Translations under genes and position numbers: made by a program
Shown: positions 1 through 64,000 of the stretch, piece after piece
How positions within the stretch are numbered: the stretch's first letter is position 1
How the letters are laid out: every line of letters begins with the position of its first letter
DNA from: Nocardioides marinus
GTDB taxonomy: Bacteria > Pseudomonadota > Alphaproteobacteria > Rhodobacterales > Rhodobacteraceae
Direction of reading: 5' to 3'
Assembly: GCA_019801415.1 (NCBI GenBank)
Contig: JAHVJD010000005.1
Span: 186,001-250,000, forward strand
Length of the DNA: 64,000 nucleotides
The notes under the pieces: generated by a model
The model's database searches: none
What the model was told of the DNA's origin: nothing
The model's input: the letters and a program-made list of their open reading frames with translations, nothing else

Positions 1-160
1 CGGCGCCACAGCGCTGAAGCAGATTCGCGGCCTTGGCAACGACATGGCTCTGGATCCGGGCATGGGGAATTGCGGCAAGGCCGGACAATGGGTGCCGGTC
101 GGCGTGGGTCAACCATCCGTATTGATGGGCGGGCTGACGGTGGGTGGGTCGGCGACCTGA
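1..160 (+). CDS. tldD: Metalloprotease TldD, C-terminal end (partial)
   Basis: This is the 3' end of a gene that begins before the window, read in the frame starting at base 2. The last 52 residues contain GNDMALDPGMGNCGKAGQ followed by PVGVGQP and LTVGGS, the glycine-rich C-terminus characteristic of TldD. Known for the family: TldD pairs with TldE/PmbA to form a cytoplasmic metallopeptidase that digests unfolded peptides. The zinc site lies upstream, outside the window. The gene stops 266 bases before dprA on the same strand, and no clear terminator was found after it. Confidence 0.88.
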   Translation, partial: GATALKQIRGLGNDMALDPGMGNCGKAGQWVPVGVGQPSVLMGGLTVGGSAT

Positions 161-288
161 GTCGCCTGAAGACCAAGGACCGCAAAAGGGCCGCAAAGCT
201 CTGCCCCCTAACGTAACGACGCCATAAATTCCGCCTCCAGGGGTCAATCTCTGCGAGGCGGATACCCGACCAGCGCAGACGGCCGACT

Positions 289-396
289 CGAATTCCCCCC
301 TGCTTTTCTCAGCTTTTATAGAGACTTAGGAAAATTTTCCGGGAATTCGTAAAAACAGCGATGGCGTTCACTACCTGTTAACCGAGTGAAGGTTAA
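289..396. promoter_or_regulatory. Cluster of nested inverted repeats upstream of dprA
   Basis: Three palindromes sit in the 266-base gap before dprA. CGAATTCCC at 289-297 and GGGAATTCG at 341-349 form perfect 9-base arms around a 43-base spacer. GGAAAATTTTCC at 329-340 is a perfect 12-base palindrome inside that spacer. TTAACC at 378-383 and GGTTAA at 391-396 form perfect arms seven bases apart, ending 30 bases before the dprA start. They look like regulator sites or a structured leader. The TTAA pair is spaced N11, so it does not fit the CtrA N7 rule. No function is known. Confidence 0.4.
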
Positions 397-426
397 TTCT
401 GGTCTTGCAAACAGGCGGAGCAACGG

Positions 427-1617
427 ATGACCGGAGAAGCACATTCTTCCACTCACCCCCCACTCCCACCCACCACGGAAGACGCCCGGTATTCCCAGCT
501 TCGTCTGTTGCGCTCCAAGCGGGTCGGCCCGGTGACATACCACCGGCTGCTCGCGCAATTTGGTTCAGCGCAGAACGCGCTGGATGCGTTGCCTGAAGTG
601 GCACGTTCCGCAGGCCTGAAGGGGTATGAAACATGCCCTGCCGATGCGGTGGACGCTGAAATCAAGCTCGCAAAAGCCGCCAAAGCGCGGCTTTTGTGCT
701 GTTCGGACCCCGAGTACCCTGCCCCGCTTGCCGCGTTGAAAGATGCGCCCCCCCTGCTCTGGGTGATCGGCGACCTGTCGCTTCTGCAGCGCCCCCTGAT
801 CGCCATTGTCGGAGCCCGAAACGCGTCCTCGCTGGGGCGGCGCATGACCCGCACGCTCGCGCAGGATCTGGGTGCAGCGGGCTATGTTGTCGTCTCCGGG
901 CTCGCGCGCGGTATCGACGCCGCCGCCCATGAAGCCGCGCTGAGCAGCGGCACCGTCGCCGTGCAGGCCGGTGGGGTCGACGTGATCTATCCAGCCGAGA
1001 ACACCCGGCTCGCCAGCGCGATTGCCGAAACTGGCCTGCGCGTATCCGAGCAGCCGATGGGACGCACACCGCAGGCACGCGATTTTCCAAAGCGGAACCG
1101 GATCATCGCCGGGCTTGCCTCTGCCGTGGTGGTGATCGAAGCCGCAGCAAGGTCCGGCACCCTGATCACCGCCCAGGACGCGCTTGACCTCGGTCGTGAA
1201 GTGCTGGCGGTGCCGGGTCACCCGTTCGACCCGCGCAGCTCCGGTTGCAACCGGCTGATCCGCGACGGGGCGGTTCTGGTCCGTAGTGCTGCCGATGTGA
1301 TCGACGCTTTGCCTCCCGCACAACCAGCGCAGCCGCGGCCCCGACCCCAACCCGCGACCAATCAGAGGTCACCCGTAGAAGTGCCAGCGGCACAGCCGCA
1401 ACACCGCAGCCTTGCCGAGACGCATGCCCTGCACCAGCAGATTCTCGATCGCCTCGGCCCCTCGCCCACCTCTGAAACCGTGCTGATGCGGGATCTGGCC
1501 CTGCCGCCGCAGGACCTGGCTCCGGCGCTGACCGACCTGGAACTCGACGGCAGCATCCTGCGCCAACCCGGCGGGATGCTGTCAAAAAGCGCCCCCGATG
1601 ATGACACCGCACATTGA
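427..1617 (+). CDS. dprA: DNA-processing protein DprA
   Basis: DprA binds incoming single-stranded DNA in the cytoplasm and loads RecA during natural transformation. The 396-residue protein has the Rossmann-like DprA core with VGARNAS near residue 128, SGLARGIDAAAH near 157, FPKRNRIIAGL near 222 and SGTLITA near 244. A proline/glutamine-rich linker follows, then a C-terminal winged-helix domain (about 330-396) like the DprA_WH domain found in many alphaproteobacterial members. The ATG at 427 is the only start upstream of the conserved core that lies close to it; the ribosome site is weak. The order tldD-dprA-topA is common in Rhodobacteraceae. The upstream gap is rich in palindromes, so regulation is likely. 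Length is normal for a DprA with the winged helix. Confidence 0.95.
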   Translation: MTGEAHSSTHPPLPPTTEDARYSQLRLLRSKRVGPVTYHRLLAQFGSAQNALDALPEVARSAGLKGYETCPADAVDAEIKLAKAAKARLLCCSDPEYPAPLAALKDAPPLLWVIGDLSLLQRPLIAIVGARNASSLGRRMTRTLAQDLGAAGYVVVSGLARGIDAAAHEAALSSGTVAVQAGGVDVIYPAENTRLASAIAETGLRVSEQPMGRTPQARDFPKRNRIIAGLASAVVVIEAAARSGTLITAQDALDLGREVLAVPGHPFDPRSSGCNRLIRDGAVLVRSAADVIDALPPAQPAQPRPRPQPATNQRSPVEVPAAQPQHRSLAETHALHQQILDRLGPSPTSETVLMRDLALPPQDLAPALTDLELDGSILRQPGGMLSKSAPDDDTAH

Positions 1618-1675
1618 CGGCACGATGTGCGCAAAACGCACGAGTGGCCGCGTGGAAACAGCCACCGCACGGCCA

Positions 1676-1701
1676 CCGATCGGCGCAAACGCCGCGGTCG
1701 G
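1676..1701 (+). terminator. Stem-loop after dprA
   Basis: CCGA and CGGCG pair with CGCCG and TCGG around a CAAA loop, with a small bulge on each side. It lies about 60 bases after the dprA stop and ahead of topA. There is no T-run, so an intrinsic terminator is doubtful; it may only slow RNA decay. Confidence 0.25.
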
Positions 1702-1770
1702 CGATGCCGCGAAACCCGCCTGCAAGCACGCATGATCGGTATGGTCACACGGCTGCAACGGGGCCGCAGA

Positions 1771-1800
1771 TTGACATTCTCCCCTTGCGCCCCACATGTT
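1771..1800 (+). promoter_or_regulatory. Possible sigma-70 promoter of topA
   Basis: A perfect TTGACA at 1771-1776 lies about 75 bases before topA. The best -10 candidate is CATGTT at 1795-1800 with an 18-base spacer, which is a weak match to TATAAT. Only the -35 hexamer is convincing. Confidence 0.28.
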
Positions 1801-1848
1801 GCCCCGCCATAGAACCCGCAAAAGCGGTCCGAAGAGGTTAGAGAATTT

Positions 1849-4491
1849 ATGCCAGTTGTCGTCGTCGAATCCCCGGCCAAGGCCAAAACGATCAATAAAT
1901 ATCTTGGTCCCGACTATACGGTTCTGGCGTCCTACGGCCATGTGCGCGACCTTCCGGCCAAGAACGGCTCGGTCGATCCGGAAGCCGATTTCGACATGAC
2001 GTGGGAAGTCGCCAATGATTCCCGCAAACACGTCAAGGCGATCGCCGACGCGCTGAAAGAAGACAACGCGCTGATTCTCGCAACCGACCCCGACCGCGAA
2101 GGGGAAGCGATCAGCTGGCACCTGCAGGAGGCGCTGACCAAGCGGCGTTCGATCAAGAAGGACACGCCCGTCAGCCGCGTCACCTTCAACGCGATCACCA
2201 AGGAAGCGGTGACCGAGGCGATGAAGAACCCCCGCCAGGTCGACATGCCGCTGGTCGAGGCCTATCTGGCCCGCCGCGCGCTGGATTATCTCGTGGGTTT
2301 CAACCTCTCGCCGGTGTTGTGGCGCAAACTGCCGGGCGCGCGTTCGGCCGGCCGCGTCCAGTCGGTCTGCCTGCGCCTGATCGTCGAGCGCGAGATGGAG
2401 ATCGAAGCCTTCAACCCGCAGGAATACTGGTCGGTGCGCGCCCATCTGGCGACCCCGCGCGGCCAGGAACTGGAAGCGCGGCTGACGGTTCTGGGTGGCG
2501 ACAAGCTGGACAAGTACAGTCTGAAGAACGCCACGGCCGCGGAACTGGCGGTGCAGGCAGTCGCATCCCGACAGCTGTCGGTGCAGTCGGTCGAGGCCAA
2601 GCCCGCCGCCCGCAACCCCTCCGCCCCCTTCATGACCTCCACCCTGCAACAGGAGGCCAGCCGCAAGTTCGGCATGGGCGCGCGTCAAACCATGAACGCC
2701 GCCCAACGTCTTTATGAAGCCGGTTTGATCACCTACATGCGGACCGACGGCATCGATATGGCCCCCGAGGCGGTCGAAGCCGCCCGCGCCGAGATCGAGA
2801 AACGCTACGGCGCCGAATACGTGCCCGCAAAACCCCGGATCTACAAGAACAAGGCCAAGAACGCCCAGGAAGCGCACGAGTGTATCCGCCCGACGGATAT
2901 GAGCCGCGATGCCGCCAGCCTGAAGGTCTCCGAAGACGACCAGCGCAAGCTCTACGACCTGATCTGGAAGCGGACACTGTCCTGCCAGATGGAAGGCGCC
3001 CGACTGGAGCGCACGACCGTCGACATCGGTTCGGACGATGGCCAGGTGGTGCTGCGCGCGACCGGCCAGGTCATGCTGTTTGACGGGTTCATGCGCGTCT
3101 ACGAAGAAGGCCGCGACGACGTGACCGACGAGGACGACAAGCGCCTGCCGCAGGTGATGGAAGGCGAGGCCCTCAAGTTCGCGTCCTCCCTTGCAGCGCA
3201 AGCTGAAAAAGCGGGCCAGGAGGCCTCGGTTCTGTCTGAGAACGGTGCCGTCCTCGCGCTGCAGCACCACACCCAGCCGCCGCCGCGCTATACCGAGGCG
3301 ACATTGGTCAAGCGCATGGAAGAACTCGGCATCGGCCGCCCTTCGACCTACGCCAGCGTCATCACCACGATTCAAGACCGCGAATACGTCCGCAAGGACA
3401 AGAACCGCCTGTTCCCGGAGGACAAGGGCCGGATCGTCACCATCTTCCTGCTGAACTTCTTCCGCAAGTACATCGGCTACGAGTTCACCGCCAACCTCGA
3501 GGAAGAACTGGACGAGGTCAGCGCAGGCGAGCGCGACTACAAGGATCTTCTGGGCAAGTTCTGGCGGGACTTCTCCGCCGCGATCGCGGAGACCTCGGAA
3601 CTGCGCATCACCGAAGTTCTGGATGTTCTGGACGACGCGCTGGCGCCGCAACTCTACCCGCCGCGGGAAGACGGCACCGATCCGCGTATCTGCCCGAAAT
3701 GCGGTCAGGGTCAGCTGCACCTCAAGACCTCGCGCACCGGCGGCTTTGTCGGCTGCGGCAACTACCCGGAATGCAACTACACCCGACCGATCTCGGGCGA
3801 AGGCGCCGAAGGTTATGAGCGGGTGCTGGGCGAGGACAACGGGGATGAAATTCACCTGAAATCCGGTCGGTTCGGTCCCTACGTACAGCGCGGCGAGGCG
3901 ACCCCCGAGAACAAGAAGCCCCCCCGTTCCTCGCTTCCCAAACAGGGCAAGGATTATCTGCCGGGCTGGGGTCCGAACGACATCACGCTGGAGCAGGCGG
4001 TCACCCTGCTCACCCTGCCGCGCGAAATCGGCCAGCATCCGGATGGCGGCGTGATCCAGTCGAACCTGGGTCGCTTTGGCCCCTATATCGCGCATCAGCT
4101 GCCGGATGAGGAAAAGCCGGTCTACGTGAACCTGAAGGAAACGCTGGACGTTTTCGAGATCGGCATGAACCGCGCCGTGGAAATGCTGGCCGAGAAACGC
4201 GCCAACCCCGGTCGCGGTCGCCGCGCAGCCGCCAAACCCCTGAAGGAGCTGGGCGAACACCCCGAGGGCGGCGGCGCCATCAGCATCATGGACGGCCGCT
4301 ATGGCCCTTACGTCAAATGGGAAAAGGTGAATGCCACCTTGCCCAAGGACGTTGAACCCAAGGACGTCACCCTGGAGATGGCTGTGCAACTGATTGCCGA
4401 GAAGTCCAGCAAGGGCGGCAAGAAGAAAGCTGCACCCAAGAAGAAGGCGGCCCCGAAGAAAAAGGCCGCCGCCAGCAAGGACAAAGCCTGA
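1849..4491 (+). CDS. topA: DNA topoisomerase I
   Basis: Type IA topoisomerase that relaxes negative supercoils behind polymerases by cutting one strand through a 5'-phosphotyrosine. The 880-residue protein opens with the Toprim motif VVVESPAKAKTINKYLG (residues 3-19) and the acidic Toprim box ATDPDREGEAISWH near residue 80. The catalytic tyrosine is Y296 in GLITYMRTDG. A four-cysteine zinc finger lies near 615-640 (CPKCGQ and GCGNYPEC). Three C-terminal repeats share the signature GR(F/Y)GPY. The end is a lysine/alanine tail like those that bind DNA or RNA polymerase in actinobacterial and alphaproteobacterial enzymes. The ATG at 1849 begins exactly at the conserved N-terminus. A hairpin follows the stop. 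Confidence 0.97.
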   Translation: MPVVVVESPAKAKTINKYLGPDYTVLASYGHVRDLPAKNGSVDPEADFDMTWEVANDSRKHVKAIADALKEDNALILATDPDREGEAISWHLQEALTKRRSIKKDTPVSRVTFNAITKEAVTEAMKNPRQVDMPLVEAYLARRALDYLVGFNLSPVLWRKLPGARSAGRVQSVCLRLIVEREMEIEAFNPQEYWSVRAHLATPRGQELEARLTVLGGDKLDKYSLKNATAAELAVQAVASRQLSVQSVEAKPAARNPSAPFMTSTLQQEASRKFGMGARQTMNAAQRLYEAGLITYMRTDGIDMAPEAVEAARAEIEKRYGAEYVPAKPRIYKNKAKNAQEAHECIRPTDMSRDAASLKVSEDDQRKLYDLIWKRTLSCQMEGARLERTTVDIGSDDGQVVLRATGQVMLFDGFMRVYEEGRDDVTDEDDKRLPQVMEGEALKFASSLAAQAEKAGQEASVLSENGAVLALQHHTQPPPRYTEATLVKRMEELGIGRPSTYASVITTIQDREYVRKDKNRLFPEDKGRIVTIFLLNFFRKYIGYEFTANLEEELDEVSAGERDYKDLLGKFWRDFSAAIAETSELRITEVLDVLDDALAPQLYPPREDGTDPRICPKCGQGQLHLKTSRTGGFVGCGNYPECNYTRPISGEGAEGYERVLGEDNGDEIHLKSGRFGPYVQRGEATPENKKPPRSSLPKQGKDYLPGWGPNDITLEQAVTLLTLPREIGQHPDGGVIQSNLGRFGPYIAHQLPDEEKPVYVNLKETLDVFEIGMNRAVEMLAEKRANPGRGRRAAAKPLKELGEHPEGGGAISIMDGRYGPYVKWEKVNATLPKDVEPKDVTLEMAVQLIAEKSSKGGKKKAAPKKKAAPKKKAAASKDKA

Positions 4492-4503
4492 GATAGCATC
4501 TCG

Positions 4504-4528
4504 CAAGGCCGGGACCTCCCCGGCCTTG
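4504..4528 (+). terminator. Hairpin after topA
   Basis: CAAGGCCGGG pairs perfectly with CCCGGCCTTG over 10 bases around a five-base loop, 12 bases after the topA stop. No T-run follows, so it is a hairpin-only terminator or an RNA 3' end stabiliser. Confidence 0.55.
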
Positions 4529-4638
4529 TGCCCGGTCCGACCGGGTTCCGTAGAAATACGGGTTTCTCTCCGTATCGTTGACTTGGCGCAGCCCCGGCGG
4601 CAGAACACCAGTCAAACGGTAGTTGTTGGGAGAACTCC

Positions 4639-5361
4639 ATGAAAAAGGTTTACGCCAACGCCGCCGAAGCGCTCGACGGGTTGCTTCATGACGGCATGTT
4701 CATCGCGGCAGGGGGCTTTGGCCTCTGCGGCATTCCGGAGCTTCTGCTGGAGGCCATCAAGGAAGCAGGTACCAAAGACCTGACCTTTGCCTCGAACAAC
4801 GCCGGTGTTGACGATTTCGGCATCGGCATCCTGTTGCAGACCAAGCAGGTCAAGAAAATGATCTCCTCCTACGTGGGGGAAAACGCCGAATTCATGCGCC
4901 AGTACCTGTCGGGTGAGCTGGAACTGGAATTCAACCCGCAGGGCACCTTGGCCGAACGCATGCGTGCTGGCGGTGCTGGCATCCCGGGCTTTTTCACCAA
5001 GACCGGTGTCGGCACGGTGATCGCCGAAGGCAAGATGCAGAAACAGTTTCCCACCGGCCCCGACGGCGCCATGGAAGACTACATCATGGAAGAGGGCATC
5101 TTCGCCGATCTTGCCATCGTCAAGGCCTGGAAGGCGGATGAGACCGGCAACCTCGTGTTCCGCAAGACCGCGCGCAACTTCAATGTGCCCGCCGCCACCT
5201 GCGGCAAGGTCTGCGTGGCGGAGGTCGAGGAAATCGTGCCCACCGGCTCGCTGGATCCGGACGCAATCCACCTGCCCGGCATCTATGTGCACCGCATCAT
5301 CCAGGGCAAGCATGAGAAACGCATCGAACAGCGCACCGTGCGCAAGCGGGAGGAAGCATAA
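4639..5361 (+). CDS. 3-oxoacid CoA-transferase subunit A
   Basis: Alpha subunit of a succinyl-CoA:3-ketoacid CoA-transferase type enzyme (ScoA/AtoD family). With subunit B it moves CoA from succinyl-CoA or an acyl-CoA onto acetoacetate, linking ketone body or polyhydroxybutyrate use to central metabolism in the cytoplasm. The 240-residue length is typical. The CoA-binding glycine loop GGFGLCGIPE is at residues 25-34, followed by SNNAGVDDFGIG. The start is preceded by TTGGGAGAACTCC, a good ribosome site. The stop TAA shares a base with the subunit B ATG (TAATG), showing translational coupling. The exact acyl substrate cannot be read from sequence. Confidence 0.92.
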   Translation: MKKVYANAAEALDGLLHDGMFIAAGGFGLCGIPELLLEAIKEAGTKDLTFASNNAGVDDFGIGILLQTKQVKKMISSYVGENAEFMRQYLSGELELEFNPQGTLAERMRAGGAGIPGFFTKTGVGTVIAEGKMQKQFPTGPDGAMEDYIMEEGIFADLAIVKAWKADETGNLVFRKTARNFNVPAATCGKVCVAEVEEIVPTGSLDPDAIHLPGIYVHRIIQGKHEKRIEQRTVRKREEA

Positions 5362-5990
5362 TGGCTTGGGATCGCAATCAGATGGCGGCACGTGCCGCGC
5401 AGGAACTGCAGGACGGCTGGTATGTGAACCTTGGCATCGGCATTCCGACGCTGGTGTCCAACTACATCCCTGAAGGCATCGAAGTGACGTTGCAGTCGGA
5501 AAACGGCATGTTGGGCATGGGCCCCTTCCCCTACGAGGGCGAAGAGGACCCGGACCTGATCAACGCCGGCAAACAGACCATCACCGAGCTGCCGCAAACC
5601 GCGTATTTCGACTCTGCGCAATCCTTCGCGATGATCCGCGGCGGCAAGATCGCAATGGCGATCCTCGGCGCCATGGAGGTGGCCGAAAATGGCGACCTGG
5701 CCAACTGGATGATTCCCGGCAAACTGGTCAAGGGCATGGGCGGCGCCATGGATCTGGTCGCGGGCGTCGGTCGCGTGGTGGTCGTCATGGACCACGCCAA
5801 CAAGCACGGCCAGTCCAAGGTTCTGAAGGAATGCACCCTGCCCCTGACGGGCAAGGGGGTGGTGGACCGGATCATCACCAACCTTGGCGTTCTCGACGTG
5901 GTCGAAGGCGGGCTCAAGATCGTCGAATGCGCCAGCGGCGTCACCGAAGAAGAGCTGCGCGCCGCCACCGAAGCGACGATCGTCAACTGA
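5361..5990 (+). CDS. 3-oxoacid CoA-transferase subunit B
   Basis: Beta subunit of the same enzyme and the one carrying the active site. The catalytic glutamate is E47 in the motif SENG, which forms the glutamyl-CoA thioester in this family. The preceding NLGIGIPTLVSNY and the later GGKIAMAILGAMEV are also standard. At 209 residues it matches AtoA/ScoB proteins. It starts inside the stop codon of the alpha subunit, so the two are made in equal amounts. A strong hairpin terminator follows the stop. Confidence 0.93.
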   Translation: MAWDRNQMAARAAQELQDGWYVNLGIGIPTLVSNYIPEGIEVTLQSENGMLGMGPFPYEGEEDPDLINAGKQTITELPQTAYFDSAQSFAMIRGGKIAMAILGAMEVAENGDLANWMIPGKLVKGMGGAMDLVAGVGRVVVVMDHANKHGQSKVLKECTLPLTGKGVVDRIITNLGVLDVVEGGLKIVECASGVTEEELRAATEATIVN

Positions 5991-6009
5991 CCTGTCAGAC
6001 AGCTTTTGG

Positions 6010-6040
6010 AAAGGCCCGCCAGCGAGCTGGCGGGCCTTTT
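6010..6040 (+). terminator. Rho-independent terminator of the CoA-transferase operon
   Basis: AAAGGCCCGCCAG pairs with CTGGCGGGCCTTT around a CGAG loop and is followed by a short T-run. It ends 9 bases before the stop of the convergent minus-strand gene. The A-rich left side would also let it work on that strand. Confidence 0.82.
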
Positions 6041-6048
6041 GCGCTTGA

Positions 6049-6525
6049 TCAGGCGTCAGCCGCGTCCTCCGGGCGCGCTCTCGGCCGCAGTGTGTTCCAC
6101 ACTGCCCCCTGCGGAGGATTGACAATTTCATACATTAACACCCGTTTATCGTGCCAGTTCACTAGGCGTTCCTCGCCATTTTCGAACACCACGACACAAT
6201 AGCTGCCATCATCTGGGTCGCAGCTGTCTTGGCCAAGAATGGTGACGATGACCGGGTCGATGAGATGGCGGCTGACCAGCACCTGCGCCTTCACCATCTT
6301 GCCGGACACGTAAAGACCGCCGAAGAACAGGCCTATTGCCAAGCAAATGAACCCGGGACCGGAGAGGTTCTTGAACGGGCTTGCCTTGGCAAGGCTTGGC
6401 GCGAAGGCCACGAACAAGAGCCTCCCAAAGAAGCCGACGAATGCGATCACGCCAATCAGGACAAAATTTCCCGTCAGTTGCTGGGAACCCGCAGCCACAG
6501 CTGAGGGGTCAAATCCAAAATCCAA
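6049..6525 (-). CDS. Unrecognised two-segment membrane protein
   Basis: A 158-residue protein of unknown function. The longest open frame runs to 6867, but the best start is a TTG at 6525: GGAG lies seven bases before it and the sequence further upstream is AT-rich and non-coding in style. Two hydrophobic stretches follow, around residues 16-38 (NFVLIGVIAFVGFFGRLLFVAF) and 55-72 (GFICLAIGLFFGGLYVSG). A hydrophilic C-terminal part contains DSCDPDDGSYC and VLMYEIVNPP. Two transmembrane helices with a C-terminal soluble domain of about 85 residues is the simplest reading. It stands alone, divergent from the TetR gene, and could be the TetR target. Confidence 0.6.
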   Translation of the reverse strand: MDFGFDPSAVAAGSQQLTGNFVLIGVIAFVGFFGRLLFVAFAPSLAKASPFKNLSGPGFICLAIGLFFGGLYVSGKMVKAQVLVSRHLIDPVIVTILGQDSCDPDDGSYCVVVFENGEERLVNWHDKRVLMYEIVNPPQGAVWNTLRPRARPEDAADA

Positions 6526-6707
6526 AACGAATCTCCAACAAAATAAATCTCTAAAATACGCTCCACAAATCAATGCTTTGAGGCAAAAAAATGACCGGCT
6601 GCGCCGACCTTTCACCTTTCCGACAAGCGAAGGCGAACGGCCACTGCAGAGGTTCACGCGACGCCGCCCTGCCCCTCGTCTATGCCAAGCGCTCATGGAA
6701 TTGTATG

Positions 6708-6719
6708 TACAGATCAGTA
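6708..6719. promoter_or_regulatory. Imperfect palindrome before the TetR gene
   Basis: TACAGATCAGTA has matching outer triplets and a GATC centre with one mismatched pair. It lies 17 bases before the TetR start. TetR repressors usually bind such sites to control themselves and a divergent neighbour. The match is short and unproven. Confidence 0.25.
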
Positions 6720-6735
6720 AACAAAAGGACGAATC

Positions 6736-7305
6736 ATGCGCCCGAACAAACGTGATGAGCTGGTCCGCAAGGCGTTGGACGTGTTTTATGCCAAGGGTTT
6801 TCACGCCACTGGCATGGATACGCTGGTCAAGGAAACCGGCGTGTCCAAAACGTCGATGTACAAGCATTTCCGCACCAAGGAGGAGCTTATCGCCGCAGTC
6901 CTGGACTTGCGGGACGAGGAGTTTCGCAGCTGGCTCTTCACCCGGATGACGGAATTGGCCGAAACACCCCGCGGGCAGCTTCTGGCGATGTTCACCGCCC
7001 TAGCTGAGTGGTTCGAGCAACCCGAATTTGCCGGCTGCATGTTTGTCAAGGCCAGCGCCGAGTTCCAGGATCACGCTCATCCGCTCTACCGGCAATCGAC
7101 GAAGCACAAGCAGCTGGTGCTGGACCATCTTGCCGAACTTGCAAATCACGCAGGAGCGGCCGACCCGGTAAAGCTGGCGCGGCAGTTGCTCACCCTGAAA
7201 GAAGGGGCGACCGCCCTCGCCGCCATGTCGGCAACGCCGTCCCCTGCCACGGATGCGCTGGCAACTGCGCAGCTGCTCGTTCAAACGCAACTGCCCGAAA
7301 GCTGA
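6736..7305 (+). CDS. TetR/AcrR family transcriptional regulator
   Basis: A DNA-binding repressor of 189 residues. Residues 6-52 form the TetR helix-turn-helix domain, with FYAKGFHATGMDTLVKETGVSKTSMYKHF as its recognisable core (given in parts: ALDVFYAKGF, MDTLVKETGV, SKTSMYKHF). The C-terminal domain with ALAEWFEQPEFAGC resembles the YxaF/LmrA type ligand-binding half. Start ATG at 6736 follows AAAAGGA at good spacing. It diverges from the small membrane protein, with a 210-base AT-rich gap between them. The ligand and targets are not visible. Confidence 0.9.
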   Translation: MRPNKRDELVRKALDVFYAKGFHATGMDTLVKETGVSKTSMYKHFRTKEELIAAVLDLRDEEFRSWLFTRMTELAETPRGQLLAMFTALAEWFEQPEFAGCMFVKASAEFQDHAHPLYRQSTKHKQLVLDHLAELANHAGAADPVKLARQLLTLKEGATALAAMSATPSPATDALATAQLLVQTQLPES

Positions 7306-7312
7306 CTGCCCT

Positions 7313-8137
7313 CTACTGCCCCAGCCGAAAGACACACCCGTCCGAAATCAGCTCGGGCGGCGTCATGCAAAGCCCCTTGGCCACCTGATAGGCCGCCAGG
7401 ACCTTGGGCACGTAGTCCAGCGTCTCGGCATAAGGCGGGACGCCCTTATGCGCCCGAACGGCCCCCTCCCCCGCGTTGTACCCGGCAAGCACCAGGATCG
7501 GATCTCCCTCGAAGGCCCCCATCAGCCAGTCGAGGTACCGGATGCCGCCCGCGATGTTTTGCGGCGCCAGCAAGGCGTCGGTGACGCCAAATCGTGCCGC
7601 GGTATCTGGCATCAATTGCATCAGCCCCTGTGCCCCGGCCGAACTGACTGCGTCCGCCTGCCCTGCCGACTCCACCGCGATCACCGCCAGTACCAGGGCC
7701 GGTGACACATTGGTGCCAGCCGTGTGGGTCAGGATTGGAACCGCATGCGCTTTCGCGATCTCCTGCAGCAGTTGCAGGCGTGGTGCCGACAGCCCCTGGC
7801 CTGCCTGCAACGCCATCAACGCCTGCTCCAAGCGGCCACGCCCGCTACCTGACGCGGCATCGATCTTGTCCCAGAACCAGCCATACCGCCCGCGCGGCAC
7901 CGTGGCCGCTACTTCCGTTTCCGCCTCGGCTTGGGCCGCGTGATCGGTCTCTGTTCTAGCTGCCTGGGCCGCCGGATCGATCTGCACGGTGATCCGCTTG
8001 CCGCCCTCTCCGGGTTGGGGAGGTTTGATCCGTTTCGCCTCAAACGACGGAAATGCCTTGGGGCCCACCGCCTGCGCCCCCGCCGCCAGCGGAGCGAGAC
8101 AGGCTAGAAAAGTCAGCAATACAGAAGGGATCGTCAT
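7313..8137 (-). CDS. Lytic transglycosylase SLT domain protein
   Basis: Likely periplasmic murein lytic transglycosylase of 274 residues that cuts the MurNAc-GlcNAc bond. The open frame extends further upstream, but the ATG at 8137 gives a signal peptide MTIPSVLLTFLACLAPLAAG followed by AQA, so it was chosen. A charged linker (residues 40-90) leads to the SLT domain from about 130. The catalytic glutamate is E156 in AVIAVESAGQ, followed by SSAGAQGLMQLMPDTA and later LAGYNAGEGAV, the standard family 1 motifs. It diverges from the Tad pilus locus and may open the peptidoglycan for the secretin, which is inference. A CtrA-type box lies 138 bases upstream. Confidence 0.9.
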   Translation of the reverse strand: MTIPSVLLTFLACLAPLAAGAQAVGPKAFPSFEAKRIKPPQPGEGGKRITVQIDPAAQAARTETDHAAQAEAETEVAATVPRGRYGWFWDKIDAASGSGRGRLEQALMALQAGQGLSAPRLQLLQEIAKAHAVPILTHTAGTNVSPALVLAVIAVESAGQADAVSSAGAQGLMQLMPDTAARFGVTDALLAPQNIAGGIRYLDWLMGAFEGDPILVLAGYNAGEGAVRAHKGVPPYAETLDYVPKVLAAYQVAKGLCMTPPELISDGCVFRLGQ

Positions 8138-8274
8138 GGCCGGGCCTGAATGCACATGGTGTCTGCACAGAGTCGGAAACTTGCCACCGCAACACCAGAC
8201 CTGGCAGCCCGAATTCTGGCACGATTGCCACATTTGCGCCCATATGAGACCGAAAAACCACGGCCCCGCAGCTC

Positions 8275-8289
8275 TTAACGGAAATTTAA
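8275..8289. promoter_or_regulatory. CtrA-type box between the transglycosylase and pilin genes
   Basis: TTAACGGAAATTTAA is an exact TTAA-N7-TTAA, the consensus of the cell-cycle regulator CtrA in alphaproteobacteria. It lies 138 bases before the transglycosylase start and about 200 bases before the first pilin. In Caulobacter CtrA activates pilA; the same control here is inference. Confidence 0.55.
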
Positions 8290-8336
8290 TGCAGCAGATT
8301 CCGCGCGTTACCCGATCACTTGCCAAAAAGTAAAAA

Positions 8337-8366
8337 TTGGGCCGCAGGTTTCGGGTTTCGGCCCAA
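8337..8366. promoter_or_regulatory. Inverted repeat in the pilin leader region
   Basis: TTGGGCCG at 8337-8344 and CGGCCCAA at 8359-8366 are perfect 8-base arms around a 14-base spacer containing GTTTCGGGTTTC. The whole gap 8138-8491 has no gene. It holds this repeat, the CtrA-type box, an ATATGG-rich stretch near 8388, and the ribosome site GGAGGG at 8479. Confidence 0.35.
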
Positions 8367-8491
8367 ATGCTGCCATTCTGACCGGGCTATATGGGGTCAT
8401 CCAAGCCGGACAGTGGTCAAGCAGGTGAGAGAGCGGACCCTGGCGAGATGGCGGGATAGGCAAATTTAGAGATCCTTTGGAGGGACCAACC

Positions 8492-8671
8492 ATGATCAAG
8501 TTTTTCAAGAACTTCCGCAAAGAAGAATCTGGCGCAGTGACCGTTGACTGGGTCGTGCTGACCGCTGCCGTGGCCGCGCTGGGTGGTGTTGTCTACACCG
8601 CTGTTCAGGATGGTGCATCCGATCTGGCCAGCGACACCGGGTCCTTCCTGGCAACCAAGACCCCGACCTAA
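8492..8671 (+). CDS. Flp-type pilin, first copy
   Basis: Major subunit of a type IVb (Flp/Tad) pilus. The 59-residue protein is MIKFFKNFRKEESG, then AVTVDWVVLTAAVAALGGVV, then a short polar tail ending TKTPT. Prepilin peptidase should cut after Gly14; the usual +5 Glu and +6 Tyr of Flp are Asp and Trp here, as in other Rhodobacteraceae. The ATG at 8492 is set by GGAGGG eight bases upstream; the frame upstream of it opens only with a TTG. The mature protein is about 45 residues, one hydrophobic helix. The second copy at 8985 encodes the same protein exactly. Confidence 0.9.
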   Translation: MIKFFKNFRKEESGAVTVDWVVLTAAVAALGGVVYTAVQDGASDLASDTGSFLATKTPT

Positions 8672-8702
8672 TCGTCGTCGGAATTCTAGCGCAAAACATT
8701 TC

Positions 8703-8728
8703 GGGGCCGCTCTACAAGGAGCGGCCCC
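8703..8728 (+). terminator. Hairpin after the first pilin gene
   Basis: GGGGCCGCTC pairs perfectly with GAGCGGCCCC around TACAAG, 31 bases after the pilin stop. Only TT follows. It probably ends or protects a short pilin transcript. Confidence 0.6.
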
Positions 8729-8771
8729 TTGGCTTGCAAGCCCCTTGAAGTCGTTCGGCGCGCTAGGGCTC

Positions 8772-8930
8772 AAGTGAAATAGTTACTTCAACACCAACCG
8801 CCCCGAAGCGCAGCAGGTCTAATTTCACTTTAGGGCAAAAACCTCAGGATTGCGCCCAATTAAGGCCCTATTCACAAAGCTTAATGAACCCATCTCCTAC
8901 AAGGTTGGTCAGAAGGAGAGAGCTGACCAA
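8772..8930. promoter_or_regulatory. Two inverted repeats between the pilin copies
   Basis: The 313-base gap 8672-8984 has no gene. After the hairpin above, AAGTGAAAT at 8772-8780 pairs with ATTTCACTT at 8822-8830 (perfect, 41-base spacer). Then TTGGTCAG at 8905-8912 pairs with CTGACCAA at 8923-8930, with the Shine-Dalgarno-like AAGGAGAG in its loop. The first may be an operator or promoter element of the second pilin; the second lies in its 5' leader. Confidence 0.4.
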
Positions 8931-8984
8931 GGTGCCAAGTAGAGAGCTATGAACAAGCTACCGTTTCCTTTGGAGGGACCAACC

Positions 8985-9164
8985 ATGATCAAGTTTTTCA
9001 AGAATTTCCGCAAAGAAGAATCCGGCGCCGTTACTGTTGACTGGGTTGTTCTGACCGCTGCCGTGGCCGCCCTCGGTGGTGTTGTCTACACCGCGGTACA
9101 GGATGGTGCCTCCGATCTTGCCAGCGATACCGGGTCCTTCTTGGCGACCAAGACCCCGACCTAA
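8985..9164 (+). CDS. Flp-type pilin, second copy
   Basis: Encodes the same 59 residues as the first pilin without one change, yet 16 of its 60 codons differ, all at synonymous positions. The block from CCTTTGGAGGGACCAACC through the first codons is identical in both copies. The open frame begins at 8949, but GGAGGG places the start at 8985. Same prepilin cleavage site after Gly14. Two dosage copies of the major pilin, or two copies under separate control, are both possible. Confidence 0.9.
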   Translation: MIKFFKNFRKEESGAVTVDWVVLTAAVAALGGVVYTAVQDGASDLASDTGSFLATKTPT

Positions 9165-9198
9165 CCGTCCGAAGCCACGCATCGGCGGCGTCGGACGG
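9165..9198 (+). terminator. Stem-loop directly after the second pilin stop
   Basis: CCGTCCGA immediately after the TAA pairs with TCGGACGG at 9191-9198 around an 18-base loop. No T-run. A position this close to the stop suggests an RNA stabiliser or partial attenuator. Confidence 0.45.
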
Positions 9199-9249
9199 AC
9201 TCGGCGCCGCCCCTGCCATGATCATTCCCAAGGCAGTGAGGTTCGGGAC

Positions 9250-9426
9250 ATGAAAAAACTATGGTCTTACATCGCAGAGGACGACGGAGCCATCACCGTC
9301 GACTGGGTAATTCTCTGCGCCGCCGCCATCGGGCTTGCCGTGCTGATTGCCGGTGCCACGCAGGATGGCGCACTCGGCCTGGCCCAAGGCCTGGCAAACT
9401 TCATGAGCAACTGGAACTTCGGCTAA
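9250..9426 (+). CDS. Pilin-like minor subunit
   Basis: A 58-residue protein with the same plan as the two pilins but a different sequence: MKKLWSYIAEDDG, then AITVDWVILCAAAIGLAVLIAG, then a tail ending NWNFG. The shared GA(V/I)TVDW(V/I) motif marks the prepilin peptidase site after Gly13. The ATG at 9250 follows GAGGTTCGGG. It sits between the twin pilins and cpaB. It may be a minor or tip pilin, or a pseudopilin; TadE and TadF are not encoded in this locus. Confidence 0.75.
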   Translation: MKKLWSYIAEDDGAITVDWVILCAAAIGLAVLIAGATQDGALGLAQGLANFMSNWNFG

Positions 9427-9444
9427 GGCAGCCGTTGCGCTGCC
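9427..9444 (+). terminator. Short stem-loop after the pilin-like gene
   Basis: GGCAGC begins at the base after the TAA stop and pairs with GCTGCC around CGTTGC. Six pairs and no T-run, so probably an attenuator or RNA stabiliser rather than a full terminator. Confidence 0.35.
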
Positions 9445-9545
9445 CTCGCCCGCTCCACCCCACGACTTAACCGGCCTCTTCGCTGTCCGTCCCCTTGGTT
9501 CCGGACCCCGCGCGCAAGGTCGGCACGTTGAGGAAAGGAAACAAA

Positions 9546-10403
9546 ATGCGTGCAGTTTTCGGACTGGTCCTGATTGTCGGCGTGGCCCTCGCGGGCGGCG
9601 CCGTGATGATGGCGAAGAACTACATTTCGGCCTATCAGACCGAACTGGCGCGTGAACGGGCCGCGCGCGCCGAAGCCGTTCCGACGGTGGACGTTTTTGT
9701 CGCCACGAAGCCGCTCAAATACGGCGAACGCCTGTCCAAGGATGCGGTGCGTGCAGTGCGCTGGCCGCAAAACGCGATCCCGCAAGGCGCCTTTACGGAG
9801 ATCGACACCTTGTTCCCGCCGCATGCCGGCGATGACCTGCGTGTCGTGCTGCGCGCGATGGAGAAGGATGAGGCGATCCTGGCCGTAAAAGTGACCGAAC
9901 CGGGCGAAGATGCGGGCATCACGTCGCGTCTGCAACGCGGCATGCGGGCCTTTGCGATCAAGGTCGATGTGTCCTCCGGCGTGTCCGGTTTCCTGCGCCC
10001 GGGTGACAAGGTCGACGTCTACTGGACCGGCATGATGCCCGGAAGCGGCGGCAGCCACGGCGAGGTGACGCGCCTGATCGAAACGAACGTGGAACTGGTC
10101 GCGGTCGACCAAAGCGCCGGAGGCGATATCAACGAAGCGATTATCGCGCGGACCGTCACCGTCGCCGCCCATCCACGCCAGGTCGCTGCGCTGGCCCAAG
10201 CCCAAACCACCGGACGGCTGTCGCTTGCCCTGGTCGGCGCCGGAGATGACACCGTTGCCTCGGTCGTCGAGGTTGACCAGCGCACCCTTCTGGGACTGGG
10301 AGCCGTCGAAGCTCCGCAGGAAGTGGAGCAGGAAAAAGTATGTACCATCCGCACCCGTCGCGGCGCGGAAGTCGTTGAAATTCCGATCCCCTGCACCAAC
10401 TAG
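9546..10403 (+). CDS. cpaB: Flp pilus assembly protein CpaB/RcpC
   Basis: Periplasmic, inner-membrane-anchored assembly factor of the Tad pilus. The 285-residue protein starts with a membrane segment (residues 4-24, VFGLVLIVGVALAGGAVMM). A SAF-type domain follows, recognisable from VDVFVATKPLKYGERLSKDAVRAV and VTEPGEDAGITSRL (shown in part). Then comes the RcpC-like domain with GFLRPGDKVDVYWTG. The ATG at 9546 is chosen over an earlier in-frame start because AGGAAAGGA precedes it. CpaB is thought to help gate or localise the secretin encoded next. Confidence 0.92.
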   Translation: MRAVFGLVLIVGVALAGGAVMMAKNYISAYQTELARERAARAEAVPTVDVFVATKPLKYGERLSKDAVRAVRWPQNAIPQGAFTEIDTLFPPHAGDDLRVVLRAMEKDEAILAVKVTEPGEDAGITSRLQRGMRAFAIKVDVSSGVSGFLRPGDKVDVYWTGMMPGSGGSHGEVTRLIETNVELVAVDQSAGGDINEAIIARTVTVAAHPRQVAALAQAQTTGRLSLALVGAGDDTVASVVEVDQRTLLGLGAVEAPQEVEQEKVCTIRTRRGAEVVEIPIPCTN

Positions 10404-10445
10404 GCCGCGGCGCAAAAGCACCGCCCCTGCCGTCCTTTAGCCCCT

Positions 10446-10476
10446 CGGCCCGCGTTCGGTTTCTGAACGGGGGCCG
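10446..10476 (+). terminator. Imperfect hairpin between cpaB and cpaC
   Basis: CGGCCC and GTTC pair with GAAC and GGGCCG across a GGTTTCT loop with small bulges. It lies in the 224-base gap between cpaB and cpaC. No T-run, so read-through is expected. Confidence 0.3.
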
Positions 10477-10627
10477 AAACTGTGTTGCCCGGGCCACACA
10501 ATGCGACGCCTTCAGAAGGATCTGCGAAGCCATTGATTCTTGCAAAAATTCACCATCTGCACCACAGTGCCAGAAACAGCGGGCAACAAGACCCGGAATT
10601 TGAGGCGTGATCGGAAAGGCAGGTCAC

Positions 10628-12034
10628 ATGAAATTCATGAGGTTCATGGCGGCAGCCCTGTTGGGGCTTTCGCTTACTGGCATTCCGACGGTCGATGGGG
10701 CCGAGGCCCAGTCCCTGCGGGTGGTGAAACGCGGCACCGCATCCACGCTGGATGTCCCGATGAACCGTGCGGTCGTGGTCGAAAGCGAAACGCCCTTCGC
10801 CGAACTCAGCATCGCCAACCCCGGCATCGCCGACATTTCTTCGCTGTCGGATCGCACCATTTACGTCTTGGGCAAATCGCCGGGGCTGACTACGCTGACT
10901 CTGCTGGACGGCTCCGGTCGCCTGATTACCAACGTTGACGTGCGCGTCGCCGCCGATGTGACGGAGTTCAAGGAACGTCTGCGCCAGATCCTGCCAAACG
11001 AAAAGATCGAGGTCCGCACCGCCAATGACGGCATCGTGCTGTCCGGGACCGTGTCGAGCGCGGCGCGATTGCAGCGGGCGCTCGACCTTGCGGAGCGCTA
11101 CGCGCCCGAGCGCGTCAGCAACCTGATGTCGGTGGGCGGCGTGCAGCAGGTGATGCTGAAGGTGCGCTTTGCCGAGATGCAGCGTTCGGTGTCCAAGTCG
11201 CTCAGCGCCTCCCTGGGATTCAGTGGCGGGACCAGCACCGGCCGCGTCGGTGGCACCAACACGCTGAACAACGCCGGTTCGCTGGCCAATTCTCTGGCCG
11301 GCAACATCCCGGCCGCCAATGAGAACGCTGGCGCCTTCCTCTTTGGCTTCAATGCCGGATCGGTCCAGGTCAGCCTGCTTTTGGAAGCGCTGGAACAGAA
11401 AGGCGTGGTGCGCACACTGGCCGAACCCAACCTGTCGGCCCTGTCCGGGCAGGAAGCAAAGTTCCTCGCCGGTGGGGAATACCCTGTGCCAGTGGCCCAG
11501 GAAGACGGCGTTATCACCATTGAATTCAAGCCCTTCGGGATCGAGCTCAACTTCATTCCGCGGGTCATCGACGGCGATCTCATCAATCTGGAACTGAACG
11601 CCGCGGTATCCGCCATCGACCCCTCGAACTCGCTGGAGCTGAGCGGCCTTACCATCGACGCCTTCTCCCGCCGCGAAACCTCCACCACGGTGGAAATGCG
11701 CGACGGCGAGAGCTTTGCCATCGCCGGTCTGATCCGCGACGAGTTCCTCGACAACTCCTCGCAGCTGCCCTGGCTGGGCGATGTGCCGGTGCTGGGCGCA
11801 CTGTTTCGCAGCGCGGACTACCAGCGCGAGCAGACCGAATTGGTCATCATCGTGAGCGCCCACCTGGTCACTCCGACCCGTGGCGAGGCGTTGACACTTC
11901 CAACCGACCGGGTGGCGCCCCCCAGCGAGAAGGACCTGTTCCTGTTCGGACGCACCTCCCGCACCAAGAACGGCCCCGCCGCAGAAGTCGCCAAGCAGGA
12001 TTTCAACGGCTCTTACGGCTACGTGCTGGACTGA
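10628..12034 (+). CDS. cpaC: Outer-membrane secretin CpaC/RcpA
   Basis: Forms the outer-membrane channel for the Flp pilus. Residues 1-28 are a signal peptide with MAAALLGLSLTG. The N-terminal RcpA domain holds LRVVKRGTASTLDVP and ADISSLSDRTIYVLGKSPG. A BON-like part follows near 130 (EVRTANDGIVLSGTVSS). The secretin domain runs from about 180 to 400 with VRTLAEPNLSALSGQEA, FLAGGEYPVP and VPVLGALFRS. At 468 residues it has normal length. The ATG at 10628 gives the signal peptide, unlike the earlier in-frame start. The gene is followed after 15 bases by the OmpA-like lipoprotein. Confidence 0.94.
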   Translation: MKFMRFMAAALLGLSLTGIPTVDGAEAQSLRVVKRGTASTLDVPMNRAVVVESETPFAELSIANPGIADISSLSDRTIYVLGKSPGLTTLTLLDGSGRLITNVDVRVAADVTEFKERLRQILPNEKIEVRTANDGIVLSGTVSSAARLQRALDLAERYAPERVSNLMSVGGVQQVMLKVRFAEMQRSVSKSLSASLGFSGGTSTGRVGGTNTLNNAGSLANSLAGNIPAANENAGAFLFGFNAGSVQVSLLLEALEQKGVVRTLAEPNLSALSGQEAKFLAGGEYPVPVAQEDGVITIEFKPFGIELNFIPRVIDGDLINLELNAAVSAIDPSNSLELSGLTIDAFSRRETSTTVEMRDGESFAIAGLIRDEFLDNSSQLPWLGDVPVLGALFRSADYQREQTELVIIVSAHLVTPTRGEALTLPTDRVAPPSEKDLFLFGRTSRTKNGPAAEVAKQDFNGSYGYVLD

Positions 12035-12049
12035 TAGGGAGTGGCACAG

Positions 12050-12679
12050 ATGATCAGAACCGCTGCAATTCTCGGCCTGCTGCTGACGACCGCTGCCTGC
12101 GAAAGGGAAGCCGGCCAGGAGCTGAACCGCAGGGGCACCTTCGGCGAGGCGACCTTGAACAACTCGGCGGTTATGAGCGGCCAGCGCCACTACGCGGTCC
12201 AGCTGGCCGGACGGTTCGCCAAGGAAGTTCCGACCACCATCAACTTTGACTTTGACAGCGCCCGGCTGGATGCCACGGCCCGGCGGGTTCTGGACCAGCA
12301 GGCCCATTGGATCAGACAATTCCCGGAAGTGCGCTTCCGCGTCTTCGGCCACACCGATGCGGTGGGCAGCAATGCCTATAACAAATCGCTCGGCCTGCGC
12401 CGGGCGCAGGCAGCGGTGAACTATCTGGTTTCACGTGGAATCAGCCGCAGCCGTCTTGAGGCGGTGGTCTCCTACGGCGAAACCCAGCCGCTGATCCCGA
12501 CGCCCGAGCGCGAACGCCGCAACCGTCGCACCGTGACCGAGGTCAGCGGCTTCCTGAAACGCCACCCCTCGGTTCTGGACGGCAAATACGCCCAGATCAT
12601 CTATCGCGAATACCTCGAAAGCGCGATCCCAGCCACAACGCTGACCGAACAGAAATCGCTGGAACGCACGCTGGAGTAA
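12050..12679 (+). CDS. OmpA-family peptidoglycan-binding lipoprotein of the Tad locus
   Basis: A 209-residue lipoprotein: lipobox LLTTAAC with the acylated Cys at residue 17, then a short linker and an OmpA C-terminal domain (about 55-165). The domain has TINFDFDSARLDATA, VFGHTDAVGSNAYN and RAQAAVNYLVSRGI, matching the diaminopimelate-binding fold. AGGGAG eight bases before it sets the ATG at 12050. It occupies the slot held by cpaD in Caulobacter, so it may pilot or anchor the secretin to peptidoglycan. That role is inference from position. Confidence 0.88.
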   Translation: MIRTAAILGLLLTTAACEREAGQELNRRGTFGEATLNNSAVMSGQRHYAVQLAGRFAKEVPTTINFDFDSARLDATARRVLDQQAHWIRQFPEVRFRVFGHTDAVGSNAYNKSLGLRRAQAAVNYLVSRGISRSRLEAVVSYGETQPLIPTPERERRNRRTVTEVSGFLKRHPSVLDGKYAQIIYREYLESAIPATTLTEQKSLERTLE

Positions 12680-12728
12680 CCCGAGCGAGCCTCGCTCCCG
12701 TCGTAGACGAGTTGTTAACATTCCCCAG

Positions 12729-12752
12729 ATTTGGGGCTTTTTGGCCCCAAAT
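12729..12752 (+). terminator. Hairpin before cpaE
   Basis: ATTTGGGGC pairs perfectly with GCCCCAAAT around a TTTTTG loop. It lies 50 bases after the lipoprotein stop and 85 before cpaE. No T-run follows, so it may reduce rather than stop transcription into the cytoplasmic half of the operon. Confidence 0.5.
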
Positions 12753-12836
12753 TCGCCCAGATTGCCGCCGACATTGTTTCCAAGAGGTGGAGTGTGCCCA
12801 TGGCCCACTGCACTGATGTGAACAAGGAATACGGCA

Positions 12837-14063
12837 ATGAGTGGAACGCCCCAAACAGAACCCCCGGCGATTGTCGCCTGCACGATCAGTCGTGACGTGC
12901 AGAACTTCGATCTGTTGATCGAGGACATGGAAGCCGCGCTGGGAGAAGCCTGGGGAGATCTGGGATTTTCCGAAGCCCTGGCCTTTTTCAATCAGCCCGA
13001 AGCCGAAGCGCTGCAATTTGTCGCCCTGGCCATCGACAGCGTCGACGAAGGCGATCTGCCGCTGATGGGAGAGATCATCACCCAGGCCAAGGCGCGTGGC
13101 ATCCGCGTAATCCTGATTGCCGAAGACGTCACCCCGGCGGCCCTGCACACGCTGCTGCGCCAGGGGGCTGACGAATTCGTGCCCTATCCCCTGCCGGAAG
13201 GAGAGCTTCAGGCCGCGATCGATCGCCTGCGTGCCCCGGAACCCGAGGTCGCACCCAACCCGCACCAGCTGCAATCCGGCAGCCAGCGCGAGGGGGCCGT
13301 GATCGTCTGCCACGGGCTGGCGGGCGGCACCGGCTCCACGACCATGGCGGTCAACCTCGCCTGGGAACTGGCCGCGCTCAGCCGGGATGACGAACCCACG
13401 GTCTGCCTTCTGGACCTCGACCTGCAACATGGTTCGGTGTCCACCTACCTCGACCTGCCGCGCCGTGAGGCGGTGATGGAGATGCTCAGCGAAACCGAGA
13501 GCATGGACGAGGACCTCTTTGGCCAGGCCCTGCTGTCGTTCCGCGAAAAGCTCCAGGTGCTGACTGCGCCGGCCGAAATGGTGCCGCTGGACCTGCTCGC
13601 GCCGGAAGACATCGCCAGGGTCATCGAAATGGCCCGGAGCCATTTCGATTTCGTGGTGATCGACATGCCCCACACGCTTGTGCAGTGGTCCGAAACGGTA
13701 CTCAGCATGGCGCATGTCTATTTTGCGATGATCGAGCTGGACATGCGCTCCGCCCAGAATGCCCTGCGCATGAAGCGCGCCTTGCAGTCGGAAGATCTGC
13801 CGTTCGAAAAACTGCGGTTTGCCCTGAACCGAGCACCGAAATTTACCGACCTGACCGGCAAGAGCCGCGTGAAACGCATGGCGGAATCGCTCAGCATCTC
13901 CATTGACCTGCAACTGCCTGACGGGGGCAAACCCGTGCTGCAAAGTTGCGACCACGGGCTGCCGCTGGCCCTGTCAGCGTCCAAGAACCCGCTGCGCAAG
14001 GAAATCGCCAAGCTGGCCGCGTCGCTGCACGAACTGGGCCAAAGCGAAGCCGAAGCCGCCTGA
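12837..14063 (+). CDS. cpaE: Pilus localisation ATPase-like protein CpaE/TadZ
   Basis: Places the pilus machine, commonly at a cell pole. The 408-residue protein has an N-terminal atypical receiver-like domain (to about 140) and a MinD/ParA-type ATPase domain. The P-loop near residue 160 reads GLAGGTGSTTM: the Lys normally found in GGxGK(S/T) is missing, a known feature of TadZ proteins. Downstream CLLDLDLQHGSVSTYLDLP and FVVIDMPH are the switch-like segments. The ATG follows AAGGAATACGGCA. It stands 24 bases before cpaF. Confidence 0.9.
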   Translation: MSGTPQTEPPAIVACTISRDVQNFDLLIEDMEAALGEAWGDLGFSEALAFFNQPEAEALQFVALAIDSVDEGDLPLMGEIITQAKARGIRVILIAEDVTPAALHTLLRQGADEFVPYPLPEGELQAAIDRLRAPEPEVAPNPHQLQSGSQREGAVIVCHGLAGGTGSTTMAVNLAWELAALSRDDEPTVCLLDLDLQHGSVSTYLDLPRREAVMEMLSETESMDEDLFGQALLSFREKLQVLTAPAEMVPLDLLAPEDIARVIEMARSHFDFVVIDMPHTLVQWSETVLSMAHVYFAMIELDMRSAQNALRMKRALQSEDLPFEKLRFALNRAPKFTDLTGKSRVKRMAESLSISIDLQLPDGGKPVLQSCDHGLPLALSASKNPLRKEIAKLAASLHELGQSEAEAA

Positions 14064-14087
14064 ACGGCAAAAACTGGGGGCGAGTAG

Positions 14088-15526
<1,439 letters not shown>

Positions 15527-15527
<1 letters not shown>

Positions 15528-16495
15528 TGCAACTGAGTGCGGAACCGCTGATTTACGGATTGATCTTCTTTGGCGTGCTGGCGCTGGTGGAAGGGCTGTA
15601 TCTGTTCACCTTCGGCAAATCGATCAGCCTCAACAGCAAGGTCACGCGCCGCCTGGAGATGCTGGAAAAAGGCGGCAACCGCGAAAAAGTCCTGGAACAG
15701 CTCCGCAAGGAACTCGGGCAGCACGCCAAGTCGCAGTCGATCCCGCTCTACTCGTTGCTTTCCGAACGGGCACAGAAGGCTGCAATTGCCTTTTCGCCCA
15801 AGCAGTTGATCATGATCATGGCCGGGCTGGCAGCCGTGGCATTCCTTGGCTTGACCATTGCCACCTCCGCCCCCCTGCCCGTCCGGGTTCTGGGGTCGAT
15901 CATCATCGGCGTTGGCGCCGTCTTCTTCTGGGTCAACAAGAAGGCTGCCAAGCGCATGGCGCTGATCGAAGAGCAGCTGCCCGACGCGGTGGAACTGATG
16001 GTGCGGTCCTTGCGCGTCGGCCATCCGTTTTCCTCCGCCGTGCAGATCGTCGCCAATGAGGTCGAAGACCCGCTGGCGACCGAATTCGGCATCATCGCCG
16101 ACGAATGCGCCTATGGCCGTGACGTCGGCGAGGCGCTGAAGGAAATGGCCGAACGACTGGACATGCAGGACATGCGTTTCCTCGCCGTCGCGGTGACCAT
16201 CCAGCAGCAGTCGGGCGGCAACCTGGCCGAGGTCCTGGCAGGGCTGGCCAAGGTGATCCGCGCCCGCTTTCGCCTGTTCCGCCGCGTCAAGGCGATTACG
16301 GCCGAGGCGCAGTGGTCGGGCAAGTTCCTGTCAGGCTTTCCGCTGTTCTGCCTGATTGCGATCCTGGTCAAGGATCCCGGTTACTACGACAGCGTGCTGG
16401 ATCACCCCTGGTTCATTCCGGCCTGCTTCGCGGTGGGGCTGATGCTGACTGCCAATCTTTTTGTCATGCGCATGCTGACCAACATCAAGGTCTGA
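15527..16495 (+). CDS. tadB: Tad platform protein TadB
   Basis: Inner-membrane platform protein of the GSPII_F family, 322 residues. An N-terminal helix (about 9-27) and a second pair near 85-130 precede the cytoplasmic T2SSF domain with LPDAVELMVRSLRVGHPFSS and QQQSGGNLAEVLAGLAKVIR. Two C-terminal helices (about 270-315) follow. It works with TadC under the CpaF motor to insert pilin. Start overlaps the cpaF stop and the next gene follows after 10 bases. Confidence 0.93.
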
Positions 16496-16505
16496 GGAGG
16501 CGAGC

Positions 16506-17486
16506 ATGGAATTTCTTTCCGGCATCAATGACTACCTGACCGCCAATTTCGGCGAGCTCGGTCCGCTGCTCGCCCTCGGCATTGCCGGGTTGTTCATGAT
16601 TCTGCTGGCAGTGCCGCTGCTGTTGAACCAACCCGAAGACCCGCTCAAGAAGCTGCAAAAGAACATCGCGCCGGAAACCCGCGCCAAACCGCAGAAGGAG
16701 CGGCTGCGGCAGGCTGACCGCAACGAACAGCTTCAGAAATTCGCCTCTTTCCTCGAGCCGCAGAACGCGGACGAGCTGTCAGCGATGGAGCTGAAGCTGC
16801 GTCAGGCGGGCTATCACTCCAAGGATTCGGTGCGGATCTTCCATTTTGCCCAGTTTGCCCTCGGGCTGCTGGGGCTCGCGGCCGGGCTGTTCTTTGTCTA
16901 CGTGCTGAAGGCCGACATCGATTACGACAGCCAGCAGATGGCGATCCGCATCATCGGCCCCGGCGCGGTGGGCTACATGCTGCCGAAATACTGGATCACC
17001 CGCCGCATCGAAGAGCGCAAGCAGAAGATCACCGAAGGCTTTCCCGATGCGCTCGACATGATGCTGGTCTGCGTCGAGGCCGGCCAGTCTCTGGACCAGG
17101 CCATCGTCCGCGTCGCCAAGGAGCTGCATGCCTCCTACCCCGACCTCGCCGAGGAATTCGAGGTCGTCGCCCACGAGATGAAGGCGGGCAAGGAAAAGGA
17201 CAAGGTGCTGCGCGACATGGGCACCCGCTGCGGGGTGCAGGATGTGTCCTCCTTCGTGACCGTGATGATCCAGTCGGCCAGCTTTGGCACCTCGATCGCC
17301 GATGCCCTGCGGGTTTATGCAGGCGAGATGCGCGACAAACGCGTGATGCGCGCCGAAGAGGCCGCAAACAAGTTGCCCGTGAAGATGACCCTTGCCACAA
17401 TGGGGCTGACCGTGCCGCCGCTGCTGATCATCCTGGTCGGCCCGTCGGTACAGGGCATCATGAACATGGGCAACGCAGGCAACTGA
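16506..17486 (+). CDS. tadC: Tad platform protein TadC
   Basis: Second GSPII_F-type platform protein, 326 residues. Membrane segments lie near 21-38, 112-134 and 298-320. The T2SSF domain contains FPDALDMMLVCVEAGQSLDQ and SFVTVMIQSASFGTSIADAL. The ribosome site GAGGAGG is strong. Homologous to TadB and expected to form a heteromeric base with it. Confidence 0.93.
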   Translation: MEFLSGINDYLTANFGELGPLLALGIAGLFMILLAVPLLLNQPEDPLKKLQKNIAPETRAKPQKERLRQADRNEQLQKFASFLEPQNADELSAMELKLRQAGYHSKDSVRIFHFAQFALGLLGLAAGLFFVYVLKADIDYDSQQMAIRIIGPGAVGYMLPKYWITRRIEERKQKITEGFPDALDMMLVCVEAGQSLDQAIVRVAKELHASYPDLAEEFEVVAHEMKAGKEKDKVLRDMGTRCGVQDVSSFVTVMIQSASFGTSIADALRVYAGEMRDKRVMRAEEAANKLPVKMTLATMGLTVPPLLIILVGPSVQGIMNMGNAGN

Positions 17487-17490
17487 CAAT

Positions 17491-18081
17491 ATGAAACGAT
17501 TTGGACGGGCGCTCCCTGTCCGCCGATACCGTGCCATCGCCGCAGCCGGCGCGACCGCGGTCGCTGCGGCCTGCGCGCCGAACGGTCTGAAACAGGACCG
17601 CGGCAGCCCCTGGGCCCCCGGCACCGATCTGCGGGCCGAGGCCGAGGACGGGCTGGTGGTCGGCCACCGATTGATGGCCGCCAGCGAGTACGAGCTGGCG
17701 TTGGAGGCATACACCCGGGCCGCCCTCGACCATGGGCTCACCGCAGAAATCCTGTCCGGCATGGGCAGTGCAAAACTGGGCCTGCGTCAACTGGGCCAGG
17801 CAGAGCAACTGTTGCGCCAGGCGGTCGAGGCGGATCCCACGTGGCCAGAGCCGATGAACAACCTCGGCGTGGTGCTGATGGAGCGCGGCAAGACCGCCGA
17901 AGCGGTGCGGGTGTTCCAGCGGGCCTACGCGCAGGACAATGGCGAAAGTGACGCAATCCGCGATAATTTGCGGCTGGCCCTCGCAAAGATGGAAAAACCC
18001 GCGCATACTGAGCCGCAAAATCAAGATTACAAATTGGTGCGACAGGGTGGCGGCAGCTACCTGATTCGTCAGACACCATGA
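17491..18081 (+). CDS. tadD: TPR lipoprotein TadD
   Basis: A 196-residue outer-membrane-directed lipoprotein. The N-terminus is basic (MKRFGRALPVRRYRA) and ends in a lipobox-like AVAAAC with Cys near residue 28. Three tetratricopeptide repeats follow between about 55 and 165 (ASEYELALEAYTRAALDHG, GQAEQLLRQAVEADPTWPEP, GKTAEAVRVFQRAYAQD). TadD is needed for pilus assembly in Aggregatibacter, probably as a pilotin for the secretin. It is four bases after tadC. Confidence 0.85.
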   Translation: MKRFGRALPVRRYRAIAAAGATAVAAACAPNGLKQDRGSPWAPGTDLRAEAEDGLVVGHRLMAASEYELALEAYTRAALDHGLTAEILSGMGSAKLGLRQLGQAEQLLRQAVEADPTWPEPMNNLGVVLMERGKTAEAVRVFQRAYAQDNGESDAIRDNLRLALAKMEKPAHTEPQNQDYKLVRQGGGSYLIRQTP

Positions 18082-18110
18082 CCGAGGCAGAGCAGTAAAA
18101 GGACGCACAA

Positions 18111-18959
18111 ATGCGCCAGCAGCTTATTCTCTCCGCGACCCTGGCCGGGGCGCTGGTCTTGTCGGCCTGCGCGGACAAGGCGGATGAAACCGTCGAGCGG
18201 GCCTTTCAGGACGTCAATGTCATCGATGAAAGCAACCTCAACGACGTGATGCTGACCGTCGCCGATCCCAATGAGGCGGTCACCTACTTCCAGCGCGCGC
18301 TCAAGGACAATCCGGATCGCATCGATCTGCACCGTGGTCTGGCCCATTCACTGATCCGGGCCAAGCGCACGACCGAGGGCGCCGCCGCCTGGAAGAAGGT
18401 CGTCGCGATGGCAGGTGCCACCAGCGAGGATCGCGTGCAGCTAGCGGGGGCCCTCGTGCGCAGCGGCGACTGGGACGGCGCCAAGGCGCAACTGGACGCC
18501 GTGCCGCCGACGCATGAAACCTACGAGCGCTACCGGCTCGAAGCGATGGTGGCCGACGCGGCACGGGACTGGAAGCGCGCCGACAGCTTCTACGAAATCG
18601 CGACCGGGCTGACGACGACACCTGCAAAGGTGATGAACAACTGGGGCTACTCCAAGCTGACCCGGGGCGATTTCGCCGATGCCGAGCGGCTGTTTGGCGA
18701 AGCGATCCGCCAGGACCAGAGCCTGTTCACCGCCAAGAACAACCTTGTTCTGGCCCGCGGCGCGCAGCGCAATTACACCCTGCCGGTGATCCCGATGGAT
18801 CAGACCGAACGGGCGCTGCTGCTGCACACCTTGGCACTGTCGGCTGTCAAACAGGGGGATGTCACCACCGGTGAGAACCTGCTGCGCGAAGCCATCGACA
18901 CCCACCCGCAGCATTTCGAGGAAGCCGCCCGGTCTCTGGCCGCATTGGAAGGCGGCTGA
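18111..18959 (+). CDS. Second TPR lipoprotein of the Tad locus
   Basis: A 282-residue lipoprotein with signal peptide and lipobox LVLSAC (Cys20). It has at least four TPR-like repeats, for example PNEAVTYFQRALKDNPDRID near 55 and GDFADAERLFGEAIRQDQSL near 185. It follows TadD by 29 bases with ribosome site AAAGGA. It resembles TadD and may be a diverged paralogue with a separate role in secretin assembly. Many Rhodobacterales Tad loci carry such a pair. Confidence 0.82.
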   Translation: MRQQLILSATLAGALVLSACADKADETVERAFQDVNVIDESNLNDVMLTVADPNEAVTYFQRALKDNPDRIDLHRGLAHSLIRAKRTTEGAAAWKKVVAMAGATSEDRVQLAGALVRSGDWDGAKAQLDAVPPTHETYERYRLEAMVADAARDWKRADSFYEIATGLTTTPAKVMNNWGYSKLTRGDFADAERLFGEAIRQDQSLFTAKNNLVLARGAQRNYTLPVIPMDQTERALLLHTLALSAVKQGDVTTGENLLREAIDTHPQHFEEAARSLAALEGG

Positions 18960-18962
18960 TTC

Positions 18963-19460
18963 ATGCAGTTCCCGGCCCATGCCGCGATGTGGTTTTTGCC
19001 CTTCGTCTTGCCACTGTGCTACGCGGTGGCGCTGACCGACCTGCGTGGCATGCGCATCCCCAACTGGGCGGTGGACAGCCTCGGCGTGATCTTCATCCTC
19101 GGCGGCGCGATGTTGATGCCCACTTGGGTCAGCTATGGCTGGCAACTGTTGCATCTGCCGGTCGGAATCGCGCTGGGGTTCCTGTTCTACGCCGCAGGTG
19201 CCGTGGGCGCCGGGGACGCCAAATTCGCTGGCGCGGCGGCCCCCTTCTTTTCCATCGGCGACCTGCGACTGTTGCTGGTCATCTTTGCGGCGGTGCTGCT
19301 GGCGGGCTTTGCCGCCCACCGGATCGCGAAACACACGCGGCTGCGCCAGCTGGCACCGCATTGGCAAAGCTGGGAGACCGGCAAGAGCTTCCCCATGGGC
19401 CTGTGCCTCGGCGCGACGCTGGCACTGTACCTGATCCTCGCGGCATTCTACGGGCGCTGA
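18963..19460 (+). CDS. cpaA: Prepilin peptidase CpaA/TadV
   Basis: Inner-membrane aspartyl protease that trims the pilins after the conserved Gly. The 165-residue protein is mostly hydrophobic with about five to six membrane segments. The two catalytic aspartates are in TDLRGMRIPN (D near residue 25) and GAGDAKF (D near 81). This is the short TadV type without the methyltransferase domain. The gene is the last of the Tad structural set here, whereas in Caulobacter it directly follows pilA. Confidence 0.92.
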   Translation: MQFPAHAAMWFLPFVLPLCYAVALTDLRGMRIPNWAVDSLGVIFILGGAMLMPTWVSYGWQLLHLPVGIALGFLFYAAGAVGAGDAKFAGAAAPFFSIGDLRLLLVIFAAVLLAGFAAHRIAKHTRLRQLAPHWQSWETGKSFPMGLCLGATLALYLILAAFYGR

Positions 19461-19583
19461 CGCTGCCGCTTTCGCGGAAATGCTACAGCGCCGCCCCGCT
19501 GTTGCCACAGTCCTGACTAACCTGTTGCCAACCCCGTTTCCGTTTGCGGGGTCCGACCCGGTAGCAGCGACAAGGCAACGCCC

Positions 19584-20891
19584 ATGAACATGCAAAACGT
19601 CACCGTCACCGCGCCGCCCCCACCCAAGGGGCTGGAACAGATGCAGCTGCCGCTGGTGATGATGCGGGATATCCTGCTGAAAACCATCTTCCGCAAGAAC
19701 GTCGAAACCGTCTCCGAGATCGCCGCCGCCATCTGCCTGCCCGCCTCCGTCACCCAAGAGCTGGTCGATATCGCCCGCGAACAGAAGCTGCTGGAGGCCA
19801 CCGGCACGCTGAACGCCAACAGCGGCAACGAGATGGGCTATCAGCTGACCGATGCGGGCAAGGCGCGCGCATTGGATGCGCTGAGCCAGTCCGAGTATTT
19901 CGGCGCCATGCCGGTGCCGCTGGCGGTCTACAGCGAGCAGGTCAAGCGCCAGTCGATCCGCAACATCCAGGTCACCCGCCAGCAACTGACCAGCGCCATG
20001 GGACACCTGGTGCTGCCCGACAGCCTGCTGGATCACCTCGGCCCCGCGGTCAGCGCCGGGCGCTCGATCCTGATGTATGGCCCGCCGGGCAACGGTAAAT
20101 CCTCGATCTCCAACGGCATCCGCGACGCGCTGGGGGACAACATCTATGTGCCGCGCGCCATCGAATACGCAGGCCAGGTCATCACCGTCTATGACCCCAT
20201 CGTGCATACCGAAGTGGCGCAGGAACCCGAAGACCCCAATTCCCTGCGCCGCCGCCGCCGCTTTGATGAACGCTACGTGCTGTGCCAGCGCCCCACCGTG
20301 ATCACCGGGGGCGAACTGTCGCTCGAGATGCTGGACCTGGTCTACAACCCCACCGCGCGCACTTATCAGGCGCCGCTGCAGCTGAAATCCACCGGCGGCA
20401 TCTTCATCGTCGACGACCTCGGCCGCCAGGCAGAGCCGCCGCAGGCGCTGGTCAACCGCTGGATCGTGCCGCTGGAGGAAAGCAAGGACATCCTGGCGCT
20501 GCAATCGGGCGAAAAATTCGAGGTGCCGTTTGACACGCTGGTGATCTTTTCCACCAACTTCCACCCGAATGAGATTTTCGACCAGGCGGCGCTGCGGCGG
20601 ATCTTCTTCAAGATCAAGATCGACGGGCCGAACCAGGAAAACTTCCTCAAGATCTTTGCCATGGTCGCCCGCAAAAAAGGAATGCCGCTGGATGAAGCCT
20701 CGCTGGTGCACCTGCTGAAACAGAGATACCCCGAGATCAACAACATCTATTCCAACTACCAGCCGGTGTTCCTGATCGACCAGATGATCGCGATCTGCGA
20801 TTTCGAGGGCATCCCCTACCAGATGACGCCGGATCTGATCGACCGGGCCTGGGCCAACATGTTCGTGAAGGACGAAACCATCGTGAAATGA
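19584..20891 (+). CDS. AAA ATPase linked to the Tad locus
   Basis: A 435-residue AAA-type ATPase of unknown role. Residues 25-100 look like a winged-helix domain (LLKTIFRKNVETVSEIAAAI, then MGYQLTDAGKARALDAL). Walker A is GPPGNGKSS at 166-174 and Walker B GGIFIVDDLGR near 268-278. A sensor-like VIFSTNFHPNEIFD and the arginine-rich RRRRRFDERY are also visible. It begins 123 bases after the prepilin peptidase, on the same strand, and such genes recur beside Tad loci in Rhodobacterales. It could remodel or position the pilus machine, or be a regulator. The function is not known. Confidence 0.8.
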   Translation: MNMQNVTVTAPPPPKGLEQMQLPLVMMRDILLKTIFRKNVETVSEIAAAICLPASVTQELVDIAREQKLLEATGTLNANSGNEMGYQLTDAGKARALDALSQSEYFGAMPVPLAVYSEQVKRQSIRNIQVTRQQLTSAMGHLVLPDSLLDHLGPAVSAGRSILMYGPPGNGKSSISNGIRDALGDNIYVPRAIEYAGQVITVYDPIVHTEVAQEPEDPNSLRRRRRFDERYVLCQRPTVITGGELSLEMLDLVYNPTARTYQAPLQLKSTGGIFIVDDLGRQAEPPQALVNRWIVPLEESKDILALQSGEKFEVPFDTLVIFSTNFHPNEIFDQAALRRIFFKIKIDGPNQENFLKIFAMVARKKGMPLDEASLVHLLKQRYPEINNIYSNYQPVFLIDQMIAICDFEGIPYQMTPDLIDRAWANMFVKDETIVK

Positions 20892-20967
20892 CCATCGCGC
20901 GACATTTTTTGATGACTTTGGGCGAAACCCTTTAGCAAAGCCCTGCGGCAGTGCCTACATCTGGTGG

Positions 20968-23385
20968 ATGTTCGATTTGCCGCCCGCCCTTCATGACTGG
21001 TTTGCCGCCAAAGGCTGGTCCATCCACCCGCACCAGCAGGCCATGCTGGAGCGCGCGGACCAGCCTTGCACCCTGCTGATCGCACCGACCGGCGGTGGCA
21101 AGACCATGGCCGGCTTCCTGCCCACGCTGGCCGAGCTCGCTGATGGCCGTCACGAGGGGCTGCACACGCTCTACATTTCGCCGCTGAAGGCCTTGGCAGC
21201 CGACATCAAGCGCAACCTGCGCACCCCGGTCGAGGAGATCGGCCTGCCCATCCGCATTGACGACCGCACCGGCGACACACCCGCCTCCCGCAGGCGCCGT
21301 CAGCGGGCCGATCCGCCGCATATCCTGCTGACCACCCCCGAAAGCCTGGCACTGCTGATTTCCTACCCAGATGCCGAGCGCACCTTCCGCGGGTTGCAAC
21401 GGGTGGTGGTGGACGAAATTCACGCCTTGGCGGAAAGCAAGCGCGGCGATCAGCTGATGCTGGCACTGGCCCGGTTGCAGACGCTGTGCCCGAACCTCCG
21501 CCGGGTGGGGCTTTCGGCCACCGTGGACGATCCGCAGGCCATCGCACAATACCTCGCCCACCACCCGCAGCCTTGCGAAATCCTGCTCGCCGACCCCGGC
21601 CCCGCCCCCGACATCCGCATGCTGGAAACGGAGGAAGCCCCGCCCTGGGCCGGCGGCGGCGCGGCATATGCCATCCCGGCCGTGATGCAGCAGATCAAGG
21701 CGCACCGGACCACGCTGATCTTCCACAACACCCGCGCCCAGGCCGAGATCTTCTTTCGCAACCTCTGGCTCGCCAATGACGACGCCCTGCCGATCGGCAT
21801 CCACCACGGCTCGCTTGACCGCACCCAACGCGAGCGGGTCGAGGCGGCAATGGTCCGCGGAGAGCTGCGCGCCGTCATCTGCACCGGCTCGCTCGACCTT
21901 GGCATCGACTGGGGCGATTTGGATCTGGTCATCCAGGTTGGGGCGCCCAAGAACGTGAAACGGCTGGTGCAGCGGATCGGCCGCGCCAACCACCGCTACA
22001 ACGCCCCCTCCAAGGCGCTGCTGGTGCCCGCCAACCGCTTCGAGGTGGTCGAATGCCGCGCCGCGCTGGAGGCGGTGCGCGATAACGATTTGGACGGCAG
22101 CCCACGCGGTCCCGGCCCGCGGGACGTACTGTGTCAGCATATCCTGATCACCGCCTGCGGCGGCCCCTTCGATGCCGATGCGCTCTTCGGCGAAGTCACC
22201 AGCGCGGGCGCTTACGCGGCACTGTCCCGCGCCGAATTCGATGCCTGCCTCGGGTTCTGCGCCACCGGCGGCTATGCGCTGCGCGCCTATGACCGCTGGC
22301 AGCGGCTGCAGCAGCGCGCCGACGGACGCTGGCAGCTGCGCGACCCGCGCGCCGCCGCCCGCATCCGCATGAACCTCGGCACCATTCAGGACGCCGACCT
22401 GATCAAGGTGCGCCTGAAACGCAGCCGCGGCGGCAAGCCGCTGGGCGAGGTGGAGGAAGCCTTCGCTGCCACCCTCACCCCCGGCGACACCTTCCTGATC
22501 GGCGGCCAGACCGTGCGCTACGAATCCTTGCGCGAGATGACGGTGGAGGTCACCCGCAACGCTGGCAAAAAGCCCAAGATCGCGGTGTTCTCCGGCACCA
22601 AATTCGCAACCTCCACCCAGCTCAGCCACCGCATTCTGGAGATGTTCCGCCAGGACAGCTGGCCCGACCTGCCCCGCCATACCGCCGAATGGCTGGCCCT
22701 GCAGCGCGAGGTCTCCGAACTTCCCCGCGCCGGATCGCTGCTGATCGAAAGCTTCCCGCACCAAGGCCGCGCGCACCTCTGCATCTACGGCTTTGCCGGG
22801 CGCAACGCGCAGCAGACGCTCGGCCTGCTGCTCACCAAGCGGATGGAGGAGCTGGGCCTCGACCCCTTGGGCTTTGTCGCCACCGATTACGCCACCCTGA
22901 TCTGGGGGCTGCAAGAGGTCACTGATCCCGCACCGCTGTTCGAGCCGCGCGCCCTGCGTGACGGGCTGGAGGGCTGGCTTGCCGGCAACGCGGTGATGAA
23001 ACGCGCGTTTCGTGGTGCCGCCACCATCGCGGGCCTCATAGAACGCAACACCCCGGGCGCCCGCAAGAACGGGCGGCAGGCGACGTTCTCCTCCGACATC
23101 CTGTATGACACGCTGCGCAGGTACGACCCCGATCACCTGCTGCTGGACATCACCCGCGAGGAGGCCCTGCACGGGCTGGTCGATTTTGGCCGGATCGAGG
23201 AGATGCTCGACAGGATCAACGGGCGGATCACGCTGCGGCGGCTGCAGCGGATCTCGCCGCTGGCAGCGCCGCTGCTGCTGGAGATGGGCAAGGTCCCGGT
23301 CAAAGGCGCAGCGCAGGAAAAGCTGCTGCAGCAGGAGGCCGCAGCGCTGATGCGGCAATCCGGACTGGACCGGCTGCCGCAATGA
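20968..23385 (+). CDS. Ligase-associated DEXH-box helicase
   Basis: An 805-residue superfamily 2 helicase of the Lhr-like, ligase-associated DNA-damage-response family. Walker A APTGGGKT is at residues 39-46, the DEIH box (VVVDEIHAL) near 150, and the SAT-like motif GLSATV near 178. Motif VI is QRIGRANHRYN near 335. The long C-terminal part holds the winged-helix and Lhr core domains. In many proteobacteria this gene accompanies an ATP-dependent DNA ligase, an exonuclease and PdeM; here only PdeM follows, 37 bases away. The presumed substrate is damaged DNA. Confidence 0.92.
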   Translation: MFDLPPALHDWFAAKGWSIHPHQQAMLERADQPCTLLIAPTGGGKTMAGFLPTLAELADGRHEGLHTLYISPLKALAADIKRNLRTPVEEIGLPIRIDDRTGDTPASRRRRQRADPPHILLTTPESLALLISYPDAERTFRGLQRVVVDEIHALAESKRGDQLMLALARLQTLCPNLRRVGLSATVDDPQAIAQYLAHHPQPCEILLADPGPAPDIRMLETEEAPPWAGGGAAYAIPAVMQQIKAHRTTLIFHNTRAQAEIFFRNLWLANDDALPIGIHHGSLDRTQRERVEAAMVRGELRAVICTGSLDLGIDWGDLDLVIQVGAPKNVKRLVQRIGRANHRYNAPSKALLVPANRFEVVECRAALEAVRDNDLDGSPRGPGPRDVLCQHILITACGGPFDADALFGEVTSAGAYAALSRAEFDACLGFCATGGYALRAYDRWQRLQQRADGRWQLRDPRAAARIRMNLGTIQDADLIKVRLKRSRGGKPLGEVEEAFAATLTPGDTFLIGGQTVRYESLREMTVEVTRNAGKKPKIAVFSGTKFATSTQLSHRILEMFRQDSWPDLPRHTAEWLALQREVSELPRAGSLLIESFPHQGRAHLCIYGFAGRNAQQTLGLLLTKRMEELGLDPLGFVATDYATLIWGLQEVTDPAPLFEPRALRDGLEGWLAGNAVMKRAFRGAATIAGLIERNTPGARKNGRQATFSSDILYDTLRRYDPDHLLLDITREEALHGLVDFGRIEEMLDRINGRITLRRLQRISPLAAPLLLEMGKVPVKGAAQEKLLQQEAAALMRQSGLDRLPQ

Positions 23386-23422
23386 CCCTTGCCTGTGGCG
23401 CGGCGCGCGGTAAGACCAGCTT

Positions 23423-24073
23423 ATGACCGGATATGATTTCACCCTCGCAGGCGCCCGCCTCACAGCCCTGGCCAGCGGCGCGCTCTGGTGGGCGGATCAC
23501 CGTCTGCTCTGCGTCTCCGACCTGCACTTGGGAAAGTCCGAACGCCACGCCCGGTGCGGCGGCAGCCCCCTGCCCCCCTACGAGGGACGCGACACGCTGC
23601 GGCGGCTGGAAACGCTGGTGACCGCGCTGGATCCGGCAACCGTGGTTTGCCTTGGCGACAGCTTTGACGATGATGCCGCAGTCCGCGCCCTGCCTGCGGA
23701 GGAGCTGGACCAGTTGCGCAGCCTCATGATCCGCCGCCGCTGGATCTGGATCGAGGGCAACCACGACCCCGCCCCGGTGGCCTTCGGCGGCGAAACCCTG
23801 GCCGAGCTTGCCTGCGGCCCGCTGACCTTCCGCCATATCGCCGCCCCTGCCGCCAGGGCCGAGGTCTCCGGCCACTACCACCCCAAGGCGCGGCTGCGCA
23901 GCGCCGCGCGCCCCTGCTTCCTGCTCGACCGCTCCCGTCTGATCCTGCCCGCCTTCGGCACCTACACCGGCGGCTTGCGCAGCAGTGCCCCCGCGCTGAC
24001 CGCGCTGATGGCACCGGACGCGCTGGCCATCCTGACCGGCCCGACGGCGCTGCCGGTGCCGATGCCGCGCTGA
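23423..24073 (+). CDS. pdeM: Ligase-associated endonuclease PdeM
   Basis: Calcineurin-like metallophosphoesterase of 216 residues, the usual partner of the upstream helicase. The metal motifs are DLHLGKSERHA near residue 34, GDSFDD near 74, GNHDP near 112 and GHYHPKA near 152, covering the expected Asp, Asn and His ligands. It is expected to nick or trim DNA ends in the cytoplasm. It forms a two-gene unit with the helicase. The family assignment is firm; the precise substrate is not. Confidence 0.9.
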   Translation: MTGYDFTLAGARLTALASGALWWADHRLLCVSDLHLGKSERHARCGGSPLPPYEGRDTLRRLETLVTALDPATVVCLGDSFDDDAAVRALPAEELDQLRSLMIRRRWIWIEGNHDPAPVAFGGETLAELACGPLTFRHIAAPAARAEVSGHYHPKARLRSAARPCFLLDRSRLILPAFGTYTGGLRSSAPALTALMAPDALAILTGPTALPVPMPR

Positions 24074-24147
24074 CTGCCGCAGCGTCACTTCCTGCGCACC
24101 ACCACCGGTCCTCTATGCTGCGCGTACAGCAGCAAAAGGACCTTGCA

Positions 24148-24555
24148 ATGGAAGACCGAATCCGCAGCAGCTTTGCCAGGCAAAGCATGATGCAGACCCT
24201 GGGCGCAGAGATTGCCAGCGTTTCGACGGGCGAAGTCGTCATCACCGCCCCGATCCTGCCCGGCAGCCGCCAGCAGCACGATGTCGCCCATGCCGCCCTC
24301 AGCTTTGCCATCGGCGACACCGCCGCGGGCTATGCGGCGCTCACGGTCATGCCGGAAGATCACGAGGTGATGACCGCGGAGATGAAGATCAACCTTCTGG
24401 CCCCCGGCGCCGGGGACATGCTGCGCGCCACCGGCCGCGTCATCAAACCCGGTCGCCGCCTGGTCATCGTCACCGCAGAGGTCCATGCCCTCACCAAAGG
24501 CGAAGAAAAGCTGATCGCCCTCTTGCAGGGCACGATGGTGCCCGTGGCAGCCTGA
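24148..24555 (+). CDS. PaaI-family hotdog thioesterase
   Basis: A 135-residue single-domain hotdog protein. The motif HDVAHAALSFAIGDTAAGYAA with the conserved acidic residue on the central helix, and TAEMKINLLAP, are typical of PaaI/YbdB-like acyl-CoA thioesterases. The ATG at 24148 was chosen because AAAGGA lies before it; an earlier ATG at 24115 lacks one. It follows pdeM on the same strand by 74 bases. The acyl substrate cannot be told. Confidence 0.85.
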   Translation: MEDRIRSSFARQSMMQTLGAEIASVSTGEVVITAPILPGSRQQHDVAHAALSFAIGDTAAGYAALTVMPEDHEVMTAEMKINLLAPGAGDMLRATGRVIKPGRRLVIVTAEVHALTKGEEKLIALLQGTMVPVAA

Positions 24556-24576
24556 CGCCGCCGGACTTTCATATTT

Positions 24577-24613
24577 CCAAAAAATACTCCCGCCGGAGGC
24601 GGTCCGGCGGGAG
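24577..24613 (-). terminator. Rho-independent terminator of folD
   Basis: CTCCCGCCGGA pairs perfectly with TCCGGCGGGAG around a five-base loop. On the minus strand it is followed by TATTTTTT, so it ends the fhs-chorismate mutase-folD transcript. It lies between convergent genes and may also slow plus-strand reading. Confidence 0.85.
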
Positions 24614-24644
24614 CATCAATGTCAGACAACTCTGTTCTGCGACC

Positions 24645-25535
24645 TCAGGCAGTCAGCCCTTCCGGCTCCGCCAGGTTGTTGGCGCGGCAGCAGGCAGTGA
24701 CGGTATTGGCCAGCAGGCAGGCAATGGTCATCGGGCCGACGCCGCCCGGCACCGGGGTGATGGCGCCTGCGCGCTCGGCTGCCGAGGCGAAATCCACATC
24801 GCCAACCAGCACGTTCTTGCCGTCACGTTCGATGCGGTTGATGCCCACGTCGATGACGGTGGCGCCTTCCTTGATCCAGTCGCCCGGCACCATTTCCGGG
24901 CGGCCCACCGCGGCCACCACGATGTCGGCGCGGCGCACCACATCCGGCAGATCCTTGGTGCGGCTGTGCGCGATGGTCACAGTGCAGCTGTCACCCAGCA
25001 GCAGCTGCGCCATCGGCTTGCCCACGATGTTGGAGCGGCCGATCACAACCGCGTCCATGCCCGACAGCGAGCCATGGTGGTCGCGCAGCATCATCAGGCA
25101 GCCCAGCGGGGTGCAGGGCACCATGCTCTTCTGCCCGGTGCCCAGAAGGCCAACGTTGGAAATGTGGAAACCGTCCACGTCCTTTTCCGGCGCGATCGAG
25201 TTGATCACCAGATCCTCGTCCAGGTGCTTGGGCAGCGGCAGCTGCACCAGGATGCCATGCACGGCGGGATCATTGTTCAGCTGATCGATCAGCGCCAGCA
25301 GGTCAGCCTCGGAGGTATCCGCCTCCAGCTTGTGCTCGAAAGAGTTCATGCCGACCTCGACGGTCTGCTTGCCCTTGGAGCGCACATAGACCTGGCTCGC
25401 CGGGTCCTCGCCCACCAGCACCACGGCCAGACCGGGGGTAATCCCGTGGTCCTGTTTCAGCCGCGCCACATGCTCGGCCACCTGGCCACGCACCTTGGCC
25501 GCAAAGGCCTTGCCGTCAATCAACGTTGCAGTCAT
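24645..25535 (-). CDS. folD: Methylenetetrahydrofolate dehydrogenase/cyclohydrolase
   Basis: Bifunctional cytoplasmic enzyme interconverting 5,10-methylene-, 5,10-methenyl- and 10-formyl-tetrahydrofolate with NADP. The 296-residue length is standard. Visible motifs: [14 protein letters not shown] with the catalytic Lys near residue 55, [10 protein letters not shown] near 100, [17 protein letters not shown] of the Rossmann NADP site near 165, and [12 protein letters not shown] near 265. GGAAGAAATCAA before the ATG is a good ribosome site. It is the last gene of the fhs operon. Confidence 0.96.
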
Positions 25536-25571
25536 TTGATTTCTTCCTTTCAGCCGCAGGCGCCAACCTGC

Positions 25572-25877
25572 CTACTCCTCCCGGATCACCCGCGCTTCGC
25601 GGGCGATCGACCATTCCACCAACTGCCGCCACAAGGCTTCGACCAAGGCAGGGTCCAACGCCTCGTCCTCTGCCGCGGCCCGGACCTTGGCGATCACATC
25701 TTCGACCCGGGCCGGGATGCGCGCGGGCCAGCCGTTTTCCTGCTTCAGCGCGATCGCCCGGTCGATATAGCCCGCCCGCTGCGCCAGCAACGCCACCAGC
25801 TTCCGGTCCAGAAGGTCAATCTGCGCCCTCAGGTCTTCCATCGAGGCGCAGTCTGCGGGTGGTGTCGGTTCGGTCAT
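25572..25877 (-). CDS. Chorismate mutase (AroQ type)
   Basis: A 101-residue all-helical protein of the AroQ class that converts chorismate to prephenate. The helix-1 pattern MEDLRAQIDLLDRKLVALLA followed by QRAGYIDRAIALK contains the conserved Arg, Asp and Lys of the active site. Helix 3 ends WRQLVEWSIAREARV. There is no signal peptide, so it is cytoplasmic. It sits between fhs and folD on the same strand, with 58 and 36 base gaps, and is probably cotranscribed with them. Why it shares an operon with folate genes is unclear. Confidence 0.85.
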   Translation of the reverse strand: MTEPTPPADCASMEDLRAQIDLLDRKLVALLAQRAGYIDRAIALKQENGWPARIPARVEDVIAKVRAAAEDEALDPALVEALWRQLVEWSIAREARVIREE

Positions 25878-25935
25878 CTCTCAAAACTCCAGCGGCCCGG
25901 ATTTCCCCGAGCCGCTGAATGTCGCAATTTCGGGC

Positions 25936-27612
25936 TTAGAACAAGCCTTCGATCTGACCTTCCGCATTCAGGCGGATGCTTTCCGCCGCAGGCGTGCGCG
26001 GCAGGCCCGGCATGGTCATGATCTCGCCGCAGACCACCACGATGAAGCCGGCACCGGCGGACAGGCGCACTTCACGCACCGGAACCGAGTGTCCGACCGG
26101 CGCGCCGCGCAAGCTCGGATCGGTCGAGAAGGAGTACTGGGTCTTGGCCATGCAGACCGGCAGGTGGCCGTAGCCCGCGTCTTCCCACTCGCGCAGCTGG
26201 TTGCGGATCTTGTTGTCCGCCAGCACCTCGTCGGCGCGGTAGATGCGCTTGGCGATGGTTTCGATCTTCTCGAACAGCGGCATGTCGTCCGGGTAGATCG
26301 GCGAGAAGTTCGCAGTACCGGAGTCGGCCAGGGCAACCACTTTCTCCGCCAGTTCGGCAGAGCCTTCAGAGCCCAGTTCCCAGTGGCGCGACAGCACCGC
26401 TTCGACGCCGTGGGAGGCGCAGTAATCCTTCACTGCCTGCACTTCGGCATCGGTGTCGGTGACGAAGTGGTTGATCGCGACCACCACCGGCACACCGAAG
26501 GATTTGACGTTCTCGATGTGGCGGCCGAGGTTGGCGCAACCGGAGTTCACGGCCTCGACGTTCTCGGCACCGAGGTCTGCCTTGGCAACGCCGCCGTTCA
26601 TCTTCATCGCGCGCACGGTGGCAACCAGCACAACCGCGGACGGCGCGATGCCTGCCTTGCGGCACTTGATGTTCATGAACTTCTCGGCGCCGAGATCCGC
26701 ACCGAAGCCCGCTTCAGTCACCACGTAGTCGGCAACTTTCAGCGCGGTCTTGGTGGCGATCACCGAGTTGCAGCCGTGTGCGATGTTGGCAAACGGGCCA
26801 CCGTGCACGAAGGCCGGGTTGTTTTCCAGCGTCTGCACCAGGTTCGGCTGCATCGCGTCCTTCAGCAGCACGGTCATCGCGCCTTCGGCCTTGATGTCGC
26901 GGCAGTAGACCGGGGTCTTGTCGCGGCGGTAGGCCACGATGATGTCGCCGAGGCGCTTTTCCAGGTCCTTGAGGTCGGTCGCGAGGCAGAGGATCGCCAT
27001 CACTTCGGAGGCCACGGTGATGTCAAAACCGGTTTCGCGCGGGAAGCCGTTGGACACGCCACCGAGCGACGCGGTGATCTGACGCAGGGCGCGGTCGTTC
27101 ATGTCGACCACGCGGCGCCATGCGACGCGGCGGATGTCGATTTCCTGCTCGTTGCCCCAGTAGATGTGGTTGTCGATCATCGCCGACAGCAGCGAGTGCG
27201 CCGAGGTGATGGCGTGGAAGTCACCGGTGAAGTGGAGGTTCATCTCCTCCATCGGCACGACCTGGGCGTAACCGCCACCTGCAGCGCCGCCCTTCATGCC
27301 GAAGTTCGGGCCGAGGCTCGCTTCGCGGATACAGATCATCGCGTTCTTGCCGATGCGGTTCAGACCATCGCCCAGACCCACGGTGGTGGTGGTCTTGCCT
27401 TCGCCCGCCGGGGTCGGGTTGATCGCAGTCACCAGGATCAGCTTGCCATCTTCGCGGTCCTGCACCGAGTTGATGAAGGACTGGCTGACCTTTGCCTTGT
27501 CGTGGCCATAGGGCAGCAGATCGTCGTTGGAGATGCCGATCTTTGCACCGATCTCCTGGATCGGCTTCTTGTTCGCCTCACGGGCGATCTCGATGTCACT
27601 CTTGTAGCTCAT
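25936..27612 (-). CDS. fhs: Formate--tetrahydrofolate ligase
   Basis: Uses ATP to join formate to tetrahydrofolate, giving 10-formyl-THF. At 558 residues it is full length. The nucleotide loop is [14 protein letters not shown] near residue 65; [12 protein letters not shown] and [11 protein letters not shown] are typical. The open frame starts 13 codons earlier, but the family N-terminus is [10 protein letters not shown] and AGGAA precedes that ATG. It heads a minus-strand operon with chorismate mutase and folD. In marine Rhodobacteraceae fhs-folD often serves oxidation of methyl groups from DMSP or glycine betaine; that link is inference. Confidence 0.96.
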
Positions 27613-27802
27613 GGCAAGGTTCCTGCTGAGTTTGCATACAGTCGCCGGCACGCGGACGCCGGTTTCCTCGTAGACTTAGCCAATATGCGGCAAAAAGCGC
27701 GCATGATTTCCGACATTATCCTGCCTTGAAACGGCGTAGGCGCAATCGGTCGGCCGCGATAATCCCTCCCCGCGGCAGCTGGCATCGGTCAGGAAAGGGT
27801 GG

Positions 27803-28378
27803 TCAGGGGGCCCAGGCCCGTTGATCCGGCACAAACAGGCTGAGGACCTGCCCGACGACAAGCCTGCCCGGCCGTTCGACCCAGGCGGTGATTCCCCGCC
27901 GGTTCTCTGCTGCGCGTTTGAAGCGCGGACCAAAGCCGGCGTGATCCTTTTCGATCTCCCGCCCCGGCAGCACGCAGGGGCGGTTCTCGATGTCGGTCGT
28001 CAGGGTCACACCGTCCGGCCCCTGCAACCGCGAGGCGGGTGGCAGGTGGCTCAGGTCGGGGATTCCGCGCAGCACAAGCGTCGCCCCCAGGTGTTCAGGC
28101 TGCAATTGCGCCAGCCCCATGTCGGCGGCAATCAGGGCCATCTCCTCCTCCGAGAGGATGCTGAGCTGGCGGGTGTTGCGAATCTCGGTACCTTCGGGGT
28201 GCAGGTTACGCACCCGCACGCAGGAGGCCCGGTTCTCGCCCGCGTGACGCTCGCCCGCCACACCTCCGAACCCAAGATCCAACTGGTCGCGCGGAACCGC
28301 CCGCAGCCCCGCACTCGCAGGCACCATGCCCAGCCATGCGATTTCACCCTTGAACCCGCTGTCACGAAAAACCGGCAT
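27803..28378 (-). CDS. MOSC domain protein
   Basis: A 191-residue protein with a MOSC (molybdenum cofactor sulfurase C-terminal) domain. Visible parts: VRNLHPEGTEIRNTRQLSILS, LGATLVLRGIPDLSHLPPASR and NRPCVLPGREIE with the conserved Cys. MOSC proteins are thought to carry sulfur for metal-sulfur cofactors. The stop lies 190 bases upstream of fhs on the same strand. No substrate can be assigned. Confidence 0.85.
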   Translation of the reverse strand: MPVFRDSGFKGEIAWLGMVPASAGLRAVPRDQLDLGFGGVAGERHAGENRASCVRVRNLHPEGTEIRNTRQLSILSEEEMALIAADMGLAQLQPEHLGATLVLRGIPDLSHLPPASRLQGPDGVTLTTDIENRPCVLPGREIEKDHAGFGPRFKRAAENRRGITAWVERPGRLVVGQVLSLFVPDQRAWAP

Positions 28379-28480
28379 CGTACCCCCCTGCTTCGGCTAT
28401 TGTCTGTACCGGCACGCTACAGGTTTTTCCGGCAGGCACCAGCGGCCATGCCGCCACGGCCGCCCTGACAGCACAGCACT

Positions 28481-28523
28481 CGCAAAAGAAAACGCCCCGC
28501 AAGCCGGAATGGCGTGCGGGGCG
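28481..28523 (-). terminator. Rho-independent terminator of ftsH
   Basis: On the minus strand CGCCCCGCA and TGCGGGGCG form a perfect 9-base stem, with a small inner AGCC/GGCG-like pairing. TTTTCTTTTG follows. It lies 31 bases after the ftsH stop. Confidence 0.82.
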
Positions 28524-28553
28524 CTTCAGTGATCTGTGACTATGACACAGTGG

Positions 28554-30467
28554 TCAGGTTGTCGGTTCCGGCTCCAGGCCACCCTCGGGCGGGTTTTTCT
28601 TGGGCTTGGCCTTGGGGATCGCGGTGACCGAGGCGCTGCCTTCGTCCTCACCACCATCCTCATCATCGCCCGCCTGGGGCGGTTCGCCCTTCATCACGCG
28701 TTTGATCTCGTCACCGGTGAGTGTCTCGTATTCCAGAAGCCCCTGCGCGAGACGTTCCCACTCCTCGCGATGTTCCAGCAGGATCTGGTAGGCGCGCTCG
28801 TAGCCTTCCTGGATGAAGCGTTTCACTTCTTCCTCGATCAGCTCCTTGGTATGGGCCGAGACCGAGAAGCCCGCGGTGTTGCCGGAATAGCCTTCATGCG
28901 CCTCGGCATAGTCGATGTTGCCGACCTTGTCGGACATGCCCCAGCGCATCACCATGGCACGGGCCAGTTGGCTGGCCTGCTGGATGTCACCGGCAGGACC
29001 GTTGGAGACGTGATCTTCGCCGTATTTGATGATCTCGGCCGCCTTGCCCGCCATGGTCATCGCCAGCTTCTGCTGACACTCGTCACGGTGCCAGTTCAGG
29101 CGGTCCATTTCCGGCAGGCTGACCACCATGCCAAGCGCGCCGCCGCGCGGAATGATCGTCGCCTTGTAGACCGGGTCACACTCCGGCAGCACCAGGCCGA
29201 CAACGGCATGGCCTGCTTCGTGATAGGCGGTCTTTTCCTTCTGATCCTGGGTCAGCACCATCGAGCGGCGCTCGGCCCCCATCATCACCTTGTCCTTGGC
29301 GTTTTCGAAATCTTCCATGGTGACAAAGCGACGGCCGACACGGGCGGCCATAAGGGCCGCCTCGTTCACGAGGTTGGCCAGGTCCGCGCCCGAGAAGCCG
29401 GGGGTGCCGCGGGCGATGATGCGCAGGTCGACGTCCGGACCCAGCGGGGTCTTGCGGGCATGCACGCCGAGGATCTTCTCGCGGCCCTTGATGTCGGGGT
29501 TGCCGACGGTCACGTTGCGGTCAAAGCGGCCGGGGCGCAGCAGCGCCGGGTCCAGCACGTCCTTGCGGTTGGTCGCGGCGAGGATGATGACGCCCTCGTT
29601 CGCCTCGAAGCCGTCCATTTCCACCAGCAGCTGGTTCAGCGTCTGCTCGCGCTCGTCGTTGCCGCCGCCGTAACCGGCGCCACGGTGACGACCGACCGCG
29701 TCGATCTCGTCGATGAACACGATGCAGGGCGCGTTCTTCTTGGCCTGCTCGAACATGTCGCGCACGCGGCTCGCACCCACACCGACAAACATTTCCACGA
29801 AATCCGAACCCGAGATGGTGAAGAACGGCACCCCTGCCTCGCCAGCGATGGCGCGGGCCAGGAGCGTCTTACCGGTGCCCGGAGGGCCGACCAGCAGCGC
29901 GCCCTTCGGGATCTTGCCGCCAAGGCGGGAGAACTTCTGCGGGTTGCGCAGGAATTCGACGATCTCTTCCAGCTCCTCCTTGGCTTCGTCGATACCGGCG
30001 ACATCATCAAAGGTGACGCGGCCGTGCTTTTCGGTCAGCATCTTGGCCTTGGACTTGCCGAACCCCATCGCGCCGCCTTTGCCGCCGCCCTGCATCCGGT
30101 TCATGAAATAGATCCAGACGCCGATCAGCAGCAGGAAGGGCAAGAGCGTGATCAGGAAAGACTGAAAGCCGGACTGCTGCTGCTTCTCAGCGCGCACCGG
30201 GATATCGTTTTCAATCAGCAGCGCGGTGACTTCGGCATCGCCCGGCTTGATCGTGATGTAGTTCTGCCCATCGGTTGTGGTGTAGCGCACCTGTTCTCCG
30301 TCGAGGGTGACGGTGCTGACCTTGCCGGTTTCGACCGAGCTGACAAAGTCAGAGAAAGTGCGTTCACGGCTCTGCATCGTGCTGCCGGAACCGCTGAACA
30401 GATTGAACAGCGCCAGGATCAGCAGAAACAGAACAACCCAAAAGGCGATATTGCGAGCGTTGCCCAA
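28554..30467 (-). CDS. ftsH: ATP-dependent zinc metalloprotease FtsH
   Basis: Hexameric inner-membrane protease that degrades misassembled membrane proteins and some regulators. The 637 residues include two membrane helices (8-24 and 104-122) flanking a periplasmic domain. The AAA domain has GPPGTGKT at 194-201, [13 protein letters not shown] near 251 and the second region of homology RPGRFDR near 311. The zinc motif HEAGH is at 416-420. The C-terminus is acidic and proline-rich. It follows tilS by 78 bases, an arrangement common to alphaproteobacteria. Confidence 0.97.
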
Positions 30468-30521
30468 GGAAAGTTCTCCCTATCATTTAGGCACACCTGA
30501 CCGGTGGCCTGCGTTGCCCTT

Positions 30522-30549
30522 AAAATAAGGATCATTCGGGCAGGTTCAA
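30522..30549 (-). promoter_or_regulatory. Possible sigma-70 promoter of ftsH
   Basis: On the minus strand TTGAAC (30549-30544) is followed after 16 bases by TATTTT (30527-30522), each matching four of six consensus bases. It lies about 55 bases before the ftsH start in the tilS-ftsH gap. No heat-shock type promoter was seen. Confidence 0.35.
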
Positions 30550-31799
30550 TGCGATAAAAGGGATGCGAAGAACTCTTCTTCGTTTCCGGCATGTTCTGCC
30601 GTCCACCCGTTGCCCAATCCGGCAGCAGGTGCGGCAACCAGATCGCTCCCGCGCCACAGGGCCGGGGTTGATTCCAGCACCGGTTGCGGCACACCGGGCA
30701 GGCGCCAGCCTGCGCTCCCCGCCAGTCCCTTGCGCCCCAGCGCGCGCACCTCGCAGCCTTTCGCGTCACCGCCAAAGACCGTCCAGCGCCCGTCCCAAAG
30801 CTGCCCCGGCAGCCCGACCTGATCGCGCAAGGCGTTGTATTCGCGGCAAATCCAGATCTGCTTGGAGGTGGTCAGCAGATGGCAGCCCGAAACCGTCGCA
30901 GCGCCCCCGTTCCGGGCCGCCAGCACGGCGATCTCCATCGGCACCCGCCGCGGCGGATAATCGCTGGCCGCAACCCACTGGATCGCCTTCACCAGCAGGC
31001 GGTAGCCCGTTTCGCTGGGCAGCGTTCGGAACTTGCGCTGGCACAGCACCACCGCCCCGGCCTGCACATGCGCCATATCGCGCGCCGCCAGGAACACGTA
31101 CCAGTCGAGCGCCTCGCGCGCCTTGGCGAGATGCTGCGCAACCTTGGACAGCACCGTCGGCGTCAAGCCCAGCGGCGCAAGCTCCGCCAGGGCGCGACGG
31201 GCACGCACCCGTTCGTAGCGCAGATCGCTGTTGCTCGGGTCCTCACACCACTCGTGGCCCGCCTCGGTCAGATAGTGGCGCAGCTCGCTGCGCGTCACCT
31301 CCAGCAGCGGCCGCATCAGGGTAACCCCGTTGTGGACACGGCTGGGCGGCATGCCCGACAGCCCGGACACCCCCGCGGCGCGCGCCATGCGCATCAGCAG
31401 CGTCTCGGCCTGATCATCCGCCGTATGCGCCACACAAAGCACCGGGATCCCCTTGCGTCTGGCCCAGCTGGTCAGCAGTTCATAGCGGGCCTCGCGCGCC
31501 TGCTTCTGCAGGTTCCCCTGCCCCGGTCCTTCGCGCCATTCGATGGTGTCATGCGCAATGCCCATCCGGGCCGCGGTGCGGCCGACAAAGGCCGCTTCGT
31601 CGGCGGACTCCGGCCGCAAGCGATGATCGATCGTCGCGGCGAACAGTTCCACCGGCTCCTGCGCGAAACAGGCCTGCATCAGGTGCAGCAAAGCCATCGA
31701 ATCGCTGCCGCCCGAGACGGCCATGCCCAGTCTGGCAGGTGGCTCTGGCGGGAACTGACGGCGCAACAGCCCCTGGATATCCCGCCTCAGTCCCGTCAA
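30546..31799 (-). CDS. tilS: tRNA(Ile)-lysidine synthetase TilS
   Basis: Adds lysine to C34 of tRNA-Ile(CAU) using ATP, so that it reads AUA. The 417-residue protein has the PP-loop SGGSDSMALLHL near residues 30-41 and the downstream AHTADDQAETLLMRMARAAG near 122. The start is a TTG that overlaps the ybgF stop (TTGA); no ATG lies between it and the PP-loop glycines except just before them. It sits between the tol-pal genes and ftsH, the usual alphaproteobacterial order. Confidence 0.93.
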   Translation of the reverse strand: MTGLRRDIQGLLRRQFPPEPPARLGMAVSGGSDSMALLHLMQACFAQEPVELFAATIDHRLRPESADEAAFVGRTAARMGIAHDTIEWREGPGQGNLQKQAREARYELLTSWARRKGIPVLCVAHTADDQAETLLMRMARAAGVSGLSGMPPSRVHNGVTLMRPLLEVTRSELRHYLTEAGHEWCEDPSNSDLRYERVRARRALAELAPLGLTPTVLSKVAQHLAKAREALDWYVFLAARDMAHVQAGAVVLCQRKFRTLPSETGYRLLVKAIQWVAASDYPPRRVPMEIAVLAARNGGAATVSGCHLLTTSKQIWICREYNALRDQVGLPGQLWDGRWTVFGGDAKGCEVRALGRKGLAGSAGWRLPGVPQPVLESTPALWRGSDLVAAPAAGLGNGWTAEHAGNEEEFFASLLSH

Positions 31800-32632
31800 G
31801 AACAGCCCAGCTTGTCCATCTCGGCCTGGGCAGCGGCCACCGGCTCTGTGCCGGGGAAGCGGACGGCGACCTCGGCCAGCGTCACGCAGGCCTGATCCGT
31901 CTGCCCCAACCGCCCCAGGGCCGCGCCCAGCTCGAACAAGGCCTTTGGCGCCACCGGCCCGGTGGCATTGCCACTGAAGGCGGCCAGATAGGCGCGCGCC
32001 GCCTCGCGCGTGTCGCCCAGACCGTCCAGCGCCTTGCCTCGGCTGAAATCAGCCGCCGCGGCCAGCGGGCTGCCCGGATAGGCCTGGTTGAAAGCCGCGA
32101 ATTTCTCGGCGGCGTCCTGGTACTGGCCTTCCGCCAGCAGCGCCTCGGCGGCATCAAAGTCCGCCTGCTCGCCAACCGCCAGCTCACCCGTGGCCGTGTC
32201 AGCCGCGTCCCCGGTTTCAACAGGGGACAGGTCTCCCACCCCGGCGGGCAGCTCGCCGCCGCCCAGGGTCGTAGTCTCACCCAGAGCCCCGACATCGCCG
32301 CCTTCGAGCTCCACGAGGCGGAATTCGAGGTCCCCGATCCGGTTGGTGCCGTCGGTGACGATCCGGTTGATCCGATTCTCGAGGTTCTCGGTCTGTAGCG
32401 TCAGCCGCTGCAGCTCGCTCTCGATGGCCCCGACACGGTCGAGAACCGTGCTGCCCGAGGTATCGACCAACGGGGACCCCGTCGTCGACAACTCCCGCTT
32501 CAGGCGCTGGATTTCCACGTGCAGCACCGTCAGCTCCTGGCGGATGTCCGCCAGGGTCTGTTGATTCTGCGCGCCCAGGGGCAGCGGCAGCGCCACGACG
32601 ACAGCCAGAAGCGCAGTGCGGAGGCGTCTCAT
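31796..32632 (-). CDS. ybgF: Tol-Pal coordinator protein YbgF/CpoB
   Basis: Periplasmic protein that links Tol-Pal to peptidoglycan synthesis during division. The 278-residue form begins with a signal peptide (MRRLRTALLAVVVALPLPLG). A heptad-rich coiled coil (about 25-95, LADIRQELTVLHVEIQRLKR) drives trimers. TPR repeats occupy residues 145-275 (AEALLAEGQYQDAAEKFAAF). The ATG at 32632 is chosen over one seven codons earlier, as it lies just after the pal stop and gives a normal signal. It overlaps the tilS start. Confidence 0.92.
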   Translation of the reverse strand: MRRLRTALLAVVVALPLPLGAQNQQTLADIRQELTVLHVEIQRLKRELSTTGSPLVDTSGSTVLDRVGAIESELQRLTLQTENLENRINRIVTDGTNRIGDLEFRLVELEGGDVGALGETTTLGGGELPAGVGDLSPVETGDAADTATGELAVGEQADFDAAEALLAEGQYQDAAEKFAAFNQAYPGSPLAAAADFSRGKALDGLGDTREAARAYLAAFSGNATGPVAPKALFELGAALGRLGQTDQACVTLAEVAVRFPGTEPVAAAQAEMDKLGCS

Positions 32633-32636
32633 CACC

Positions 32637-33149
32637 TTACCCCACCAGGCCACCGGCCAGCACGGTCACGGCGCGGCGGTTCTTGGCATAGCAGCTCTCT
32701 TCCGAGCAGATTTCCAGCGGCCGTTCCTTGCCGTAGCTGACCACCTTGATGCGGCTACCGGCAATCCCCTGCGAAATCAGGTATTCACGCGCCGCATTGG
32801 CCCGACGCGCCCCCAGAGCGAGGTTGTATTCGCGGGTGCCCTTCTCGTCGGCGTGGCCTTCGATCGTAACCACGTAATCCGGATTCTGGGTCAGCCAGCG
32901 CGCCTGCCCCTGCAGGGTTGCCTGGGCTGCGGGCGACAGGCTGGACTGGTCATTGGCAAACAACACACGGTCGCCGATCGTTTCCCGGAAATAGGCCGGG
33001 CTGGCCGGATCCAATGCGCCCACGCCGATACCTGCGCCACCGGCGCCAGCCCCGGCACCGCCATTCACGTCATCGCTCCAGGGCGTGTTGCCACAGGCCG
33101 TCAGCCCCAGTACGGCCACTGCCGCAATTGCCAATTTGAAACCGCTCAT
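32637..33149 (-). CDS. pal: Peptidoglycan-associated lipoprotein Pal
   Basis: Outer-membrane lipoprotein that grips peptidoglycan through diaminopimelate and is drawn to the septum by Tol. Lipobox LTAC with Cys19, a glycine-rich linker (GGAGAGAGGAGIG), then the OmpA domain from about 55 to 165 with VLFANDQSSLSPAAQATL, IEGHADEKGTREYNLALG and the C-terminal NRRAVTVL. The 170-residue length is standard. Ribosome site AGGGATAGG lies upstream. Confidence 0.96.
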   Translation of the reverse strand: MSGFKLAIAAVAVLGLTACGNTPWSDDVNGGAGAGAGGAGIGVGALDPASPAYFRETIGDRVLFANDQSSLSPAAQATLQGQARWLTQNPDYVVTIEGHADEKGTREYNLALGARRANAAREYLISQGIAGSRIKVVSYGKERPLEICSEESCYAKNRRAVTVLAGGLVG

Positions 33150-33236
33150 GATGTCCGCCTATCCCTTTGCGTTTCTTGTCCGGACGCTAACACAACCGCG
33201 ATCCGGGTTCCATGCGGCTGTCGCCACCTGTTGCCG

Positions 33237-34562
33237 TTAGTGTTGCAGCGGCGACCACGCCGGATCGGAGGCCCCGTCGGGGGTCTTCACCGGCTTGAGG
33301 TTCCGCCCGGTGATATCCACCGAGTACAAGAGCGCCCGGCCAGTACTGCCCTGGCTTTCACGGGTGAACATGATGACGCGCCCGTTGGGGGCCCAGGTCG
33401 GCCCTTCATCCAGGAACGACGCGGTCAACAGCCGCTCCTCGCTGCCATCCGTGCGCATCACGCCAATGTGAAACCGGCCCTTGTTCTGCTTGGTGAAGGC
33501 GATCATGTCGCCGCGCGGCGACCACACCGGCGTGCCATAGCGCCCCTTGCCGAAGCTGATCCGCCGCGCCTCGCCACCGCCTGCGGGCATCACGTAAAGC
33601 TGCTGGCTGCCGGAGCGGTCGCTTTCAAACACGATCTGGCGGCCATCGGGAGAGAAGGACGGCGCGGTCTCGATCGACGGCGCGGAGGTCAACCGCGTCT
33701 TCGCCCCGGTGTCGATATCCATGGTGTAGAGATCGGTGTTGCCCCCCTGCGTCTGCGAGTAGACGATGGTGCGCCCGTCGGGCGCGAACCTTGGGGCAAA
33801 ACTCATGGTGCCATCACCGCTGGACAAGACCTTGCGTTGCACCTGGCCAACATCCAGCACATGGATCTGCGGAAAGCCGCTCTCGTAGCTGGTATAAAGC
33901 ACCCGGTCGCCAGTGGGCGAGAACCGCGGCGCCAGCACCAGTGAGGCGCTGTTGGTCAGGAACTGCACGTTCGCCCCGTCGTAGTCCATGATCGCCAGCC
34001 GCTTGCGACGGTCGTTCTTGGGACCACTTTCGGAAACATAGACCACCCGGCTGTCGAAATAGCCGCTCTCACCGGTGATCCGGCTGTAGATCGCATCGGC
34101 CACCTTATGCGCCATGCGCCGCCAACCATCGGTGGTACCGGTAAACTGCAACCCGCTGCCAAGCTCGCTTTCGGCGAACACGTCATATCCGCGGAAACGC
34201 ACGGTCAGCCGGTTGCCGTTGATGCCGACCGCGCCGGTAATCAGGGCCTGCGCATTGACCGCCTTCCAGTCGGCGTATTTCACCGGGCTGTCAAAGTCCG
34301 TCACTGTCGAGATATGGGCGCTGGCAGGCACCTCTCGAAACAGGCCTGTGCCGCTCAGATCGGCCGCAATCACCCGCGCGATCTGGCGCGCATAATCTGC
34401 CGCCGCAGGGGTTTCAGGCACGAAATCCGGCACCGCGTAGGGCAAGGGTTCAATCACGCCCTGGTCGATTTCAATGCGGAGCGGCCCGGACTGAGCCACG
34501 GCCACATCCGCCCCGGCCAGTGCCGAGGCTCCGATCAGAAGGGCTGCCAGGTAATTCCTCAT
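33237..34562 (-). CDS. tolB: Tol-Pal protein TolB
   Basis: Periplasmic beta-propeller that cycles between Pal and TolA. The 441-residue protein has a signal peptide (to [11 protein letters not shown], residue 24), an N-terminal domain with [13 protein letters not shown], and about five WD40-like TolB repeats from 200 on. Examples are [38 protein letters not shown] and [15 protein letters not shown]. The ATG overlaps the tolA stop by four bases (ATGA). Confidence 0.96.
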
Positions 34563-35716
34563 TTGATCCGCATCCTTTCGGGATTGAATGTCATCTCAAT
34601 ATCGCGCCAATGGTCGTATTTTTCAGGGGGAAGATTGAACCCCCTGCTGCCACAGCGGATAATCGCGCGCCGAGCTGCCTCATATGCCTGTTTCGCCGCC
34701 GACGCGGAGCCGCCGGAGCTGGACAGCATCCGGATGGAGCCGGTGTCCGGCTTGCCGCTTTCCTGCAGCGAGACCCCGACGACCACGGTTGTGTTCAGCG
34801 CTTCCGTCGACAGCGAGCCGACATTCCAGCACTGCGAGACCGCCACCCGCAACGCATCCTTTTCCCCCAGCGTCAGCGGCGGGCCGGACGGCTCCGGCGC
34901 CTGCACCTCGCCGCCGCCCGCGAGCGCTTCGGCCAGGGCGTCCTCGACCGCGGATGACGTGTCCGCCGGGGCCGGGTCCGCAGGCTGCTGCGGCTTCGCC
35001 GCTTGGGCGGTTTCGGTCACCTCCGGCTCAGGCTCGGGTTCGGGCTTGGGCGCGGGACGCTCGGGACGGCTTCTGGGCCGCACCGAGGTCGTCGGCGCGG
35101 CAGAGGCGGCGATCTCCTCGCCCTTGTTTTCCTCGGTCACGATGCGATCACTGGCGGCCTCGGGCGCGGTGGCCTCCTGCACCTCCTGCGGCGCTTCGGC
35201 CCCTTCCTCCGGCGCGACCTCGGGCTGCTCGACCTCATCGACCGCCACGTCCGGCTCGGGCGGGGCAACCGGTGTCGGGGCGACCCGGTCAACCGGGCGC
35301 AGTTCAGCCTCGGGGCGCGGCTGAGGCAGCACTTCGGCGATCTCCGGCTCGGTTTCGGCAGGCGGGATCTGCTGCGGCAGCTCCGGCTCGGGGCGCGGCT
35401 CCGGGCGGGTCGTCAGCTCGGGATCGGGCGCGACCGGCGGCACCGGCTCGGGCTGGGAAACCTGCGGCTCAGGATCCGATTGCGGCTCCAGGTCCGGCGC
35501 GGGCGACGCTTCCGTCGGCTCGGCCAGCGGCGCAGGCTCGGACGACAGCTCGGGCGCCTGGCGCTGCTGGCTCAGCTTTTCGAATTGCTCGGCAGAGATC
35601 AGCGACACCTGCTGAACCTCAAACGGCAACGGCTCGGACGGGAACCAGGCGCCGAAGACGACCCAGCCCATCAGGAGCCCATGCCCCGCCAGTGAGATTT
35701 TGGTCCCGGTCTGCAC
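34559..35716 (-). CDS. tolA: TolA-like energy-transducing protein with Glu/Pro-rich stalk
   Basis: Inner-membrane protein that spans the periplasm and passes TolQR energy to TolB-Pal. The start is a GTG at 35716 and gives an N-terminal membrane anchor (residues 6-25, [18 protein letters not shown]). Residues 45-270 form a very Glu/Pro-rich stalk, unlike the Ala/Lys coiled coil of the E. coli protein and closer to TonB. The C-terminal domain (about 290-385) with [16 protein letters not shown] and two cysteines matches TolA/TonB C-terminal folds. Position between tolR and tolB supports the call. Confidence 0.9.
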
Positions 35717-35731
35717 CCTGTGCGTCCCCGC

Positions 35732-36223
35732 CTACTGCCCTTCGCCCCCGGACGGCTGGCCGTCCAGCGCCGGGCCGCCGGTATCCGTTACCAGCCCCAC
35801 GTTCGAAAAGCCGCCCGCGTTCAGCGCGCCCATCACCTGCATCACGTCCGAATAGGCAATCCGCCCATCGGCGCGCAGGAACACCCGGTCAGAGCTACGC
35901 TCTGCCGCGATGGCGCGCAGCTTGGGCACCAGCTGATCCAACGCAACCGGCGTGGTCTGGATCTCGACGCCGCCCTCGGCGGTCATGGTCACCGTCAGCG
36001 GCTCTTCCTCGTCGCCCGGCAGGGCGCCGGCAGCGGTCTTGGGCAGCTGCACCGGCACGCCCACCGTCATCAGCGGCGCCGCCACCATGAAGATGATCAG
36101 CAGCACCAGCATCACGTCCACGAAGGGCGTGACGTTGATCTCCGACATCGGCCGACCGCGGCCGCGGCGGCGCCCCCGGCGGCGATTGCCGCCCCCTTGA
36201 GGTTGCTGAACTGCGGCGCCCAT
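35732..36223 (-). CDS. tolR: Proton-channel protein TolR (ExbD family)
   Basis: One-pass membrane protein of 163 residues. A very basic, Arg-rich N-terminus ([10 protein letters not shown]) precedes MSEINVTPFVDVMLVLLIIF, where the Asp in the membrane segment carries protons. The C-terminal periplasmic domain has VFLRADGRIAYSDVMQVMG. A short Gly-rich C-terminus ends the protein. It starts three bases after tolQ. Confidence 0.95.
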   Translation of the reverse strand: MGAAVQQPQGGGNRRRGRRRGRGRPMSEINVTPFVDVMLVLLIIFMVAAPLMTVGVPVQLPKTAAGALPGDEEEPLTVTMTAEGGVEIQTTPVALDQLVPKLRAIAAERSSDRVFLRADGRIAYSDVMQVMGALNAGGFSNVGLVTDTGGPALDGQPSGGEGQ

Positions 36224-36226
36224 GGC

Positions 36227-36922
36227 TCAGGAATCCAGCTGGCGGCTGAGGATGGTGGCGAACTCGTCGGCAAAGGCCTCGTAGCCACCGATGATGCGGT
36301 CGCTGTCCGCGCTCAGCTTGTTGTAGAAGATCACCGCCGGAATCGCCGCCAGCAGGCCGAGGCCGGTGGCCATCAGCGCCTCGGCAATGCCCGGGGCCAC
36401 AACGGCCAGGTTGGTGTTCTGCTGCTCGGCGATCTCAATAAAGGCGGTCATGATGCCCCAGACGGTGCCGAACAGCCCGACGAAGGGCGCGGTGGAGCCG
36501 ACGGTGGCCAGCACCGACAGGCCGCTTTGCAGACCTTCGGTTTCCTTGGCGATCGCGACATCCATCGACCGGTCGATGCGCGCCTGCGCACCGGGAATCA
36601 ACGCCCCGTCGCTGCGGTGACTGCGCCTCCATTCCGTCATGCCCGCGGCAAAGATGCGCGCCGCCTGCCCCGGTGGTTCAGAGCCGACCTGATCGAACAG
36701 CTCGTCCAGCGGATTGCCGGACCAGAAGGCCTGATCAAAGGCCTCGGCCTCGCGGCGCGCCTGACGATAGTTGATCATCTTCTGGATGATAATGGCCCAG
36801 GACCAGATCGAGGCCCCGACCAGCATCAGCATCACCAGTTTTACGGTTACGGTGGCCCGCGCGAAAAGACCCCACATGGAGAAATCAATCTCCTGCGCCA
36901 GCGCCAGAGTTTCTGCTTCCAT
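36227..36922 (-). CDS. tolQ: Proton-channel protein TolQ (ExbB family)
   Basis: Inner-membrane channel partner of TolR, 231 residues, with three membrane segments: near 25-45 (VTVKLVMLMLVGASIWSWAI), 140-165 and 180-205. The conserved MotA/ExbB core is VLATVGSTAPFVGLFGTVWG and ALMATGLGLLAAIPAVIFYN. It leads the tolQRAB-pal-ybgF set, 107 bases after ybgC. Confidence 0.96.
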   Translation of the reverse strand: MEAETLALAQEIDFSMWGLFARATVTVKLVMLMLVGASIWSWAIIIQKMINYRQARREAEAFDQAFWSGNPLDELFDQVGSEPPGQAARIFAAGMTEWRRSHRSDGALIPGAQARIDRSMDVAIAKETEGLQSGLSVLATVGSTAPFVGLFGTVWGIMTAFIEIAEQQNTNLAVVAPGIAEALMATGLGLLAAIPAVIFYNKLSADSDRIIGGYEAFADEFATILSRQLDS

Positions 36923-37029
36923 TTCGCCTGCTCTATGATGTCTTGGCCGTTTGCCCGGCCTTTATTGTCAGCAACGCTAGCGCAGAACAAATCGAAAGGC
37001 CAATGAAACAGGCGTGACGGCGCCGATTG

Positions 37030-37413
37030 TTACATCAATGCGCGAATCTCTGCCGGCAGGCGGGCGGGCTTGCCGGTGGTGGTCATGCAGACGATGGTGA
37101 CCTCGGCCCGGAACAGCGGCTGACCAGCGCGGCTGACCTCCTGCTGCAGCGTCATGCGCGCCGGAGTCACCTTGTGCATGCGGGTGGTGACCAGCAGTTC
37201 CTCGTCGAATTTTGCGGGCGCCAGATAGTCGGCCTCGATGCGGCGTACCACATAGATCAGCCCGGCCTCGCGCATGGCGTTCTGATCGACGCCGATGCCG
37301 CGCACCCAGTCGCTGCGGGCGCGTTCGATGAACCGCAGATAATTGGCGTGATAGACGATCCCGCCCATGTCGGTGTCCTCGTAGTAGACCCGGACGGGGA
37401 ATTGGTGGATCAT
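37030..37413 (-). CDS. ybgC: Acyl-CoA thioesterase YbgC
   Basis: Hotdog thioesterase of 127 residues that is regularly found ahead of tolQ. The motif YYEDTDMGGIVYHANYLRFI contains the active-site Asp of 4-hydroxybenzoyl-CoA thioesterase-like enzymes. It acts in the cytoplasm on short-chain or phospholipid-related acyl-CoAs. AGGAGAG before the ATG is a strong ribosome site. Confidence 0.94.
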   Translation of the reverse strand: MIHQFPVRVYYEDTDMGGIVYHANYLRFIERARSDWVRGIGVDQNAMREAGLIYVVRRIEADYLAPAKFDEELLVTTRMHKVTPARMTLQQEVSRAGQPLFRAEVTIVCMTTTGKPARLPAEIRALM

Positions 37414-37474
37414 GCGCTGCTCTCCTGCCTGCTACGGCGCACACTAGTGGCGGGGCGTGCCACCCACAAGCCGG

Positions 37475-38017
37475 TCAACCGCTCAGCGAATACTCTGCCA
37501 GAATGTCATAGCGCGCGCCTTGCGGGGCGAGGGTGGACTGGAACAGCGCAAAGCGCTCCGCGTCGCATTCGAACCGGAAACCCGACGCCGCCGCCAGATA
37601 GCGCGCCACCTTGTCCACCTGCCCCGCGTCCAAGTGCCGGGGAAAGCGTCCGAGGGTTACATGCGGGCGGAAGCGCTCGCGGGGCAGTTCGATCCCGACC
37701 GATCGGCAGGCGGCGCGCACACGGTCACGCAGCCGGGTCAGCTCGGGCGTCTTCTGCACCTGTGCCGCCAGCACCCGCGGCAGCTTGCCGCCAAACGTGT
37801 CCAGCCCGTGGAACGACAGCCGCACCGGCGGTGCGCTGATCTCGGCCAGGTTCTGGTGCAGCCTGTGCAGTTGGGCCTCGGGCTGGTCATCAAGAAAGGC
37901 CAGTGTCAGATGCATGTTCTCTGCCGGGACATGCCGCCCCGCGGTCAGCCCTTCCTGCACCCGCTCCAGCGCGTCGAGGGCCGCATCGGGCAGCAGCAGG
38001 CCGACAAAGGCGCGCAT
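37475..38017 (-). CDS. thpR: RNA 2',3'-cyclic phosphodiesterase ThpR
   Basis: A 2H phosphoesterase of 180 residues that opens 2',3'-cyclic phosphates on RNA and can ligate tRNA halves in vitro. The two catalytic boxes are HLTLAF near residue 36 and HVTLGRF near 124. The N-terminal MRAFVGLLLP is typical. The ATG overlaps the stop of the preceding unknown gene by one base (TGATG), so the two are coupled. Confidence 0.92.
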   Translation of the reverse strand: MRAFVGLLLPDAALDALERVQEGLTAGRHVPAENMHLTLAFLDDQPEAQLHRLHQNLAEISAPPVRLSFHGLDTFGGKLPRVLAAQVQKTPELTRLRDRVRAACRSVGIELPRERFRPHVTLGRFPRHLDAGQVDKVARYLAAASGFRFECDAERFALFQSTLAPQGARYDILAEYSLSG

Positions 38018-38682
38018 CAGCTTTGCGGCGGCTCGGCTGGCGCCTGCAGCCGCGCGAACAGGCGCAGCGCATGGGATTTGTCCGCTGCCGCCACCGGCAT
38101 CATCCGGTCATAGGCGGCGGCGATCACCCCCGCGATCTCGGGTCGCAGGATGGTTGCGCCGGTCTCTGGCAACACCGCCAGCGGCGAGGCCTCGGCAAAT
38201 GCCCGGTCGCCCCACAGCAGCGCCACCTGCACCGCCTGGGTCAGCGCAAGCGTTTCCGCGGGCAACTCCGCCATTGCGCCCTGCATCTGCAGGAAGATAA
38301 AGGCCGCCTTGATGCCGCCCTGCTCGTCGAAACGGAAGGCGCGGTATTGGCTCGCACCGCCCGCCTTGAGACGGCCCACCAACGGCGCGAGATCGGGGAT
38401 CATCCGGTCGAGATCCGGGACCGCCAGCAGTTCTTCCCAATCGCGAAAGAAGAAGAACATCAGGTTCGACCCCAGTTCCGGGTCGGTCTCGGCCATCTGG
38501 TGGCCCGCCAGCGTCATCACCGCCTCCACCGCGCCCTTGATGGTTCGCAGCGTTTCGTCCTGAACGCCGAATACGATTGGCGCAACCGGCCGCCCCCAGC
38601 GGGCAAAGGCATAAGAGCCGTCGTTGCGGGTGAACAGGGTTTCGATCTGCTCCGGCGTCAGGTTCGGCAACTGAGGGGTCAT
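38017..38682 (-). CDS. Unrecognised protein coupled to thpR
   Basis: A 221-residue protein with no motif I recognise. It has no signal peptide or membrane segment. Visible features: YAFARWGRPVAPIVFGVQDE, ELGSNLMFFFFRDWEELLAV, and a helix-rich C-terminus with LRPEIAGVIAAAYDRMM. A longer open frame reaches 39042, but it runs through a repeat element; AAGGAGA before 38682 marks the true start. It overlaps thpR by one base, so a shared pathway, possibly RNA-related, is a reasonable guess. Confidence 0.75.
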   Translation of the reverse strand: MTPQLPNLTPEQIETLFTRNDGSYAFARWGRPVAPIVFGVQDETLRTIKGAVEAVMTLAGHQMAETDPELGSNLMFFFFRDWEELLAVPDLDRMIPDLAPLVGRLKAGGASQYRAFRFDEQGGIKAAFIFLQMQGAMAELPAETLALTQAVQVALLWGDRAFAEASPLAVLPETGATILRPEIAGVIAAAYDRMMPVAAADKSHALRLFARLQAPAEPPQS

Positions 38683-38753
38683 GGGCGTCTCCTTGGTCTT
38701 GCCCCGTCTATGCCGTCTGCGCCGCGCCACGGCAAGGGGGGCTCCCGCGCCTG

Positions 38754-38784
38754 TCCGCCCCTCTGGCTCCACCAGAGGGGCGGA
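38754..38784. other. Perfect long hairpin before the thpR operon
   Basis: TCCGCCCCTCTGG pairs without a mismatch with CCAGAGGGGCGGA over 13 bases around CTCCA. The gap 38683-39086 is 404 bases without a gene and also holds the repeat element and palindromes listed next. The hairpin may stop transcription from ruvB or protect the downstream mRNA; there is no T-run on either strand. Confidence 0.6.
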
Positions 38785-38793
38785 AACAGCCTT

Positions 38794-38977
38794 GGGCCGG
38801 GCGCCGCTGGCGCGGCGCAGCAATCCCCCAAATGGAGCGGGGTCCAATACCGGAGTGCCCTTTCGTCTCTTTGCAGCGAGACGTCGGCCGAAGGCCGCGC
38901 CGCGCACCAGCGCGGCGCCCGGCCCAACGGGCGCAGGCGCATCTGTGATGCGCCGACGCCGGGCGGGAGCGCCTGCC
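38794..38977 (+). repeat. Palindromic intergenic repeat, copy A
   Basis: Outer arms at 38794-38818 and 38897-38925 are near-perfect inverted repeats (25 against 29 bases, two small bulges) flanking about 80 bases. The right part starts with GGCGCCCGGCCCAACGGG (38914-38931), a string found again at 48011-48028. It then forms a hairpin GGCGCATC/GATGCGCC at 38936-38954 inside arms GCAGGCGC/GCGCCTGC (38933-38976). The tail CGACGCCGGGCGGGAGC also recurs in copy B with one change. This looks like a dispersed, structured repeat family. Confidence 0.7.
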
Positions 38978-39003
38978 GGAACGGTCCAGGCACAGGGGGC
39001 AAT

Positions 39004-39041
39004 GGTCAGGACATCTGACCTGTTGTTTCGCGCGCGAAACA
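39004..39041. promoter_or_regulatory. Two adjacent palindromes downstream of ruvB
   Basis: GGTCAG and CTGACC at 39004-39020 are perfect arms five bases apart. TGTTTCGCGCGCGAAACA at 39024-39041 is a perfect 18-base palindrome. On the minus strand TATAAG (39071-39066) lies just upstream. Together they resemble a promoter with regulator sites for the unknown gene and thpR. Confidence 0.42.
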
Positions 39042-39086
39042 TTGGGGCAGCAACGTTGACACAACTTATAGTGGTGCGCGGCGGCT

Positions 39087-40106
39087 TTACCCGAACAGGT
39101 CGTTCTGGCTGCGCGGGGGGCTCATTCCCAGGTGGGTCCAGGCCTTTTGCGCCAGCATCCGGCCACGCGGGGTGCGTTGGATCAGACCCTGCTGCAAGAG
39201 ATAGGGTTCGATCACTTCCTCCAGCGCGTCGCGGCTTTCGCTGAGCGCGGCGGAAATCGTCTCGATCCCCACCGGGCCGCCGCCGTAGTTTTCGGCAATC
39301 AGCTTCAGGTATCTCCGGTCGGCCCCATCCAGCCCCAGCTGATCCACCCCCAGTCGTGTCAGGGCGCCGTCGGCCAACTCGCGGGTGATCGTGCCGTCAC
39401 CTTCGACCACCGCAAAGTCCACGACCCGTCGCAGCAGCCGACCGGCAATCCGGGGCGTGCCCCTTGCGCGGCGGGCGATCTCGCGGGCCCCGGCGTCGTC
39501 GGCAGGCGCGCCCAATTTGCGGGCGTTGCGACTGACGATCTCGAACAGCTCGTCAATCGTGTAGAACTGCAGCCGAGTCGGAATGCCGAAACGGTCCCGC
39601 AGCGGCGTGGTCAAAAGGCCCATGCGGGTGGTGGCCCCCACCAGCGTGAAGGGTTGCAGCTCGATCCGCACGGTGCGCGCGGCCGGACCCTCGCCGATCA
39701 CGAGGTCCAGCTCGAAATCCTCCATCGCCGGGTAGAGCACCTCCTCCACCGCCGGGTTCAGCCGATGGATCTCGTCGATGAACAGCACGTCGCGGGCTTC
39801 GAGGTTGGTGAGGATCGCGGCCAGATCGCCGGCCTTGGCCAGCACCGGGCCGGAGGTCATGCGGAAGTTCACGCCCAGCTCACGCGCGACGATCTGCGCC
39901 AGCGTGGTCTTGCCGAGGCCGGGAGGGCCGTGGAACAGCGTGTGGTCCATCGCCTCTCCGCGGCGGCGCGCGGATTCAATAAAGACCCGCAGGTTGGCGC
40001 GGGCTTCGGCCTGGCCGATGAATTCGCCCAACCCCTGGGGTCGCAGGGCGCGGTCGTTGTCCTCGGGCAGCGGATCAGGGCGCAGGGCGGGATCGGCGTC
40101 AATCAT
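39087..40106 (-). CDS. ruvB: Holliday junction helicase subunit RuvB
   Basis: Hexameric AAA motor that drives branch migration with RuvA. The 339-residue protein starts [10 protein letters not shown]; the open frame goes 21 codons further but GGGGAG precedes this ATG. Walker A GPPGLGKT is at 60-67, Walker [10 protein letters not shown] near 110, the sensor GATTRMG near 156, and the C-terminal winged helix ends [13 protein letters not shown]. It is the third gene of ruvC-ruvA-ruvB, after a 128-base gap with a repeat. Confidence 0.97.
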
Positions 40107-40127
40107 GGGCAACTCCCCTGATACGAA

Positions 40128-40190
40128 GGGCGGCGCCCGGCCGCGGGCGGAAGCGAAGCGCCCGCCCATCGGGGCGGTCGGGCGCTGCCC
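40128..40190 (+). repeat. Structured palindromic element between ruvB and ruvA
   Basis: GGGCGGCGCCCGGCCG (40128-40143) pairs with CGGTCGGGCGCTGCCC (40175-40190) over 16 positions, two of them G-U if read as plus-strand RNA. Inside, GCGGGCG/CGCCCGC (40143-40165) forms a stem, and CCGCCC/GGGCGG (40162-40177) is an alternative stem. It shares GGCGCCCGGCC with copies A and B but is otherwise different. It splits ruvA from ruvB. Confidence 0.55.
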
Positions 40191-40234
40191 GGCCGGTCGG
40201 CCAGGCGGAACACTGAACTGAAAGCCTCACCTCA

Positions 40235-40921
40235 TCACCCCTTTGGTGCCAGCAGGCGCAGCGCCGCGCGGATCAGTTCCGGCTCGTCAGCCTCCGGGCT
40301 GGCGGCGGCGGCTTCTGCCACGGCGGCAGCGGCGTCGGAGGGACCATAGCCGAGATTGCCCAGTGCCGACAGCGCCCCGGCCGAGGCCGCCGCTGCACCC
40401 GAAGGTTTCTTGGGCGCAGTCTTGCGGGATGGCTTGGCGGCGGCTGGCTCTGCGTCCTCGATCACCTCCAGCGCCGGTCCGTCCATCGCGTCAGCGACGG
40501 TGCCGCCCATCGCCATCACGCCGGGCGCCTTGTCCTTGAGGTCCAGAACGATGCGCTGCGCGGTCTTGGGTCCGACGCCCTTGGCCGCCTTCACCGCCGC
40601 CCAATCCCCCAGCGCGATAGCGCGGCTGACCCCATCCGGCCCAAGCGCGCCGAGGATCGCCAGCGACACCTTGGCCCCGACCCCCTGCACCGAAGTCAGC
40701 AGCCGGTGCCATTCCTTTTCGACCAGCGACGGGAACCCGTAAAGCTGCATCAGGTCCTCGCGCACCACCATGTCGGTATAAAGCGCCACCGCCTCTCCGA
40801 CGCCGGGCAGCGCCGCAAGGGTGCGGTCCGAGCAGTAGACGATGTAGCCGACGCCGCGCACATCGATCAGCACGTGATCCTGCGCGCGGTATTCCAACCG
40901 CCCTGTCAGCTTGCCGATCAT
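40235..40921 (-). CDS. ruvA: Holliday junction protein RuvA
   Basis: Binds four-way junctions as a tetramer and loads RuvB. The 228 residues start [20 protein letters not shown], the OB-fold. Helix-hairpin-helix motifs are near 72-92 ([20 protein letters not shown]) and 108-125 ([18 protein letters not shown]). The C-terminal RuvB-binding domain holds [19 protein letters not shown]. An Ala/Pro/Lys linker near 150-175 makes it slightly longer than the E. coli protein. It overlaps ruvC by four bases (ATGA). Confidence 0.96.
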
Positions 40922-41415
40922 GCGCGTTTCTCCTTCAGCTGGCGCTGTCCCGTGCCACCGTAATAGGCGTGACAGATCGCGATCGCCAGCGCATCCGCGG
41001 CATCCGCCCCCTTGGGCGCGCAGCCGGGCAGCTGCAGTTTGACCATATGGATGACCTGCTCCTTCTCCGCATGGCCGACGCCGACCACCGTCTTCTTGAC
41101 CCGGTTGGGCGCATATTCCCCCACCGGCAGCCCCGCCTTGGCCAGCGTCAACAAAGCCACGCCGCGGGCCTGGCCCAGCTTCAGCGTGCCGGCGCCGTCC
41201 TTGTTGACGAAGGTCTGCTCGATCGCGGCCTGATCGGGCGCATAGGCGGCAATCACCTCTGTCACCTGATTGTGCAACGACAACAGCCGCTCGCCGAGAT
41301 CATCGCCATCCGAGTGACACAGCCCGTTGGCGACATGGGACAGCCGCGGACCGTTTGATTCGATGACCCCCCACCCAAGGGTGCGCAGCCCCGGATCGAT
41401 TCCCAATATCCGCAT
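40918..41415 (-). CDS. ruvC: Holliday junction resolvase RuvC
   Basis: Endonuclease that cuts Holliday junctions. The true start is the ATG at 41415, giving [19 protein letters not shown]; the open frame further upstream is spurious. Of the four acidic catalytic residues, Asp7 (GIDPG), Glu near 66 (AAIEQTF) and the pair in [14 protein letters not shown] near 139-142 are present. At 165 residues it is normal. It heads the ruvCAB operon and diverges from the DUF1127 gene. Confidence 0.96.
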
Positions 41416-41460
41416 TTTCTGCCCGCTGCCTGCCCGCTCATTGCAAATTATTTTCACCTC

Positions 41461-41563
41461 AATAGCACAAAACGCGAACATGTCCAATTTCTTCGGCACA
41501 ACCCACGGTTCTCTCACCGGGCGAAAAACGGTCTGAAACCGACCATTCAAATAGCGCAAAACG
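41461..41563. promoter_or_regulatory. Direct repeat upstream of ruvC
   Basis: AATAGCACAAAACG at 41461-41474 and AATAGCGCAAAACG at 41550-41563 differ by one base and start 89 bases apart, near eight helical turns. They lie 46 and 135 bases before the ruvC start. The 327-base gap 41416-41742 between ruvC and the DUF1127 gene has no gene. A regulator of ruvC could bind here; no LexA-like box was recognised. Confidence 0.35.
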
Positions 41564-41621
41564 ACATTCTCGGCCGTTTCGAGCAACCGGGCGCATATCC
41601 CTTGTTTTTATGACCCAAAGC

Positions 41622-41651
41622 CATGCGATTTTTGCATGGGACACATGCAAA
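41622..41651. promoter_or_regulatory. Overlapping inverted repeats before the DUF1127 gene
   Basis: TTTGCATG at 41631-41638 and CATGCAAA at 41644-41651 are perfect arms five bases apart. An overlapping pair CCATGC/GCATGG shares the middle half-site, giving three spaced CATGC/GCATG units. A weak promoter TTGCCG (41660-41665) with TAGATG (41683-41688) follows. This resembles an operator next to a promoter. Confidence 0.4.
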
Positions 41652-41742
41652 TCCATCACTTGCCGGAGCGTTTTTTCCAAACTAGATGCCGGCCATCGCG
41701 CAAGACGCGACCGACGGCAGCAGCAGATCAGAGGACAAGGAC

Positions 41743-41961
41743 ATGGCCGCATTTGACACCACCCGCACCGCTTATGGTTCCACCGGCCTTTTCGGGCGCA
41801 TCGGCGGCCTGATTGCCGCCGCAACCGGCGCTCTTGTTGCCTGGAATGATGCCCGCGCAACCCGCAAGGCCCTGTCGGCGCTGAGCGACCGCGAGCTGTC
41901 CGACATCGGGCTGTGCCGCGGCGACATCGAAGACGTGGCCCACGGCAAAGCGATCTTCTGA
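41743..41961 (+). CDS. DUF1127 domain protein
   Basis: A 72-residue protein ending in the YjiS/DUF1127 motif: WNDARATRKALSALSDREL followed by SDIGLCRGDIEDVAHGKAIF. The N-terminus has a short hydrophobic stretch (GGLIAAATGALVAW). The ATG at 41743 follows AGAGGACAAGGAC. In Agrobacterium and Rhodobacter relatives, small DUF1127 proteins influence phosphate uptake and RNA turnover, but no role is fixed here. The gene is monocistronic, with its own operator-like region and a strong terminator. Confidence 0.88.
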   Translation: MAAFDTTRTAYGSTGLFGRIGGLIAAATGALVAWNDARATRKALSALSDRELSDIGLCRGDIEDVAHGKAIF

Positions 41962-42006
41962 GACACTCGCGCGGCACCCGCCGCGCTTGAGGTCCGAACA
42001 TGACAA

Positions 42007-42043
42007 ACGCCGCGGCGCTGAGGCGCCCGCGGCGTATTTTTTT
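42007..42043 (+). terminator. Rho-independent terminator of the DUF1127 gene
   Basis: ACGCCGCGG pairs with CCGCGGCGT with an inner CGC/GCG stem around TGAG, followed by ATTTTTTT. A textbook terminator 46 bases after the stop. Confidence 0.92.
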
Positions 42044-42060
42044 GTCACGACATGGATTGG

Positions 42061-42405
42061 TCAGCCGAGCAGCTGCCGGATGCCTCCAGCCAAGGCCATG
42101 CTGGCCGGATCCCGTTGCATCACCACGGCACCGAATTGCTCTATGCCGCTGCCTTGGGACAGCCGCGCGACCCGCGCGTCGTAGCTCTGCTCCCCCAACG
42201 CGCAGATCAGGGACGCCTTGCAGACCAGAAACGCCGCCAGAACGTATAGACCCTTGCGCCCCAGCCCGCGCGATGGCGTCCGCAGCGGCTTTGCGACCAG
42301 CAGGCCGTCAGGCTGCATACGGATGGCACATCCCGACGATAGAGCCGCGTGCTTGCGGTTGATCTGCTTCAAACGTGCCTGAAATTGATCGCGATGCTCG
42401 CCCAT
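42061..42405 (-). CDS. Unrecognised small membrane-anchored protein
   Basis: A 114-residue protein of unknown function. GGAGG seven bases before the ATG at 42405 sets the start; the frame further up is not convincing. The N-terminal half is basic (FQARLKQINRKHAALSSG), a hydrophobic stretch GLYVLAAFLVCKASLICALG lies near 57-76, and the C-terminus EQSYDARVARLSQGSGIEQF is polar. One membrane helix with both ends short is the simplest view. A perfect AATTGCGGCAATT palindrome lies at 42467-42479 in its upstream gap. Confidence 0.65.
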   Translation of the reverse strand: MGEHRDQFQARLKQINRKHAALSSGCAIRMQPDGLLVAKPLRTPSRGLGRKGLYVLAAFLVCKASLICALGEQSYDARVARLSQGSGIEQFGAVVMQRDPASMALAGGIRQLLG

Positions 42406-42509
42406 ATCCAGCCTCCAGGAGGTCCACCTGCTACAGGCGGACGATCTTTGGAGCGGAATCGGGCAAAATTGCGGCAATTAGATAAAATTCACCTAAAAGC
42501 CGCGTGAAG

Positions 42510-43382
42510 TCAGGCTGCCTTCTGCAACAGCAACGTCGTCCATTCACCAATCTCTTCGCGCCGGGTGAGATTAATGCCATTCTGTGCATAAACGGCGACC
42601 ACGTCATCGGCCTGTTCATTGAGGATGCCGGACAGGATTGCATAGCCGCCGGGGCGGAGATTCGCGGCCAGTTCCGGCGACAGCGCCACCAGCGGGCCTT
42701 TCAGGATATTGGCAAAGATCAGGTCGAAAGGCGCCTGCTCCTGCAGCTGGGGATGGTCGAAACCGGCCGCCTCGAGACAGATCACCTGCCCGGCCATGCC
42801 GTTGGCCTTGAGGTTGGCCTCGGCGACTTCCACCGCCACCTCGTCAATGTCGCTGGCGAGGATGCTGCCGTCCCAGACCCGCGCCGCCGCCATCGCGAGC
42901 ACCGCGGTGCCGCAGCCGATGTCCGCGACCTTGTTGGCCTCGAACCCCTGATCCAGCAAGCAATCCAGCGCCAGCAGGCAGCCCAGCGTGGTGCCGTGGT
43001 GGCCGGTGCCGAACGCCATCGCCGCCTCGATCAGCAAGGGGATGCGCCCCTCGGGCAGCTTGTCTGCGTCGTGACTGCCGTAGACGAAGAAACGTCCGGC
43101 CTCGACCGGTGCCAGCTCGCGGCGCACATGGGCGACCCAATCGGTCTCGGGCACCTCGGAAACCACAAAGGGTTTGGCATCATGCATCGCGGCCAGCAGG
43201 GCCAGGCCCGCCTCGTCCGGGGCCTCGGTGAAATAGCCGCCGACCTCCCACAGGCCGGAGCCGTCTTCCATCTCGAACACGCCGATGCCGGTGGGTTCCG
43301 GGTTCAGCCGCTCCATCGCTTCGCCCAGTGCCTCGGCCTGGGCTTTTGCGGTCAGCGTGGTGAGGGCGGTGAAAGTGGTCAT
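42510..43382 (-). CDS. prmA: Ribosomal protein L11 methyltransferase
   Basis: SAM-dependent enzyme that trimethylates L11. In the 290-residue protein, the SAM motif is VADIGCGTAVLAMAAARVW near residue 152. Motif IV-like DLIFANILKGPLVALSPEL is near 215 and the preceding AFGTGHHGTT near 127 is a PrmA hallmark. AGGAG eight bases before the ATG supports the start. It stands alone between two gaps. Confidence 0.93.
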   Translation of the reverse strand: MTTFTALTTLTAKAQAEALGEAMERLNPEPTGIGVFEMEDGSGLWEVGGYFTEAPDEAGLALLAAMHDAKPFVVSEVPETDWVAHVRRELAPVEAGRFFVYGSHDADKLPEGRIPLLIEAAMAFGTGHHGTTLGCLLALDCLLDQGFEANKVADIGCGTAVLAMAAARVWDGSILASDIDEVAVEVAEANLKANGMAGQVICLEAAGFDHPQLQEQAPFDLIFANILKGPLVALSPELAANLRPGGYAILSGILNEQADDVVAVYAQNGINLTRREEIGEWTTLLLQKAA

Positions 43383-43474
43383 GGCGGCGCTCCTGAAACT
43401 GTTGTCCAGCGCCTAGGCCGCAACGCGGCCCGCGTCAAGCATTAGCCCCCAGGCCGCCGCCACGGAGCGCGGGA

Positions 43475-44710
43475 TCATTCCGCGGGTGCGGGCTGCGCGA
43501 ACTTGCTGAAAATCGTCTCGTTGCCCGGCTCCGGGTGGCGCGGGATCAGGAGCGACAGCGCCAGCGAGATCAGCGCCATGCCCGCAGCCAGGGCAAAGAC
43601 AAGACCCGGCGAATAGACCCAGAGCAGACCCAGGAGCACCGGCAGGAACACCGCCGCGATATGGTTGATGGTAAAGGCCACGGCCGCGGTCGGGGCAATG
43701 TCGCCGGGATCGGCGATCTTCTGGAAATAGGTCTTCAGCGCCAGCGCCAGGGCAAACAGCACGTGATCCACGACATACAGCACCGCGGCGATCACCACGC
43801 CCCAGCCGAACCAGTAGATGCCGCCATAGGCCGCAAAGACGATGGCCAGGCCGGCATATTCCACGATCAGCGTGCGGCGCTCACCGAACACCGCCACCGC
43901 CTTGCCCAGCATCGGCGCCACGGTCATGTTGATCACGAGGTTGATCAGGTAGAGACCGGTCAGCTCATGCACCTCAAAGCCGAACTTCTCGACCATCATG
44001 AAGCCGGCGAAGACCACGAAAATCTGCCGCCGCGCACCGGCCATGAACTGCAGCGCATAATACAGCCAGTAGCGCTTGCGCAGGATCAGCTTCTTGGTCT
44101 GCGGATGCGGCGCGTCGAATTGCGGATAGGCCAGCAAGGCGAACAGTGCGATCAGCGCGGTCACCCCGCCTGCGGCCAGGAAAACGGTGTTGTAGGCCAG
44201 GTCGAAGCGGTCCCAGGTCAGCACGATGAGGCCATAGACCACCAGCGTCGCCGCCGAGCCCGCCGCCACCAGCCAGCCCAGCGTCTGCGGCGCGCGGTCC
44301 TTGGGCAGCCATTGCAGCTGCAGCGACTGGTTCACTGTCTCGTAGTAGTGAAAGCCGATGGAGCTGAGCAGCGTCACCATCAGAATCCCGCCGAGCGACG
44401 GGAACCAGGCGGTGACCGCGGTCGCCACACCCAGCAGCACCAGCGAGATCAGCCCCAAGACCTGCTCGCGCACGAACAGGATGACGGCGATGACCCCCAC
44501 CGCCAGAAAGCCGGGGATCTCGCGCACCGTGTGCAGCAGACCGATGTCCGAGCCGTCGAACTGCGCCGCCTCGATCACGAAGTTGTTGAGCAGCGCGCTC
44601 CAGGCGTTGAAGGCAATCGGCATCGCCAGCGCCATCAGGAACAACAGGGTCACCGGACGGCGCCAGAACGGGAGGCCTTGGGCCTCAGACAGGGGCATGG
44701 GTCTGAACAT
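43475..44710 (-). CDS. Major facilitator superfamily transporter
   Basis: A 411-residue inner-membrane protein with about 12 hydrophobic segments. The first is VTLLFLMALAMPIAFNAWSA near residue 20. The loop between segments 6 and 7 carries PHPQTKKLILRKRYW. No sugar, drug or nucleoside signature is clear, so the substrate is unknown. The start may be 44710 or, four codons later, 44698; neither has a good ribosome site. It lies between prmA and priA, all minus strand, with no sign of a shared role. Confidence 0.85.
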   Translation of the reverse strand: MFRPMPLSEAQGLPFWRRPVTLLFLMALAMPIAFNAWSALLNNFVIEAAQFDGSDIGLLHTVREIPGFLAVGVIAVILFVREQVLGLISLVLLGVATAVTAWFPSLGGILMVTLLSSIGFHYYETVNQSLQLQWLPKDRAPQTLGWLVAAGSAATLVVYGLIVLTWDRFDLAYNTVFLAAGGVTALIALFALLAYPQFDAPHPQTKKLILRKRYWLYYALQFMAGARRQIFVVFAGFMMVEKFGFEVHELTGLYLINLVINMTVAPMLGKAVAVFGERRTLIVEYAGLAIVFAAYGGIYWFGWGVVIAAVLYVVDHVLFALALALKTYFQKIADPGDIAPTAAVAFTINHIAAVFLPVLLGLLWVYSPGLVFALAAGMALISLALSLLIPRHPEPGNETIFSKFAQPAPAE

Positions 44711-44901
44711 GAGCTAGGGTTTACGCGGCTTCGCCCGGGCTGGCGAGAGGGAAAACGAACCTGCACAGTCAGCTTTGCACCAGCGCGCAGAGAGCGGAGG
44801 TACGCCCGATGCGCGGCCCGGCCTCGGGCTCCGGGGGATTTCGGCCAGACAGGCCTGCGTCGCGCCGGTGTCAGACGCTCCCAGGGACGTGGCTGTCCCG
44901 G

Positions 44902-47097
44902 TCAGAAAAAGCTCTGTGGATCGATGTCGATGCTGAGGCGCAGATCGCCCTTCAGGCGCAAAGGCGCGGTCCAGCGGGCGATGGCCTCCTGCAGCGGCGC
45001 GCCCTTGGCGGCCTTGACCAGCAGCCGCACCCGGTGGCGGCCGCGCACGCGGGCGATGGGCGCCGGGGCCGGGCCGAACAGCTGGGCACCGATCTGCCGC
45101 AAGGGGCCGTCATTGCGCGCCATCGCGTTGCCGAGGTCGAACACCGCCGCCAAATCCGACCCGGAGAGGATGATTCCCGCCATCCGTCCGTAGGGGGGAA
45201 CCCCCGCGGCCTGGCGTTCCGCGGCCTCGGCTTTCCAGAAGCTCTCTTCATCCCCCGACAGGATCGCGCGGATCACCGGGTGTTCGGGCTGGAAGGTCTG
45301 CATCAGGGCTTCGCCCGGCCGTTCGGCGCGGCCCGCACGCCCCGCCACCTGCCGCATCAGCTGAAAGGTGCGCTCCGCCGCGCGCAGGTCAGAGCCTTGC
45401 AGCCCGAGGTCCGCGTCGATCACCCCCACCAGTGTCAGCATCGGGAAGTTGTGCCCCTTGGCAACCAACTGGGTGCCAAGGATGATGTCGGCCTCGCCCT
45501 TGGCGATCTCCTCGATCCGGGTTTTCAGGGCGCGGGCAGAGCCGAACAGATCCGAGCTCAGCACCGCGATCCGCGCTTCGGGAAACAGCGAGGTCGCCTC
45601 CTCTGCCAGACGTTCGATACCGGGGCCGACGGGGGCCATCTTGCCCTCTACCTCGCAGGAGGGGCAGACCTCGGGCACGGGCTTGGTCTCGCCGCACTGG
45701 TGACACATCAGCCGCTTCATGAAGCGGTGCTCGACCATGCGGGCGTCGCAATGGTCGCAAGCCACCTGCGCCCCGCAAGCGCGGCAGATGGTGACCGGCG
45801 CAAAGCCGCGGCGGTTCAGGAACAGCAGCGACTGCTCGCCCCGCTCCAGCCGCAGCTTCATTGCCTGCTTCAAGGTTGGCGAAATCCAGGTCGAGGGCAG
45901 CAAGTCCTCGGACCGCATGTCGACCGCCCGCATCTCGGGCAGCACCGAGGCCCCGAAGCGCGAGGTCAGGTCCAGCCGCTGGTACTTGCCGGCCTCGGCG
46001 TTGGCCCATGTCTCCAGCGAGGGTGTCGCCGAGGCCAGAACCACCTGCGCCGAGCACATGGCCGCCCGCAGCACGGCCATGTCGCGGGCGTTGTAGAGCA
46101 CCCCGTCTTCCTGCTTGTAAGAGGTGTCGTGCTCCTCATCGACGATGATCAGGCCGAGGTCGCGGAACGGCAGGAACAGCGCCGAGCGGGCGCCGATCAC
46201 CAGTTGCGCGGCGCCCTGCCCGACCATCTTCCAGACCCGGCGGCGTTCGGTCATGGTCGCGCCCGAGTGCCACTCGGCCGGCTTTGCCCCGAAGCGGGCT
46301 TCGACGCGGGTCAGGAATTCCGCGGTCAGCGCGATTTCCGGCAGCAGCACCAGCGCCTGCCGTCCGGCGCGCAGGGCGGCGGCCACCGCCTCGAGGTAGA
46401 CCTCGGTCTTGCCTGAACCGGTGACGCCCTTCAGCAGGGTCGTGCCATAGCGCCCGCTGCGGACGCCTTCCGCCAGCGCCGCGGCGGCCCTTGCCTGGTC
46501 TTCGGTCAGCTGCTTGGAGGGCAGTTCCGGGTCCAGATGCGGATAGGGGGTGTCGCGGGGGGCCTCCTCTTCGCGCAGGGCGCCCTGTTTCACCAGCCCC
46601 TTCACCACCGACGGCGTCACATCCGCCATATCGGCCAGTTCCCTAGGCGTGAAGGCGAGGCCGCCGTATTGCTCCAGCACCTCCAGCACGCGGCGGCGGG
46701 CGTCGGTCATCCGGTCCGGCGTGCCTTCGCCGCGGCGCAGGATCTTGCGCATCGAGGGCGGATCGCTGAGCCCCGGCGCGCGGGTGGCCAGCCGCAGCAT
46801 CGCGGGCATCGGCGTCAGGGTGTAGTCGGCGGCCTTGCCGAGGAACTGGCGCATTTCGGTACGCATCGGGGCGACGTCCAGCACACGGATGACCGAGCGC
46901 AGCTTGGCCGAATCGAAATCGCCCGCCCCCGGTCCCCAGACCACGCCCAGCACCTTGCGCGGGCCCAACGGCACTTCGACATAGGCGCCGAGGAAGCAGC
47001 CGCCCTCCGGCGCGCGGTAATCCAGAAGCCGGTCAAGGGGTTGCGTGGTCTGCACCCCGACCCGCTCGCCCGCCTGAAAGAACTCCTGCCCGCTCAT
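44902..47097 (-). CDS. priA: Primosomal helicase PriA
   Basis: Restarts stalled replication forks and loads DnaB. The 731-residue protein begins MSGQEFFQAGERVGV; the open frame runs 338 codons further upstream only because it crosses the opposite strand of the transaldolase-family gene. Walker A is GVTGSGKTEVYLEA near residue 228 and the DEEH box IIVDEEHDTSYKQED near 320. Four zinc-binding cysteine pairs lie in CRACGAQVACDHC and CHQCGETKPVPEVCPSC near 435-475. The 3'-binding domain is at the N-terminus. Confidence 0.96.
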   Translation of the reverse strand: MSGQEFFQAGERVGVQTTQPLDRLLDYRAPEGGCFLGAYVEVPLGPRKVLGVVWGPGAGDFDSAKLRSVIRVLDVAPMRTEMRQFLGKAADYTLTPMPAMLRLATRAPGLSDPPSMRKILRRGEGTPDRMTDARRRVLEVLEQYGGLAFTPRELADMADVTPSVVKGLVKQGALREEEAPRDTPYPHLDPELPSKQLTEDQARAAAALAEGVRSGRYGTTLLKGVTGSGKTEVYLEAVAAALRAGRQALVLLPEIALTAEFLTRVEARFGAKPAEWHSGATMTERRRVWKMVGQGAAQLVIGARSALFLPFRDLGLIIVDEEHDTSYKQEDGVLYNARDMAVLRAAMCSAQVVLASATPSLETWANAEAGKYQRLDLTSRFGASVLPEMRAVDMRSEDLLPSTWISPTLKQAMKLRLERGEQSLLFLNRRGFAPVTICRACGAQVACDHCDARMVEHRFMKRLMCHQCGETKPVPEVCPSCEVEGKMAPVGPGIERLAEEATSLFPEARIAVLSSDLFGSARALKTRIEEIAKGEADIILGTQLVAKGHNFPMLTLVGVIDADLGLQGSDLRAAERTFQLMRQVAGRAGRAERPGEALMQTFQPEHPVIRAILSGDEESFWKAEAAERQAAGVPPYGRMAGIILSGSDLAAVFDLGNAMARNDGPLRQIGAQLFGPAPAPIARVRGRHRVRLLVKAAKGAPLQEAIARWTAPLRLKGDLRLSIDIDPQSFF

Positions 47098-47178
47098 GCC
47101 TCTGCCCGTGTTGCCGCCCGTAGTCCCATGAGGTAAAGGCTGAAGCGACCGAGGCCAACCCATCCAAAGGACTGCCCC

Positions 47179-47832
47179 ATGAAATTCTTCGTAGATACCG
47201 CCGAGATCGACGCCATTGCCGAGCTGAACGATCTGGGCATGGTGGACGGCGTGACCACCAACCCCTCGCTGATCAAGAAATCCGGCCGTGACATCATCGA
47301 AGTCACCAAGGAGATCTGCAACCTGGTGGACGGTCCGGTGTCTGCCGAGGTTACCGCAACCGACGCCGAAACGATGATCGCCGAAGGCCGCAAGCTGGTC
47401 GAGATCGCCGAGAACATCGCCGTCAAGGTGCCGCTGACCTGGGATGGTCTGAAGGCCTGCAAGACGCTGACCGACGATGGCCACATGGTCAACGTGACCC
47501 TGTGCTTCTCCGCCAACCAGGCGCTGCTGGCCGCCAAGGCGGGCGCAACCTTCATCTCGCCCTTCATCGGCCGCCTGGATGACATCAACCTCGACGGCAT
47601 GGAGCTGATCGAGGACATCCGCACCATCTATGACAACTACGGTTTCGAGACCCAGATCCTGGCCGCCTCGATCCGCACCGTGAACCACGTGCTGGATTCG
47701 GCCCGCATCGGCGCGGATGTGATCACCGCGCCGCCCGCCGTGATCAAGTCGATGGTGAACCACCCGCTGACCGACAAGGGGCTGGATGCGTTCCTGGCCG
47801 ACATCAAGGCGGCAGAGATCAAGATCCTCTGA
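47179..47832 (+). CDS. Transaldolase / fructose-6-phosphate aldolase family enzyme
   Basis: A 217-residue single-domain TIM barrel of the short transaldolase group (FSA/TalC type). The Schiff-base lysine is K83 in [11 protein letters not shown]. The N-terminal [31 protein letters not shown] and the later [12 protein letters not shown] are family marks. Such proteins either move dihydroxyacetone units in the pentose phosphate pathway or cleave fructose 6-phosphate; sequence reading cannot separate the two. The ATG lies 81 bases from the divergent priA start. Confidence 0.92.
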
Positions 47833-47857
47833 TCGCCCCGGCAGAAACAGATCAATC

Positions 47858-47888
47858 AAGGCGCTCCGGATAGGGGCGCCTTTTTTCT
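47858..47888 (+). terminator. Rho-independent terminator of the transaldolase gene
   Basis: AAGGCGCTCC pairs with GGGGCGCCTT (one G-U) around GGATA, followed by TTTTTTCTT. It lies 26 bases after the stop. Confidence 0.93.
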
Positions 47889-47994
47889 TGGGCCGCTGGC
47901 CAAACAGTCTGCGCTTCTTTCCGCGCCGCGTACCCCCTCCGGCCAAACCTGGATCGCTGCCGTGCCTTGAAACCGGTTGCGTGAATGCGCTGCA

Positions 47995-48070
47995 GCGCCG
48001 GGCCTGGCCCGGCGCCCGGCCCAACGGGAGTGGGGCATTGCGATGCCCCGACGACGGGCGGGAGCCTGCC
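47995..48070 (+). repeat. Palindromic intergenic repeat, copy B
   Basis: GCGCCGGGC/GCCCGGCGC at 47995-48015 forms a 9-base stem with a CTG loop. The shared string GGCGCCCGGCCCAACGGG at 48011-48028 is identical to copy A. A hairpin GGGGCAT/ATGCCCC (48032-48049) and the tail CGACGACGGGCGGGAGC follow, as in copy A but with changed, still pairing, stem bases. The 344-base gap 47833-48176 holds this element and the terminator, and no gene. Confidence 0.7.
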
Positions 48071-48176
48071 TGCGCGGCAAATTCCCCGAGTTCCGCATTT
48101 TTCGGCGGCATCGCGCAAAAGCCGTGTTATACACGGGCCAAACCCGTCAGAGGTCCAGAGCCGCAAGAGTGTTCCC

Positions 48177-48887
48177 ATGAGCAGTTCAAACCGATCAGCC
48201 GAATTGGAAGACAAGCTGCGCGAGGCGATCCTCGCCAAACCCGACGCCGTGCTGGAAGACCAGCACCTCATGAGTGCGCTGGTTGCCGCCAACGAACGCG
48301 CGATGGGGTCCAACGTCGTCGACCTGCGCGGCATCGCGATGGAACGTCTGGCAGCCCGGCTCGACCGGCTGGAGGATACACACCGTTCGGTGATTGCCGC
48401 CGCCTACGACAATCTGGCGGGCACCAATCTGATCCACCGTGCGGTGCTCCGGCTGATGGAGCCACAGGACTTTGCGAGCTTTCTCACCTGTCTTGAGCAG
48501 GACATGCCGGAGATCCTGCGCGTTGACGCGCTGTCTCTGGTGCTGGAGACCTCCCGCCCGGGCAGCGGCGCCGAGGTGGAGCGCAAGGCCGGCGTGCTGA
48601 AACTGGCCGGTCCCGGTTTTACCGAAAGCTACGCCGGTCAACCCGCAACCGATCGCTCGGTCACGCTGCGCCAGACCGAAAGCGCCAGCCCCCGCGTCTA
48701 CGGGGCCAAGGCCGAAACCATCCGGTCAGAAGCCTGCCTGATGCTGGATCTCGGCGAAGGGCGCTTGCCCGGCATGCTGGTGCTAGGCTCGGCGGACCCG
48801 CAGCAGTTCTCACCGATGCAGGCCAGCGATTTGCTGACGTTTTTTGGTGGAGTGTTCGAACGCTCGATGCGCTACTGGCTGGCATGA
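48177..48887 (+). CDS. DUF484 family protein
   Basis: A 236-residue cytoplasmic protein with a GAF-like DUF484 fold. Recognisable parts are LREAILAKPDAVLEDQHLMS, VVDLRGIAMERLAARLDRLE and the C-terminal SDLLTFFGGVFERSMRYWL. The open frame begins earlier, in copy B of the repeat, but the conserved N-terminus starts at 48177. DUF484 genes are very often next to xerC; the two overlap here by four bases (ATGA), so they are coupled. The molecular role of DUF484 is not known. Confidence 0.9.
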   Translation: MSSSNRSAELEDKLREAILAKPDAVLEDQHLMSALVAANERAMGSNVVDLRGIAMERLAARLDRLEDTHRSVIAAAYDNLAGTNLIHRAVLRLMEPQDFASFLTCLEQDMPEILRVDALSLVLETSRPGSGAEVERKAGVLKLAGPGFTESYAGQPATDRSVTLRQTESASPRVYGAKAETIRSEACLMLDLGEGRLPGMLVLGSADPQQFSPMQASDLLTFFGGVFERSMRYWLA

Positions 48888-49804
48888 CGATGATCTCCCC
48901 GGCGTGCCGCGATGCCCTGCAACAGTGGCTTGAGCGGCTCGGTGGACTGGAAGGCGCCTCCGCCAACACCTGCACCGCCTACCGCGGTGACGTCACCGGC
49001 TTTCTGGCCTTCATGACACAGCACAGCGGTGGCCCGCAGGGGCTTGGAGCGCTGGCGCGCATCACCACTGCCGACATGCGGGCCTGGATGGCCTCCGAAC
49101 GTGGCAGCGGCACCGGGGCGCGGTCTCTGGCGCGCAAGCTTTCGGCCGTCAAAAGCTTTTACCGGTGGCTCGCCCAACGCGAAGGGTTCGAGCCCTCGGC
49201 CGTGTTGTCCGCACGAGCCCCGAAGTTTCAGAAGAAACTGCCCCGCCCGCTGGCACCGGATGCCGCCAAGGCAGTGCTGGAAACCGTCGAGCTGCAATCC
49301 CAGAAATCCTGGGTCGCGGCGCGCGATGTGGCGGTGGTCACGCTTCTCTACGGCTGCGGGTTGCGGATCTCCGAAGCGCTGAGGCTGACCGGGGCCGATG
49401 CGCCGTTGCCACCGGTGCTGCGGATCCTCGGCAAGGGGAACAAGGAACGCGTGGTTCCGGTGCTCCCGGCGGCACGGGACGCGGTCGACCGATACCTCGC
49501 GCAGTGCCCCTTCCCGCTCGAGGCCGATGCGCCGCTCTTTCGCGGGGTCCGTGGCGGGGCGTTGAACCCGCGTCAGATTCAGGACGTGATGGCGCGCACC
49601 CGCGCCCAGCTGGGCCTTCCCGCCACCGCCACGCCGCACGCGCTGCGGCACAGCTTTGCCACCCACCTGCTGGAGGCAGGCGGGGATTTGCGCGCGATCC
49701 AGGAACTTCTGGGACATGCTTCGCTGTCGACCACCCAGACCTATACCGCGGTGGACAGCCGGCACCTCATGGATGTCTACAGGCGCACGCACCCGAAGGC
49801 CTGA
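48884..49804 (+). CDS. xerC: Tyrosine recombinase XerC
   Basis: Site-specific recombinase that, with XerD, resolves chromosome dimers at dif. The 306-residue protein has an N-terminal SAM-like core-binding domain (to about 100) and the catalytic domain. Catalytic residues read as R161 (GLRISEALR), K184 (GKGNKER), H252 and R255 (HALRH), H278 (LGHAS) and Y287 (TTQTYTAV). Translational coupling to DUF484 and length favour XerC over XerD or an integrase. No mobile-element context is present. Confidence 0.9.
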   Translation: MTMISPACRDALQQWLERLGGLEGASANTCTAYRGDVTGFLAFMTQHSGGPQGLGALARITTADMRAWMASERGSGTGARSLARKLSAVKSFYRWLAQREGFEPSAVLSARAPKFQKKLPRPLAPDAAKAVLETVELQSQKSWVAARDVAVVTLLYGCGLRISEALRLTGADAPLPPVLRILGKGNKERVVPVLPAARDAVDRYLAQCPFPLEADAPLFRGVRGGALNPRQIQDVMARTRAQLGLPATATPHALRHSFATHLLEAGGDLRAIQELLGHASLSTTQTYTAVDSRHLMDVYRRTHPKA

Positions 49805-49959
49805 CTCCGCGCTGGCAAAGGACCACACGTTTTGCGGCAACTGGCGTCGCCCGCGCTGGCAGGTCGTTAAAATGCAACCGAAATAGAGGGCGGGCTGAAA
49901 GGGGCTGTTAACACCGGGCAGGCGAAATGGGCGCAAATCAATCCAGAAAGGATTTCGCA

Positions 49960-50172
49960 ATGACCCTGACCGGTTTTGCCGCCCTGTTTGCCGATGGCGC
50001 CCCCTCTGCCCCAGCGCCCGCGCCCGGCAGTCACCCCTATTCCCGCATCAACGACCTGCCCGCTGGACATCCCGCCTCGCGCCCCGGTATCGCGGACCCT
50101 GCCCCGCATGGTCGCAGGATGTCGCGCATTCAATTCAGCCAGGGTGGGGAATCCCGCAGGTTGCTGCACTGA
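49960..50172 (+). CDS. Possible small protein upstream of pcs
   Basis: An open frame of 70 codons with AAAGGA seven bases before its ATG, which is better than chance. The sequence MTLTGFAALFADGAPSAPAP continues with a polar, Pro- and Arg-rich stretch ending GGESRRLLH. No domain is recognised. It ends 39 bases before the phosphatidylcholine synthase start. It may be a real small protein or a leader peptide, or just an open leader in GC-rich DNA. Confidence 0.35.
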   Translation: MTLTGFAALFADGAPSAPAPAPGSHPYSRINDLPAGHPASRPGIADPAPHGRRMSRIQFSQGGESRRLLH

Positions 50173-50211
50173 ACGCTTGCGGCGCCGGGACAAATTCGCC
50201 ATCACGGGGTC

Positions 50212-50937
50212 ATGAGACCTCAGATCCGCGCCTTGACCGTACACCTGCTGACAGCCACCGGAGCCGTTTTTGCCATGTTGGCGATGCTGGCCGCAGCCGA
50301 AGGCAAGTGGAGCCTGATGTTCGTCTGGCTGGTGGTTGCCTTTGCGGTGGACGGAGTCGATGGGCCGCTGGCGCGGCATTACAACGTCAAGCGTTACGCG
50401 CCGGAATTCGACGGGGTGCTGCTCGACCTCATCATCGACTACCTGACCTATGTGTTCATCCCCGCCTTCGCGTTGTTCCAGTCCGGATTGATGGCCGGCT
50501 GGACAGGCTGGGTCGCGATCATCGTCATCACCTTCGGCAGCGCCATGTATTTTGCCGATACGCGGATGAAGACCAAGGACAATTCCTTCTCCGGCTTTCC
50601 CGGGTGCTGGAACATGCTGGTGCTGGTCATCTTTGCGCTTGAGCCGAACCACTGGACCAGCCTCGTACTGGTGACGGTGCTGGCCATCGCGATGTTCCTG
50701 CCGCTCAAATTCATCCACCCCGTGCGCACGCAACGCTGGCGCAACCTGTCGCTTCCCATTGCCCTCGCCTGGACATTCTTTGCCGGTTGGGCCGCGTGGG
50801 TCGACTTCCACCCGGCCAGCTGGGCCCACTGGGGACTGGTGGTGACCTCCGTCTACCTGCTGTTCGTTGGCATCGTTCAGCAGATCGTGCCTGAGCGCGG
50901 GCACGTGGACGCCGCGGTGCAGAACAGCAAAGGCTGA
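50212..50937 (+). CDS. pcs: Phosphatidylcholine synthase
   Basis: Condenses choline with CDP-diacylglycerol to make phosphatidylcholine in the inner membrane. The 241-residue protein has about eight membrane segments. The CDP-alcohol phosphotransferase motif is D47-G48, G51, A54-R55, then G68, D72 and D76 (DGVDGPLAR and FDGVLLDLIID). This spacing fits the one-step bacterial Pcs rather than PgsA or PssA. Pcs is typical of alphaproteobacteria that live with eukaryotes or take up choline. Confidence 0.93.
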   Translation: MRPQIRALTVHLLTATGAVFAMLAMLAAAEGKWSLMFVWLVVAFAVDGVDGPLARHYNVKRYAPEFDGVLLDLIIDYLTYVFIPAFALFQSGLMAGWTGWVAIIVITFGSAMYFADTRMKTKDNSFSGFPGCWNMLVLVIFALEPNHWTSLVLVTVLAIAMFLPLKFIHPVRTQRWRNLSLPIALAWTFFAGWAAWVDFHPASWAHWGLVVTSVYLLFVGIVQQIVPERGHVDAAVQNSKG

Positions 50938-50992
50938 CGGCGTCCAGCCGTCTTTGGTCTGGCCACCTTTGGTCGGACAAGTCCCGCGAGCG

Positions 50993-51445
50993 TCAGATCA
51001 GCAGCCCCGCTGCCCGCTCGTGTTTCAACAAGAACACTTTCGTTTCCACGCCGCCCGCCCCCGAGAAGCCGCCGAGGCCGGAGGCCGAAAGAACGCGGTG
51101 ACAGGGAATGATCACTGGGATCGGGTTGCTTCCGCAGGCTGCCCCGACCGGTTGTGACGCGGTGCCCAAATCGCGGGCGATATCGCCGTAGGTTCGGGTC
51201 TCGCCCCACGGGATCTCCATCATCGAGGCGCAGACGGCCCGCTGGAAATCGGATCCCCGGACCCACAGCGGCAAGTCGAACGCCACCAGCTCTCCGGCGA
51301 AATACGCCCGCAGCTGCGCCAGTGCCCGGTCCAACACTGGCGACTGGCCGCTGGTCTGCGAGGACCAGCTCAACCCAACAATGACACCGTCCTGCTCCGC
51401 CACGCTGAGCGGTCCAACCGGCGTGTCCAGACTGGCTGAGTTCAT
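50993..51445 (-). CDS. O6-methylguanine-DNA methyltransferase
   Basis: Suicide repair enzyme that takes an alkyl group from O6-guanine onto its own cysteine. The active Cys is C115 in IPCHRVL, with the preceding PWGETRTYGDIARDLG helix and the following GLGGFSGAGGVETKVFLLKHE. At 150 residues it is the Ogt/short Ada-C type without an Ada regulatory domain. It converges on pcs and diverges from the small 127-residue gene. Confidence 0.92.
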   Translation of the reverse strand: MNSASLDTPVGPLSVAEQDGVIVGLSWSSQTSGQSPVLDRALAQLRAYFAGELVAFDLPLWVRGSDFQRAVCASMMEIPWGETRTYGDIARDLGTASQPVGAACGSNPIPVIIPCHRVLSASGLGGFSGAGGVETKVFLLKHERAAGLLI

Positions 51446-51575
51446 CTGCCCCTCCCAACCGCACGGCCAATGTCAACACACTGTTAACCAAACCTAACGG
51501 AAGTTTCACACATTAGCTCAAATTATTCTAAAGTGAATATCAACACAGCGTCGAATGTTATTAAAAGGTTTCCAC

Positions 51576-51959
51576 ATGCTTCCCGCAATCGCCAACGCCT
51601 CCAGCTACCACCCGGGTCTGAAACAGCTTCAAGCAGCGCGCCGTGCGCAGCTGGAAATTGCAACCACCGCTGACCAGTCGGTGGATGCAACCCGCACAAG
51701 CGGTGCGACGCAAGGCCTGGCACGCAATGTGGCGCGGGAAGAAGCGCTGAGCGCAGAGCGCCCGCAGGCGCTGACCCCGCAGCACGTCGGCCCGGCCCGC
51801 GAAGCCGCCCGCAGCGAAGCACTGGGTCTCAACCAACTGAACGGCTTCGATCTGGGCGCCTACTACCAGGACCTGATGAGCGGCATGCAGGCCGGCCCCA
51901 AGACTGCCAGCGCACTGGCAGCCGAGACCCGTTACCTCGAAGCCCGCAAGGTGATCTGA
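51576..51959 (+). CDS. Unrecognised 127-residue protein
   Basis: Unknown function. The ATG at 51576 is preceded by AAAAGG; an in-frame ATG at 51555 has no ribosome site. No signal peptide, membrane segment or cysteine is visible. It is Ala-rich and probably helical, with LKQLQAARRAQLEIATTADQ near the start and LGAYYQDLMSGMQAGPKTAS near the end. The upstream 130 bases are AT-rich with TTAACCAAACCTAAC, a weak CtrA-like match. It ends 13 bases from the stop of the convergent LysM gene. Confidence 0.6.
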   Translation: MLPAIANASSYHPGLKQLQAARRAQLEIATTADQSVDATRTSGATQGLARNVAREEALSAERPQALTPQHVGPAREAARSEALGLNQLNGFDLGAYYQDLMSGMQAGPKTASALAAETRYLEARKVI

Positions 51960-51972
51960 TCCAGGTCTCGCC

Positions 51973-53007
51973 TTATTGAAGCTGGGCCCAGAACAGCTCC
52001 AGGTGGCGTGACATAATTTCCTCGAACCGACCGGAGCGGCGCAGCGCCTCCAGGCCTGCGTTGACCCGGTAGAGATGCGTGGTGCCGCGCCAATGGTGCT
52101 TGGAGATCACCACATGCAGACTTTCCTCTGACAGCGGCTTTTCCAGCGGCACAACGCTGTCCCGCAGACCGGCACCCACCAGCGTGCTGGCACCAAGGAA
52201 GAGGTCGACAGCCACCGCGTCCACCTGCCCGGCCAGCACCATCCGAAAGCAGTCCTCTGCGGTCTGGGGGCGCACAAGGGTAACCACGCCCCGCTCCAGC
52301 CAGCGCCGGTCCGACCGGTTGAGATCATGGGTAAAAAGCCCTGCCGGACGACATAGGGTCTTGCCCAGCACATCGGCGTCGCTGTCATGGCGCATCTCGC
52401 TGCCGGCCCGTACGAACAGCATGATCGGCAGCGACATGACCGGGTCCGAAAAGTGAAAGTTGGTGCAGGCAGGGTCTTGCGGTTCGGCTTCACAATCGGG
52501 CTTCACCCAAGGAAAGCCCATGTCGAATTCCTTGGAATCCAACAGCGGGAACAGATGCCTGGACCAGTCGTCCTCCCAGGTGATCGAGCGGCTGACGGGC
52601 GCAGGGGTTACATCCAGCGCGGCATTGACCAATTCCGTCACCATGCCCTGCCCCGGCAGATTGCGGTCCGTGAACGGCGCGTAGCCGTCCCCCGTCAGCA
52701 GCTTCAGCTCCACCTGTTCCGGCGGTACTGCCGGGGCGTCAGCTTCCGCAACCTCTTGCGCACAGGGTATGAACAGCCTGCGCCCGGGCAGCACCGCCGC
52801 CCCGGACAGCCGGGACTGGTTGTGCGCATAAAGCAGCGTCCAGCGGTCGCGATCGCCGTAATGGGTTTCCGCGATCGAAAACAGCGTATCACCGGGCTGG
52901 GCCACGTAGTCGACATCGCAAATCGCGAAGGCAGCGGCGGGCGCAAGGCAGCATAGCGTCGCGACCGCAGCTAGGCGGCAGAATGTGCGTGTGATCCAGT
53001 CTCGCAT
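51973..53007 (-). CDS. LysM plus solute-binding-domain protein, copy 1
   Basis: A 344-residue periplasmic protein. After a signal peptide (to about residue 28, APAAAFA) comes a LysM domain (about 33-81) with DYVAQPGDTLFSIAETHYGD, which should bind peptidoglycan. Cysteines just before and after it (AICD, IPC) could staple it. Residues 100-340 form a family 3 type solute-binding domain: LLTGDGYAPFTDRNLPGQGM, FPWVKPDCEAEPQDPACTNF, KTLCRPAGLF and AEDCFRMVLAGQVDAVAVD. No permease or ATPase gene is near. It overlaps copy 2 by one base (TGATG). A cell-wall-fixed sensor or scavenger is the best guess. Confidence 0.8.
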   Translation of the reverse strand: MRDWITRTFCRLAAVATLCCLAPAAAFAICDVDYVAQPGDTLFSIAETHYGDRDRWTLLYAHNQSRLSGAAVLPGRRLFIPCAQEVAEADAPAVPPEQVELKLLTGDGYAPFTDRNLPGQGMVTELVNAALDVTPAPVSRSITWEDDWSRHLFPLLDSKEFDMGFPWVKPDCEAEPQDPACTNFHFSDPVMSLPIMLFVRAGSEMRHDSDADVLGKTLCRPAGLFTHDLNRSDRRWLERGVVTLVRPQTAEDCFRMVLAGQVDAVAVDLFLGASTLVGAGLRDSVVPLEKPLSEESLHVVISKHHWRGTTHLYRVNAGLEALRRSGRFEEIMSRHLELFWAQLQ

Positions 53008-54092
53008 CAGTGCCCCCGCCAGAAACGTGTCAGATGATCATCGAGAATGGCCTGATAGCGGCCGCTGTCGCGAATACCGCGCAAGCCGGTGTCGAACATG
53101 TCCAGCAGCTCCGCCGCACGGGGATGGGATTTGTGCACCACCACATGCAGACCAAGCACCGCAAGCGGCTGCGACATCTCGAAGAACTGCGCCTCGAACC
53201 CATGCTCACGCATCACGCTGCGGCCGGTGAACTCGTTTACGGCCACCGCGTCGGCGCGGCCTGCCGCGACCAGCTCGAAACACTCCCGGACCGTATGCGG
53301 TCGCAGCAGCGTTATCTTGTTGTCCGCCACCCAGCGCCGACCGCCCTGATCCAGATCGAACGTAAGGTAGCCCGCAGGGCGACACAGCGTCTTTCCTTCG
53401 ATGTCTTCGTCCCGACGAAACTCGAATGGGCGATCCTTGGGGGCAAAGAGTAGCATCAGGGTCTCGAACATCGGTTCCGAGAAGAAGAAGTTTCGGCAGC
53501 GGTAGCTGTCCGGCATCGTGTCGCACGCCGGCTTGTACCAGGGAAAACCGAGGTCCAGCAGGGCGTTGGACAGCAGGGGGTCGAAATGTGACGACCAGTC
53601 GTTGACCCAATGGATGGCATAACCCTCGGCCGGGGCAGCCTGCGCCATCGCGGCGCCCACCACCTCGGCCAGCAATCCACCACCGGGGGCCATTCTGGCG
53701 GTGAACGGGGCAAAGTCATCGCCCGTCAGCAGATTGATCGCGCCGCCCGCGGCAGCATTGGAGACGCCCTGGCTGTCGCCCGTCGAAACCGAAGTCGGCG
53801 TTGCGGCCACCGGTCCCTGAGGCAGACCTTGCGGCTGCCCATCGAGACACGGCAGCGACAGCTGCATGCCGACGCGGATACCTTCCGGCCTGGGACCGAT
53901 CGACGTCATGTTACGGTTGTGGATCGCGCGCCACTTGCCGGCATCCTGGTACATGCGATCGGCGATCCCGGACAGGTTGTCCCCCGGTTGCACGGTGTAA
54001 ACACCTCCGCAGGTGTCTGCCGCGGCGCTGGCGGGCTGGACGACACTCACCAGCAGAAGTAGCCCGAAAGCCCTGAAAACGGTCTTCATCAT
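53007..54092 (-). CDS. LysM plus solute-binding-domain protein, copy 2
   Basis: A 361-residue paralogue of the preceding product in transcription order before it. Signal peptide to about residue 24 (VVQPASAAA), LysM domain with VYTVQPGDNLSGIADRMYQD, flanked by Cys in DTCGG and LPCLD. A Pro/Ser/Gly linker (about 82-115) then the solute-binding domain: LLTGDDFAPFTARMAPGGG, LGFPWYKPACDTMPDSYRC, KTLCRPAGYL and RECFELVAAGRADAVAVNEF. The four solute-domain cysteines line up with copy 1. Its stop is shared with the start of copy 1. Ligand unknown. Confidence 0.8.
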   Translation of the reverse strand: MMKTVFRAFGLLLLVSVVQPASAAADTCGGVYTVQPGDNLSGIADRMYQDAGKWRAIHNRNMTSIGPRPEGIRVGMQLSLPCLDGQPQGLPQGPVAATPTSVSTGDSQGVSNAAAGGAINLLTGDDFAPFTARMAPGGGLLAEVVGAAMAQAAPAEGYAIHWVNDWSSHFDPLLSNALLDLGFPWYKPACDTMPDSYRCRNFFFSEPMFETLMLLFAPKDRPFEFRRDEDIEGKTLCRPAGYLTFDLDQGGRRWVADNKITLLRPHTVRECFELVAAGRADAVAVNEFTGRSVMREHGFEAQFFEMSQPLAVLGLHVVVHKSHPRAAELLDMFDTGLRGIRDSGRYQAILDDHLTRFWRGH

Positions 54093-54206
54093 TCCCTCGG
54101 AACCTCTATCCCCAGACCGAGGTCTGCCTGAGGCGGCTGGTGATTGTTTGCTGCGTCGGCCTTGCCAATGACGACCACGAGCGGGCTGAAATGGTCGGGC
54201 TTGGCG

Positions 54207-55118
54207 TCAGTTGCCGACAAACAATGCCAGGATGGTGGCTGTGTCGACCTCACCGTCGGCACGGATCAAGCTGGCTGGAACGGCGACCTTCTTTTGCTGA
54301 TAGGCTGCGTTGACGAGCTGATGAATGTAGGCCTCGGACTGCCCCTGCGCGGCGGCCGTGCGCACCATGCGAAACAGCGCGCTGCCCTCGTCGGCACCGG
54401 GCGTGGACGCGGATAGCGTCGGGCCCGGCTGAGACGGGCTGCTGCGCAGGGCAGCAAGCGTTCCGGCAGTCATCCGCGCGACCAGCGCATCGCCATCAAG
54501 CGGGGTGGCAGCAGCGGCGGCAGCCGCACCAAGGGGGACCTGGCCCTGCGGCGCGGAAGCCGCCGTCCAGGTCGCAGGCCGGGCAGTGTCGGCGACCGCC
54601 GCGGCATAGGCAGTCCCCGGCAGCGCCTGGCCGCCGGTCGGCGAGGCCGGATGCACAGCTCCAGGCATAGCCGGGACACGACTGAACTGGGCGTGCAGCA
54701 AGGCCGCCATCGCAACACTCAGCACTGCTGCGGCGAGGGACAGGCGGGACAGGTTGCCGATGCGCCCGGTCCAGCCCCGCATTCCGCGCCAAAACTGCCG
54801 GAACATCCGGCCCATGCCAAAGATCAGAGCCGCCACACCGCGCAGCGCGAGCTGAGTAATCCCGGCGACCAGATGCAAGACCGGCGATCCCGCTGGCGAA
54901 ACGTCATGCGATGCCGCGCCGGTGGCCGCAGAGGACAGCGTTGGCACGCAGGCAGGCGGCGGTGCGGCGACCACGGAACCGCCAGCGCGGTTGGGCACCA
55001 GACCGATCCGGATATGGCGCGGAGCCGTCACCCCGTCTATCCGCACACTGACCCGGCGTGCGCGGGCGGTATCGCCGTACCTGCCCACCGGTTGGGTCTC
55101 CGAATATCGTTTCAACAT
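54207..55118 (-). CDS. Unrecognised single-pass membrane protein under a CtrA-type box
   Basis: A 303-residue protein. The ATG at 55118 (MLKRYSETQPVGRYGDTARA) was chosen over a longer frame that would cross the promoter. The N-terminal 110 residues are basic and likely cytoplasmic, a membrane segment RLSLAAAVLSVAMAALLHAQ lies near 125-144, and the rest is Ala/Pro/Thr-rich. The end is a compact, helical-looking domain: FRMVRTAAAQGQSEAYIHQL then VNAAYQQKKVAVPASLIRAD. It is followed after 114 bases by the two LysM genes. No known family is recognised. Confidence 0.65.
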   Translation of the reverse strand: MLKRYSETQPVGRYGDTARARRVSVRIDGVTAPRHIRIGLVPNRAGGSVVAAPPPACVPTLSSAATGAASHDVSPAGSPVLHLVAGITQLALRGVAALIFGMGRMFRQFWRGMRGWTGRIGNLSRLSLAAAVLSVAMAALLHAQFSRVPAMPGAVHPASPTGGQALPGTAYAAAVADTARPATWTAASAPQGQVPLGAAAAAAATPLDGDALVARMTAGTLAALRSSPSQPGPTLSASTPGADEGSALFRMVRTAAAQGQSEAYIHQLVNAAYQQKKVAVPASLIRADGEVDTATILALFVGN

Positions 55119-55174
55119 GCCCTGCGCCCCTGCCCCACGTCGCGTTCTGTACTGCTCGGAATCTTCGCGTGAAG

Positions 55175-55189
55175 TTAACGATTTGTTAA
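55175..55189. promoter_or_regulatory. CtrA-type box upstream of the membrane protein and LysM genes
   Basis: TTAACGATTTGTTAA, followed by CC, is an exact TTAA-N7-TTAAC match to the CtrA consensus. It lies 57 bases before the membrane protein start, an expected distance for an activator at a promoter. No other gene starts nearby, since ileS ends convergently to its right at 55364 on the same strand. Confidence 0.62.
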
Positions 55190-55302
55190 CCACTCGAAGA
55201 AAATCGGTCAATATCCGCGCGGCGCATATGATTGTTCCGAGGGAAAACTCACCGACAGGTTGCGCAAAAGAAACACCGACGAACGAAGGACCCGGGCATA
55301 AC

Positions 55303-55331
55303 GCAAAACACCCGGCCGTGACGGCCGGGTG
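55303..55331 (-). terminator. Rho-independent terminator of ileS
   Basis: CACCCGGCC pairs perfectly with GGCCGGGTG around GTGAC; on the minus strand TTTTGCGTT follows. It lies 32 bases after the ileS stop and isolates it from the next gene. Confidence 0.82.
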
Positions 55332-55363
55332 CAGCATGTCTGCTCAGCAAGATCGGGAAGACC

Positions 55364-58300
55364 TTATCCCAGCGCGCTGTTGCAGCGCCCGCAGACGCCC
55401 GGGTGGCTGTGCGCGCCCACATCCGGCAGAATCTTCCAGCAGCGCTGGCATTTGTCACCCTCGGCCCGCTCGAAGACCACAGACACGCCGTCGACCTCAG
55501 GCATGCGGAAGGCTTCGGCCGGGGCCGGATCGCCTGTCAGCGAGATGTCGGAGGTGATGCAGATGTCAGCGAAATTGACCGAAGACAGGGCCGCCCGGGT
55601 CTCCGGATCGCGGACGTGAACCACCGGAGCGGCCTCCAGCGACGCCCCGATCACCTTGTCGGTGCGCTGCACCTCGAGGGCGGCGGTCACCACACGGCGG
55701 GCCTGACGGATCTTGGCCCATTTCGCGGCAAGCGGCTCGTTCAGCCAGTCATGCGGGGTTTCGGGAATGTCCTGAAGGTGCACGGAGCTGCCTTCGCCCG
55801 GGTATTTTTCCAGCCAGACCTCTTCCATGGTAAAGACCAGGATCGGCGCCAGCCAGGTGGTCAGGCGATGGAACAGGATGTCCAGCACCGTACGCGCAGC
55901 GCGCGCATTCAGCGTGTCACCGTCGCAATACAGCGCGTCCTTGCGGATGTCGAAGTAGAAGGCCGACAGGTCCACGGTGGCAAAGTTGAACACCGCCGAG
56001 AACACGCCCTGGAAATCGAAGGACTGATAACCGGTGCGGACCTTGTGATCGAGCTCGGCGAGGCGATGCAGCACCCATTGCTCCAACTCCGGCATGTCCG
56101 CCGGGTCGACCCGCTGGTCCTCGCTGAAGTCACCGAGAGAGCCGAGCATGAACCGCATGGTGTTGCGCAGGCGGCGGTAGCTGTCGGCGGTGCCTTTCAG
56201 AATTTCCGGACCAATGCGCTGGTCGGCGGTGTAATCGGTCTGGGCCACCCACAAACGCAGGATATCGGCGCCATACTGCTTGACGACCTCTTCCGGAACG
56301 ATGGTGTTGCCCAGCGACTTGGACATCTTCATGCCCTTGGCGTCCAGCGTGAAGCCGTGGGTCACCACGTTGCGGTAGGGCGCACGGCCCTTGGTGCCGC
56401 AGGCCTGTAAGAGGGACGAGTGGAACCAGCCACGGTGCTGGTCGGTGCCTTCCATGTAGACGTCGGCGATACCGTCCTCGGTGCCATCCTCGCGGTCACG
56501 CAGAACGAAGGCGTGAGTCGAACCAGAGTCGAACCACACGTCCAGCACGTCGAAGACCTGATCGTAGTCATCAGGGTTCACGATTCCGTCGAGAACCTTG
56601 GCCTTGAAGCCCTCTTCATACCAGACGTCGGCGCCGTGCTCCTCGAACTCCGCGACGATGCGCTTGTTGACCTCTGCGTTGCGCAGCAGGAAGTCCGCAT
56701 CAGTCGGCAGCGCGCCCTTCTTGGTGAAGCAGGTCAGCGGCACGCCCCAGGCGCGCTGGCGCGACAGCACCCAGTCGGGGCGGCTTTCGATCATCGAGTG
56801 CAGGCGGTTGCGGCCGGTCTGCGGCCACCATTTCACCAGCTCGTCGATCGAGCGCAGCGCGCGTTCGCGGATGCTGTTGCCCATCTCGCCCATGCCATCG
56901 TCCAGCTTGCGGTCGACGCTGGCGAACCACTGCGGCGTGTTGCGATAGATGATCGGCGCCTTGGAGCGCCAGGAATGCGGGTAGCTGTGCTTGATCTTGC
57001 CGCGCGCCAGCAGCCCGCCGACCTCGGCCAGCTTGTCGATGATCGCCTTGTTGGCATCACCTTCACCGCCCTTGCGGTTGAGGATGTACTTGCCGCCGAA
57101 GAACGGCAGATCGGCCCGGAAGCCGCCGTCGTCCATGACGTTGTAAGTGATCATCTGCTCCAGCATGCCAAGGTCGCGGTAGAGCTCGAACTCCTCCATA
57201 CCGTGGCTGGGCGCGCAGTGGACGAAGCCGGTACCTTCGGTGTCGGTGACGAAGGGGGCCGCGCGGAAGTCGCGGATGTCGTCCCATTCACCATTTGCGC
57301 CTTCGGCGCCAGCCAGCGGATGCTTCAGCGACAGGCTGGAGAGTTCGTCGGCGGACACGCCGCGGACGCGCTTGTATTGATCTTCCCCGAGACGGGCCCG
57401 TTTGAAGACATCCGCCGCCAGCTTGTCCGCCAGCAGGAAGCGGTCGCCCACCTTGGCCCAGCATTCCTCCGGCGTGCCGGTCACCTCGTAGAGACCGTAG
57501 TCGATGTCTTCGCCGTAGACGACCGCCTTGTTTGACGGAATGGTCCAGGGGGTGGTGGTCCAGATCACCACATAGGCGCCTTCCAGATCCTGCGCCACGA
57601 TCGCCGCATCGGCGCCCGCAAAGTCCGCGTCCTCGCCGTCGGCAGCCACAAAGCCACCCGCCTCGGCCACCTTGAACTTGACCCAGATGGTGAAGCTTTC
57701 CTTGTCGTGATATTCGACCTCGGCTTCGGCCAGGGCGGTCTTCTCGACCGGCGACCACATCACGGGCTTCGAGCCCTGATAGAGGGTACCGTTCATCAGG
57801 AACTTCATGAACTCATCAGCGATCACCGCCTCGGCGTGATAGTCCATGGTGATATAGGGATCGTCCCAGTTGCCGGTGATGCCGAGACGCTTGAATTCCT
57901 CGCGCTGGACATCGATCCACCCCTCGGCGAACTTGCGGCATTCCTGACGGAATTCAACGACCGGCACCGCATCCTTGTTCTTGCCCTTCTTGCGGTACTG
58001 CTCCTCGATCTTCCATTCGATCGGTAGGCCGTGGCAGTCCCAGCCGGGCACGTAGCGCGCGTCAAAGCCCATCATCTGGTGGCTGCGCACGATCATGTCC
58101 TTGATGGTCTTGTTCAGCGCGTGGCCGATGTGCAGATGGCCGTTCGCGTAGGGAGGGCCGTCGTGCAGGGTAAAGGGCTTGCGTTCGGCATCGGTCCCCT
58201 TGGCGGCGGCGGCTTTCGCGCGCAAGCTGTCATAGACACCGATCTGCGCCCAGCGCTCCAGCCAGGCGGGCTCGCGCTTGGGCAGGCCTGCCCGCATCGG

Positions 58301-58366
58301 GAAGTCGGTTTTCGGCAGGTTCAGGGTATCTTTGTAGTCAGGCGTCTGGGGCGTGTCGGCGCACAT
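55364..58366 (-). CDS. ileS: Isoleucyl-tRNA synthetase
   Basis: Charges tRNA-Ile. The 1000-residue protein starts MCADTPQTPDYK; AAAGGA eight bases upstream supports this ATG over one 21 codons earlier. HIGH signature is H79-I80-G81-H82 in GHLHIGH. The KMSKS loop is MKMSKSLGNT near residue 680. A CP1 editing domain lies between about 180 and 400. The C-terminal zinc finger has CQRCWK and CGRCNSAL. This is the bacterial, mupirocin-sensitive type by its zinc finger. A hairpin terminator follows. Confidence 0.97.
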   Translation of the reverse strand: MCADTPQTPDYKDTLNLPKTDFPMRAGLPKREPAWLERWAQIGVYDSLRAKAAAAKGTDAERKPFTLHDGPPYANGHLHIGHALNKTIKDMIVRSHQMMGFDARYVPGWDCHGLPIEWKIEEQYRKKGKNKDAVPVVEFRQECRKFAEGWIDVQREEFKRLGITGNWDDPYITMDYHAEAVIADEFMKFLMNGTLYQGSKPVMWSPVEKTALAEAEVEYHDKESFTIWVKFKVAEAGGFVAADGEDADFAGADAAIVAQDLEGAYVVIWTTTPWTIPSNKAVVYGEDIDYGLYEVTGTPEECWAKVGDRFLLADKLAADVFKRARLGEDQYKRVRGVSADELSSLSLKHPLAGAEGANGEWDDIRDFRAAPFVTDTEGTGFVHCAPSHGMEEFELYRDLGMLEQMITYNVMDDGGFRADLPFFGGKYILNRKGGEGDANKAIIDKLAEVGGLLARGKIKHSYPHSWRSKAPIIYRNTPQWFASVDRKLDDGMGEMGNSIRERALRSIDELVKWWPQTGRNRLHSMIESRPDWVLSRQRAWGVPLTCFTKKGALPTDADFLLRNAEVNKRIVAEFEEHGADVWYEEGFKAKVLDGIVNPDDYDQVFDVLDVWFDSGSTHAFVLRDREDGTEDGIADVYMEGTDQHRGWFHSSLLQACGTKGRAPYRNVVTHGFTLDAKGMKMSKSLGNTIVPEEVVKQYGADILRLWVAQTDYTADQRIGPEILKGTADSYRRLRNTMRFMLGSLGDFSEDQRVDPADMPELEQWVLHRLAELDHKVRTGYQSFDFQGVFSAVFNFATVDLSAFYFDIRKDALYCDGDTLNARAARTVLDILFHRLTTWLAPILVFTMEEVWLEKYPGEGSSVHLQDIPETPHDWLNEPLAAKWAKIRQARRVVTAALEVQRTDKVIGASLEAAPVVHVRDPETRAALSSVNFADICITSDISLTGDPAPAEAFRMPEVDGVSVVFERAEGDKCQRCWKILPDVGAHSHPGVCGRCNSALG

Positions 58367-58471
58367 CGGGGGCGTCCTTTGGCTAATCAGGTCGGTGTTC
58401 GAGATATTCGGTTCGGCGCGATGGCTCAAGCGCCTTTGCCCGGCGGCTCAATCGTGTCAGAGCGCCGGGAA

Positions 58472-58477
58472 TATAAT
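58472..58477 (+). promoter_or_regulatory. Perfect -10 hexamer before the globin gene
   Basis: TATAAT occurs in the 267-base gap 58367-58633 between ileS and the globin. The base string 17 bases upstream (CAATCG) is a poor -35. It might serve the globin gene; the AT-rich centre could also serve ileS in the other direction. Confidence 0.25.
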
Positions 58478-58633
58478 TCGAATAATGATGGCCGCGATAT
58501 GGGACATGAGGTGCCTTATAGGCTGCGCCGCGGACCGGGTAAAGCGGTCAGATGCGGCACAAGCGCCCGCCCCCTTCCGCCCCGTGGCTGCTATCGCTAT
58601 CTAGCCCCAGAGATCCAGCATCGCAGAGTGACC

Positions 58634-59056
58634 ATGACCGACACCCAAGCCCAGCCTCCGCTGGCGCGCTTTGACATCACGGCCGAACAGATCAGCCACG
58701 TGGTCGCCGCCTTTTATGCCCGCGTGCGGCGGCATCCCGTTCTTGGCCCCGTGTTCGCCGCCCACGTTCAGGACTGGCCGGAACATGAGGAAAAGATCGC
58801 AGGCTTCTGGCGCAATGCCATCCTGCGCGAGCGCAGCTACAGCGGCAATCCGATGCGGGTGCATGTCAGCCGCGAGGATGTGAAGGCGGAGCATTTTCCG
58901 CTCTGGCTGGAGCTGTTTCACGATGTGCTGCAGACGGAACTCCCCGAGCGCACCGCCCGGCAGTGGGGGGCGCTGGCAAATCGCATAGGCGAAGGCTTTC
59001 GCACCGGGGTCGTTGCCATGCGTCAGCCCAAGGATCAGCCGCCGAAACTGTTCTGA
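58634..59056 (+). CDS. Group III truncated hemoglobin
   Basis: A 140-residue globin of the TrHb3 (GlbIII/Ctb) type. Typical residues: FYARVRRHPVLGPVFAAHV with the B-helix Tyr, EKIAGFWRNAILRERSYSGN around the E helix, and HFPLWLELFHDVL with the proximal His (HVSREDVKAEHF). Such proteins bind O2 or NO and occur in marine Rhodobacteraceae and campylobacters. The ATG at 58634 follows GAGTGACC. The stop codon lies inside the first unit of a tandem repeat. It stands alone between ileS and the YcjF-like gene. Confidence 0.88.
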   Translation: MTDTQAQPPLARFDITAEQISHVVAAFYARVRRHPVLGPVFAAHVQDWPEHEEKIAGFWRNAILRERSYSGNPMRVHVSREDVKAEHFPLWLELFHDVLQTELPERTARQWGALANRIGEGFRTGVVAMRQPKDQPPKLF

Positions 59057-59088
59057 CACTGGGTTCTGACACTGGGTTCTGACACTGG
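59051..59088 (+). repeat. Three tandem 13-base units over the globin stop
   Basis: TTCTGACACTGGG is repeated at 59051, 59064 and 59077, the last unit ending in TGGC. The first unit contains the real stop TGA. Because 13 is not a multiple of three, the three TGA copies fall in three different frames. Probably a slippage repeat. A 12-base palindrome GGCCGCGCGGCC follows at 59087. Confidence 0.8.
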
Positions 59089-59139
59089 CCGCGCGGCCGC
59101 TTCGACCATGCCCCCGCCGCGCATGCCCCTGACTGCAGG

Positions 59140-60135
59140 TTATTTTTCCCTCGAGAACAGCCCGGTCAGCGCCCGCTGCACGACCTTGCGGGTACTGGGG
59201 CGCCGGGTTTGCGAGAACGGCATTGGGCGGCACACTTCCATTGCCGCCAGACCGACCCGCGCCGACAGCGCCCCGTTGACCAGACCCTCGCCGAAACGAC
59301 GCGACACTTTGGACAGGACAGAGCCGCCCAGAATCGGCTCAAGCAGGTCATCGCCGGCCGCAACCGCGCCAGTAGCTGCAAGATGCGCCAGCACCGTTCG
59401 TGTCAGCCGCCAGCTGCTGACAAGCCCCGGCCGCCCGCCATAGATCGCGGCAACCCGGCGGATCATCCGCAGAGATGACACCAGCGCCGTCAGCACATCG
59501 GCAAGCGCGATGGGGACCAATGCCGTTACAGTGGCAACCTGACGCGCGGCTGCCTCGACCTCGCGCAGCGCCAGCGCATCCAGCGGCGCCAACAGATCGG
59601 TCTCGATCTGCAACAGCAGGGCATCGGGATCCATCACCTCTTCACACCGCTCTGAAAATCGTGCCCGCTGCCAGGCCAGATCACTTCGTCCCTTGAAGAA
59701 GCCTTCCATTCGCCGGGCAAATGCCCGCGCCGTCTCGAGGTCGTGACATTCGGCTGCCGCCTGGCGCAGGGCATCCACCCGCCGCAGCCCTGACAGCGCG
59801 GCCAGTTCGCGCAAGCCAAGACCAAGCGCGAGCATTGCCAGCACCGCCAGCCCTGCGGTGACGGCCCATCCCAGCACGGGCAAGCGATCGATCAGGGCCG
59901 TGGCGAAATCCCAGGTGGCGACCGAAACCATGGCGCCGACCACTGCGACAAGCAGCCCCCAGAACCAACGCGTCAGCCGGGAAGACTTGCGCGCCGCGAT
60001 TCTCGCGGCCTGCTCCATCGCCGCCGGGGACGCAGCGGGAGCCGCCGCGCTGTCCGGAACCGGCGGCGCCTCGGCCACCGAAGGCGCCGTGTCCGAGGTG
60101 TCTTCAAGATCGATCAGAACCGGCTTCTTGCTCAT
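59140..60135 (-). CDS. YcjF-like DUF697 membrane protein
   Basis: A 331-residue inner-membrane protein of the YcjF/TIGR01620 type. The acidic, Ala-rich N-terminus (MSKKPVLIDLEDTSDTAP) is followed by two membrane helices near 58-80 and 88-108. A long helical domain ends with PFSQTRRPSTRKVVQRALTG. In gammaproteobacteria YcjF pairs with YcjX in the phage-shock regulon. Here the ATG at 60135 overlaps the acetyltransferase stop (ATGA), and YcjX is the first gene, so the three form one coupled unit. Confidence 0.85.
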   Translation of the reverse strand: MSKKPVLIDLEDTSDTAPSVAEAPPVPDSAAAPAASPAAMEQAARIAARKSSRLTRWFWGLLVAVVGAMVSVATWDFATALIDRLPVLGWAVTAGLAVLAMLALGLGLRELAALSGLRRVDALRQAAAECHDLETARAFARRMEGFFKGRSDLAWQRARFSERCEEVMDPDALLLQIETDLLAPLDALALREVEAAARQVATVTALVPIALADVLTALVSSLRMIRRVAAIYGGRPGLVSSWRLTRTVLAHLAATGAVAAGDDLLEPILGGSVLSKVSRRFGEGLVNGALSARVGLAAMEVCRPMPFSQTRRPSTRKVVQRALTGLFSREK

Positions 60136-60587
60136 GCTGCCGCCTTGTACTGCGCGCGCCATTCAAAGGTGATGTCCGGTAGACCCTCATCATTGTGGGC
60201 ACCATCACTGCGGGCGGTTTCGGCGAAGCCTTCCCGCCGGTAAAAACGACGGGCGCCGTCGTTGGCCTGAAACGTCTGCAACTGCAAGCGTGGCTGTCCC
60301 ACCTTGGCGGCATCCAGAAGCGCCTTGCCGATCCCCTGACCACAGGCCTCAGGGGCCACGTAAAGCGCATGAACCTGCTGCCCGTCACGTGCCAGGAAGC
60401 CATGCACGTCTCGCCCGCGTCCCGCCACCGTGACCCAGCCACGGTCAATCATCTCACCGCAAAAGGAGATGGCCTCAGCCTCGGAGTGCAAGGCGGGCAT
60501 CCAGGGGGTCACCGCGGCGAACCGATGCAGGATCCAGCCGGTCTGCCCGGCATCCAGCGGGGTTGCCGACCGCAAGCAAAAGGTCAC
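60132..60587 (-). CDS. GNAT-family N-acetyltransferase
   Basis: A 151-residue GNAT enzyme that transfers an acetyl group from acetyl-CoA. The acceptor is unknown. The CoA loop is ALYVAPEACGQGIGKALLDA near residue 77-96, and LQTFQANDGARRFYRREGF near 108 is the usual motif B region. The start is a GTG that overlaps the ycjX stop (GTGA), and its own stop overlaps the ycjF-like start. Its place inside the ycjX-ycjF pair is unusual. Confidence 0.85.
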   Translation of the reverse strand: MTFCLRSATPLDAGQTGWILHRFAAVTPWMPALHSEAEAISFCGEMIDRGWVTVAGRGRDVHGFLARDGQQVHALYVAPEACGQGIGKALLDAAKVGQPRLQLQTFQANDGARRFYRREGFAETARSDGAHNDEGLPDITFEWRAQYKAAA

Positions 60588-61999
60588 AAGGCATCTCCGA
60601 TCAGAAATTCCGCGGCGCGGTCCATCCGGATATGCGGCGGACCGCTGCCATGTTTCAGTGTCAGCGGCGCAGGGGCAAAGCGCATCGCCTGATAGTCGCC
60701 CTCCAACCAGCGGGTCGCGCCCTGTTGGGCAGGCACCAGCAGCTGCGCCGGATCTTCGGGCAACGCGCCGGGGTAGCAGGCCACCTGCCTGCCGCTGTCC
60801 AGCAGCTTACCCCGCACGCAAGGCAGCTCGCCTCCGTCGTGGTGGCGCATTTCCTCGGTGGTGGTGCGCAGGGCGGCCAGGGCCAGCGCCGCTGTCTCGG
60901 CGCCGGCAAAGCGGGCGCGATCTTGCGCCTCGCGCGTCAACGCCTCGATGATGGCGGTCATCCTGTCATGCTGGCTATGGTGCAGATGGTCGGCCTTCGT
61001 GGCCGCGAACAGGATCTTTTCCACCCGTTTGCCGCCCAACAGACGGGTTAGGAAATGGTTGCGGCCCGGCTTGAACGCACTGAGGATGTCGACCATCGCG
61101 TGGCGCAGATCCTCGGCCGCCTGGGGACCCGAACTGATCGCCGAGAGCGCATCCACCAGCACCACCTGCCGGTCGATGCGGGCAAAATGGTCGCGAAAGA
61201 AGGGCTTTACCACCTTGGACTTGTAGGCCTCGTATCGCCGCTCCATCTCGCGCCAGAGGCTGCCCCGGGGCGGTGATTCCACGGACCTCAAGGGAGCAAA
61301 GGTCAGCACCGGCGAGCCCGCGAGATCGCCGGGCAACAGGAAACGCCCCGGCGTGCAGTCATAAAACCCGTCGGCGCGGGCCGCGTGCAAATAACCGGTG
61401 AAAGCGGCCGCCAGCGCCTGCGCCTGCGGCTCGTCATGGGCGGCCGCGGGATCCGCGGCCCCCTGCGCAGCCAGGTAATCCTGAGCCTGCGGGCGGTTTG
61501 CGATGCGCGCCAGCACTTCCGCGGACCAATCGGCAAAGGATTTGTCCAGCAGCCCCAGGTCCAGCAGCCACTCCCCCGGATAATCGACGATATCGAGATG
61601 CAAGGTCCGCGGCCCCGGCAACCCGGCCAGCAGGCCTGCCGGACGCACCCGAAGACTGAGACGCAGCTCGGACACCGCCCGTGTGCTGTCGGGCCAATGC
61701 GGTGTCGGCCCGGTCAGCGCTGCAAGGTGGTTTTCATAGTCGAAGCGCGGCACCGTATCGTCAGGCTGGGGTTGCAGGAACGCGGCCTCGATCCGGCCCT
61801 CGCGGGCGGCGGCCAGCTGCAGCATCCGGCCACGGTCCAGCAGATTGGCCACCAGCGAGGTGATGAAAACCGTCTTGCCAGAACGCGCCAGCCCGGTCAC
61901 CCCCAGCCGCAGAGGCCGATCAAACAGCGCCGCGGAAACACCGCTGGTGACGCTTTCGACACCACTGATCACCCCGTCTGCAAGGGAGGTTATCACCAA
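60584..61999 (-). CDS. YcjX family GTPase-like protein
   Basis: A 471-residue DUF463/YcjX protein. The P-loop is GLARSGKT (36-43), then [32 protein letters not shown] as a G3-like segment, and [15 protein letters not shown] as a G4-like NKxD variant. YcjX belongs to the PspA-linked membrane-stress genes. No pspA, pspB or pspC is in the window. It leads the operon and diverges from truA. Confidence 0.9.
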
Positions 62000-62113
62000 G
62001 ACACTGTTCCTGCTCTTCTCTTGTCCATTTCCCTAGATAGGCGGGACGACAGACGCTTACCAGTGCGCATAGAACACTTGCCCCGGCGCTGTGGCATTGC
62101 TACTTGCCCGGCC

Positions 62114-62881
62114 ATGCCGCGTTTTGCTCTGAAAGTCGAATACAATGGGAAGCCTTTTGCCGGTTGGCAAAGGCAAAAGGATCAGCCTTCGGTGCAGGGT
62201 GCGATCGAGGCTGCGCTGTCGCGGCTTCAGCCGGGCGAGCATACCATCGCCGCCGCAGGACGCACCGACACCGGCGTACATGGGCTGGGACAGGTTGCGC
62301 ATTGCGACCTCGTTCGGGAATGGGACCCGTTCCGCCTGTCGGAGGCTTTGAACTACCATCTGAAACCCGATCCGGTCGCGATCGTGGACTGCGCACGGGT
62401 CGATGACGACTGGCATGCGCGGTTCTCGGCCATTGAGCGCCAGTATCTGTTCCGCATCCTGATCCGCCGCGCCCCCGCCACGCATGAGGCCGGGCAAGTC
62501 TGGCAGCTGAACCACGACCTCGATGTCGAAGCGATGCAGGAAGCCGCCAACTACCTGATCGGAAACCACGATTTCACAACCTTCCGTTCCTCGATGTGCC
62601 AGGCGGCAAGTCCCGTCAAGACGCTGGACGAGCTGAGGGTTGAACGGGTGCAGGGCTTCTCCGGCCCGGAGATCCATTTCCACGTGCGCGCCCGCAGTTT
62701 CCTGCACAATCAGGTCCGCAGCTTTGTCGGCACATTGGAACGCGTGGGTGCGGGCGCCTGGGAGCCGACAGATGTGAAAGCCGCGCTGGAGGCCTGCGAC
62801 CGCGCGGCCTGCGGTCCGGTCTGCCCCGGCCACGGGCTGTACCTCGCCCGGGTCGGCTACCCCGAAGACCCGTTTGGCTGA
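62114..62881 (+). CDS. truA: tRNA pseudouridine(38-40) synthase TruA
   Basis: Isomerises U38, U39 and U40 in tRNA anticodon arms. The 255-residue protein begins [20 protein letters not shown]; the longer open frame upstream is spurious. The catalytic Asp is D52 in [31 protein letters not shown] and the C-terminal [14 protein letters not shown] are family features. It is followed at once by a hairpin. Confidence 0.95.
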
Positions 62882-62883
62882 AC

Positions 62884-62906
62884 GCCCCTTGCATCCCGCA
62901 AGGGGC
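62884..62906 (+). terminator. Hairpin after truA
   Basis: GCCCCTTGC pairs perfectly with GCAAGGGGC around ATCCC, starting three bases after the stop. No T-run follows, so it may be a hairpin-only terminator. Confidence 0.55.
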
Positions 62907-63003
62907 CGCACATACTGCATTCCAGACCTGACCGATCCCCCGATGTGCCAGAGGGCCACCCCGGCCCCCTGCCCAACCTCTTTCACAAAAGGCATACGCG
63001 GAA

Positions 63004-63738
63004 ATGGCAAAACCCGAAAAACCTCCACTTCTGGCCGTCCTGATTGATGCCGACAATATCTCGGCCAAATATGCCGAAGCGATGTTCGAGGAAATCGCCT
63101 CCTTTGGCGAGGCCAGCATCCGCCGCATTTACGGCGATTTCGCCGGCGGTAGCCCGCAGGGCTGGAACAAGGAGAAGCTGGCGGCCCTGGCGATCGTGCC
63201 TCATCAGCAGTTCGCCAACACCACCGGCAAGAACGCTTCGGACATCGCGCTGGTGATCGACGCGATGGACATTCTGCATTCCGGGCGGTTCGACGGCTTT
63301 GTGCTGATTTCTTCGGACAGCGATTTCACCCGGCTGGCCAGCCGAATTCGCGAACAAGGTCTGGACGTGTACGGCATGGGCATGCGCAAGACCCCGGCCG
63401 CCTTTGTCCGCGCGTGCAAGCGTTTCATCTATGTCGAGAACTTGCTGCAGGAACCCGCCAAGACAAAGCCGAAGCCGCGCAAGGAAGACGAGAGTGCCGA
63501 TCCCCCGGCCGAGCTGCCGGATCCCACCAAGCTGGTGATCCGCGCGATGGACGCCATCGACCAGGATGACGAATGGTTTACATTGGGGCAGATCGGCCAG
63601 TTCATCACCACCGCGGCACCGGATTTCGACACCCGCAGTTACGGCAAACGCAAGCTGAGCGAGCTTATTGCCTCGTTGAAGCTGTTTGAGACCAAGCGCG
63701 GAGAAGGCAACCAGATCCTGGTGCGGCGGCTGGACTGA
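63004..63738 (+). CDS. NYN-domain protein with OST-HTH (LOTUS) domain
   Basis: A 244-residue protein with a PIN-like NYN nuclease fold and a winged RNA-binding domain. Acidic residues in VLIDADNIS (D15, D17), ASDIALVIDAMD (D80, D86) and LISSDSDFTRLA (near 102) match the metal site. An acidic, Pro-rich linker lies at 150-175. The OST-HTH domain (about 176-242) contains FTLGQIGQFITTAAPDF. Related LabA-like proteins process RNA. No partner gene is seen. The ATG is preceded by a weak site. Confidence 0.88.
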   Translation: MAKPEKPPLLAVLIDADNISAKYAEAMFEEIASFGEASIRRIYGDFAGGSPQGWNKEKLAALAIVPHQQFANTTGKNASDIALVIDAMDILHSGRFDGFVLISSDSDFTRLASRIREQGLDVYGMGMRKTPAAFVRACKRFIYVENLLQEPAKTKPKPRKEDESADPPAELPDPTKLVIRAMDAIDQDDEWFTLGQIGQFITTAAPDFDTRSYGKRKLSELIASLKLFETKRGEGNQILVRRLD

Positions 63739-63772
63739 TCCGCGCACCAGCAACTGGAGAGGATCAAAGTAT

Positions 63773-63801
63773 GGGCCCGTCGCATCGCATGCGGCGGACC
63801 C
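63773..63801. terminator. Possible bidirectional hairpin between convergent genes
   Basis: CCGTCGCAT pairs with ATGCGGCGG (one G-U) around CGC and extends with GGG/CCC past one mismatch. It sits in the 78-base gap between the NYN gene and gcvH, both of which end here. No T-run on either side. Confidence 0.42.
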
Positions 63802-63816
63802 TGAGGTCGAGACCGA

Positions 63817-64000
63817 TCAGCCGATAAACGACTTGTACGCGGCCTCGTCCATGTAATCATCCATCGGCGACAGGTCGGACGCCTTGATCTTGAAGAACCA
63901 GGCACTGCCCTCAGGATCATCGTTCACCTTGCCGGGATCATCCGCCAGAGCCTCGTTCACCTCGACGATTTCCCCATCCAGCGGTGCCAGAATGTCGGAA
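63817..64000 (-). CDS. gcvH: Glycine cleavage system H protein, C-terminal part
   Basis: The last 61 codons of a gene that continues past the window. The sequence DILAPLDGEIVEVNEALADD, then PGKVNDDPEGSAWFFKIKAS, then DLSPMDDYMDEAAYKSFIG is the conserved end of GcvH, which carries methylamine on a lipoyl lysine between GcvP and GcvT. The lipoyl-lysine itself is outside the window. It converges on the NYN gene. No gcvT or gcvP is visible, but they may lie beyond the edge. Confidence 0.93.
   Translation of the reverse strand, partial: SDILAPLDGEIVEVNEALADDPGKVNDDPEGSAWFFKIKASDLSPMDDYMDEAAYKSFIG

Follow-up and report, generated by a model that had tools for sequence, protein, structure and literature searches.

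Paired LysM and solute-binding-fold proteins as candidate wall-anchored ligand sensors in marine roseobacters

Genes B and C of the window (the whole 64-kb stretch of DNA that was analysed) code for two paralogous proteins of 37% identity, in which a LysM domain is combined with a domain of the solute-binding protein (SBP) type; signal peptides predicted from the sequence suggest that both are secreted. We tentatively propose, with slightly less than even confidence, that B and C act as an obligate, wall-anchored ligand-sensing pair that signals to a membrane partner, which would be the product of gene A in this genome and a kinase elsewhere, and that they are not transporter subunits. The idea of a wall-tethered periplasmic sensor had been raised in an initial annotation of the sequence, and it is still the best reading; the B-C linkage is strong, the pair is not linked to ABC ATPase genes and a related pair occurs in kinase runs. 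The three open reading frames and the box upstream of A, reported there, were found again, and the features of the locus are as follows.

54207..55118, minus strand: gene A, membrane protein of 303 aa
54696..54752, minus strand: predicted transmembrane segment of A, residues 123-141, hydropathy peak 1.95
54210..54506, minus strand: Adom, C-terminal, predicted periplasmic helical domain of A, approximately residues 205-303
53007..54092, minus strand: gene B, predicted secreted LysM and SBP-fold protein of 361 aa
53850..53999, minus strand: LysM domain of B, residues 32-81, flanked by the conserved C28 and C82
53019..53747, minus strand: SBP-fold domain of B, residues 116-358, from profile and structure comparison
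51973..53007, minus strand: gene C, predicted secreted LysM and SBP-fold paralogue of B, 344 aa
52765..52908, minus strand: LysM domain of C, residues 34-81, from Pfam
52003..52704, minus strand: SBP domain of C, residues 102-335, from Pfam
55207..55211, minus strand: TTGAC, probable -35 element; distance to the box exactly 17 nt
55175..55190, minus strand: CtrA-type box TTAA-N7-TTAAC, its first half at the expected -10 position
55308..55332, minus strand: terminator-like hairpin between ileS and A, 11 pairs of which 9 are G-C, with a T tail, found by a consensus scan only (4 such hairpins on the 64-kb stretch against 2.3 expected)

The stop codon of B and the start codon of C have one base in common (TGATG), A and B are separated by 114 nt, and 245 nt lie between the end of ileS and A. 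All three genes are under purifying selection, with dN/dS values of 0.14-0.28 for A, 0.01-0.06 for B and 0.05-0.07 for C in 10 pairs from 5 Leisingera loci.

B and C are strongly linked. They lie side by side in 76 of the 80 named related loci; a script recovered 74 of these, and two (L101 and L104, in which the start of the C reading frame is over-extended) were recognised by eye. The remaining four are a locus at a contig end (L117), one with two B-like proteins in tandem (L151) and two with a broken B and no C (L155 and L156, both from one MAG). These loci are related and some are near-duplicates, so that the counts are not independent. Within the genus, B and C are neighbours in 21 of 21 genomes, and in all 21, the present one included, A stands directly upstream of B. 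Across the named loci A precedes B in only 38 of 80 and was not found in 42, one of which (L157) has no upstream sequence; the upstream gene was something other than A in each of eight A-less loci scanned. The constant linkage of three genes that had been envisaged therefore holds for B and C only; a constant three-gene system is ruled out, and A cannot be required for everything the pair does. In one locus (L061) A, B and C together follow gyrB rather than ileS.

A tree of 98 proteins from hand-picked loci resolves 29 B and 29 C proteins into separate groups (support 94/99 and 95/78), and likewise 10 K1 and 10 K2 proteins (100/97 and 100/100). K1 and K2 form a pair of the same build in sister loci. 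Of the ten K loci in the tree, nine have a Ser/Thr kinase gene in the run on the upstream side of K1/K2, and the tenth is truncated by a contig end; Pfam confirmed the kinase in the eight K loci that were scanned. For B-C, the only candidate for a membrane signalling partner is A, in the 38 of 80 loci mentioned. FHA and PP2C genes are found within the same run in part of the loci. The near-constant pairing of B and C, taken together with the position of K1/K2 beside a kinase, suggests a wall-anchored sensor over a nutrient importer. The dynamin-like proteins match LeoA weakly, and the kinase of one locus (L031) matches PD-T4-6 models among others. An anti-phage system was considered and rejected: PADLOC returned nothing for A, B and C, and the PD-T4-6 match is one that a kinase domain might give.

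Protein A had no match in Pfam or NCBIfam. It is likely, as the initial annotation had it, a single-pass membrane protein with its segment at residues 123-141, not certainly so because the window's A carries a second hydrophobic stretch at approximately residues 81-101 (19-residue mean 1.72); among five other A proteins scanned no second hydropathy peak exceeded 1.31. Adom recurs in proteins that consist of a transmembrane segment, Adom and a LysM domain in cis: the Adom HMM matched 15 of 18 LysM-bearing reading frames from 16 loci, with E values from 7.5e-5 to 4.6e-21, the three without Adom being in L198, L204 and L209. A model of residues 196-303 reached a mean pLDDT of 71.9, with block means of 87-93 over approximately residues 246-295, and at this low overall confidence a Foldseek search of the PDB gave nothing under E 0.001. 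The fused protein and a B-C pair occur in the same genome no more often than by chance, only in G135 among about 12 B-C genera and 24 genera with the fused form, out of 198. That A and the fused protein are mutually exclusive was dropped, as the numbers are too small.

The box accompanies A and not the B-C pair. It was found in 24 of 38 loci with A (in a search that began 200 nt ahead of the A reading frame and ended 100 nt inside it) and in none of the 42 without A (400 nt ahead of B to 60 nt inside it); 12 of the 38 show no box, among them L155, which is cut at the stretch edge. Thus the box reported ahead of the first gene belongs to A rather than to the pair. Two exact copies of the motif TTAA-N7-TTAA are present in the 64 kb, where 0.04 would be expected, and the box is the most conserved 16-column stretch of an upstream alignment of 24 loci, which were picked by hand and favour box carriers. 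By its sequence, a full CtrA-type site is conserved at this promoter in the relatives. We consider it possible, and somewhat on the doubtful side, that the box is just a conserved -10 region or is bound by a different regulator, and that A-B-C lies outside the CtrA regulon: it occupies the place where a -10 would be expected, and there is no genome-wide enrichment (20 matches against 18 for a reversed control). On the other hand, 24 loci from several named genera retain the two half sites as well as the N7 spacing between them, and the genome holds ctrA (NF045991, 430.6 bits against a cut-off of 350). If CtrA does bind, it would most likely repress A-B-C, because a box 17 nt after TTGAC, a spacing that is exact in the window and in all 24 box-bearing loci, covers the -10 position and fits repression better than activation. 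Activation, with the box acting near -35 and TTGAC being incidental, is in our view unlikely. It would agree with the placement of the site at -35 in most CtrA-induced promoters, as given in the accessible part of PMC11264516, and in Leisingera the GTTAAG sequence within the first half site is followed at 17 nt by a TAGATT hexamer; however, the corresponding hexamer of the window, AAGATT, is 2 bases further off, and TTGAC stands at its fixed spacing in all 24 box-bearing loci.

The domain assignment of B and C, as initially annotated, was upheld by profile comparison and by the fold of B. Pfam alone places both proteins below its limits, with full-length LysM scores of 20.4 and 20.3 against a curated cut-off of 20.9 (0.5-0.6 bit short) and SBP_bac_3 (PF00497) scores of 16.4 for B and 21.1 for C against a gathering cut-off of 26.4; two relatives from L072 exceed the LysM (PF01476) cut-off. 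A profile of 37 B proteins retrieved amino-acid SBPs from the PDB with a best E of 5.2e-10 and LysM chains with E of 1.6e-7 and 7.9e-7, and on these sequence grounds we assign LysM domains to both proteins. The AlphaFold2 model, which was made of B only, has a mean pLDDT of 83.1 and the type-2 periplasmic-binding fold (Foldseek E 7.5e-15); against amino-acid SBPs the best VIA Z was 20.4 with an rmsd of 3.1 over 224 residues, and the nearest solved folds are lysine/arginine/ornithine-, glutamine- and arginine-binding proteins. Six cysteine positions are conserved.

Two positions of the ligand site were located by alignment to solved SBPs, namely 198, where we take Arg to contact the alpha-carboxylate of the ligand, and 286, where Asp presumably contacts the alpha-amino group. 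Among the 29 proteins of each kind, 25 B and 27 C carry Arg198; in the window B keeps it and C has Ala. Position 286 is Asn in 28 of these B and 26 of these C proteins and Asp in three C, to which the window's C belongs by sequence. Given the Ala at the Arg site in the window's C and the Asn in place of Asp, the pair may bind a different ligand or have lost it. It is accordingly conceivable, and fairly unlikely in our estimation, that B and C bind no ligand at all and are structural peptidoglycan-binding or enzyme-regulating envelope proteins, for instance at division, to which the altered site, the LysM domain and a possible control by CtrA would be suited. Nevertheless, F183-P184-W185, D281 and N286, which lie within or close to the predicted ligand region, are conserved in 28-29 of 29 B proteins.

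A role in an ABC importer is rejected on ATPase linkage by a search for two signatures. No reading frame of at least 100 aa in the 64 kb holds both ABC-ATPase signatures, in agreement with the initial annotation, and B and C are not linked to such an ATPase in the relatives: no more than 13 of the 80 related stretches have a reading frame with both signatures, never within the run and on the opposite strand in eight of the 13, the nearest on the same strand being approximately 0.9 kb away (L105). That B and C are wall-held scavengers handing amino acids to a general ABC transporter elsewhere is quite improbable, since the amino-acid-binding relatives of the fold and the mostly retained Arg are outweighed by this scarcity of ATPase genes, the Asn at the amino site, the obligate two paralogues and the linkage of K1/K2 to a kinase.

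For the sensing pair that we prefer, we envisage that the LysM domains of B and C grip peptidoglycan and that the SBP-fold domain binds a small ligand, probably cell-wall-derived or amino-acid-like. The membrane protein would contact the pair and read its state. In Leisingera, Phaeobacter and near relatives this partner would be A, with a periplasmic domain from a family whose other members are fused to their own LysM; A would be expressed from an ordinary TTGAC-type promoter with the CtrA-type box over its -10; in the sister loci K1/K2 would serve the Ser/Thr kinase. A wider notion, which we hold to be unlikely at present, is that such LysM-SBP pairs are exchangeable wall-anchored inputs, each of two non-identical ligand binders seated on peptidoglycan, that report its turnover products to different membrane outputs: in one lineage a Ser/Thr kinase together with FHA, PP2C and dynamin-like GTPases, in another a CtrA-repressed A. 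Wall sensing in Gram-negative bacteria is, to our knowledge, for the most part poorly understood. LysM-bearing pairs that are encoded in a Ser/Thr kinase run and, in another lineage, beside a membrane protein gene preceded by a CtrA-type site offer a concrete system for its study. For marine roseobacters, A-B-C also becomes a further candidate CtrA target, with a site whose position is precisely defined. The literature covered, with few subscription journals, yielded no description of this architecture or locus, including work on CtrA in these bacteria, and a term search in the accessible main text of a few CtrA papers gave no 'LysM'.

Several known systems resemble parts of this arrangement. 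The N-terminal domain of MltF is SBP-like. In Pseudomonas aeruginosa this regulatory domain is switched by cell-wall muropeptides, according to the accessible part of PMC10746161, which is similar to what we propose for B and C; in MltF, however, a lytic transglycosylase is fused to it, whereas in B and C the domain is joined to LysM, the proteins are paired and the A-B-C run holds no recognised enzyme. The amino-acid SBPs of ABC importers (LAO, GlnBP, ArgBP) share the fold of B and the Arg site mostly kept in B and C, which differ from them by the LysM anchor, the Asn for Asp and the lack of a linked ABC ATPase. The TM-Adom-LysM proteins have Adom and an N-terminal hydrophobic segment in common with A and differ in carrying LysM in cis and in their gene context, since a rhodanese-like gene directly precedes them in 14 of 15 loci; no such gene turned up in a search of the loci of A, B-C and K. 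LuxP and LuxQ combine a soluble binder with a membrane signalling protein, and B/C together with A would work alike, except that there are two obligate LysM binders and that A has no known signalling domain. SBP-fold sensors of histidine kinases (3h7m, and BvgS VFT2, 3mpk) are close to the fold of B (Z 19.3 and 18.0), but their domain lies within the kinase chain, while B and C are separate LysM proteins. B and C may thus represent a variant of the known SBP-fold sensors, marked by a LysM wall anchor and by pairing.

Three minus-strand genes, A, B and C, stand behind ileS in the window, whose host genome measures 3.9 Mb; the gap separating ileS from A contains a terminator-like hairpin.

54207-55118, minus strand: gene A, a membrane protein of 303 aa
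53007-54092, minus strand: gene B, a secreted protein with LysM and SBP-fold (family 3 solute-binding) regions
51973-53007, minus strand: gene C, a paralogue of B
55175-55190, minus strand: CtrA-type box upstream of A
51576-51959: small gene convergent with C

The small convergent gene, which has no significant family match, occupies the same place in Leisingera loci; it is followed by an O6-methylguanine methyltransferase gene and a phosphatidylcholine-synthase-like gene. The locus was compared with 40 other genomes, 20 of them in the genus of the window. B adjoins C in 21/21 genomes of the genus, its own included, and A is directly upstream of the pair in the same 21/21. Searching named genomes with a B/C profile gave 102 relatives. 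Of the best 80 of these 102 loci, 76 have B next to C (74 by script, plus L101 and L104) and 38 have A directly ahead of B. The remaining loci are L117, which stops at a contig end, L151 with a tandem of two B-like proteins, and L155 and L156 from one MAG, with a broken B and no C. The unit is the B-C pair; of the three-gene linkage that the initial annotation put up for checking, the pairing was borne out, but A is not a constant member. Eight scanned A-less loci (seven named) carry upstream of B a SnoaL-like gene (three), a hydrolase (two), a methyltransferase (one) or a gene without clear family (two). At L061 the A-B-C run follows gyrB instead of ileS, thus the surroundings have changed while the three genes were kept together. 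Across the family, with one genome per genus, 190 of 198 genomes gave some match, mostly to LysM only, and by our own reading 30 of the 198 genera hold a B/C-profile match at E < 1e-50; outside the family, weak matches occurred in 2/16 genomes. Pairwise dN/dS among five Leisingera loci (ten pairs) indicates purifying selection on all three genes, with values of 0.01-0.06 (B), 0.05-0.07 (C) and 0.14-0.28 (A).

A tree of 98 proteins from hand-picked loci separates B and C into two groups of 29 rows, each locus giving one of each, with support (94/99 and 95/78) slightly under the tool's star. The LysM-SBP proteins K1 and K2, a second such pair, likewise separate, with 10 rows each (100/97 and 100/100). 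These separate groups imply at least two old duplications retained as pairs; a further 20 of the 98 either stand alone or have an uncertain position, and the placement of the long branches L038, L172, L076 and L164 is unsure. The tree includes ten K loci (L031, L039, L071-L075, L077, L078 and L160). Nine of them have a kinase-like gene earlier in the run, upstream of K1/K2, with Pfam Pkinase confirmed in 8/8 loci scanned; in the tenth, L160, the contig begins inside the FHA gene. FHA genes are found in L031, L039, L071, L075 and L160, PP2C genes in these five and L077, and dynamin-like genes beside L031, L039 and L075, Pfam-confirmed only in L031. A search for the K-locus PP2C in the genome of the window gave no match. 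The run in L031 (5950-17879; also L032, L039) comprises genes for a Ser/Thr kinase and two LysM-SBP proteins, together with FHA, PP2C and GTPase-like genes, with the dynamin-like genes on the opposite strand. Single LysM-SBP genes occur in L034 (7896-13833) and L035 (7543-11114), near genes that we take to be SPFH-like; the L034 gene has two further neighbours, one of OmpA type and one with a sub-threshold match to MotA_ExbB.

Judged by eye, the N termini of B and C each resemble a signal peptide. The LysM and SBP family 3 regions of both score below Pfam cut-offs; a profile from 37 B sequences finds solved structures both of amino-acid SBPs and of LysM proteins. The structure of B predicted by AlphaFold2 (mean pLDDT 83.1, pTM 0.64) resembles an arginine-binding protein (Foldseek E 7.5e-15), LAO-binding protein (VIA Z 20.4, rmsd 3.1, 224 residues) and the histidine-kinase sensor domains 3h7m (Z 19.3) and BvgS, 3mpk (Z 18.0). 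The ligand-site Arg is retained in 25/29 B and 27/29 C, and the usual Asp is replaced by Asn in 28/29 B and 26/29 C; the corresponding position is Asp in 8/10 K1 and Glu in 7/10 K2. The C protein of the window is exceptional at both positions (Ala for Arg, Asp for Asn). Six cysteine positions are conserved, two of them flanking LysM.

The product of gene A combines a TM segment with a conserved motif at its N-terminal end and, C-terminally, a helical domain that is also present in LysM-ending proteins. An HMM of this domain matches 15/18 LysM-bearing ORFs examined (E 7.5e-5 to 4.6e-21), and by our own reading 24/198 genera have a match at E < 1e-30 across both domain and LysM. Within the genus, matches over the domain fall at A. 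Taken together, a domain fused to LysM elsewhere stands, within A, beside two LysM proteins, which is suggestive but no proof. A rhodanese-like gene accompanies the TM-domain-LysM gene in 15/15 loci (L173 1802-3266, L174 802-2474 and all but one of the 14 numbered L198-L211), directly upstream in 14; in L204 another LysM ORF lies between the two. Ahead of the tandem in L151 lies a 537-aa ORF (2067-3680) without Pfam match. By eye its product has a single hydrophobic stretch and ends in what looks like repeats; it is perhaps another membrane partner.

The exact box TTAA-N7-TTAA occurs at A in 24 of the 38 named A loci among the best 80, has one mismatch in L108 and L110 and is absent from 12, of which L155 is cut at the stretch edge; it precedes B in 0/42 A-less loci, L157 among them having no upstream sequence. 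In the window it begins 71 nt ahead of the A start codon, and TTGAC lies exactly 17 nt before the box here and in 24/24 box loci. Among box-less A loci, 8/12 show TTGAC and a loose -10, a pattern without control, in the searched stretch. One source places activating CtrA sites near -35 and repressing half sites over -10 (PMC6180460), and another gives TTAA-N7-TTAA as the consensus, located at -35 in most induced promoters (PMC11264516). By its spacing, the A-B-C promoter layout suggests that any control by CtrA would be repression. A CtrA gene is present in the genome; the genome-wide count of TTAA-N7-TTAAC against the reversed pattern, 20 versus 18 matches, speaks against CtrA control. The sole other exact box of the window (8275-8289) lies ~1.2 kb before an ORF (9495-10403) whose start is, we presume, CpaB-like.

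A role in import is disfavoured because the window contains no ATPase-like ORF and none lies inside related runs, although 13 of the best 80 related stretches (of 102 relatives) hold one somewhere; the initial annotation was right that no ABC ATPase is nearby. No description of the A-B-C locus or architecture was found in the literature searched, which is no proof of absence. We propose that LysM would keep the B-C pair on the wall, that the SBP-fold domains may bind a wall product or an amino-acid-like ligand, and that the pair would then act on a membrane partner. The best-fitting precedent is MltF, whose regulatory N-terminal domain is set by cell-wall muropeptides (PMC10746161).
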